Assembly: GCA_012800795.1 (NCBI GenBank)
Contig: JAAZIQ010000010.1
Coordinates: forward strand, 1-32,872
DNA from: Bacillota bacterium
Lineage (GTDB): Bacteria > Bacillota > Dethiobacteria > Dethiobacterales > Dethiobacteraceae
Length of the DNA: 32,872 nt
Reading direction: 5' to 3'
Part shown: piece by piece, positions 1 through 32,872 of the stretch
Layout: every line of letters starts with the position of its first letter
How positions within the stretch are numbered: position 1 is the stretch's first letter
The notes under the pieces: generated by a model
What the model was told of the DNA's origin: nothing
The model's database searches: none
The model's input: the letters and a program-made list of their open reading frames with translations, nothing else
Translations under genes and position numbers: made by a program

Positions 1-1
1 A

Positions 2-561
2 ATTAATGACTATATAGTATTGCTGTTTAATGAAAATAAGGTATTATACAAAAAAAGTATTGATGGAATTAAAACGACATATCTTTCTAAAATAAACGTC
101 CTCTTTGGTGCCAGTCTCCAATTTACAGGCTTAAAAAACCTCCGTACATATGTAAAACAGGCGATATATGCCATAAAAAAAGGACAAAAAAGAAAGCCAG
201 AGGCAAAATTCTTTATCTTTTATAGATATGCTCTTGATTATGTCCTTGAATCTAACTCGATAGAGGAAAAGCTTTGTGCTTGCCACCCTGATGTCATTGA
301 ATTGTGGAAAAAAGAAAAGGAATCTGAAAGCTATGAGCTACAGACATTAAAAGAGTATCTCCGCTGCGAACGTTCTTTACTTAAAGCATCTGAAAACTTA
401 TTTATTCATCGCAACACACTTTTATATAGAGAATTAATAAAATCATAGATAATTTAAACTATTCCCTTGATAACCCCTACACGCGGGAATATATCCTTAC
501 CTCTATTAGAATCCTGGAACTTTTCTGCAACAACCAGCTAAACTGTGAAGATTTATTATAA
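2..561 (+). pseudogene. PucR/CdaR-type transcriptional regulator, 3' part, frameshifted
   Basis: The frame is open from the left edge, so the gene begins outside the window. The visible part has the GGDEF-like middle region typical of PucR/CdaR regulators, then the C-terminal helix-turn-helix, recognisable from the stretch LKEYLRCERSLLKASENL and the motif FIHRNTLLYR. Right after LLYR the frame breaks. Bases 428-433 read AGAGAA where AGAA would keep the frame, so a 2-base duplication sends translation to a stop at 446-448. Skipping those two bases restores the expected ending (INKII, then NPYTREYIL and IRILELF) to a TAA at 559-561. Family members are sugar-acid or purine-responsive DNA-binding regulators, and the broken helix is in the DNA-binding domain. 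The frameshift is seen directly; loss of function is inference. A sequencing error cannot be excluded. Confidence 0.85.
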
Positions 562-612
562 ACTAATGTAACTTTTGTCGCCTTATAAAATAAAACGGCT
601 TTCCTCCCTGCA

Positions 613-643
613 ATAAAAAAGCGACTTAGAAACATAAGCCGCT
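613..643 (-). terminator. Intrinsic terminator of the 119-aa hypothetical gene
   Basis: On the minus strand a 9-bp stem (AGCGGCTTA with TAAGTCGCT, one G-U pair) and a 6-nt loop are followed by a run of six T. It lies just past the stop codon of the minus-strand gene. Confidence 0.75.
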
Positions 644-653
644 ACAAATCAGT

Positions 654-1013
654 TTAATTAAGACTTTGTGTCAATTCATCGATTCTTTGAATTAAGCCCT
701 CTGTTTTTTCAATCACCTTTAAGATTTCTTCTGCTTCTGGATTTACCAATTCATCAACAGCCTGTTTAATCTGATTAAAATTTTCAATTACCCATTCGCA
801 ATCCTCAGCTGACGAAAGAGGGCGATCATTAATCAGCAAGGATTTTTTTCCGTCCGCCCCACAAATAACTTTTATCGGCATTTCCCCAACAAAGAGAAGA
901 GTACTTGTAGGGACATCTGCCAGTAATTTATCCAATAAGTCATAAGTTCTAAGCAGCAGCTTTTCCCGCAATTGTTTTTCCTGCCTTTTGATACTTTCTA
1001 TACTTCGCGTCAT
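654..1013 (-). CDS. Hypothetical protein, predicted helical/coiled-coil, 119 aa
   Basis: I do not recognise this protein. It is 119 residues, highly charged, with no signal peptide or membrane segment. The first ~30 residues (SIKRQEKQLREKLLLRTYDLL) and the last ~45 look like amphipathic helices. Between them is a short beta-like stretch (LLFVGEMPIKVICG) followed by SLLINDRP. Translation is supported by an ATG preceded by GGAGAGG six bases upstream, and by an intrinsic terminator just after the stop. It seems to be transcribed alone: the DUF1858 gene upstream ends at its own terminator. The layout (helix, small beta unit, helix) could fit an adaptor or regulatory protein, but no function can be assigned. 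Confidence 0.75.
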   Translation of the reverse strand: MTRSIESIKRQEKQLREKLLLRTYDLLDKLLADVPTSTLLFVGEMPIKVICGADGKKSLLINDRPLSSAEDCEWVIENFNQIKQAVDELVNPEAEEILKVIEKTEGLIQRIDELTQSLN

Positions 1014-1094
1014 TAGTACCTCTCCATTACTCTACTGTTATTAGTTTTAGAAGAAAACGGTTTATTCATACATCCGACTTCTTAGCTCTTGCAA

Positions 1095-1121
1095 TAAAAA
1101 AACCGCCAAGGCGGTTTTTTT
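1095..1121 (-). terminator. Terminator of the DUF1858 gene
   Basis: A symmetrical A7-ACCGCC-AA-GGCGG-T7 hairpin overlaps the stop codon of the DUF1858 gene. A on one side and T on the other let it work in both directions; its likely job is minus-strand termination. Confidence 0.8.
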
Positions 1122-1323
1122 AAACACTATTTAAATCTGCAAGCAACTTATCTACATCAATGCCATGAACCATGGCTGCCTGGGCTACACTTTCCCCAGT
1201 TGCAGCACCACACCCGATGCAGTGCATACCTGCAGCCATGAAAACTTTCAATGTCTCAGGTTTTAAACGCAGCACTTGGGCAATGGTCATGTCTTTGGTA
1301 ATTTTTATTTCCTGTTGGCTCAC
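1120..1323 (-). CDS. DUF1858 small redox-disulfide domain protein
   Basis: This 67-residue protein matches the DUF1858 family, also described as hybrid-cluster-protein-associated redox disulfide proteins. It has the typical opening (ITKDMTIAQVLRLKPETLKVFMAAGM) around residues 8-33, split by no gaps, then the paired cysteines HCIGCGAA near residues 34-41, and a C-terminal helix rich in A, V and L. Small proteins of this kind are common in anaerobes, often next to Hcp or ferredoxin genes. The two cysteines could form a redox disulfide or bind a metal; the biochemical role is not settled. The start is GTG, supported by GGGGGTGA five bases upstream. A good promoter and a terminator bracket the gene, so it is probably monocistronic. 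Confidence 0.9.
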   Translation of the reverse strand: MSQQEIKITKDMTIAQVLRLKPETLKVFMAAGMHCIGCGAATGESVAQAAMVHGIDVDKLLADLNSV

Positions 1324-1340
1324 TTTTTCACCCCCAAAAT

Positions 1341-1369
1341 ATTGTATCTTGCATTTTCTCTGCCGTCAA
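1341..1369 (-). promoter_or_regulatory. Sigma-A-type promoter of the DUF1858 gene
   Basis: Reading the minus strand: TTGACG, a 17-bp spacer, TACAAT. Transcription would start near 1334, leaving a very short leader with just the GGGGGTGA ribosome site. Confidence 0.65.
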
Positions 1370-1394
1370 TATAACTGGCAATTTTTTGTTTTTT

Positions 1395-1418
1395 CCTCTG
1401 CTTGCTTTCAAGCAGAGG
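1395..1418 (+). other. Perfect 10-bp hairpin without a T tract
   Basis: CCTCTGCTTG and CAAGCAGAGG flank a CTTT loop. The T run precedes it on the plus strand and an A run follows it on the minus strand, so it is not a normal terminator in either direction. It lies between two divergent promoters and could be an operator. Confidence 0.5.
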
Positions 1419-1483
1419 ATTCATAATTATTATTACCATATTGCAAACAATAAACAGCCTAATGAAATATACCGCTATTATAC

Positions 1484-1513
1484 TTGTAATCCGGAAAAAG
1501 GTAAAGTTATAAT
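1484..1513 (+). promoter_or_regulatory. Promoter of the MFS transporter gene
   Basis: TTGTAA, an 18-bp spacer and TATAAT, placing the start near 1520, about 45 bases ahead of the chosen TTG start codon. Confidence 0.55.
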
Positions 1514-1565
1514 ATAAGTAAGATTGATATTTTTTTATCTTTTAAATATGGGAGGGGCAAATCAT

Positions 1566-2972
1566 TTGCAAAATAATCTCACCAAAAGAATAGTGCTCTT
1601 AATAACCGCTTTAGGAGCGTTCATTACACCTTTCATGTCATCCTCTGTCAATGTGGCTTTGCCTTCCATCAGCAAAGAACTTGGCATGAGTACTGTGGCA
1701 TTAAATTGGGTAGCATTATCCTATACCCTGTCTACAGCGGTTTTCACCCTGCCCTTCGGCAGGGCCGCCGATATTTTAGGACGTAAAAAGACAATGATCT
1801 GGGGCGTTGCGGTGCTCATAGCAGTTTCCGCCCTCTGTGGCTTTGCCATCAATCCTGCCATGCTGATAATCGGTCGGATATTGCAAGGCATGGGCAGTTC
1901 CGTCGCTGCCGTCAATTCCGTTTCCATTTTGACTTCAGCTTATCCATCAGATGAGCGAGGTAAAGTATTGGGCTTAAATGTCGCCATGACATATATCGGC
2001 CTTTCCACCGGTCCTTATCTGGGAGGACTTTTGACCGCTAATTTTGGCTGGCGCAGTGTATTTTTTAGCACCATACCCATTAGTATTGTCTTGCTTGTTT
2101 TGCTGTTAGCCATTAAAGAAGAATGGGCAGGGGCACCCGGTGAATCCTTTGATTATCGGGGAGCGTTGATTTACGGCATCGCCCTGGTAGGAATAGTTTG
2201 GGGATTTTCCGTCATCCATACTGCTTGGGGCATTGCTTTGATGGCAGTTGGTCTTTTGGCTGCCCTTGTCTTTGTCATATTTGAAAGGAAAATTGAAGAC
2301 CCAATTTTAGATATTTCCATTCTTCTTCATAATAGACTTTTCAGCTTTTCATCCTTGGCGGCCCTAATTCATTACAGTGCCACCTCTGCCGTTAGTTATC
2401 TCTTTAGTCTCTACTTACAATATATAAAAGGACTTGATCCTTCTCAAGCAGGTTTAATCATGATTGCCCAACCTATCATGATGGCGCTTTTCTCTCCCAT
2501 GGCAGGTAAAGCTTCCGACCGGATAGCTCCACAAAAAGTTGCTTCTTTAGGCATGACTATTACGGGGATAAGTCTCCTTTCCTTTACCTTTTTCAATGCC
2601 AATACCCCCATACCTTTAATAGTGGGAAGTTTGTTGGTCCTGGGCTTTGGTTTTGCTCTCTTTTCTTCTCCCAACACCAATGCCGTCATGAGCTCCGTGG
2701 AAAGAAAAAATTATGGGATCGCATCAGGCATTCTGGGTGCTTCCCGCACATTGGGGCAAAGCTTAAGTATGGGAATAGCATCCTTGGTGATGGTGCTGTA
2801 CGTTGGCGGCAAACAAATAGGCACTCACAACCTAGCTAGATTTCTAACCGGCTTTAAAGCCACCTTTGTTATTATGACCATATTATGCGTCGCCGGCATC
2901 TTTGCCTCTTTGGCCAGAGGCAAAGCAAGTCCGGCCGGAGATGAAAAAGCACAGTCATCCCGGCAGGAATAA
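1566..2972 (+). CDS. MFS transporter, DHA2 (EmrB/QacA-like) family
   Basis: This is an integral membrane exporter of about 468 residues whose hydrophobic pattern fits 14 transmembrane segments, the normal size for the DHA2 drug:proton antiporter group. The first helix (LLITALGAFITPFMSSSVNV) is followed by VALPSISKELG, a family hallmark. The loop motif GRAADILGRKK (motif A) lies about 60 residues further on, and IGLSTGPYLGGLL fits the antiporter motif C region. The frame is open further upstream from another TTG, but GGAGGGG at 1551-1557 lies eight bases before the TTG at 1566, so I choose that start. The substrate is unknown; relatives export drugs, dyes or metabolites using the proton gradient. 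The VOC gene follows after about 30 bases with no terminator between, so the two are probably co-transcribed. Confidence 0.9.
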   Translation: MQNNLTKRIVLLITALGAFITPFMSSSVNVALPSISKELGMSTVALNWVALSYTLSTAVFTLPFGRAADILGRKKTMIWGVAVLIAVSALCGFAINPAMLIIGRILQGMGSSVAAVNSVSILTSAYPSDERGKVLGLNVAMTYIGLSTGPYLGGLLTANFGWRSVFFSTIPISIVLLVLLLAIKEEWAGAPGESFDYRGALIYGIALVGIVWGFSVIHTAWGIALMAVGLLAALVFVIFERKIEDPILDISILLHNRLFSFSSLAALIHYSATSAVSYLFSLYLQYIKGLDPSQAGLIMIAQPIMMALFSPMAGKASDRIAPQKVASLGMTITGISLLSFTFFNANTPIPLIVGSLLVLGFGFALFSSPNTNAVMSSVERKNYGIASGILGASRTLGQSLSMGIASLVMVLYVGGKQIGTHNLARFLTGFKATFVIMTILCVAGIFASLARGKASPAGDEKAQSSRQE

Positions 2973-3004
2973 AGAAGCATACTAAAACAAAGGAAGGTGA
3001 TAAA

Positions 3005-3370
3005 GTGAAATTCTGTTGGTGCACCATAAGGGTTAAAAATTTAGAGGAATCGCTAAAGTTTTACCGAGAGATAGTAGGTCTTTCCCTTAACAGAAGGTTT
3101 AAAGCGGGGCCAAAAACAGAAATTGCTTTTGTTGGGGCCGGAGAAACCGAAATAGAATTGCTGTATGAGGAAGATAATCAAAGTCCACAGCAGTTTGAAG
3201 GAATTTCCCTTGGTTTTGAAGTAGAATCGGTAGATGAAATGATTAAATTCATCACTGACAAAGGATTAAAAGTACATAGTGGACCTGTTTCGCCCAATCC
3301 CAGCGTCAAATTTTTCTTTATTAAAGATCCCAATGGCCTCAGCATCCAGTTTGTTGAAAATATAAAATAA
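3005..3370 (+). CDS. VOC (glyoxalase/bleomycin-resistance fold) protein
   Basis: A single VOC-fold unit of 121 residues made of two beta-alpha-beta-beta-beta modules. The first carries RVKNLEESLKFYREIVGLSL; the second ends with FIKDPNGLSIQFVE. Compared with metal-dependent glyoxalase I, the usual metal ligands look mostly replaced: the first-strand His is Cys/Thr (WCTIRV), the mid-protein His is missing (ISLGFEV), and the last Glu is Gln (IQFVE). Only the Glu of EIELLYEE is clearly kept. A metal enzyme is therefore doubtful, and a binding or resistance role like bleomycin-resistance proteins is possible. The start is GTG after AAGGAAGGTGAT. The gene follows an MFS exporter in the same operon, a pairing that fits export plus sequestration of a toxic compound (inference). 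Confidence 0.85.
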   Translation: MKFCWCTIRVKNLEESLKFYREIVGLSLNRRFKAGPKTEIAFVGAGETEIELLYEEDNQSPQQFEGISLGFEVESVDEMIKFITDKGLKVHSGPVSPNPSVKFFFIKDPNGLSIQFVENIK

Positions 3371-3386
3371 TTTATAGCTGCAAAGT

Positions 3387-3412
3387 ATCCGGGTAATTTC
3401 CCCGGATTTTTT
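3387..3412 (+). terminator. Terminator of the MFS-VOC operon
   Basis: A 7-bp stem (ATCCGGG with CCCGGAT), a 7-nt loop and a run of six T, 16 bases past the VOC stop codon. Confidence 0.85.
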
Positions 3413-3449
3413 AGTGAGGCCGGGCAGAAAAAAGAATAATGGCATTAAC

Positions 3450-3478
3450 TTGAATCCGGTAATTAGTTCTATTATAAT
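3450..3478 (+). promoter_or_regulatory. Promoter of the MurE-like gene
   Basis: TTGAAT, a 17-bp spacer and a perfect TATAAT. Transcription would begin near 3485, giving a leader of about 95 bases that contains a nested inverted repeat. Confidence 0.75.
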
Positions 3479-3503
3479 GAAAAACGCAGTACTCTTTAGT
3501 AGA

Positions 3504-3536
3504 GCTTGCCGCAGGCTGCCTGCAGGCAGGACAAGC
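3504..3536 (+). repeat. Nested inverted repeat in the leader of the MurE-like gene
   Basis: A perfect 14-bp palindrome, CTGCCTGCAGGCAG (3516-3529), sits inside an outer GCTTG/CAAGC pair (3504-3508 and 3532-3536). It lies 20-50 bases after the predicted transcription start. It is GC-rich in an AT-rich leader and has no T tract, so an operator or mRNA structure is more likely than a terminator. Confidence 0.6.
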
Positions 3537-3578
3537 CCTAAAATATTTTTACACGCTATAAGGCTGGAAGGAGAAAAA

Positions 3579-5123
3579 ATGATAACACTTTTTGAATTAC
3601 TACAAGCTATCCCTGTCCTTGAAACATGGCATCTTAAAGACATAGAAATTAAAGGCATTGCTTATAACTCCAAAAATGTAACCCCAGGCGATATTTTTGT
3701 CTGCATAAAAGGCTATAAAACCGACGGCCATAAATATATTTTAAATGCCGTAGCAAACGGAGCAGTCGCACTTGTGGTGGAAGATTACCAAGTCGGCTGG
3801 GATATCCCCCAAATTCGCGTTGCCAACAGCCGTCAGGCTTTAGCTGCCTTAAGTAATAAATTTTATGGGAGCCCATCTCAAGACATGAAAGTTATTGGCC
3901 TAACGGCCACCAACGGAAAAACCACTACTTCTTTTATGACTAATGCCATACTGGAAAACTATGGTTTAAAAACAGGGCTCATTGGGACAGTAGTTGTAAA
4001 ATATGGAGATTATTACGAACCTTCGCAGCTGACGACTCCCGAGTCGTTAGATTTGCAGTATCATTTGGCCCAAATGAAAAAACAGCAAGTATCCCATGTT
4101 TGTATGGAAGTTTCTTCTTCCGCCTTGGAACTGCACAGAGTTGATAATGTGGCTTTCGATATTGTGGCCCTCAATAATGTGAGTCGTGAACATATTGATC
4201 TCCACGGATCATTTGCAAACTACTTTAAGCATAAATCTAAATTGATTAAAAACGCCGAACCGCATCAGTGGGCGATTCTCAATTTGGACTGCCCCTATGC
4301 AGCCTCTTTGGTGGAAAAAACAAAAGCCCGGGTGCTAACATATGGCGTTAAGAATACAGAAGGCACTCTACATTGTAAAAATGTAGATCTTTCAACCGGC
4401 AGAGCCAAATTTACCGTTGAAATAAAAAAAGAATTCCAGGTGGGAGAAATAACATATTCACCACAGGAATTTGATATTGCACTTTATACTCCCGGTTTTC
4501 ATTCTGTTTATAATGCAATGGTGGCAATTATGGTTGGGCTGCTCTGCGGTGTACCCATCCCCATTATTCAAAAAAGCCTTTTAACATTCACCGGTGTGGA
4601 GAGGCGTTTTGAGATTATCTTTGAAGATGACTTTAAAATCATTGATGATCATTTTGCCAACAGCGGTAATATAGATGTTACTTTAAAAACTTTGCAAATG
4701 ATGGATTACCGCAAACTTGCCCTTGTCTATGCTATCCGAGGCAGTCGGGGGCCGACGGTCAACAGGGAAAGCGCAGAAACAATTGCCGCCTGGGCGCCAA
4801 AACTAGGGCTTAAAGAGATTATTGCCACCTTAAGCCACTCTCATGTAACTGAAAAAGACATGGTACAAGAAGAGGAATTAACTGCCTTTCAGCAAGTTAT
4901 GGAGAAGGCGGGCATCAAAGTCTACTTATATCCGGAATTGCCGGATGCCATTGCCCATGCCCTCTCCCTGATGGGAAAAGGTGATATAATGCTTTTGGCC
5001 GGCTGCCAGGGTATGGATTACGGAGCCAAAATTGCTCTGGAGCAGCTAAACCAATTAAGACCTTACATTGATAAGGGCTTGCTGTTTGAACCCCTAGGAA
5101 AAAGGGTAGCCGGAATGGAATAA
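3579..5123 (+). CDS. MurE-like ATP-dependent ligase, atypical specificity motifs
   Basis: A Mur-ligase-family protein of 514 residues with the three expected domains: N-terminal UDP-substrate-like domain (SKNVTPGDIFVCIKGYKTDGH), central ATPase with the P-loop TATNGKTTT near residue 110, and C-terminal domain from about residue 340. The central part closely follows MurE (TTPESLDL, MEVSSSALELHRV, NNVSREHIDLHGS). The C-terminal motifs do not. DYAHTPD is replaced by DDHFANSG, the GGDRDK motif by RGSRGPTVNRE, the DNPR specificity loop by ATLSHSH, and the GKGHE end motif by GCQGMD. The enzyme is therefore probably an amide-bond ligase acting on an amino acid other than diaminopimelate or lysine, or on another acceptor. 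It is not in a dcw cell-wall cluster and has its own promoter and terminator. The ATG is set by AAGGAG six bases upstream; the longer upstream frame covers the promoter and is rejected. Confidence 0.85.
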   Translation: MITLFELLQAIPVLETWHLKDIEIKGIAYNSKNVTPGDIFVCIKGYKTDGHKYILNAVANGAVALVVEDYQVGWDIPQIRVANSRQALAALSNKFYGSPSQDMKVIGLTATNGKTTTSFMTNAILENYGLKTGLIGTVVVKYGDYYEPSQLTTPESLDLQYHLAQMKKQQVSHVCMEVSSSALELHRVDNVAFDIVALNNVSREHIDLHGSFANYFKHKSKLIKNAEPHQWAILNLDCPYAASLVEKTKARVLTYGVKNTEGTLHCKNVDLSTGRAKFTVEIKKEFQVGEITYSPQEFDIALYTPGFHSVYNAMVAIMVGLLCGVPIPIIQKSLLTFTGVERRFEIIFEDDFKIIDDHFANSGNIDVTLKTLQMMDYRKLALVYAIRGSRGPTVNRESAETIAAWAPKLGLKEIIATLSHSHVTEKDMVQEEELTAFQQVMEKAGIKVYLYPELPDAIAHALSLMGKGDIMLLAGCQGMDYGAKIALEQLNQLRPYIDKGLLFEPLGKRVAGME

Positions 5124-5148
5124 AAAAATGGCCAAAAGGCCATTTTTT
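5122..5148. terminator. Bidirectional terminator between the MurE-like gene and arginase
   Basis: An 11-bp symmetrical stem (A6-TGGCC with GGCCA-T6) and an AAAA loop between two convergent genes. It overlaps the stop codons of both and can serve both strands. Confidence 0.9.
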
Positions 5149-5998
5149 ATTTGAATTTTTTCAGTAGATGAATAACAAAATCCCTTGTTACGTTGTTTTG
5201 GTCAAACATTGGATTATACTCCACAATATCCACTGAACTTAATAATTTGTTTTGGATAAAGAAATCAAAAAGATAGTCAGCCTCCTCCACTGTTATCCCT
5301 TCCTCAACGGGAATGCTGACACCGGGCAGTAAATCCGGATCAATTACATCAAGATCAAAACTTAAATGGATCTCATTTACCCTTTCCAGCAAATAATTAA
5401 CAGACCGTCTCAATTCCTGCTTGAAACCATTTTCTACAATATCACGATAATATACTATTTTAAGCCCCAACTGCTCAATAAATAGTTTTTCACGATAATC
5501 CAAATTTCTGGCACCAAAAATCACCACATTACTGGTTTTAATTTTAGCACCGCGGTAAAAAATATTTACCAATTTCTCATGGCCATACCCCTGCAGAGCC
5601 GCCAAAGGCATGCCGTGAATATTTCCGGTTACCGTTGTTTCATGTGTATTCATATCGCCATGCGCATCTACCCAAATAACCCCTATCTCTTTTTCCTTGG
5701 CCACGCCGGAAATACTACCCATGGCAATGCTGTGATCTCCGCCAATAATAACGGGAATCAGGCCATTTTTTACGGCCTGATTTACTTTCTCAGCCAGTAT
5801 GTTACAGCTTTTAGTAATGGAATTTAAATATTTAATATATTTAAGGTGGCAATTTTCCCGTTCATTGGCCACCTCTACTTTTTCAATTACATCAGCATTC
5901 TCTTTCTGCAGTTCTTTTTTTAATTCATCGATACCATAGTTTATGCCAATGGAATCAGCCCCATAATGCAGCGGTATACCAAAAAATTTATATTTCAT
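5147..5998 (-). CDS. rocF: Arginase-family ureohydrolase (probable arginase)
   Basis: A binuclear manganese hydrolase of 283 residues. All metal-binding signatures are visible in order: GGDHS, then WVDAHGDMN, then SFDLDVIDP. The sequence HETTVTGNIHGMPLAAL after the second motif is arginase-like rather than agmatinase-like, so hydrolysis of L-arginine to ornithine and urea is the best guess. Agmatinase, formiminoglutamase or guanidinobutyrase cannot be ruled out. The C-terminal VDIVEYNPMFD is also conserved in the family. The ATG is preceded by AGAGGA with eight bases between. It has its own promoter inside the gap behind the Crp/Fnr gene, so it is probably transcribed separately. No other arginine-pathway gene is nearby. 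Confidence 0.9.
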   Translation of the reverse strand: MKYKFFGIPLHYGADSIGINYGIDELKKELQKENADVIEKVEVANERENCHLKYIKYLNSITKSCNILAEKVNQAVKNGLIPVIIGGDHSIAMGSISGVAKEKEIGVIWVDAHGDMNTHETTVTGNIHGMPLAALQGYGHEKLVNIFYRGAKIKTSNVVIFGARNLDYREKLFIEQLGLKIVYYRDIVENGFKQELRRSVNYLLERVNEIHLSFDLDVIDPDLLPGVSIPVEEGITVEEADYLFDFFIQNKLLSSVDIVEYNPMFDQNNVTRDFVIHLLKKFK

Positions 5999-6054
5999 CG
6001 ATTAGTCCTCTTTCGTTAACATAATAACAAAAAATATGCCCTCAATCCTTTTCT

Positions 6055-6083
6055 ATTGTATTACTATCTATCCATCTTTGCAA
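6055..6083 (-). promoter_or_regulatory. Promoter of the arginase gene
   Basis: Minus strand: TTGCAA, a 17-bp spacer, TACAAT, with a start near 6048 and a leader of about 50 bases. Confidence 0.65.
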
Positions 6084-6089
6084 TTAACA

Positions 6090-6752
6090 TTAAAAGGTTA
6101 ATTCAAAATGATTGCGTTTATAGGAAAGTAAACCTTCGGCCCGCAGCTTACTTAACTCATTACACATGGCGCTGCGGTCTACAGAAAGATAATCAGCTAA
6201 TTCCTGACGGTTAAATGGTATTTCAAAAACATTACTGCCCCTTTTCATGGCTTCTGCCGATAAGTATGAAAGCAGTTTTTCTCTGGTGGTCCGTTTAGAC
6301 ATATGTTCTACCTTCTGCGTCAGCTCAATATTTTTATTGGCCAGTATTTTTAACATGTTTTGAATTAGATGGCTGTGAAATGTACAGTTAGATGAGCAAG
6401 TTGTAATAATTTTTTTGTAATCCAACAGCAATACTTCTGCTTGCTCCGCAGCCACTACACTTACGGAAATCAGGCCAACCTGAGCGCAGGAAAAAGCCTC
6501 CCCAAAAGAATCACCCGTTGTTAATTGCGATATAATGGCACGATTACCCCAAAAGTCTTCTTTTATGACCTGCACACTGCCGCAGCAGACAATGCCAACG
6601 GTGGTCACCGCTTCCCCCGCCCGGTAAATATATTCATTTTTGTCGTATGATTTTCTAATGGCAGATAAACAAGCCAACATTGATAAAAGTTCATTTTCAT
6701 CTATGCCGTAAAAAAGTGGCGACTTTTTAATTGCCGGCAAAATATCTTTCAT
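6090..6752 (-). CDS. Crp/Fnr-family transcriptional regulator
   Basis: About 220 residues: an N-terminal cyclic-nucleotide-type beta-barrel (YIYRAGEAVTTVGIVCCGSV, later QLTTGDSFGEAFS), a long dimer helix, and a C-terminal winged helix with the recognition region FNRQELADYLSVDRSAMCNEL. The N-terminal cysteine cluster of oxygen-sensing FNR is absent. Several scattered cysteines (CC near the barrel, CSSNC in the middle) could bind a metal or sense redox; that is inference. Two ATG codons are available. The Shine-Dalgarno AAAGGAGG ends one base before the first but seven before the second, so I choose the second. It is divergent from a ferredoxin-domain gene and a perfect inverted repeat overlaps its ribosome site, which suggests autoregulation and control of the neighbour. 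Confidence 0.9.
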   Translation of the reverse strand: MKDILPAIKKSPLFYGIDENELLSMLACLSAIRKSYDKNEYIYRAGEAVTTVGIVCCGSVQVIKEDFWGNRAIISQLTTGDSFGEAFSCAQVGLISVSVVAAEQAEVLLLDYKKIITTCSSNCTFHSHLIQNMLKILANKNIELTQKVEHMSKRTTREKLLSYLSAEAMKRGSNVFEIPFNRQELADYLSVDRSAMCNELSKLRAEGLLSYKRNHFELTF

Positions 6753-6766
6753 ATTCATACCTCCTT

Positions 6767-6782
6767 TGTTGTTTTTACAACA
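6767..6782. promoter_or_regulatory. Candidate operator for the Crp/Fnr regulator
   Basis: TGTTGT-TTTT-ACAACA, a perfect 6-bp inverted repeat. It lies just downstream of the predicted start of the regulator transcript and touches its Shine-Dalgarno site, a good place for autorepression. A second repeat, TATAGT-TTT-ACTATA (6788-6802), overlaps the -10 element. The size fits a Crp-type dimer site; binding is inference. Confidence 0.5.
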
Positions 6783-6796
6783 TATTTTATAGTTTT

Positions 6797-6825
6797 ACTA
6801 TATTATAATAACTATGGTTAGTCAA
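6797..6825 (-). promoter_or_regulatory. Promoter of the Crp/Fnr gene
   Basis: Minus strand: TTGACT, a 17-bp spacer, TATAGT. On the plus strand a weaker TTTACA-16-TACTAT set (6774-6801) overlaps it and could serve the divergent ferredoxin gene, so the two promoters would compete. Confidence 0.65.
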
Positions 6826-6877
6826 TTACAAACTTTGTTTCTTAAAATAAAATAAAAAGTAAGCGGAGTGACTTTGC

Positions 6878-7555
6878 ATGGTAATTAGAAAAATAATTAA
6901 GATTGATGAAGAAAAATGTAATGGTTGCGGGCTTTGCGCCGAGGCCTGTCATGAAGGTGCCATTGCCATTATTGACGGCAAAGCCAAACTGATACGAGAC
7001 GATTATTGCGACGGCTTGGGGGACTGCCTACCGGCCTGTCCCTTAAATGCCATTAGTTTCGAAATGCGTGAAGCCGCCCCTTATGATGAGCAAGCCGTGT
7101 TGGCTCATCTGGCACAAAAAAAAGCCCAGTCGTCTCCCTGTCAAGCTGGATGCTGCACAGATCAAGTCGACACAATGGAAACTACCGTGGTGAAAGTAAC
7201 ACAAACGACCGCCAGTGAGCTGCGGCAATGGCCTGTACAAATAAAACTTGTTCCAGTTAAAGCAGCTTTCTTTGATAGGGCAGACCTTCTGGTGGCAGCA
7301 GATTGCACAGCTTTTGCCTGCGGCGACTTTCACAGCAGATTTATGCGCAACCGCATTACACTCGTTGGCTGCCCCAAACTGGATATGGTTGATTACAGTG
7401 AAAAGCTAACGGCTATTCTTAAAGAAAATAATATTAACAGCGTCACAGTGGTACGCATGACGGTTCCCTGCTGCGGCGGGTTGGAAGCTGCCGTAAAAAG
7501 TGCTTTGGCAAACAGCGGCAAAGATACCCCCTGTCAGATTTTTCAACTGGAATAA
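6878..7555 (+). CDS. 4Fe-4S ferredoxin-domain protein with cysteine-rich C-terminal domain
   Basis: 225 residues in two parts. The first ~65 form a ferredoxin-like domain: CNGCGLCAEAC at residues 14-24 gives a standard 4Fe-4S site, and CDGLGDCLPACP at about 44-55 is the variant second site seen in this group of anaerobe proteins. After a linker with PCQAGCC comes a ~100-residue domain with ADCTAFACGDF, LVGCPKLDM and VPCCGG, so further cluster or metal ligands are likely. No membrane segment is present, so it should be a cytoplasmic electron carrier or redox sensor. Its partner is not known. GGAG ten bases before the ATG supports the start. It is divergent from a Crp/Fnr regulator, which probably controls it, and ends at a strong terminator, so it is monocistronic. 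Confidence 0.85.
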   Translation: MVIRKIIKIDEEKCNGCGLCAEACHEGAIAIIDGKAKLIRDDYCDGLGDCLPACPLNAISFEMREAAPYDEQAVLAHLAQKKAQSSPCQAGCCTDQVDTMETTVVKVTQTTASELRQWPVQIKLVPVKAAFFDRADLLVAADCTAFACGDFHSRFMRNRITLVGCPKLDMVDYSEKLTAILKENNINSVTVVRMTVPCCGGLEAAVKSALANSGKDTPCQIFQLE

Positions 7556-7565
7556 AAATATAAAG

Positions 7566-7604
7566 TAGAAAAAGGAAGCTGATAACTGCTGCTTCCTTTT
7601 TCTA
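7566..7604 (+). terminator. Terminator of the ferredoxin-domain gene
   Basis: A perfect 14-bp stem (TAGAAAAAGGAAGC and its complement) with an 11-nt loop. The T-rich right arm supplies the U tract. Confidence 0.8.
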
Positions 7605-7628
7605 TTTCACCTACAGGCACTTCCCCAT

Positions 7629-7666
7629 AAAAAAAGCACTAACCCCAACCAGCTAGGGTAAGTGCT
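7629..7666 (-). terminator. Terminator of the first UroD-like/microprotein unit
   Basis: On the minus strand AGCACTTACCC pairs with GGGTTAGTGCT (11 bp, one mismatch) and is followed by seven T. It stands 13 bases past the 46-codon gene, which supports that small gene being real. Confidence 0.8.
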
Positions 7667-7678
7667 CTTGTCCCATTA

Positions 7679-7819
7679 TTAAATCGTGCCTGCAACCTGT
7701 CTTCTGACAGTTTCCTCCGCCTCCATTAACAGGGGAAGCAAATATACTTGCTCCTCCTCATTAAGATTATATTTTTCTATTAACTCTTCTTTAGTTAAAA
7801 ATACTTTTCTTTCTGACAT
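7679..7819 (-). CDS. Small protein (46 aa) downstream of UroD-like gene 1
   Basis: A short frame of 46 codons plus stop, 24 bases after the UroD-like gene. It has an ATG with AAGGGGA about nine bases upstream, and a terminator right after the stop. The product is acidic and predicted helical (starting MSERKVFLTKEELIEKY, then NEEEQVYLLPLLMEAEE). The LTKEELIEKYNL start recalls a small helix-turn-helix, but this is weak. I do not recognise a family. The second UroD-like gene is also followed by a tiny gene, which suggests that such pairs are a unit and that the small protein may be a partner or regulator of the enzyme (inference). Confidence 0.65.
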   Translation of the reverse strand: MSERKVFLTKEELIEKYNLNEEEQVYLLPLLMEAEETVRRQVAGTI

Positions 7820-7843
7820 CTACTTTCATCCCCTTGCTAATTT

Positions 7844-8992
7844 TTATTTATATTCACCATATTCCAACACTGCATCTACTGCGGCCTGAATATTTTCCAT
7901 TTTGGCATCGCCTAAACAAAGGAAAGGTTTATTAAAGGAAAAGATGTAATTGCCATGAACACAAACAATATCAAGCAGCCGCTTGACCTCATCTTTAACT
8001 TCCTCCGGAGTGGCTGTGCGCAAGAAATGGGAATCAAATATATTACAAATAATATGGCGGTTGCCCAGTTTTTCCACTATCAACTTTGGATTTGCCGCTT
8101 CAAAGCCTATGCGAACTCTGCCCGGTATGTCATTTAAAGAATCAAGATGGGGATCCCAGTTTTCTTCGCAGAAAAAGCCTGCCTCATAACCATGATCCTG
8201 AATTAATTGTATCAATTTTTTAAAGCTGGGGAAGTAAAACTTGGCATAATCCTTTGGTTTCATATAAGTAGCCATATGCAGCGGCAGGTTTACCAAGTTA
8301 ATCTTACCGGGAATTTTGGGAGCTCTTTTTAGAGATTCAACAATAAACTCCAATACAGCATCACAAGCATCCAGCACCCATTGTGGATTCCTGCGAATAT
8401 CTATACAAATGTTTGTGAAGCTTCTAAAGAAATCGGCAATATAATCTAAGGGTGCCATAGACATCATGGCCATAGCCTGAACATCTATCCGCTCATATTT
8501 CTCAGTCAGCTTAGCGGGGCTATAATCCTTATATTTTGCTGCCACCACACTTTTAATGGCATTTACCCGCAGCTCACCCAGCAGCCTGTCTTCTTCCACC
8601 ACACCCAAAACTCTGGGTCTTAACTTGCGCACCCAAAATTCCAGTGGATCTTTAATTAGTTCAGGATATTCTTCAAATTCCATCGGAGAATAGTTGGGAT
8701 GCTGATAAAAACCGTCTTTACCCGGAACCATAAACTTGTTCATTGCGTAGCGATGAACGGCTGCCATATTCATAGGGTTGGTGGGAAGGCTGTCGCTGTT
8801 AACAAGCTTTGCCAATTCTTCCGCTGCTTCGTAACAATGCTTGGGACTGTAATATTCACGGAACAAGGAATAGCCCTTATACTGTATGGCATATTCCAAA
8901 CTAATCATGATTTGCATCGGCACTCTTTTAGGTGTTTTGCCTTGCCAAATATCAAGAATCAGCTGATTCCTCTCCTGCTGCAAACTTGTCAT
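7844..8992 (-). CDS. UroD-superfamily protein (uroporphyrinogen decarboxylase/corrinoid methyltransferase-like), copy 1
   Basis: A TIM-barrel protein of 382 residues of the uroporphyrinogen decarboxylase superfamily, which includes true decarboxylases and corrinoid or CoM methyltransferases such as MtaA and CmuA. Family features include the opening ERNQLILDIWQGKTPKRVP, the middle MSMAPLDYIADFFRSF and LPLHMATYMKPKDYAKFY, and the end PEEVKDEVKRLLDI. The MtaA/MtbA zinc site normally reads H-x-C-G; here the matching position is FFCEEN, so His is lost and only Cys remains. Neither heme synthesis nor CoM methylation is therefore likely, and a catabolic methyltransferase or another role is possible. 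No corrinoid-protein gene is nearby. AAAGGAG precedes the ATG. The leader holds a start-stop mini-ORF. It is about 30% like the next copy by eye. Confidence 0.85.
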   Translation of the reverse strand: MTSLQQERNQLILDIWQGKTPKRVPMQIMISLEYAIQYKGYSLFREYYSPKHCYEAAEELAKLVNSDSLPTNPMNMAAVHRYAMNKFMVPGKDGFYQHPNYSPMEFEEYPELIKDPLEFWVRKLRPRVLGVVEEDRLLGELRVNAIKSVVAAKYKDYSPAKLTEKYERIDVQAMAMMSMAPLDYIADFFRSFTNICIDIRRNPQWVLDACDAVLEFIVESLKRAPKIPGKINLVNLPLHMATYMKPKDYAKFYFPSFKKLIQLIQDHGYEAGFFCEENWDPHLDSLNDIPGRVRIGFEAANPKLIVEKLGNRHIICNIFDSHFLRTATPEEVKDEVKRLLDIVCVHGNYIFSFNKPFLCLGDAKMENIQAAVDAVLEYGEYK

Positions 8993-9018
8993 TTTTTCTT
9001 AACTCCTTTCAATTCTCA

Positions 9019-9063
9019 TTATTTCGCATCTTTTGTAAATTGCAACAAGTTTAATTGAAACAT
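9019..9063 (-). other. Leader mini-ORF (14 codons) before UroD-like gene 1
   Basis: A frame of 14 codons ending 26 bases before the UroD-like start. Its ATG overlaps the TAA of an even shorter frame: ATGTAA at 9063-9068, with a consensus AAGGAGG (9076-9082) placed seven bases before that ATG. The best ribosome site in this leader thus feeds a start codon followed at once by stop, or by slippage the 14-codon frame. It could act as a translational control element or be a relic of a lost gene. Confidence 0.4.
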
Positions 9064-9179
9064 TACATTTTTAGACCTCCTTAGCTTGTGAAATTTATAA
9101 TTTACTTTCCCCTTTTTTCTCCTTTTTCCTGCTTTTGTTTTGGGAAAGCGGTAAATTATAAAAACTTACTTTAGCAAGC

Positions 9180-9202
9180 AAAAACCCAGTCCTTTGACTG
9201 GG
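9180..9202 (-). terminator. Terminator of the second UroD-like/microprotein unit
   Basis: CCCAGTC and GACTGGG form a 7-bp stem with a 4-nt loop, followed on the minus strand by TTTTTGC. It separates the two UroD-like units into separate transcripts. Confidence 0.8.
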
Positions 9203-9230
9203 CTGCGAATATTTTTTCAAAACCATAATT

Positions 9231-9380
9231 TTAAAAACAGAGAAACATCACAAAAGCAAACATCATCTCTTCATAACTTTGCATTTTCTCAGCCATGGCT
9301 TTGGCCTGTTTTTCATCAATGTCAGGATTTAAAGCCCGATATTCTTCCCAAGTTTTATAGTATTTTGATTTCAAGTCCAT
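9231..9380 (-). CDS. Small protein (49 aa) downstream of UroD-like gene 2
   Basis: A 49-codon frame that starts 12 bases after the UroD-like gene, with AAGGAGG nine bases before its ATG, one of the best ribosome sites in the window. It ends 28 bases before a terminator. The product begins MDLKSKYYKTWEEYRALNP, continues as a charged helix (DEKQAKAMAEKMQSYEE) and ends in a very hydrophobic tail (MMFAFVMFLCF). The tail could insert in a membrane or pack against a partner. It shows no clear similarity to the 46-residue protein behind the first UroD-like gene. No family is recognised. Confidence 0.75.
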   Translation of the reverse strand: MDLKSKYYKTWEEYRALNPDIDEKQAKAMAEKMQSYEEMMFAFVMFLCF

Positions 9381-9392
9381 ACGGTTTCCTCC

Positions 9393-10544
9393 TTAATAAT
9401 TGGCATTCTTACCAACATACTCATATACTGCTTTCAAATTATCAGGATTGATATCCCCCAGCGAAACCGGTGATTTATCCAATGTGAAAATATAACGCCC
9501 GCCAGGTGCTAAAGTATCAACCAATTCTTTTGCCTTATCTATACATTCCTCTTTAGTTGCTGTTTTTAACATGGTTACAGGGTAAAAACCTGCGATAATA
9601 TGCTTATCTCCTATTTTTTCCTTCGTCAGCTTGGGATCACCATATTCAAACATCATAATGGTCCCTTCCGGAAACTCATAGAGTAGATCAAGAAAACGCA
9701 TGAAGTTTTCTTCTACAAAAAGGAAACAACGATGCCCAAGCGCTGCCAACTCATCAACCAGCTTTTTAAAAGTGGGGAAGTACAATTCTTCCGCATCCTT
9801 TGTCCGCATAAAAGGAGCCATATGTAGAGGAATAAAAACAGCACTGTTAGGCAGGGGAGCCGGAATTCCCATTTTGATCATGACAGGAGTTACGGCTTCC
9901 GCCGCAGCTTTAACCTTCTCAGGCATCCGGCGGATATCGGCTAAAATATTTTTAAAACCACGCAATTGGTCTGCCACAAAATCTAGGGGCGCTTCACAGG
10001 CACCGGCAAAAAAGTTTGCCTGACCGTAACCGTATTTTTCCGTCAATTTAGCCCCAACCTCGGCCACTCTGCCCATTTCTTCAAAAAAGATTTTAAAGGC
10101 TTTGGCCATGGTGATTGCTTTCTGATAAGGATCTGTATTTAGGTTTGTATACAAACGAGGGAGTACTTTTTCTATAATACAATCATAAGGTGAAGCAATA
10201 AAATCATCATACTCGTCCGCCTCTAACCCCACCACTTCCGGATGCTGCATAAAACCACTTGAGCCCATGAGCCAGTTACGTGCCCCTAAAACGCGGTACA
10301 TGGCCGGAAAACGTAAATTAGTCACACCAAAACTGTCAGAATAAAAATCCCGGCAAATAACATCCGCCACTTTTTCAAAATACTTTTCTGTATTCCACTG
10401 GGCTTCCATCATATCCATACCTGCATACTGAATTGAAAACTCATAAGTAAGCATGCCATAAACAGGCACCCTTTTAGGAATTTTTCCTTCCAGCACATCG
10501 GTAAATATTTGCGTTCTTTCCTGTGCCAATTCTTTTGTATTCAT
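9393..10544 (-). CDS. UroD-superfamily protein, copy 2
   Basis: A 383-residue paralogue of the preceding UroD-like gene, alike in length and order of blocks: ERTQIFTDVLEGKIPKRVP near the start, CEAPLDFVADQLRGFKNI in the middle, IPLHMAPFMRTKDAEELYF, then a C-terminal block with GDKHIIAGFYP. The site matching the zinc-binding H-x-C-G of MtaA-type enzymes reads FVEENF, so neither His nor Cys is present, although the EEN is shared with copy 1. This suggests both belong to a subgroup with a Glu-Glu-Asn site. The frame opens with GTG, but the ATG three codons in has better spacing to the GGGTG/AAAGGA region, so I use it. It is in an operon with a 49-codon gene. The reaction is unknown; a methyl-transfer role is one option. 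Confidence 0.85.
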   Translation of the reverse strand: MNTKELAQERTQIFTDVLEGKIPKRVPVYGMLTYEFSIQYAGMDMMEAQWNTEKYFEKVADVICRDFYSDSFGVTNLRFPAMYRVLGARNWLMGSSGFMQHPEVVGLEADEYDDFIASPYDCIIEKVLPRLYTNLNTDPYQKAITMAKAFKIFFEEMGRVAEVGAKLTEKYGYGQANFFAGACEAPLDFVADQLRGFKNILADIRRMPEKVKAAAEAVTPVMIKMGIPAPLPNSAVFIPLHMAPFMRTKDAEELYFPTFKKLVDELAALGHRCFLFVEENFMRFLDLLYEFPEGTIMMFEYGDPKLTKEKIGDKHIIAGFYPVTMLKTATKEECIDKAKELVDTLAPGGRYIFTLDKSPVSLGDINPDNLKAVYEYVGKNANY

Positions 10545-10637
10545 CAGATGCACCCATCCTTTTAAAAAATATTTTCTTCTTTAGTTTGTATAAATTTGCT
10601 GATAATATGTTTAGTTTCATGATAATTTTTATTTTCT

Positions 10638-10670
10638 AAGCGTGACAGGGGACGGTTCCTTGTCACGCTT
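10638..10670. repeat. REP-like palindromic element
   Basis: A perfect 10-bp inverted repeat, AAGCGTGACA and TGTCACGCTT, with a 13-nt loop GGGGACGGTTCCT, followed by another TGTCACA. The core GGGGACGGTTCC with GTGAC/GTCAC ends is a motif I recall from dispersed REP-type elements in many Firmicutes, often linked to RAYT transposases. No transposase is in the window. Confidence 0.65.
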
Positions 10671-10708
10671 TGTCACACCGCCCGGGTTTCTCCACCCCAG
10701 GCATAAAA

Positions 10709-10738
10709 AAAAAGACTGCAATTTCTTACAGTCTTTTT
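10709..10738 (-). terminator. Terminator of the FMN reductase-like gene
   Basis: Minus strand: AAAAAGACTG and CAGTCTTTTT pair across a 10-nt loop, then a run of nine T. Confidence 0.8.
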
Positions 10739-10753
10739 CGCAGGACATCTCCT

Positions 10754-11320
10754 TTAGCTTACGGTATCTCCATTTTTACGCCCACCGGCCAAGGCATATG
10801 CTGCAGCTTTAACTGCTTCTTTTTTATAGTCATTATTCCAGCGGTTAACGCCAATGTAATCAAAAATAATGGCACCCGTATGCTGGCAAAAACGCTCCAT
10901 TTGCCCTAAACAACTCAATAAGCCATTGCCTGAGCCGCCCGGAACTGCAATGAGCAGAATCTGTTTCTTCCTTAAGACCGTATCCTGGTTAAACTCGCAT
11001 CGACGCAGGCGGTCTAAAAAACTTTTCAACACTTCCGTTACTTCTCCCCAATAAACAGGAGTAGCAATAATAATGGCATCACTTGCCTGTAGGCGTTCCC
11101 TGGCTTCATTAAAACCGTCGTCGCCAAAGCTGCAGTAATTTTCATCCCGGCAAGGGCCCCAGCCGTTTCCGCAAACTTGACAGCGCTCTATTTTATAATC
11201 AACAAGCCTTATTTCATCAACCTCTGCGCCGGCTTCTCTGGCACCGCTTTTTGCAGCTTCAATTACAGATTGACACAAACCGTCTTTTTTGGGATTGCCT
11301 GATAAAATACCTATTTTCAT
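10754..11320 (-). CDS. NADPH-dependent FMN reductase / iron-sulfur flavoprotein-like
   Basis: A 188-residue flavodoxin-fold protein. The phosphate-binding loop for FMN is GILSGNPKKDGLCQS at the start, and the flavin-binding ATPVYWGEVTEVLKSFLDRL lies near residue 90. Between them is CQVCGNGWGPCRDENYC around residues 48-64, with four cysteines. Iron-sulfur flavoproteins of anaerobes carry a compact cysteine cluster at this place; the spacing here (2, 6, 5) is looser than theirs, so a 4Fe-4S cluster is possible but not assured. Likely role: two-electron reduction of quinones, metals or another carrier, in the cytoplasm. The ATG is chosen over an upstream TTG because GGAAAGGAG lies eight bases before it. 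It ends at its own terminator and seems to be transcribed alone or after the CapA gene. Confidence 0.85.
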   Translation of the reverse strand: MKIGILSGNPKKDGLCQSVIEAAKSGAREAGAEVDEIRLVDYKIERCQVCGNGWGPCRDENYCSFGDDGFNEARERLQASDAIIIATPVYWGEVTEVLKSFLDRLRRCEFNQDTVLRKKQILLIAVPGGSGNGLLSCLGQMERFCQHTGAIIFDYIGVNRWNNDYKKEAVKAAAYALAGGRKNGDTVS

Positions 11321-11394
11321 TTGCAAAACTCCTTTCCTCTTAATTTCAATTAATTATATTAAATACTTTTCGCGCGTTTTCTTGACACAAAAAT

Positions 11395-12744
11395 TTACAA
11401 ATTAATTTTAATTATATTTTTATCAGTTAATTTATATGTGGTGCCAAGTTCGTCCAGCAGCCGCGTAAGCTGCGTTATTAAGATATGCAGCTCCTGCCCC
11501 TGCGGCAAGTATGGCTGGCTGTCGCCCCCACGAACAGGAATAACTTTAAGGGCTGTAACGGTTTCTCCCTGAAATTCCGCCTGCAAAATAAAGCTGTCTT
11601 GGGTTTGAGGATAACTGGGAAAAGGATAAAAAACAAAATTGCTGAGGCTGTACACAATGGGTACCCCTTTATAAATCTCGATAGCTTGAGGAACATGCGG
11701 GTGGTGCCCCAAAACCAAGTCCGCACCGGCGTCTACTGCCAGGCGGGCCAATTCTTTCTGCTGAGCCGTAACCTGATAACTATATTCGTTGCCCCAGTGA
11801 AAAGAAACCAAAACAATATCTGCCTCTGCAGCTGCCCGCTCTATATCGTCCCTAATCAGGTTTTTGTCATGCAAAAGGGCTGCCCCCGGTTTATGCTCTG
11901 CAGACTGCCAAAATGAACGATATTGGACAGGCACAGCAAAATCATCGGTATAAGCCAGCAGTGCGACCCTATAGCCTTTTACCTTCAAAATTGCTGCCGC
12001 ATGTGCACTATTCTTATTTAAACCCGCTCCGGCAAAGGCAATATTTTGTGCGGCTAAAATCTTTATGGTCTCTGCCAAAGCTTCCTCGCCGTAATCCATA
12101 ATATGGTTGTTTGCCAGGGAAACCATATTTATCCCACCGTCTACCAAGCTTTGTACGGAAAAAGGCGCAGCACAAAATGTGTATTTTTTCCCAGGCAGGG
12201 GCCTGCCTAAGCCTGAAATAGGTGCTTCCAAATTGGCAAAAACCACATCTCCCTGCCGCAGCACTTCTTTTACCTTGGCAAAAGGATAAGTATGATCATA
12301 TTCCCTAAGCCTTTGCCTTGTCAGCTGATCCAACATAACGTCTCCTACCGCCATAATCTGTAAAGGTGGGCGCTTTTGCGTAATAAATGCGAAAGTAAAG
12401 GGTTTATCCAAGACTAAATCATTTTTACTGCGTACTCCCTCATTTACTGTCACAAGATAATGTGTTTGATATTCAAGCGGTTTGTCCGGGATAAACTGCA
12501 GCTTTTTTCCCTCGGCTACAAAATGACCGGAAATTTCCGGTCTAACGCTAAAATTTTCCTCTAGGCTGGATAGATCCGGAGCATCATTAAATTCCATTAT
12601 AATATTAGTATTTATGTCTACATCTTCAGCCACAGGAGCTAAAACCCAAACCTTTAAAGGTTCCTTTGGACTTAACAGTGTAAATAAGTAATAGCCAATC
12701 AGGATAAAAACAAAGAAAGTAAAAACCTTTCCAAATTTCTTCAA
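11395..12744 (-). CDS. CapA-family protein with N-terminal Ig-like domain
   Basis: 449 residues. It starts with a short charged end and a hydrophobic helix (VFTFFVFILIGYYLFTLL), an uncleaved anchor or signal peptide, so the rest is outside the cell. Residues ~30-125 resemble the bacterial Ig-like SbsA domain (NTNIIMEFNDAPDLSS, YLVTVNEGVRS). From ~130 comes the CapA/PGA_cap domain: MAVGDVMLD, VVFANLEAPIS, SLANNHIMDYGEEAL, VSFHWGNEY, ADLVLGHHPHVPQ and IVYSLSNFVF, the conserved metallophosphatase-like blocks in order. CapA takes part in poly-gamma-glutamate capsule formation in Bacillus; here no capBCE genes are near, so the role may be different. The TTG start follows GGGGGAG with five bases between. 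Confidence 0.9.
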   Translation of the reverse strand: MKKFGKVFTFFVFILIGYYLFTLLSPKEPLKVWVLAPVAEDVDINTNIIMEFNDAPDLSSLEENFSVRPEISGHFVAEGKKLQFIPDKPLEYQTHYLVTVNEGVRSKNDLVLDKPFTFAFITQKRPPLQIMAVGDVMLDQLTRQRLREYDHTYPFAKVKEVLRQGDVVFANLEAPISGLGRPLPGKKYTFCAAPFSVQSLVDGGINMVSLANNHIMDYGEEALAETIKILAAQNIAFAGAGLNKNSAHAAAILKVKGYRVALLAYTDDFAVPVQYRSFWQSAEHKPGAALLHDKNLIRDDIERAAAEADIVLVSFHWGNEYSYQVTAQQKELARLAVDAGADLVLGHHPHVPQAIEIYKGVPIVYSLSNFVFYPFPSYPQTQDSFILQAEFQGETVTALKVIPVRGGDSQPYLPQGQELHILITQLTRLLDELGTTYKLTDKNIIKINL

Positions 12745-12901
12745 TAAATCTCCCCCTTACTGAAAGCAGCAACTCAAACAGCGCTGCGCCCACTAGAAGC
12801 TCCTCCAATTATTTCTTTATAAATTGCCTTTTTCCTTTGTATTCTCTGCTCAGAAAAGAATTTATGAGCTATGCCTAGAATAAGGGAATTGTAGTTAAAT
12901 G

Positions 12902-12925
12902 AAAAAGCTCCCTAAAAGGGGAGCT
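12902..12925 (-). terminator. Terminator of the RluA-flavodoxin operon
   Basis: AGCTCCC and GGGAGCT pair around a 6-nt loop, with TTTTTC after the stem on the minus strand. Confidence 0.8.
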
Positions 12926-12933
12926 GCAAAAAA

Positions 12934-13437
12934 TTATTTTCCCAGTATGGAAAGCACAAATTCTTGTGCTTCTTTTAAATCATTTTCATCAGGACGATGT
13001 TTATTCTTTTCATAATCCTCTAAACGCTTCTTTATCTCAAGATCGTCAGGATTTTCGGCATGCTGTTTTCTCAGCCTGTGCAGCATTATGGAAGTAGCCC
13101 TGAAAAGTTTATGTCCCAGCAGAGTGCAGTCGGCAGGAAGCTCCTTTTCTACTGCCTCACGTACTTTCTGATAATAACCATTATAATCTCCTGCACCTAA
13201 GGTGCCGAACAAAACAACTTTCTTGCCGGACAATGACTTGATAAAGTTTAACGATTCTTCATTGGCAGTTCCCTTATCTACCCAGTAACCCATCACCACT
13301 GTGTCATACTTCTCACAATTGACTTCCGGCAGCTTCTGAATATCCGACCTTGCACTAAGCACTTCATAAATCGCCTTGGCCACTTTCTCCGTATTCCCGG
13401 TTCTTGAGGAATACGCAATAAGTATTTTGGGGTTCAT
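12934..13437 (-). CDS. Flavodoxin-family protein
   Basis: A 167-residue flavodoxin fold. The FMN phosphate loop YSSRTGNTEKVA lies at residues 9-20, followed by VVMGYWVDKGTANEES and VVLFGTLGAGDYNGYY, which fit the 50s and 90s loops around the flavin. The last third is a charged helical extension (KRLEDYEKNKHRPDENDL), longer than in classical short-chain flavodoxins. It probably carries electrons for an unknown partner. The ATG has AAAGGAG ahead of it, and that site lies within the 3' end of the pseudouridine synthase gene whose stop is four bases upstream, so the two are translationally coupled. Confidence 0.9.
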   Translation of the reverse strand: MNPKILIAYSSRTGNTEKVAKAIYEVLSARSDIQKLPEVNCEKYDTVVMGYWVDKGTANEESLNFIKSLSGKKVVLFGTLGAGDYNGYYQKVREAVEKELPADCTLLGHKLFRATSIMLHRLRKQHAENPDDLEIKKRLEDYEKNKHRPDENDLKEAQEFVLSILGK

Positions 13438-13441
13438 CTTC

Positions 13442-14146
13442 TCACTCCTTTATTAAATTTCCTTTTAAGCGTTTAAAATATGCCCATGGGAATACTTGGG
13501 CAGGATAGCTGGTAAAAGTCATTCTTTTTTTTAAGGTAGGATGCTCAAGACTAACAGCAAAAGCCCAAAGGGCAAGCTGCTGACCCGGCCGAGTAAGATT
13601 TTGCCCATAGCGCTGATCGCCTACTAAAGGATGTCCAACAGCGGCAAACTGCGCACGGATTTGATGAGCCCTCCCGGTATGCAGCTGAACTTTGACTAAA
13701 CTAAAGTGATTGTTAGTTTCCAGTAGCTGATACGTAAGTTTTGCCTCTTTGGCTCCCAAACTTTTCCGCCTGTAGGCAGTAACCATATTAGTTTGCCTGT
13801 TTTTTCTTAAATAATGCAGTAAGATGGCTTCTTTCTGCCGTAATATGCCGTGCACCACAGCCAGATAAGATCTTTTAAAAACATTATTTCTAATTTGGGC
13901 AGACAAGCGAGCCGCCGCTTTAGAGGTCTTGGCCAAAACCATGACACCACCGGTCGGGCGGTCCAGGCGGTGCACCAGAGCCAAATATACATTGCCGGGC
14001 TTTTGATATTTTTCCTTTAGTTTTTGTTTTAATAAACTTAATAAATCCGGATCTCCTGTTATATCCCTTTGCGAGAGCATATTTACCGGTTTCTCCACCA
14101 CTAGTAAATGATTATCTTCATATAGAAAAGGAATTTCACTTTGCAT
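13442..14146 (-). CDS. RluA-family pseudouridine synthase
   Basis: 234 residues; converts uridine to pseudouridine in rRNA or tRNA. The catalytic motif HRLDRPTGG, with its essential Asp, is near residue 61, followed by VMVLAKTSKAAARLS. KRSYLAVVHG and LHTGRAHQIRAQFA are further family landmarks. It is shorter than RluC/RluD and lacks their N-terminal S4 RNA-binding domain, resembling single-domain members such as RluA/TruC. The exact target base cannot be told. The ATG follows GAGGTG. It leads a two-gene operon with the flavodoxin. Confidence 0.92.
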   Translation of the reverse strand: MQSEIPFLYEDNHLLVVEKPVNMLSQRDITGDPDLLSLLKQKLKEKYQKPGNVYLALVHRLDRPTGGVMVLAKTSKAAARLSAQIRNNVFKRSYLAVVHGILRQKEAILLHYLRKNRQTNMVTAYRRKSLGAKEAKLTYQLLETNNHFSLVKVQLHTGRAHQIRAQFAAVGHPLVGDQRYGQNLTRPGQQLALWAFAVSLEHPTLKKRMTFTSYPAQVFPWAYFKRLKGNLIKE

Positions 14147-14251
14147 GCCTACACCTCTATAATTTTCCTGCCGTACATTTTTTCCTGCATTTCTCTATAA
14201 AATTTTAAAAATTCTTTACTCTATTATACTACCAAATACCTTTGAGTAGAA

Positions 14252-14273
14252 GAACACCGCCGTCGCGGTGTTC
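14252..14273 (-). terminator. Hairpin after the coat protein operon
   Basis: A perfect 9-bp stem (GAACACCGC and GCGGTGTTC) with a CGTC loop, seven bases past the coat gene. The minus-strand tail reads TTCTTCT rather than a pure T run, so termination may be partial. Confidence 0.6.
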
Positions 14274-14279
14274 AAAAAT

Positions 14280-14525
14280 TTATGAGCTAAGTTGACTTTT
14301 ATACTGCTGAACTGCGCTGGGATCGGCCTGTTTTGCCGGTTGATAAAAGCCTTTTTCTATGGCTTTTTGGCTTAATTGAAATTGGAATTGTTCATCTGAA
14401 TTTCTAATTTGGATTAAAGTCTGCCGCAGTTGTGGATTTTCGGCCTCCGCAATTGCTTTGGCATAATTCGTAAGACTGGCATTAACCATAGACAGAACAT
14501 CGCTGACCATATCTTTATCTTGCAT
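14280..14525 (-). CDS. CotF-family spore coat protein
   Basis: An 81-residue protein that covers one Coat_F domain: opening QDKDMVSDVLSMVNASLT, then YAKAIAEAENPQLRQTLIQI and a final GFYQPAKQ, matching the usual YAxAITEAxNPxLRQ core. CotF proteins are outer-layer components of Bacillus and clostridial spores. This copy carries just the C-terminal half of a full-length CotF and is preceded 14 bases upstream by a second small gene that resembles an N-terminal half. Clear AAAGGAGGG site. Expression would be expected late in the mother cell; I did not identify a sigma-K promoter. Confidence 0.85.
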   Translation of the reverse strand: MQDKDMVSDVLSMVNASLTNYAKAIAEAENPQLRQTLIQIRNSDEQFQFQLSQKAIEKGFYQPAKQADPSAVQQYKSQLSS

Positions 14526-14539
14526 TTATTGCCCTCCTT

Positions 14540-14722
14540 TTAATTTAAGAATTGCAATAATTTTTGTTTTGTCTGTCGAGCACTATTTGCCGACTGCTGA
14601 AACATCTGTTTAATTTCCGGATCACTACATTGCTGTGCATAAGTTTCCAGTTTGTTAGCGCCAGTTTCATGCGCACCAATTAAATGGCGTAAGTTTTCCA
14701 GTTCTTGTTGGTTAATGTTCAC
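14540..14722 (-). CDS. Small helical spore-coat-associated protein (CotF N-terminal-like)
   Basis: A 60-residue protein of two helices: QQELENLRHLIGAHETGAN and CSDPEIKQMFQQSANSA, ending QTKQKLLQFL. The pattern resembles the short partner found before CotF-domain genes in clostridia, and the helix pair is like a ferritin-like half. The start is GTG with AAAGGGGG ten bases ahead. It comes first in a two-gene operon with the CotF-domain gene, so a spore coat role is the natural guess. Confidence 0.75.
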   Translation of the reverse strand: MNINQQELENLRHLIGAHETGANKLETYAQQCSDPEIKQMFQQSANSARQTKQKLLQFLN

Positions 14723-14805
14723 TCTATCGCCCCCTTTCTTTATATAATTTGCTATTAGTTTTCCTATCTAGTTTGCCAAGAAGGACTTTTTATATACCTT
14801 TTATC

Positions 14806-14842
14806 AACAAAAATAACCTGCGCTGCTAATCCGCAGGTTATT
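14806..14842 (-). terminator. Terminator of the DUF503-murB operon
   Basis: An 11-bp perfect stem (AATAACCTGCG and its complement) with a 9-nt loop. On the minus strand it continues TTTTGTTG. Confidence 0.75.
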
Positions 14843-14893
14843 GGAATTTTTTTAGCAATTAGAAAGCTTATTTTCACCGGTTTGTGGCAGTGC

Positions 14894-15811
14894 CTAAAAT
14901 TCGCCCACAATTCTTACTTCCGTTTCCAGCTCAACGCCAAAACGCTTTTTCACTTCTGCCTGGATATGTTTTATTAGGTTTAGTATATCACTGCTGGTGG
15001 CATTACCGGTATTAACAATAAAACCGGCATGTTTAGGTGAAACCTGTGCACCACCTATTTGGTAAGCCTTTAAATTAGCATCCTCAATTAGTTTTCCCGT
15101 ATAATATCCCGCCGGTCTTTTAAAAATACTGCCGGCACTGGGAAGCTCCAACGGCTGACTCCTTTCCCTTCTTTGCGTTAACTCTTTCATCTTGTGAGCT
15201 ATTTCATCTTTATTGCCTTTCTGCAGCTTAAATTTGGCTTTCAAAATAATATCGCCGTTTTTTTGCACCAGACTTGTTCGGTAACCAAGCTGCAATTCTT
15301 CTGCTTTTCTAATCAACAAATCACCATCTACAGTTAAAACAAGCACTTCCTCCAAAACATTTTTAATTTCACCATCATATGCTCCCGCATTCATAAAGAC
15401 TGCTCCACCTACAGAACCAGGTATGCCGCATGCAAACTCCAGGCCTGATAAAGAATGTTTTTGCGCTTCCTTTGCCACATCCGTTATGGTTGCTCCCGCC
15501 TCAACCTCAATGCTTTCATTCTTGACCACAGATTGACTTAAATTTTTACCAATTTTTATTACCAACTCCCTAATCCCCTTATCACTGACAATTAGATTGC
15601 TCCCTTGGCCAATCACAAGATAGGGGATTTCTTCGGCAAAGATATAGCACATCAATTTTTGCATTTCATTTATACTGCACGGCTCAATTAAAAGGTCTGC
15701 TGGCCCACCTGTTTTAAAGGTAGTATGCTTTTTCATATCTTCATTACGATAATACATTGTATCATTTAAATTATTCTCGATAAAATCTATGACTTTCTGC
15801 AGGTCTACCAT
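14894..15811 (-). CDS. murB: UDP-N-acetylenolpyruvoylglucosamine reductase
   Basis: MurB reduces the enolpyruvyl group of UDP-GlcNAc-enolpyruvate to give UDP-N-acetylmuramate, using FAD and NADPH, in the cytoplasm. At 305 residues it has the size of the short type IIb enzymes. FAD-binding parts are HTTFKTGGPADLL, IGQGSNLIVSD and GIPGSVGGAVFMNAGAY. The catalytic Arg is in GYRTS, the catalytic Ser in PSAGSIFKRP and the catalytic Glu in the C-terminal ETEVRIVG. The ATG follows AGAGGGGG. It lies 33 bases after a DUF503 gene and not in a dcw cluster; in Clostridia murB is often found on its own like this. Confidence 0.96.
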   Translation of the reverse strand: MVDLQKVIDFIENNLNDTMYYRNEDMKKHTTFKTGGPADLLIEPCSINEMQKLMCYIFAEEIPYLVIGQGSNLIVSDKGIRELVIKIGKNLSQSVVKNESIEVEAGATITDVAKEAQKHSLSGLEFACGIPGSVGGAVFMNAGAYDGEIKNVLEEVLVLTVDGDLLIRKAEELQLGYRTSLVQKNGDIILKAKFKLQKGNKDEIAHKMKELTQRRERSQPLELPSAGSIFKRPAGYYTGKLIEDANLKAYQIGGAQVSPKHAGFIVNTGNATSSDILNLIKHIQAEVKKRFGVELETEVRIVGEF

Positions 15812-15844
15812 CTGTTTCCCCCTCTACACATTTTAAAAATGTTT

Positions 15845-16126
15845 TTAAAACTGTTCAATTAGCAGATCAGTAATCTCCGCATCAACATTATTTTCAATAA
15901 AGCGGCTGATTCTATCACTTATCCTATCTGCTGCTGCCCTACTGTCAGAAAGAAAAGCAATGGAAATGATAATTGTTTGCTGCACATCCTGCGATTCGCT
16001 TTCAATTACCGATACATTAAATTTATTGCGCAGCTTTTGACAAATGCTTTTCACAATCATTCTTTTTTCTTTTAAACTATGCACCCACGGAGCATATAAC
16101 TTCACCGTCATTAAACTAATTGTCAT
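15845..16126 (-). CDS. DUF503 (YlxP-like) family protein
   Basis: 93 residues matching the DUF503 family, whose first half reads LKEKRMIVKSICQKLRNKF, followed by NVSVIESE and the beta strand TIIISIAFLSD. In Bacillus YlxP is encoded next to rbfA in the nusA-infB region and is thought to be ribosome-related. Here it precedes murB instead. The ATG follows AAGGGGTG. A TATACT element on the minus strand at 16155-16160 may be part of its promoter. Function unknown. Confidence 0.9.
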   Translation of the reverse strand: MTISLMTVKLYAPWVHSLKEKRMIVKSICQKLRNKFNVSVIESESQDVQQTIIISIAFLSDSRAAADRISDRISRFIENNVDAEITDLLIEQF

Positions 16127-16270
16127 ACAGCACCCCTTGCATTTGCCCTGTTTTAGTATACTGCATTAAATAATTCCACATAACTTATTTCCATTTACCC
16201 CTAACCGTATTTTCCCATAAATTTTCTTTCCTTTCCCGGGAAATGATTTTCGCGCAGCCGCTGACCATAA

Positions 16271-16303
16271 CAAAATAGGTGACAGGCATAATAACCTGCC
16301 ACC
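16271..16303 (-). terminator. Terminator of the groEL-like gene
   Basis: GGTGGCAGG and CCTGTCACC (9 bp with one G-U pair) enclose an 8-nt loop, then TATTTTGTT on the minus strand. Confidence 0.7.
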
Positions 16304-16335
16304 CTTACCATACGAAAAAGTACACCGGCACAATA

Positions 16336-17922
16336 CTAATCTTCTATTTTTGTCACTGCCGCCTCAGTTGTGAGGAAGATTGTGGCAACACTAGATGCAT
16401 TAACAAGGGAACTTTTTACTACCTTTACGGGATCAATTACGCCGGCTTTAAATAAATCTTCATATTGCCCTGTCAGTGCATTAAAGCCATAATTTGTATC
16501 CCCATTTAATAATAGTTTATTTGCCACTATGCTGCCGTTAACCCCGGCATTCTCGGCAATTTGTTTTATGGGCGCTTCCAGAGCTTCTCTAATAATCATG
16601 GCTCCTGTTCGCTCGTCGCCTTCCAGTTTTTCAATTAATTCATCTACAGCCGGTACGGCAAGCAGGAAGGATTTTCCACCACCAGGCAGTACGCCTTCTT
16701 CAGCCGCGGCGTATACAGCATTAACGGCATCTTCTATCCTATATTTTCTTTCAAACATCTCCAGTTCGGAAACGCCGCCAACTTTAATAACAGCTATTCC
16801 CCCGTTTAAAATGGAGAGCGTAATTCTTAATCTTTCAATTTCATAATCCTCTTTTGTTTCAGCAATCTGCCTTTTTACTTGTTTTATCATCTTTTTAACA
16901 TCTTCGCTGCCGGCACCCGGGGGATCTTGGATGACAATATCGTCTTTAGTAATTACAACTCTGCCGGCTCTGCCGCAAATCTCCAAGCCGCAATCCTCAA
17001 GCTTCATCCCAAAATCTTCTGAGACAACAACTCCTTTTAGCATTAGACCCAGAGCCCGCATATTGCGCTTTCTCGTATCTCCGTATCCCGGGCCTTTCAC
17101 TGCTGCCGCTTTGATACCGCCCCTTACTACGTTCGCTGTCAAACCGTTAAGCGCTTCCCCTTCTACGTCCTGAGCAATAATCAGTAAGCTGGCTCCACGC
17201 CTTGCTACTTGCTCTAAAATATTTCTAATATCTTTAAAGTTTTTAACAGTATCCTCTACCAGTAAAACATAAGGATTGTCCAGTTCTACTTTACGGCTTT
17301 TCTCATCAGTTATAAAGTATTGCGAAAGATAACCGTTTTCAAAGTGGATTCCCTGAGAATAGTTTAAAACTGTTTCTAATTGCTGACTGTCATCAACAGT
17401 GACAACACCATCAAGACCAACTTTTTCAAATGCTTCGGCTAAAAGTTCGCCTATGAATTCATCATTATTACCGGCGATGGTGGCAATATGCTTTATGGTT
17501 TCCTGATCATCAACCGGAGTTGCATATTTTTTTAGCATCTCAACGGCAGCATTTGTTGCTTTTTCCATACCTCTTTTCATCAACACAGGATTCGCTCCGG
17601 CAACTAAATTCTTTAATCCCTCACTAATCATAACCTGTGCAAGTACTACTGCAGTCGTTGTGCCGTCTCCTGCCGTTTCATTTGACTTTAAGGCAACCTG
17701 TTTAATTAATTCTGCTCCGGTACTTTCAAAAGGCTCCTTAAGAGTGATTTGCTTGGCAATGGTAGCACCGTCATTTGATACCAAGGGCACATCATACTTT
17801 TGATCAAAAGCAACATTTCTTCCTTTGGGCCCTAACGTACTTTTTACAGCATCTGCAACTTTATTCATGCCTGTCATTATAGCATTGCGTGCTTGTTCGC
17901 CATGTAATAATTTTACTGCCAT
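16336..17922 (-). CDS. groEL: GroEL paralogue (chaperonin 60), lone and lacking the GGM tail
   Basis: A full-length group I chaperonin subunit, 528 residues. Nucleotide-binding features are intact: STLGPKGRNVAFD near residue 30, AGDGTTTAVVLAQ with its catalytic Asp, the IEDAV Asp of the second ATPase motif, and EEGVLPGGG. The apical domain retains IIAQDVEGEALNGLTANVVRGG. It differs from housekeeping GroEL in two ways: it ends TTEAAVTKIED without the C-terminal Gly-Gly-Met repeats, and several core positions are changed (VAFDQKYDVPLVSND, LCINxx absent). There is no groES before it and no CIRCE operator in the 259 bases upstream. It probably works as a second, specialised chaperonin, with the main groESL elsewhere. 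AAGGAAGGGATG surrounds the start region and gives the ribosome site. Confidence 0.92.
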   Translation of the reverse strand: MAVKLLHGEQARNAIMTGMNKVADAVKSTLGPKGRNVAFDQKYDVPLVSNDGATIAKQITLKEPFESTGAELIKQVALKSNETAGDGTTTAVVLAQVMISEGLKNLVAGANPVLMKRGMEKATNAAVEMLKKYATPVDDQETIKHIATIAGNNDEFIGELLAEAFEKVGLDGVVTVDDSQQLETVLNYSQGIHFENGYLSQYFITDEKSRKVELDNPYVLLVEDTVKNFKDIRNILEQVARRGASLLIIAQDVEGEALNGLTANVVRGGIKAAAVKGPGYGDTRKRNMRALGLMLKGVVVSEDFGMKLEDCGLEICGRAGRVVITKDDIVIQDPPGAGSEDVKKMIKQVKRQIAETKEDYEIERLRITLSILNGGIAVIKVGGVSELEMFERKYRIEDAVNAVYAAAEEGVLPGGGKSFLLAVPAVDELIEKLEGDERTGAMIIREALEAPIKQIAENAGVNGSIVANKLLLNGDTNYGFNALTGQYEDLFKAGVIDPVKVVKSSLVNASSVATIFLTTEAAVTKIED

Positions 17923-18042
17923 AAGACATCCCTTCCTTCTTACTATAAATATTTTAATGCTTTGATCTGCTTCCTATTTGGCCTTTGGTAAAAATTTTAT
18001 ATATCCAAACCTAACTATATAATAATTAGATTTATTTTAAAT

Positions 18043-18051
18043 ATTATATCA
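18043..18051 (-). promoter_or_regulatory. Candidate extended -10 promoter of the groEL-like gene
   Basis: Minus strand TGATATAAT, an extended -10 element, with no good -35 at 16-18 bp. It would give a leader of about 115 bases. Confidence 0.4.
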
Positions 18052-18130
18052 CAAAGATCTTTCCATAATACTGCACCACCTCCTGATAATACCTATTTAT
18101 AGGTGAATAATATTTCTGCACTCGCCTTAT

Positions 18131-18183
18131 AAATCCCTTCTTTATTAGAATTTTCACTACTTGCATTTGCCCCGAAGGGATTT
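18131..18183. repeat. Long-spaced 10-bp inverted repeat at the end of the HD gene
   Basis: AAATCCCTTC (18131-18140) and GAAGGGATTT (18174-18183) are perfectly complementary, 33 bases apart, the second overlapping the HD gene stop codon. There is no T tract, so it may be a processing or stabilising hairpin at the mRNA end. Confidence 0.5.
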
Positions 18184-19447
18184 AATCATCAGCCATATAA
18201 CGATTATAATCGATGCTGGCTTTTTGCTGAGCCTCGATACGAATTTGGTTAATCAAATCAAAATTGTCAATTACAATAGATACGACATAGGGGCAAATAG
18301 ATTTGTTTTCCACCATGGAATTTAACACCCTGACTGTTTCCTCATAGCCCATACCTTTGCGATAAGGGCGGTCTTCCGTAACTGCCGTAAATATATCCGC
18401 CACCGCCATGATGCGCGAACCCAAAGGGATGCAATCAGCGCCTAAATGGAAAGGATAACCCTCTCCATTTAACTTTTCATGATGGGATGCTGCCCAAATT
18501 GCAATTTGTTCAAACTCTTTAATGGGCTGTAGTAGGCGATACGTATAATAGGAGTGGCATCTAATTAAATTAAACTCATTAATGTCCAGTTTGCCGGTCT
18601 TTTCAAGTACATCATTTGGAATGGCCAGTTTGCCTAAATCATGCAAATATCCTGCAATCAGCATCATCTTGCATTCTATATCAGAAAAACCGGCAAGCTC
18701 TGCCAACTTTTCCGCTGTTTTTGCCACCCCCGCGGAATGATTTGCTGTATACGGGCTGCGGAAGTCAATGATCTTGGCAAAAATTTTTGCCAGTTCGATA
18801 GTTTCTTCGATGCTTAAATCCATGGTATCAAACAGCATAGTATCCATAAGTATATTAGGTAAATAATGGTTCACCATATCCAGCCAGATATATTCATGTC
18901 TGCCGATTTTATTAAGTATGTCCACCAGTTCAGGTACAAAATTAGTATTTTTTTGACTCTGGATTCTTTTTAAAATACCGCTTACCTGTCCAAGAACTTC
19001 CCTATTACGATCAATCTGCACAGCCACCCTGTCGGCCAAATGAATAATATGGCTTAAAAGCGGCACCTCCTGACCGCTGTAGGCAGCTCCTTGACCCTTA
19101 TTCCAGGGAACATGGTGAAATCTAATTATTTCTGCTGCATTTTTAAGATAGGAGAATCCTTCCAAAAGACGTGCTCCTTTAAAAGCATGGCTCTGTGCAG
19201 TAGGCGGCTCATTTTCAATCAGCTCAAGCCTCTCATTATATTCCAAGGCTCCCACATCATGCAGTAGCCCTGCTAAAATCAAATCCTTTAACTGTTTTTT
19301 AGGCAGACCCAGTTCTTCACCAATTTTTAAAGCCAAATAACCAACTTGCAGGTGATGGTTAACCAGTTGAGGGTTTATTAAGTCACACGCATTAGTCAGA
19401 CAGGTAATTAAATCATACATATTAATAAGTTTATTTTTAACATTCAT
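18182..19447 (-). CDS. Tandem HD-domain protein, C-terminal HD-GYP phosphodiesterase
   Basis: 421 residues with two HD metal-hydrolase domains and no membrane segment or receiver domain. Domain 1 (~20-150) has NHHLQVG, GLLHDVGAL, SHAFKG, RFHHVPW and HLADRV, so the metal-binding His/Asp set is present but there is no GYP motif. Domain 2 (~215-400) has NHSAGV, GYLHDLGKLAIP, RCHSYY and SHHEKLNGEGYP followed by VADIFTAVTEDRPYR, the full HD-GYP signature. HD-GYP enzymes cleave cyclic di-GMP or related dinucleotides, so this is a probable cytoplasmic second-messenger phosphodiesterase with a second HD unit as sensor or regulator. The ATG follows GGGAGGG. It precedes the groEL-like gene by about 260 bases; co-transcription is uncertain. 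Confidence 0.9.
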   Translation of the reverse strand: MNVKNKLINMYDLITCLTNACDLINPQLVNHHLQVGYLALKIGEELGLPKKQLKDLILAGLLHDVGALEYNERLELIENEPPTAQSHAFKGARLLEGFSYLKNAAEIIRFHHVPWNKGQGAAYSGQEVPLLSHIIHLADRVAVQIDRNREVLGQVSGILKRIQSQKNTNFVPELVDILNKIGRHEYIWLDMVNHYLPNILMDTMLFDTMDLSIEETIELAKIFAKIIDFRSPYTANHSAGVAKTAEKLAELAGFSDIECKMMLIAGYLHDLGKLAIPNDVLEKTGKLDINEFNLIRCHSYYTYRLLQPIKEFEQIAIWAASHHEKLNGEGYPFHLGADCIPLGSRIMAVADIFTAVTEDRPYRKGMGYEETVRVLNSMVENKSICPYVVSIVIDNFDLINQIRIEAQQKASIDYNRYMADD

Positions 19448-19615
19448 CAGACTCCCTCCCCGCAGATTCCCTTTTTTATTCCTGTAAAAATTCGCTGAAA
19501 AGTCTATCTAAGAGCAATACTGCACAGAAACTTATTAAATAAAAGTAATCAGCTGAAAACCAAGTCCCTTCACCACAAAGAAAAAACACTAAACGAATTA
19601 ATAAACCAGGAGAGC

Positions 19616-19650
19616 TTGAAAATTCTGGTACATTGTGATGTAATATTACA
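19616..19650 (+). promoter_or_regulatory. Promoter with palindromic -10 region, PNPOx-like gene
   Basis: TTGAAA, a 17-bp spacer and TGTAAT. The -10 hexamer is the left half of a perfect 12-bp palindrome TGTAATATTACA (19639-19650), so a dimeric repressor could block RNA polymerase here. Confidence 0.6.
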
Positions 19651-19683
19651 AGAGAATAAAAGAGAGGAAAGGAGATGGGTTTT

Positions 19684-20076
19684 ATGCAAAGGGTTTATGA
19701 TTTTTTAAAAAAGTGCAAAACATACTATCTTGCCACGGTGGACGGTGATCAACCAAGAGTCCGCCCCTTTGGTACGGTGGCAATTTTTGAGGACAAGCTG
19801 TATATACAAACAGCTAGATCTAAAGATGTTTCAAAACAAATTAAAGCAAACCCCAAAATAGAAATCTGCGGTATGACAGGTGGAAAATGGATTCGCGTCG
19901 AAGCAATTGCCGTTGAAGACAACAGGATTGAGGCGGAACAGCATATGCTGGACGAATATCCCACTTTAAAAGAAAGATATCAAGCCGGCGACGGAAATAA
20001 CCAGGTTCTTTATCTTAAAGATGCAACTGCCACCATTTATTCTTTCGAGGACGACCCTGTGGTAATTAAGTTTTAA
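19684..20076 (+). CDS. Pyridoxamine 5'-phosphate oxidase-like flavin-binding protein
   Basis: A split-barrel protein of 130 residues in the PNPOx-like family. It has the usual start MQRVYDFLKKCKTYYLATV, GDQPRVRPFGTVAIFEDKLY (FMN phosphate binding), then IQTARSKDVSKQI and a middle CGMTGGKWIRVEAIA. Members bind FMN or F420 and act as oxidoreductases or heme/flavin sensors; the short size is against real pyridoxamine oxidase. The ATG at 19684 is preferred over one nine bases upstream, because GGAG touches the earlier ATG but lies nine bases before this one. The MarR gene is encoded convergently with 15 bases between stops, so regulation by that MarR is possible but not shown. Confidence 0.88.
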   Translation: MQRVYDFLKKCKTYYLATVDGDQPRVRPFGTVAIFEDKLYIQTARSKDVSKQIKANPKIEICGMTGGKWIRVEAIAVEDNRIEAEQHMLDEYPTLKERYQAGDGNNQVLYLKDATATIYSFEDDPVVIKF

Positions 20077-20091
20077 TGTCCCGTCATAAAT

Positions 20092-20535
20092 TCAAGTATT
20101 GTTTTCTCTCCATCCTTGCAGATTTTCCGCAACCCGGGAAAGCAAGGATTCAACCTGCTTAATCTCCTCGTCAGCAATTCCTCTGCTGGCAAGCAAGTAC
20201 AGTTTATCGTAAATATCTTTAATATTTTCACCAACGGCGAGAGCCTTGGCAGTTAGACAAACTCTATACGCCCGTCTGTCCTTTTCTTGCCGCATACGTG
20301 TGACATAGCCCTTGGATTCAAGCGAATCTATCACTCGTGAGACAGCAGCTTTGCCTATATCCAGCTGTTCTGCCAGTTGTTCCTGCTGCAGTTTATCGCT
20401 GCCGGTAAGAAGGATAAAAAGCATGTCACCTTCGGCACCTGACAGATTAAGCGGCTCAAGTTCAGCGTTAATAATAAGGCGCGCAGAACGTAAAATACCT
20501 TTCATCGCCAACCAAAGGTTGCGAATTAAAAGCAT
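20092..20535 (-). CDS. MarR-family transcriptional regulator
   Basis: 147 residues, a winged-helix dimer. The DNA-binding helices are LQQEQLAEQLDIGKAAVSRV followed by IDSLESKGYV and the wing RMRQEKDRRAYRV, all classic for MarR. The frame is open eight codons further upstream, but that start would overlap the predicted -10 element, while GAGGTG stands six bases before the ATG chosen here. Its promoter carries a perfect 20-bp palindrome over the -35 element, so autorepression is likely. Its ligand is unknown; relatives respond to phenolics, antibiotics or oxidants. Confidence 0.92.
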   Translation of the reverse strand: MLLIRNLWLAMKGILRSARLIINAELEPLNLSGAEGDMLFILLTGSDKLQQEQLAEQLDIGKAAVSRVIDSLESKGYVTRMRQEKDRRAYRVCLTAKALAVGENIKDIYDKLYLLASRGIADEEIKQVESLLSRVAENLQGWRENNT

Positions 20536-20556
20536 AGCTGACACCTCACTTTTATA

Positions 20557-20589
20557 CATATATCAAATTATAGTTGACTAGTCAACTAT
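20557..20589 (-). promoter_or_regulatory. MarR operator and promoter
   Basis: A perfect 20-bp palindrome (20570-20589; half site ATAGTTGACT) of the type bound by MarR dimers. The minus-strand -35, TTGACT, lies within it and a TATATG -10 follows after 17 bp, so a bound repressor would shut the promoter. Confidence 0.8.
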
Positions 20590-20601
20590 GCTTTTCAGTA
20601 C

Positions 20602-20631
20602 TAAAAAACATTACCGGCTCAATCGAGCCGG
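20602..20631 (-). terminator. Terminator of the peptide-uptake operon
   Basis: CCGGCTC and GAGCCGG with a 4-nt loop; the minus strand then reads TAATGTTTTTT. It stands about 40 bases past the last gene and just before the MarR promoter. Confidence 0.75.
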
Positions 20632-20668
20632 CTTTGTTGTTTTTATTCTTAATTTTCCTTTTAGCCAA

Positions 20669-21532
20669 TCAATAATCATAGCCAGGCGGCAAGAGATTAA
20701 AATTACTTTTTTTCAGGCCTGATAAAGTACTGTGTATCAGCCTACCACCTCTGGCGCACATGACACAGTTATTAAGATCTGAAATTTTCTCTAAGGGATT
20801 TCCCTTTACGGCAATAATATCTCCCTCAAATCCGCTTACCAAGCGTCCATTGTGGCTGCCCTTGCCCAGTAGCTCGGCGGCATTGGAGGTCAAGGCTTGT
20901 AACGCTTCCATAGGCGAATATCCGCCCTCCACCAAAAGTTCAGCCATCCGAACCAGCGTAAGCGACCCGTCCGGCTGACAAACAGCTTCAGCCATAGTCG
21001 CAAGGACAGGCTTCATGCCCTGCCGGCAGGCCTTGTTTGCTTCTTCTAACCAAAGCTGCTCCATCTTGGAGCCCTTTTCAGGTAAACCTCTAAACAAACA
21101 ATATGCCGGGCTACAGTCGGTTTCTTCTACCAATACTATCATCGGCAGCCAAAGAAAATATTTTTCGCTGCTTTCAGCCAATGCCTGCACTATCCCAAAT
21201 TTATCAGCCTTTGCACCTACAGTCATAATACCGTGGCTTAACATTTCCGCCGCCTTTCTATAAGCTGATAGAGTAGTTTGCGGAATACTTTTTTCATTGT
21301 TTAAGAGCTCCGCCTGAACATCAATCAATCCGGGAAGAAGTGCTGCACCTTCCAGCGAAAGCACAAAATCATCTGCGCCCATTTCTCCAATTTTGGCGGC
21401 TTCTCTGTTACCACAGTATCCTATGCAGTCGGGGGCCTGCTCTCCGTGCAGAAGAGTCAAGAGCCCATCCTCGATTATTTTGCTTTCGGCAGGATCAATG
21501 ATACGGCAATCCGTCAGTATTGTTCGTCCCAT
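20669..21532 (-). CDS. Amidohydrolase-like protein, shortened and lacking metal ligands
   Basis: 287 residues, against about 400 for the imidazolonepropionase-like amidohydrolases it resembles. Both ends fit: ALLPGLIDV near residue 64, and the C-terminal YSPMEALQALTSNAAELLG with FEGDIIAVKGNPLEKISDL. The catalytic parts do not. The metal-binding HxH that normally follows PGLID is QAE here, the His-containing middle strands are missing through a ~100-residue shortening, and the final metal-binding Asp (usually GTD) reads ATM. It can hardly be a metal hydrolase, yet the frame is intact and its ATG overlaps the stop of the aminotransferase gene (TGATG), so translation is coupled. It may be a binding or regulatory protein, or decaying. 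Last gene of the peptide-uptake operon. Confidence 0.75.
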   Translation of the reverse strand: MGRTILTDCRIIDPAESKIIEDGLLTLLHGEQAPDCIGYCGNREAAKIGEMGADDFVLSLEGAALLPGLIDVQAELLNNEKSIPQTTLSAYRKAAEMLSHGIMTVGAKADKFGIVQALAESSEKYFLWLPMIVLVEETDCSPAYCLFRGLPEKGSKMEQLWLEEANKACRQGMKPVLATMAEAVCQPDGSLTLVRMAELLVEGGYSPMEALQALTSNAAELLGKGSHNGRLVSGFEGDIIAVKGNPLEKISDLNNCVMCARGGRLIHSTLSGLKKSNFNLLPPGYDY

Positions 21533-22755
21533 CAGCAGATTCCTTTCTCTTTTGCTAATTCCGTAAAAGCCTTTGCGATTCGCCTGAAAGCTTCATATAG
21601 TTTTTCATCATCGCGCAAACAGCCAAACACTATCCGAATATGTCCTTTTCCCTGTGCTCCATAAGCAGTGCCGTCATTGACACTGACTTTAGCGTGTTTA
21701 AAAAGATAATCGCAAACCTCAGCCGAGCTTCCCAGGGCAGAAACATCTATCCAGATGAGAAAACCCGATTCAGGAAGCCATGTCTTAATACCCGGAACGT
21801 CTTTTAAAATCTCCATAATCTTATGTCGGCGCCGATCAAAGATCGCAGCATATTCTTGTACAAATTCAGGCCGGCGCAGTGCCTCTGCAACTGCTTTTTG
21901 TGCCGCAGTATTAGCCGCTCCGATAACACTAACTGCCGTTCCGTAAAGTGCATCCATGACCACATCATCCGCCACTATATACCCAACTCTATAGCCACTG
22001 AGCCCCATACCTTTGGAAACAGAAAAAACCGTCACTGTCCGCTCCCACATCCCCGGCAGAGCAGCCATCGTGACCATTTCACGCCCGTCAAAAATTATAT
22101 CTTCAAAAGCCTGATCCACCACACACACAAGATTGTGCTTAATACACATCTCTGCCAATGCCAGCATATTTTCTCTGCTAAAAACCGTTGTAGTCGGATT
22201 ATTTGGATTAGTTAGAACCAGCATCTTTGTCTTTTCCGTTATTCGTGCTTCAAACTCTACGGCCACGGGCTGAAAACCATTTTCCGCACGCAGCGGCACA
22301 GGCACAAGAACCCCGCCGCGCGTTTCTACGTTCTGAAAATTATTTGGATAACAGGGATCGGGAATTAGCACCTCGTCACCCTGCTCAATAAAGGCATACA
22401 TGGCAAAAAAGAGCCCTGAATCAGATCCCGGAGTAATTAGTATATTGCGCTTTGGATCAACGGTCAGGCCATTATACTGCTTTAATTTTTCCGCTATTAC
22501 TTCCTTTAATTCAGTTGATCCCAGCGGGCTTGTATAATGATTGCAGACACCGGATTTCAGAGCTTCAACGGTGGCATCCAGCACAAATTCCGGCGTGGAG
22601 GGATCCGGAAAGAAAGGATCTGCCCAGCTTAAAATTGTATAACCCTCCGCCAGCAGCGCTTCTATATCAACACCGGCATCCGCCTTGGTAACCTTTGTAA
22701 ACAGACCACCTTCAGCCTTGCGAAAAGCAGGCGTCATAAGGTTTTTTATAGACAT
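21532..22755 (-). CDS. PLP-dependent class I/II aminotransferase
   Basis: 407 residues, fold-type I PLP enzyme. Visible are the cofactor region TPGSDSGLFFAMYAF, substrate-facing LTNPNNPTTTVFS, the Asp of VVDQAFEDI and the Schiff-base Lys in FSVSKGMGLSGYRVGY. The C-terminal half ends with HIRIVFGCLRDDEKL, where the Arg binds the substrate carboxylate. The family covers aspartate, aromatic, alanine and diaminopimelate aminotransferases; substrate is not predictable. An upstream TTG is open in frame, but AGGAGTG eight bases before the ATG sets the start. It is between the ABC ATPases and the amidohydrolase-like gene, pointing to use of amino acids freed from imported peptides. Confidence 0.9.
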   Translation of the reverse strand: MSIKNLMTPAFRKAEGGLFTKVTKADAGVDIEALLAEGYTILSWADPFFPDPSTPEFVLDATVEALKSGVCNHYTSPLGSTELKEVIAEKLKQYNGLTVDPKRNILITPGSDSGLFFAMYAFIEQGDEVLIPDPCYPNNFQNVETRGGVLVPVPLRAENGFQPVAVEFEARITEKTKMLVLTNPNNPTTTVFSRENMLALAEMCIKHNLVCVVDQAFEDIIFDGREMVTMAALPGMWERTVTVFSVSKGMGLSGYRVGYIVADDVVMDALYGTAVSVIGAANTAAQKAVAEALRRPEFVQEYAAIFDRRRHKIMEILKDVPGIKTWLPESGFLIWIDVSALGSSAEVCDYLFKHAKVSVNDGTAYGAQGKGHIRIVFGCLRDDEKLYEAFRRIAKAFTELAKEKGIC

Positions 22756-22780
22756 CCGCTTCACTCCTAGTTTGTTTAAT

Positions 22781-23752
22781 TTAGGCAAAATGACATACGC
22801 AGAAATGTCCGTTTCCCAAATCCTTTACCGGCGGTTCGGTTGTTTTGCATATCTCCTGACGCTGCGGACAGCGAGTGTGAAATCTACAGCCGCCGGGAAT
22901 ATTTATTGGGCTGGGCACATCTCCCTGCAGGCGGACGCGTTCCCTCTCCCTGCGTTCCTTCGTCACTTCGGGAATAGCGGAAAGCAGCGCTTTTGTATAG
23001 GGATGAACAGGACGGTCATAAAGCTCGTTGCTGTCAGCAATCTCCATAATACGCCCCAAGTACATCACAATTACCCTGTCGCAGATATATCTCACAACCC
23101 TTAGATCATGGCTAATGAAAAGATATGTCAGATTAAATTTCTCCTGCAGATCTTTCATTAAGTTTAAGACTTGCGCCTGAATTGAAACATCAAGGGCTGA
23201 AACCGGCTCATCACAAACCACAAATTGCGGGTTTAGGGCTATGGCGCGGGCAATACCTATGCGCTGCCGCTGCCCGCCGCTGAATTCATGAGGAAATCTT
23301 CCGTAATATTCCGGGCGCAAGCCTACCAGTTCCATCAATTCATGTGTACGTTTTCTTATTTCTTCCTTCGTGCCGTAGCGATGAAGTTCCAGCGGTCTGC
23401 CGATCAACTGCCCAACGGTTTTGCGCGGGTCAAGAGATCCGTAAGGATCCTGAAATACTATCTGCATTTCCTGACGAAGCTTGCGCATTTCCTCGTCTTT
23501 AAGTTTAAGAACATCAATCCCGTTAAACAGTACTTCACCACCGGTCGGCTCAACAAGCCTTAAAATGCATCTGCCGATGGTAGTCTTTCCGCAACCGCTT
23601 TCACCGACAAGACCCAGCACTTCACCTTTATAAATATCAAAAGTAACGCCATCCACAGCTTTAACGACCGCCGGCTTGCCATCGGTGCCCTTAAGTCCCT
23701 TTACAGGGAAATACTGCTGCAGATTCTTTATTTCAAGGAGTTTTTCCGCCAT
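22781..23752 (-). CDS. oppF: Peptide ABC transporter ATP-binding protein (OppF/DppF-like)
   Basis: 323 residues, an energy-coupling subunit. Walker [14 protein letters not shown]-loop [13 protein letters not shown], signature [14 protein letters not shown], Walker [13 protein letters not shown] and switch ISHDLRVV are all intact. The C-terminal oligopeptide-transporter extension carries [16 protein letters not shown], the cysteine-rich end typical of Opp/Dpp ATPases. The ATG follows GGGAGG with seven bases, two bases after the OppD stop; a longer upstream frame is rejected. Opp and Dpp cannot be told apart from sequence alone. Confidence 0.94.
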
Positions 23753-23754
23753 TT

Positions 23755-24753
23755 TTATGCCTCCCCGTCCCACTCTCCCCGGTGTTCTTCGCTGTATTGA
23801 AAGCAACTTACAAAATGTCCTTTACCGGTATCATATAAATCAGGCCTGCACTGTTTGCAAATTGGTCTTGCAAAAGCACAGCGCGGCTCGAATTTACAGC
23901 CTTGCGGCATCTCAAAAATGCTGGGAACCATGCCTTCTATAGTTGTTAGTCTTTCTTTACTATCTATTTTAGGTATGGATTCCATTAGCCCAATTGAATA
24001 CGGGTGTTTCATATCCTGAAAAACTGCATCGCGCGTTCCGTATTCCATGATTGATCCGGCATACATTACAATCACGTCGTCTGCAATATCGCTCACGACT
24101 CCCAGATCATGGGTTATAAGCATAATAGAAGTGCCTAATTTATTTTTTAAATCCAACATCAAATCAAGTATTTGAGCCTGAATAGTTACATCAAGGGCAG
24201 TAGTCGGCTCGTCAGCAATGAGTAGCTCGGGATTACAAGCTAATGCCATGGCAATCATGACACGCTGTCTCATTCCTCCGCTCATCTGGTGCGGGTATTC
24301 ATTAAAACGCTGTTCGGGAGAAGGAATTCCCACCATTCTCAGCATCTCAATGGAGCGTTCTTGAGCTTCTTTTTTATTAAGATTTTCGTGAATGTTGTAG
24401 ATTTCTGCAATCTGCGAGCCGACTGTGCGTACAGGGTTAAGGGCTGTCATCGGTTCCTGAAAAATCATTGAGATTCTTTTTCCGCGAATTTTGCACATCT
24501 CCTGCTGCGTCAGCTTCGTAAGATCCTTTCCGTCAAAAATAATTTCACCCTCAGTGATCCTGCCGCTGGGTTCGTGCAGCAGTCGCATGATCGAAAGAGA
24601 GGTAACGCTCTTTCCGCTTCCACTCTCCCCAACTATCCCCAGCGTTTTTCCCCGGCGGACATTAAAACTGATTCCGTCTACTGCCGGAACAACGCCCTTA
24701 TCTGTAAAGAAACATGTTTTTAGTCCCTTTACCTGTAGGGTCAGGTCTTCCAC
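23755..24753 (-). CDS. oppD: Peptide ABC transporter ATP-binding protein (OppD/DppD-like)
   Basis: 332 residues, partner ATPase of the OppF-like protein. Walker [15 protein letters not shown]-loop [13 protein letters not shown], signature [14 protein letters not shown], Walker [13 protein letters not shown] and switch ITHDLGVV are intact. The C-terminal part has [18 protein letters not shown], the family's cysteine cluster, which binds a 4Fe-4S cluster in some Dpp transporters. Starts at GTG after GGGGGAAAAG, 12 bases past the peptidase gene. Confidence 0.94.
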
Positions 24754-24765
24754 AGTCTTTTCCCC

Positions 24766-25908
24766 CTATCTGTCAAGTACCACAATATCCTTTGTTACTT
24801 TGTTTAGGCATTCAACGCCGGTGGAAGTAACCAGAACCACGTCTTCTACACGAATAAGATATTTTTGTGGAACATAAAGACTCGGCTCCACTGTAAAGCA
24901 CATTCCCGCCTGCAAAACTGTGTCTTCACCTTCTGCCAAAAACGGACGTTCATGCACATCCTTGCCTATTCCGTGTCCTAGACGATGTATAAAAGCCTCT
25001 CCCATACCGGCTTCCTCCATACATCTATGTGCTGCCGCATTGGCATCGGCGCCGGTGTTGACCCCGGCTTTCATCATCTCCATCCCTGCTGCCTGACTCT
25101 TCATCACAAGTTCATGGGCACGCACCATTTCAGGGGTCGGTTCCTGCAGAAAAATTGTACGTCCAAAGTCGGAGCAGTATCCTTTATAGACAACACCATA
25201 ATCAAGTGCTATGGTATGGTCACGTTCTAACCGCTCATAATATCCTGCACCCACTCCAATCCCCGCCTTAGGACCGTGGTGGAGCACTTCAGCCGGGAAA
25301 GAAGGAGAAGAACATCCGTAAGTCTCAAGCAGCTTTTCAATCTCCAATTCTATCTCCCTTACAGGAGTTCCCGGAACGAGCATTGGCAAAATATCATAAT
25401 ATATTTTATCGGCCACTGAACTGGCGTAACGCATTAGCTCTATTTCGTCTTCGTCTTTAACGGCACGCAGCATATCCACATCGGCCGACATATCAATAAC
25501 CGTCGCGTCATGTACTTCCTGCAGTCTCAGCACCAAAGTTGAAGAAATATCACGGTTCACCGCCAGACGCTTGCCATTCAGCTTCTGCGCTCTTATTTCC
25601 TGGTCAAAAGTTTTGCCATAAAGATCAACATCCGGATATATTACCAGTTCGTCGACCACGGGGAAATCTTCCATGCGGTCGGAGAAGCCCAGGGCTGAAA
25701 GGCGTGGTGAAAAAGCCGTGACCTTGACCGGCGTAATAAGCAACCCGGCAAATTCTGCGCTATTTTGACGTGATTTTGTCTGGCAAAATCCTGCTCTGGG
25801 TAGACCCGTAAAATATTCCCAACTGGCGTCATTGGCAACAAACAGCCCCTCAACATTTTTGGCCGCCATTTTTTCCCTGATTCTTTCTATCCTCAAAGCA
25901 TAATTCAT
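24766..25908 (-). CDS. M24-family metallopeptidase (Xaa-Pro aminopeptidase/prolidase-like)
   Basis: 380 residues. An N-terminal creatinase-like domain (MNYALRIERIREKMAAKN to about residue 140) precedes the pita-bread catalytic domain. All five dinuclear metal ligands are present in order: Asp in IALDYGVVYKG, Asp in YCSDFGRT, His in HRLGHGIGKDVHE, Glu in TVEPSLY and Glu in IRVEDVV. It should split a residue next to proline from short peptides, in the cytoplasm. Creatinase or ectoine hydrolase relatives are less likely but possible. The frame is open for seven further codons, but GAGGTG lies seven bases before the ATG chosen. Its place between the permease and ATPase genes suggests that it digests what the transporter brings in. 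Confidence 0.92.
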   Translation of the reverse strand: MNYALRIERIREKMAAKNVEGLFVANDASWEYFTGLPRAGFCQTKSRQNSAEFAGLLITPVKVTAFSPRLSALGFSDRMEDFPVVDELVIYPDVDLYGKTFDQEIRAQKLNGKRLAVNRDISSTLVLRLQEVHDATVIDMSADVDMLRAVKDEDEIELMRYASSVADKIYYDILPMLVPGTPVREIELEIEKLLETYGCSSPSFPAEVLHHGPKAGIGVGAGYYERLERDHTIALDYGVVYKGYCSDFGRTIFLQEPTPEMVRAHELVMKSQAAGMEMMKAGVNTGADANAAAHRCMEEAGMGEAFIHRLGHGIGKDVHERPFLAEGEDTVLQAGMCFTVEPSLYVPQKYLIRVEDVVLVTSTGVECLNKVTKDIVVLDR

Positions 25909-25929
25909 AAAACCCACCTCTTTCATCAA

Positions 25930-26769
25930 TCATTCGAGATTTCTGAGTTTGGGATCGAGCAGATCGCGCAAAGCATCACCTATAAAGTTGAATGAGATGG
26001 AAACAATAAATATTGCGGCGCCGGGGAAAACACTGACCCACCAGTAATTGAGCATCTTTGCTCCATCAGAAACCATGGCACCCCATTCTGGAGCCGGTGG
26101 TGCCGCTCCCATTCCTAAAAATCCAAGTCCTGAAAACATAAGTATAGCTGCACCAAGATCTGCCGAAGCCATGACTAGAAGCGGCGCCACACAGTTTGGT
26201 ATTACAGTTGAAAAGAGGATATGGCTTTTCTTTTCTCCCAGTGCTACCGCCGCAGCAACATACTCAGTCTCGCGCACCGTGAGCACAAGTCCCCTCATCA
26301 TTCTTGCATATTTGGGCCACCATACAAGCACAATAACTAAAATGGCATTAGACATGGTCTTTCCAAAAACAGCGGCAAGGGCCATTGCAAGTACCAACGA
26401 CGGGAATGACATCACTATGTCAACGATACGCATGAGTACTTCATCTAACATTTTTCCGAAATATCCAGCTACCGCGCCGTAAATACCGCCAAAGATACAA
26501 GAAAAAATTACAACAAGAAACCCTGCCGGCAAACTAATCCGCGTACCATAAACAACTCTTGAAAACACATCGCGGCCAAAATTGTCGGTGCCAAAAAAAT
26601 GAACCGAACTAGGGGGCCTGTTTCTGTTGGCGAAATTTTGCGCAAGAGGGTCGTGCGTTGCAATCAGTGGTGCAAAAATAGCAACCAGGAAAAACAGTAT
26701 GCACACGAGAGCTCCAATGGTTGCCAGCGGATTTTTTTTAATAAATCGTAGTATCTTATTCTTCACCAT
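25930..26769 (-). CDS. oppC: Peptide ABC transporter permease (OppC/DppC-like)
   Basis: 279 residues with six predicted membrane segments. It has the N-terminal OppC_N helix (IGALVCILFFLVAIFAPLIA), the periplasmic-side HFFGTDNFGRDVFSRVVYG hallmark of OppC/DppC proteins, and the cytoplasmic EAA loop YVAAAVALGEKKSHILFSTV that docks the ATPase. The ATG follows AGGAGGG with four to five bases; the OppB stop is ten bases upstream. Confidence 0.94.
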   Translation of the reverse strand: MVKNKILRFIKKNPLATIGALVCILFFLVAIFAPLIATHDPLAQNFANRNRPPSSVHFFGTDNFGRDVFSRVVYGTRISLPAGFLVVIFSCIFGGIYGAVAGYFGKMLDEVLMRIVDIVMSFPSLVLAMALAAVFGKTMSNAILVIVLVWWPKYARMMRGLVLTVRETEYVAAAVALGEKKSHILFSTVIPNCVAPLLVMASADLGAAILMFSGLGFLGMGAAPPAPEWGAMVSDGAKMLNYWWVSVFPGAAIFIVSISFNFIGDALRDLLDPKLRNLE

Positions 26770-26778
26770 GGGACCCTC

Positions 26779-27795
26779 CTAATATCTCACTCGCGGATCT
26801 ATAAATGCATAGATAATATCGATCAGTAAACTCATCACACAATTGATAAGTGCAATTACAAGTGTTACTCCCATTATTGCAGGGTAATCCAGAGTAGTTG
26901 CCGATTGATAGGCGTACCAACCAAGTCCTGGATAATCAAATATTGTTTCGACCAGAACGGTACCCCCCAAGAGGCTGCCATAACTTAGTCCGAACATCGT
27001 AACCGAGGGGATAAGGCCGTTTTTAAGAGCGTGATTCATTATCACCTGGCGTTCAGTTAATCCTTTGGCTCTGGCTGTACGTAGATAGTCTTGGCCCATT
27101 ACATCCAGCATAGAACTGCGCACCGTTCTCGTCATTAGTCCCATTGTGGAGGCAGCCAAAACAATGGACGGCATGGCAATGTGGCTAAGGACGTCTTTCA
27201 AAAGCGCCATATTGCCGTTCTTAATAGCATCTAAAATTAAAAAACCCGTCTCAGATTTATAACTCAAGAAGGCCAAGCTCAGCCTACCGCTTCCCGGGGC
27301 TATATTAAGTCTGAAGTAAAAGACATACAGCATCAGCAGCGCCAACCAGAACGCCGGAATCGAAATTCCCACCAGTGAAACGGCTCTTAATACTTGGTCT
27401 GCGGCTTTATTTCGCCTTGCAGCGGAAATAACACCAAATAACATACCAAAGACAACACTGATAAATGTTGCCAAAGTAGCCATTTCAACAGTAGCCGGGA
27501 AATATACCGATAAATCATAAAGCACCGGCCTTTTCGTACGAATGGAAGTGCCCAGATCCCCTTTAAACATATTTCTGACATACAAAATAAACTGTTCGGG
27601 AAGGGGTTTGTTAAGACCCCATTTTTCCTCGTATGCAGCCACAATCTCCGGATTGCTCATCGCCGACTGCCCGAGGTTTGCGACCAGCGGATCTCCAGGA
27701 ACCATATGTGAAATAGTAAAAGTGATAACAACCACGCCGGCCATCACAATAGCCATTAGCAGCAGCCTGCGCCCTATATAATTTAACATATTCAT
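26779..27795 (-). CDS. oppB: Peptide ABC transporter permease (OppB/DppB-like)
   Basis: 338 residues, six predicted membrane helices. The first is followed by SHMVPGDPLVANLG, the usual OppB/DppB mark, and the loop LRTARAKGLTERQVIMNHAL is the EAA motif. NGLIPSVTMFGLSYGSLLGG follows, and it ends with IYAFIDPRVRY as in most of the family. The ATG follows GGGGAGG with seven bases between. A stem-loop in the gap to the binding-protein gene upstream may set their relative expression. Confidence 0.94.
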   Translation of the reverse strand: MNMLNYIGRRLLLMAIVMAGVVVITFTISHMVPGDPLVANLGQSAMSNPEIVAAYEEKWGLNKPLPEQFILYVRNMFKGDLGTSIRTKRPVLYDLSVYFPATVEMATLATFISVVFGMLFGVISAARRNKAADQVLRAVSLVGISIPAFWLALLMLYVFYFRLNIAPGSGRLSLAFLSYKSETGFLILDAIKNGNMALLKDVLSHIAMPSIVLAASTMGLMTRTVRSSMLDVMGQDYLRTARAKGLTERQVIMNHALKNGLIPSVTMFGLSYGSLLGGTVLVETIFDYPGLGWYAYQSATTLDYPAIMGVTLVIALINCVMSLLIDIIYAFIDPRVRY

Positions 27796-27842
27796 AACAA
27801 TCCTCCCCTTGTGGCCAGGGTATTTTGCTTATTTAGTTAAAT

Positions 27843-27873
27843 GGCAGAGGGGTCTACTGTGACGCCCTCTGCC
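27843..27873 (-). other. Intergenic stem-loop between oppA- and oppB-like genes
   Basis: GGCAGAGGG and CCCTCTGCC pair around a 13-nt loop. The minus-strand tail reads ATTTAACT, too weak for full termination. Such hairpins often protect the binding-protein mRNA or give partial termination, so that more binding protein than permease is made. Confidence 0.65.
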
Positions 27874-27905
27874 TTTGAGTTTGTAAATATCTTCTCTTAA
27901 GAAGA

Positions 27906-29498
27906 TTATTCAATATCCATTAGATGGAAAATCAGCATATAGGCTGAAGAATAATGGACATCCTTCACACGCTTACTCATGGCAAGAGCACGGTTTGGTT
28001 GTACAAAAACGATGACCGGACCAGGGATCTCGCTGTACATTATTTGAATTTCCTTGAAAAGCTCGGCCCGCTTTTCGGGATCGGTTTCAACCTTTGCCTT
28101 CGCGGTAAGCTCAGCAAGTTCAGGAGCCATATCTGCTGTCCAATTGCTGCGCAAGCCTACTGTTTCGCCGGGCATAAACGCAAGCTGAGAGGCAGGATCA
28201 AGGTAGTCGGGACCCCACATACCGATGTTAGCCTGATATTTGGCGCTGCGAAGTTTTTCCAAATAAACGCTGACTTCATCAGCTTGAATATTCATTGTAA
28301 TGCCAACCTCTTTAAGGTCTGATTGAATCTTTACAGCACAATCCATGAAAGCAATGCCGTCTGTAGCCATATCGGGAATAGCGCCGCATTCAAAAGTAAA
28401 TCCGTCCGGATACCCGGCCTTTTCTAAATAATATTTTGCTTTTTCTAAATCACGGGTTATTTTGCTTTCACCGGCATAGCCAGGGAATCCACTAGGTATA
28501 ATGTTCATTGGAGTGCTGGGATCGTTGCCGGCAAGTTCGCGCAGACCCTCATAGTCGATGGCATATGCAATTGCTCGGCGAACATCAGGGTTTGCAAGCG
28601 GACCGCCAATGGTTTCGTCCACATTCATGTGCAGGAAGAAAATATCTTGTGTCGGGTAGTTGCGGACAATGATATTTTCATCTGTCAGGGTCTCCAACTG
28701 TGAGGCGGTAAGGTCAAAGGCAAAGTCGATATCACCCTTCTGCAGACTCATGAGCTGCATACTGGAATCATTAATATGTTTAAAGACAACACGGTCAATT
28801 TTTGCAGATGTGCCTGCGTAATCTTCGTTTTTCTCCATCACTACTTCAACATTTGGAGTGTAGCTTACAAGTTTGTAAGGACCGGAACCAATGGAGTTAT
28901 TGTCAAAGAAGGACTGGGCTGAATCGGTGGCCGGATCAAGTGTGGCCCCGTTTTCCTGAGCCGCTTCACTATCATAGACGGAAAAAGCAGAATCGCATAG
29001 AATGGCAAGTATAGCCGGAGTGGGCTGCTTAAGCTTAATGGTAAGTTCAAAATCACCTGTTGCCTCTACAGAAGCAATCGGATCAGCCAAGAAGGAAGGA
29101 TTCCCTTTAAGATTAATTAAACGCTTAAAGCAGAATTCAGCATCATGTGCGTCTAGAATTTTGCCGGTAACAGCCTTGGCATCCTGACGCATGGTAATAA
29201 CGTAAGTAAGCCCATCCTCGCTGATGGTATAATCTTCAGCCAGGTCATTTTCAATCACCGCATCATCTTCTGCACTAAATCTAAATAATGTCTCATAAAC
29301 TTCGTGCAGGATCATGCGAGAAGATTTTTCATAAGCATGTGCGGGATCAAAGGTGGAATAATCAGCATTAATACCTACTACTACTTGTTTTTCTCCTGTG
29401 CTACCCTCTCCAGGGTCTTTTTCCCCAGTGCCACCGCCGCAAGCAGCAAGCACAAACACCATTGCTACTGCAAGAAGCAGTGCCAGAATTTTTCTCAT
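27906..29498 (-). CDS. oppA: Peptide-binding lipoprotein (SBP family 5, OppA/DppA-like)
   Basis: 530 residues. The signal peptide has a charged start, hydrophobic core and lipobox LAAC with the acylated Cys at residue 20, then a Gly/Ser/Glu-rich linker, so the mature protein is tethered outside the membrane. The family-5 pattern follows: YSTFDPAHAYEKSS, ILHEVYETLF, YTISEDGLTYVITMR, SIGSGPYKLVSYTP, VRRAIAYAIDYEGL and a late PDYLDPASQL. The family takes up oligopeptides, dipeptides, nickel or other small solutes; the ligand is unknown. AAAGGAG precedes the ATG. It follows RidA by 27 bases. Confidence 0.94.
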   Translation of the reverse strand: MRKILALLLAVAMVFVLAACGGGTGEKDPGEGSTGEKQVVVGINADYSTFDPAHAYEKSSRMILHEVYETLFRFSAEDDAVIENDLAEDYTISEDGLTYVITMRQDAKAVTGKILDAHDAEFCFKRLINLKGNPSFLADPIASVEATGDFELTIKLKQPTPAILAILCDSAFSVYDSEAAQENGATLDPATDSAQSFFDNNSIGSGPYKLVSYTPNVEVVMEKNEDYAGTSAKIDRVVFKHINDSSMQLMSLQKGDIDFAFDLTASQLETLTDENIIVRNYPTQDIFFLHMNVDETIGGPLANPDVRRAIAYAIDYEGLRELAGNDPSTPMNIIPSGFPGYAGESKITRDLEKAKYYLEKAGYPDGFTFECGAIPDMATDGIAFMDCAVKIQSDLKEVGITMNIQADEVSVYLEKLRSAKYQANIGMWGPDYLDPASQLAFMPGETVGLRSNWTADMAPELAELTAKAKVETDPEKRAELFKEIQIMYSEIPGPVIVFVQPNRALAMSKRVKDVHYSSAYMLIFHLMDIE

Positions 29499-29525
29499 GT
29501 CTTCATCTCCTTTTCTTTGATATTT

Positions 29526-29918
29526 TTATGTATTCTTTTTGTTTTCCAAAGCCGCCCAAACTTCTATTTCGCAAAGCACTTCCTTGGGAAGAGCCTTGAC
29601 TGCCACACAACTTCTGGCCGGCTTCGAAACAAAAGCCTCGGCATAAATGGCGTTGAACTTATCGAAGTCAGCCATATCCGCAAGGTAACATGTAGTCTTG
29701 ATGACGCTTTCAAAACCAATACCGTTCGCGTCTAAAATAGCTTTTATATTGCTTATCACCTGTTTTGTCTGTTCTTCTATGTTATCTCCACAAACAGCCC
29801 CGGTTTCCGGGGAAATAGGAATCTGGCCTGAACAATACAGAATTCCGTTATAAGCAATGGCCTGGGAGTACGGACCAATTGCAGCCGGTGCTTTTTCAGT
29901 TTCTGTGACTTTGAACAT
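29526..29918 (-). CDS. ridA: RidA-family 2-iminobutanoate/2-iminopropanoate deaminase
   Basis: 130 residues, trimeric RidA fold. Landmarks are APAAIGPYSQAI, LYCSGQIPISPETG, then ARSCVAVKALPKEVLCEIE, where the Arg is the catalytic residue and the Glu near the end is conserved too. RidA hydrolyses reactive imines made by PLP enzymes such as 2-aminoacrylate, releasing ammonia. It is the first gene of the operon, ahead of transporter and PLP aminotransferase genes, which fits a need for imine clean-up during breakdown of imported amino acids. AGGAGGG precedes the ATG. Confidence 0.94.
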   Translation of the reverse strand: MFKVTETEKAPAAIGPYSQAIAYNGILYCSGQIPISPETGAVCGDNIEEQTKQVISNIKAILDANGIGFESVIKTTCYLADMADFDKFNAIYAEAFVSKPARSCVAVKALPKEVLCEIEVWAALENKKNT

Positions 29919-29975
29919 TTTTTACCCTCCTAATGATGCAGCTAGCCGTCATCTTTTTACGACTATTGTTATAAA

Positions 29976-30007
29976 TTGTAATAATTTAATGATTGTAGTA
30001 ATTTAAT
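29976..30007. repeat. Direct repeats in the ridA leader
   Basis: TTGTAATAATTTAAT and TTGTAGTAATTTAAT, 14 of 15 bases alike, with a 17-bp period. The DNA next to them (GATTGATAGTTGATAG) is also repetitive. They lie between the predicted transcription start and the ridA ribosome site, so a regulator such as the DauR-type protein might bind here. Confidence 0.5.
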
Positions 30008-30039
30008 AAGTTAAAGCAATTGATTGATAGTTGATAGTA

Positions 30040-30068
30040 ATCATACCAATAAAATTTTTGAATGTCAA
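30040..30068 (-). promoter_or_regulatory. Strong promoter of the ridA-opp operon
   Basis: Minus strand: perfect TTGACA, a 17-bp spacer, TATGAT. The start is near 30033, with a leader of about 115 bases. Confidence 0.85.
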
Positions 30069-30168
30069 TGAAATATTTTTTATTGTCGCTAAACCTGCCC
30101 TATAAATATTTTCAATTGCTAGAAACTCTAAAAGAGAAAAATATGCCTTGAGACTAAAAATAAATTCA

Positions 30169-30196
30169 TTGAATAAAAAATTTTTTTTGATATAAT
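30169..30196 (+). promoter_or_regulatory. Promoter of the MalY/PatB-like gene
   Basis: TTGAAT, a 16-bp A/T-run spacer and perfect TATAAT with an upstream TGA (extended -10). The start would be near 30203, at the foot of a terminator-like hairpin. Confidence 0.75.
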
Positions 30197-30199
30197 CAG

Positions 30200-30240
30200 A
30201 AAAAAGACGCTACGGCGTTTTTTAAAGCAGCGTCTTTTTT
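30200..30240 (+). terminator. Terminator-like hairpin in the leader (candidate attenuator)
   Basis: A perfect 12-bp inverted repeat, AAAAAAGACGCT and AGCGTCTTTTTT, with a 17-nt loop, right after the promoter. A smaller hairpin inside it, ACGC-TACG-GCGT followed by six T, uses the same left arm, so the two exclude each other. Genes on both sides face away from this gap, so there is no upstream gene to terminate. This supports a role in premature termination. Confidence 0.6.
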
Positions 30241-30278
30241 TATTACATAAGCAAAAAGTGTCGAAAGGTGATGTAAAA

Positions 30279-31469
30279 ATGGAGCTGTTCAGTAACGAAA
30301 GCGTAAACTTAAAGATATTGAGAAAACGTGCCTATAATATGCGCTGGGCTGAAGTGCCGGATGATGTCATCCCCCTTACAGCTGCAGACAGTGATTTCCC
30401 GGTGGCTCCGGAAATTATAGAAGCTATCTGCGACTACGCAAAAGCCGGTTATTTTCCTTACACTCCAAAACTTGGATTCCCTGAATTCAGAAGAAGCATT
30501 GCCAATGCCCTCAAAACCAGAAAAAACGAAGATGTACCAGAAGATCTAATACTCCCAATAGATAGTGCGGCAAGGGCAATGTCCATAATAGCTAGGGCTT
30601 TTCTGAAGCCTGGTGACGAGGCCATAGTTTTTGACCCGGTAGATTTTCTTTTTAAAACATCCATGGAAGCTGCCGGGGCAAAAATAGTACTTTTTCCCAT
30701 GAAGATAAAAGACGGACGAATTGATTTCTCCGATCTTGAGAAATATATTACGCCAAAAACCAAAATGCTGGGACTCTGCAACCCACACAATCCGTTGGGA
30801 ATGGTCTATCCCATGGAAGATCTGGAGTACCTTGCAGATCTTAGCAATAAATACGGCTTCTACATTATGAATGATGAAATATGGTCAGATATCGTATACT
30901 CCGATGCAAAATTTAATAGTATAGTATCTTTAGGAGCAGAAAAAAATCAGCGCACCCTTTCAGTATATGGTTTTTCTAAGAGCTTTGGCATAGCCGGGTT
31001 GAGAGCCGGGTGTATCTATTGCCAAAACCCGGCTTTATTTGAGAAAATAGTGGAAACAAGCGAAGTTTTATCTACCATAGGAGGAATATCCTCCCTCTCA
31101 CAAGTGGCGGGTATGGCTTGTCTCGATAAATGTTATTATTGGGTGGAAAAATTTACGGCCCAAATGCAAAAAAATCGTGATTATGCCCTGGAACGCATTG
31201 AAAAAATGCCGCTCATCAGCTGCAGAAAACCTGATGCCACTTTCGTGCTTTTCCCTGATATCAAGGCAACAGGTATGGAAGCAGAAGAACTGGCGGACTT
31301 TTTACTTAAAAAACATCAAGTTGCCATTGTACCGGGAGGAAAAACCTTTTTTGGTCCCGGGTCTGACGGCCATATCCGAATTTGCCTTGCCACCAGCCAG
31401 GACATCTTAAAAGAAGGGCTCGATCGCATCGAACGGGGACTGCGTGAAATAGCAGAAGCAAAAAAATAA
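30279..31469 (+). CDS. PLP-dependent aminotransferase/C-S lyase, MalY/PatB-like
   Basis: 396 residues, fold-type I PLP enzyme. It has VPLT-type N-terminal wording seen in the MalY/PatB group (DVIPLTAADSDFPVAPEI), then GYFPYTPKLGFPEFR, the conserved LCNPHNPLGMVY, the Asp of IMNDEIWSDIVY and the Schiff-base Lys in GFSKSFGIAGLRAG. A C-terminal HIRICLATSQ carries the carboxylate-binding Arg. PatB/MalY members cleave C-S bonds (cystathionine, cysteine conjugates) releasing thiols and 2-aminoacrylate; simple transamination is the other option. The earlier in-frame GTG is passed over, as AAAGGTGAT stands about eight bases before the ATG. It is co-transcribed with the regulator that follows and divergent from ridA. 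Confidence 0.88.
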   Translation: MELFSNESVNLKILRKRAYNMRWAEVPDDVIPLTAADSDFPVAPEIIEAICDYAKAGYFPYTPKLGFPEFRRSIANALKTRKNEDVPEDLILPIDSAARAMSIIARAFLKPGDEAIVFDPVDFLFKTSMEAAGAKIVLFPMKIKDGRIDFSDLEKYITPKTKMLGLCNPHNPLGMVYPMEDLEYLADLSNKYGFYIMNDEIWSDIVYSDAKFNSIVSLGAEKNQRTLSVYGFSKSFGIAGLRAGCIYCQNPALFEKIVETSEVLSTIGGISSLSQVAGMACLDKCYYWVEKFTAQMQKNRDYALERIEKMPLISCRKPDATFVLFPDIKATGMEAEELADFLLKKHQVAIVPGGKTFFGPGSDGHIRICLATSQDILKEGLDRIERGLREIAEAKK

Positions 31470-31488
31470 TAAGAGGGATGCAAGTGCC

Positions 31489-32169
31489 ATGAATGAACCA
31501 AATATTGTGCTTACAGAAACCGACAAAGCCATACTGGAAAGCTATAAGGTCATGATGGATGGACTATCCGCTTATTTGGGCAAGAGCTATGAAATTGTTC
31601 TGCACAGCCTGGAAAATTATGAACATTCCGTTATTAAAATAATTAACGGCTTTCACACCGGACGCACAGTGGGTGCGCCCATTACAGATCTTGCCCTTAA
31701 AATGCTGGAGGAAATTCGCACCCGCAGAGACACTAACGGCTATATCTCATATTTTACACGCAATAAGAACGGGGAACCGCTTAAAAGCGCTACCATTACC
31801 ATAAAAGGCGAAAATGGCCGTATCATTGGATTGTTATGTATTAATATGTATTTAAATACACCGTTTAATGAGGTTATCTCAGAGTTCGTAAATTTTGAAA
31901 GTAGCGAAGAAACTAAGAAAAACAACAGCTCCGTTGAAAACTTCGTAGAAAATATTGATGATCTGATTAAAAATTCAGTCTTACAGGTACGCCAGCATGT
32001 ATTCAATGACGACTCAATACCGGCTAACGGCAAAAATAAAGAAATAATACACCAGCTCAATGAGATGGGCATTTTTAAAATTAAGGATGCCGTAAATAAA
32101 GTGGCAGATGCTTTAAACATTAGTAAAAATACTGTCTATATGCATATACGGAACCAAAACTCCGACTAA
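31489..32169 (+). CDS. YheO/DauR-type transcriptional regulator (PAS + HTH)
   Basis: 226 residues. The N-terminal YheO-like PAS domain (~10-125) has SYEIVLHSLENYEHSVIKI, GRTVGAPITDLALKML and GRIIGLLCINMYLN. A linker rich in Asn/Glu/Lys follows, then the C-terminal HTH with IIHQLNEMGIFKIKDAVNKV and ALNISKNTVYMHIR. The best-known relative is DauR, a repressor of D-arginine breakdown in Pseudomonas; many others sit next to RidA and amino-acid genes. It probably controls both the gene before it and the divergent ridA-opp operon, through a small-molecule signal. GAGGGA lies ten bases before the ATG. An intrinsic terminator follows. Confidence 0.92.
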   Translation: MNEPNIVLTETDKAILESYKVMMDGLSAYLGKSYEIVLHSLENYEHSVIKIINGFHTGRTVGAPITDLALKMLEEIRTRRDTNGYISYFTRNKNGEPLKSATITIKGENGRIIGLLCINMYLNTPFNEVISEFVNFESSEETKKNNSSVENFVENIDDLIKNSVLQVRQHVFNDDSIPANGKNKEIIHQLNEMGIFKIKDAVNKVADALNISKNTVYMHIRNQNSD

Positions 32170-32191
32170 CTATACAGCTATGAATAACATC

Positions 32192-32219
32192 AAAGGAACT
32201 GAATGAATCAGTTCCTTTT
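32192..32219 (+). terminator. Terminator of the PLP-enzyme/regulator operon
   Basis: AAAGGAACTGA and TCAGTTCCTTT form a perfect 11-bp stem with a 5-nt loop; the T run is short (TTTTCGTTT). Confidence 0.75.
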
Positions 32220-32271
32220 CGTTTATAGGGAGCAACCATCCTGAAAAAATCACAGCACCATAAATACAGTA

Positions 32272-32872
32272 TTAGAAAATTTTATTTATCTCTAATTGTA
32301 TTTTCGGCCCATGCAAACCGGTAGTGATATTCTGCATGAGATAAACATAAACTACATCGCTATTAACAATTTCCCTACCCCGCAAATTTAGCAGCGGGTG
32401 CACCAACGGATCGTAACCTAACCACCTTGCCACATACTGGGTGGAGTTATCATTATCATTAAAATGCACGCGGGCAGAGGCATTAATTCCGGGCACGCTG
32501 CCCTCAATTTTAATGTTATATTTCTGCCCCTCGGGTGCCGCACCTCCGCCAATTCTGCTGAATTCAGTTACTGCCAAATGAAAATAATTTTTGTTTTGCG
32601 GGTAAAAATTATAAACTGTGTTATTGCGAGTTGCAACATCAAAGTCAATATAAAGAGGCACATAATCTAACTCAGCCGGTGTTATTAACTGAAGCAAGGG
32701 GAAACAGCTGCCATTTTTAAAAAAGTAATATGCTTGATCTAAGGTGCTAACGCAGCCAAATCTATATCTTGCCCAAACTATAAAACCATCATTAAAAACA
32801 TTAATAAATGGTCCCGCTATCTTCCTATCTAAAAAGTACTGCTTTTCAAACTTACACGGGCTGCCAATGGCC
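32272..32872 (-). CDS. Unrecognised protein, C-terminal part (runs past the right edge)
   Basis: The frame is open from the right edge to the stop, 199 visible residues; the start is outside the window. I do not recognise a family. The sequence is rich in aromatic and Asn residues and predicted mostly beta (FINVFNDGFIVWARYRFG, YIDFDVATRNNTVYNFYP, VVYVYLMQNITTGLHGPK), without membrane helices in this part. A few blocks, such as YVARWLGYDP and HFNDNDNS, could be landmarks for a search. It looks like a surface or carbohydrate-binding beta protein, but that is a guess. It is convergent with the regulator gene. Confidence 0.7.
   Translation of the reverse strand, partial: AIGSPCKFEKQYFLDRKIAGPFINVFNDGFIVWARYRFGCVSTLDQAYYFFKNGSCFPLLQLITPAELDYVPLYIDFDVATRNNTVYNFYPQNKNYFHLAVTEFSRIGGGAAPEGQKYNIKIEGSVPGINASARVHFNDNDNSTQYVARWLGYDPLVHPLLNLRGREIVNSDVVYVYLMQNITTGLHGPKIQLEINKIF

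Follow-up and report, generated by a model that had tools for sequence, protein, structure and literature searches.

The locus raises the question of why two genes for UroD-superfamily proteins, U1 and U2, should each be followed by a frame for a protein of fewer than 50 residues, and of what these small proteins, m1 and m2, would do. The window, i.e. the whole stretch of 32,872 nucleotides analysed, is contig C66 of a Dethiobacteraceae assembly (G000; 1.67 Mb), which holds 22 matches to U2. The repeated enzyme-plus-microprotein layout described in the first-pass annotation is real: both units lie on the minus strand (Table 1), and each microprotein is followed by its own stem-loop and T-run, so that the two separate terminators it had reported are indeed present. 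The hydrophobic end it had noticed on the 49-residue protein was likewise confirmed (MMFAFVMFLCF, the last 9–11 residues being strongly hydrophobic). An alternative GTG start at position 10553 is possible for U2 and would give 386 amino acids. A strong Shine–Dalgarno sequence (AAGGAGG) precedes the ATG of m2, and the gap between U1 and m1 is 24 nt. The stem-loop behind m2 (AGCCCAGTC..GACTGGGTTTTT) has changed bases in the sister genome with pairing kept; that behind m1 is AGCACT..AGTGCTTTTTTT.

Table 1. Positions in the window of the two enzyme-plus-microprotein units and their terminators.
Feature	Position	Strand	Description
U2, UroD-superfamily protein	9393..10544	-	383 aa from ATG; probable corrinoid methyltransferase I
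Spacer U2/m2, with Shine–Dalgarno sequence for m2	9381..9392	-	12 nt, read from the sequence
m2 microprotein, 49 aa	9231..9380	-	SKYYxTWExY...QxYEExMFxFxMFL domain, conserved family
Intrinsic terminator of the U2–m2 unit	9180..9204	-	9-bp stem and T-run
U1, UroD-superfamily paralogue, 382 aa	7844..8992	-	PF01208 match; 34% identical to U2
m1 microprotein, 46 aa	7679..7819	-	Probable distant member of the m2 family
Intrinsic terminator of the U1–m1 unit	7629..7666	-	AGCACT...AGTGCT stem and T-run

About 80 nt upstream of U1, a Shine–Dalgarno sequence is followed by a start–stop pair (AAGGAGGTCTAAAAATGTAA; 9063–9086, minus strand). The pair is also found in the sister genome (L042), where the surrounding DNA is only 69% identical, and one further case alone was seen among the other upstream stretches scanned.

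Comparison of G000 with the sister genome (G001) gave 15 synonymous differences and 1 non-synonymous difference for m2 (dN/dS 0.005), and 13.5 synonymous and 3.5 non-synonymous differences for m1 (dN/dS 0.043); dN/dS was 0.027 for U2 and 0.066 for U1. The small ORFs are 89% identical between the two genomes, as against 65–69% for the intergenic stretches that separate and follow the units. Judged by these substitution patterns, m1 and m2 are coding sequences under strong purifying selection; the random substitutions that the first-pass annotation had named as an argument against its reading were not seen.

To see how widely the pairing holds, small frames behind UroD-superfamily genes were surveyed. 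Relatives of m2 were found behind U2 orthologues by tblastn and profile searches, and the same stretch was found fused C-terminally, after a linker of about 25 residues, in other UroD-like genes of G000 and in many Clostridia. The fused proteins (450–470 aa; Eubacterium callanderi, Anaerosolibacter, Anaerovirgula, Acetobacterium) belong to the clade of U2 and share the SKYY...FxxxL domain, but differ in carrying it covalently through this linker. In the fetched loci, the iterated m2 profile took in 124 matches, of which 70 lie in short and 53 in long frames. The same loci yielded 176 distinct UroD-like genes, gathered as relatives of U2 and U1, so that the fractions describe this clade only: 61 are fused C-terminally, 107 have a small downstream ORF, 3 have the ORF upstream, 2 are cut by contig ends and 3 are without any. 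Some of the small ORFs counted belong to sequence types other than m2. Strict limits for a downstream ORF (36–62 aa, a gap of 5–65 nt and a Shine–Dalgarno sequence) were passed by 107 of 112 unfused relatives, as against 38 of 688 other long frames (5.5%) and none of the 18 other UroD-superfamily genes of the same genomes, HxC-type genes and CdmB included. Relatives lacking these frames, which would have spoken against the pairing, are thus few. When the exceptions that lack a microprotein, including CdmB, were inspected by eye at their N-termini, no substitute domain could be recognised. All 27 genes examined in E. callanderi have the domain (6 fused, 21 separate); three weaker matches there lie outside this count. 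The clade has about 20 or more copies per genome in G000 and in E. callanderi, and the m2 domain occurs in 24 of 399 genomes spread over the phylum. Nearly every enzyme examined in this branch has the domain, which is therefore probably an overlooked enzyme subunit. The microprotein has no relative in Pfam, NCBIfam or the PDB.

The two microproteins had been called unrelated, a description that did not hold up. Over their full length the m1 and m2 profiles can be aligned (hhalign probability 41%, E 2.9e-4), and a bridging microprotein beside another UroD-like gene of G000 (G000:C79:11600-11728) is matched by both the m1 profile (E 7.6e-6) and the m2 profile (E 1.5e-3). When 24,216 frames were searched, the matches below threshold for either profile were also rich in members of the other type. 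Iteration of the m2 profile by itself failed to bring in m1 at E < 0.01. Because of the alignment, the shared intermediate and the crossed sub-threshold matches, m1 and m2 are probably distant members of one family. Of 20 genomes of the family, 6 carry the m1 type (A3 family). About 30 microproteins of neighbouring UroD clades occupy the same slot (LPPGVC...WWWVQR; NNREVLEKIAKEV...; ELTIEELF...) with no link by sequence.

The first-pass annotation had not recognised the plan as a known one; one instance of it has been published. In Desulfitobacterium hafniense, RdhU (corrinoid protein), RdhV (UroD-like), RdhW (MeTr) and RdhX (48 aa) are co-induced at the protein level, RdhX having been detected by proteomics with its function unknown, and copies of rdhUVX occur in Dehalobacter restrictus and of rdhUVWX in D. 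hafniense DCB-2 (PMC9888536). In a Dehalobacter-type genome (G236), two tandem units of corrinoid protein, UroD-like protein and 47-aa protein adjoin a reductive dehalogenase cluster. The m2 profile reached Dehalobacter-type RdhX with a best E value of 2e-4 (scaled to 24,216 frames); in the opposite direction, 58 of the 63 matches of a Dehalobacter-type RdhX profile in the 24,216 frames were members of the m2 family (best E 3e-5). By these profile matches, the Dehalobacter-type 47-aa RdhX-like proteins are homologous to m2, and one instance of the plan has therefore already been published as an unknown. The U2–m2 plan and RdhV/RdhX share a UroD-like protein, a protein of about 48 aa and, in relatives of U2, a neighbouring corrinoid protein; no ORF near U2–m2 looked like a reductive dehalogenase in the window ORF listing, part of which was scanned against families. 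RdhV and RdhX were published as unknowns of organohalide respiration, with no fusion, family or general link to methyltransferase I. Apart from RdhX, nothing on a small subunit for these enzymes was found in the literature searched, nor was any description of the enzyme-plus-microprotein family, of the fusion or of the clade-wide pairing.

The small size of m2 and its position before a terminator would also suit a peptide with a regulatory or leader role, or a spurious, untranslated frame downstream of U2. This is scarcely credible beside the ratio of synonymous to non-synonymous changes in m2, the fusion of the domain into enzymes, the size of the family and the report of RdhX at the protein level (PMC9888536), and the reading was rejected as contradicted by fusion and selection.

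For the enzymes themselves, both U1 and U2 match PF01208 (E 4.8e-10 for U2), indicating a UroD fold, and the nearest solved structure to U2 is CdmB, the chloromethane methyltransferase I of Acetobacterium dehalogenans (PDB 9rui; E 4.3e-26; PMC13222342). Like U2, CdmB is a zinc-free TIM barrel of the UroD superfamily, and it works with a corrinoid protein and MTII, in likeness to the reading of U2 given below. It differs in ending at a conserved Tyr, with neither a C-terminal domain nor a downstream microprotein, whereas U2 and its relatives have such a partner; its aligned stretch also lacks the FxE motif of the U2 clade. MtaA and MtbA (soluble CoM methyltransferases) and CmuA resemble U2 in being corrinoid-linked members of the superfamily, but this group has a His-x-Cys...Cys zinc site, which U2 lacks, and no microprotein lay behind the HxC-bearing genes tested, unlike U2.

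U2 had been described as a paralogue that lost both zinc ligands. At the ligand positions it reads FVEEN and DKSPVS; the His-x-Cys...Cys set is, however, absent across the whole clade (HxC being present in the control proteins), and the cysteines of the first paralogue, U1, are not conserved. The U2 paralogue is thus not distinguished by this loss. Of 169 relatives, 166 retain the Glu of FxE and 167 the His of PLHM; at the residue preceding this Glu, 67 have Cys, 54 have Val and others Phe, Leu or Ala. CdmB and a Moorella O-demethylase have been reported without zinc (PMC13222342).

The gene neighbourhood of U2 orthologues was then considered. In two Desulfitobacterium-type loci (L310 of G395 and L325 of G433), a corrinoid-protein gene is directly followed by the U2 orthologue, and this by m2 and an MTII homologue; the full order in L310 is CP-UroD-m2-MTII-DUF1638-CP-GntR-RACo. 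In L043, a corrinoid protein lies directly before U2–m2 and a pterin-binding protein after it. Genes for a corrinoid protein, MTII and a reductive activator are all present in L310, and the first two in L325 and L043. Fused versions in L098 and L103 stand beside genes for corrinoid proteins, sigma-54 activators and MFS_2 transporters. No corrinoid-protein gene was found near U2–m2 within the window. The orthologue operons, taken with the closeness of U2 to the solved structure of CdmB, make U2 a probable corrinoid methyltransferase I, and the methyl transfer to corrinoid proteins raised in the first-pass annotation is likewise judged probable. The DUF1638 gene of L310 (2964–3659) lies between those for methyltransferase II and the second corrinoid protein.

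The same operons, with their corrinoid-protein and MTII genes, would also fit a separate adaptor or assembly factor that has the corrinoid protein, MTII or RACo as its binding partner, fusion merely keeping the microprotein near; in D. hafniense, RdhX follows RdhW (MTII). We regard this as unlikely, since the microprotein is nearly always found behind the UroD gene and not the corrinoid gene, the single-chain model of a fused relative folds confidently and the microprotein tracks the divergence of its UroD partner. The fused E. callanderi protein (AlphaFold2, 41 sequences) was predicted with a pLDDT of 92.6 and a pTM of 0.91. Its barrel matches UroD structures, and the fused domain forms two helices (420–426 and 432–455; pLDDT 90–96). 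U2–m2, modelled as a read-through fusion with an artificial short linker, gave the same two helices at lower confidence (66–87). Microprotein and enzyme distances are correlated (Mantel r 0.78, 0 of 1000 permutations), and the correlation also holds when only the paralogues of E. callanderi are compared (r 0.69, 0 of 2000 permutations). Each microprotein–enzyme pair has diverged together; shared descent alone would give the same correlation. Mean-field coevolution analysis of 120 pairs gave no signal above chance, with 71 inter-protein pairs among the 400 highest-ranking, where 78 were expected. On the tree, the fused and separate states require three changes, two of them forced by supported branches.

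The strongly hydrophobic last 9–11 residues of m2 might alternatively be taken as a membrane anchor that ties the enzyme to the membrane. The tail is too short for a transmembrane helix, and in fused relatives it closes the confidently predicted helical domain; a membrane anchor is thus very improbable and was rejected on these two points.

The reading that we consider probable is that m2 is a small helical subunit, split from or fused to the enzymes of a methyltransferase I clade that passes methyl groups to Co(I) of a corrinoid. U2 would move a methyl group from a methylated substrate to Co(I) of a partner corrinoid protein, and m2, which in relatives is the C-terminal domain, would fold as a short helix followed by a long amphipathic one, whose hydrophobic end would pack against its enzyme's TIM barrel. 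As a guess, m2 may stabilise or close a hydrophobic substrate cavity or the corrinoid-docking face. We infer that m2 is translated in this organism, that it is a physical subunit of U2 and that the pair carries out this reaction. Counted in favour of a subunit were the almost one-to-one occurrence with this enzyme clade, the fused and separate versions, the distance tracking, dN/dS, the AlphaFold2 fold, the operons and the homology with RdhX; counted against it were coevolution at chance, the weaker U2–m2 model, the lack of a corrinoid-protein gene near the pair in the window and the activity of CdmB without such a subunit.

Many UroD-like methyltransferases without a known substrate are found in acetogens and organohalide respirers. 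In a broader form of the proposal, which we hold to be evenly balanced, a large, biochemically uncharacterised clade of methyltransferase I would consist of two-chain or fused enzymes that depend on their small helical subunit to capture the substrate or to dock the corrinoid; microproteins of unlike sequence that fill this slot in neighbouring clades would do the same job, and RdhX would be one such subunit. If these enzymes need a subunit of about 48 aa, it is easily missed or omitted in cloning, which may help to explain their lack of characterisation, and RdhX would gain a testable function. The short domain, which occurs both fused and as a separate protein, would offer a clear natural example of a domain that exists as a microprotein.

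Other proteins in the same slot were also recorded. A protein of 55–60 aa (LPPGVC..WEQKxKExG...WWWVQR) lies behind the genes of a neighbouring UroD-like clade, where genes for corrinoid proteins are close by (L057–L064, L307, L311, L313–L315, L319, L320 and L322), and one of 36–42 aa (NNREVLEKIAKEV.GAKTPEEVEKAVK.LIKSF) behind those of a third UroD-like clade (L043–L048, L066, L067 and L306). Three UroD-like genes and three microproteins, two of them upstream of their presumed partner, lie within 10409–14571 of L038 (G000:C79). In L037 (2553–3926; G000:C44), a UroD-like protein has a fused C-terminal stretch that may resemble the WWWVQR-type microprotein, and this fusion may have arisen independently.
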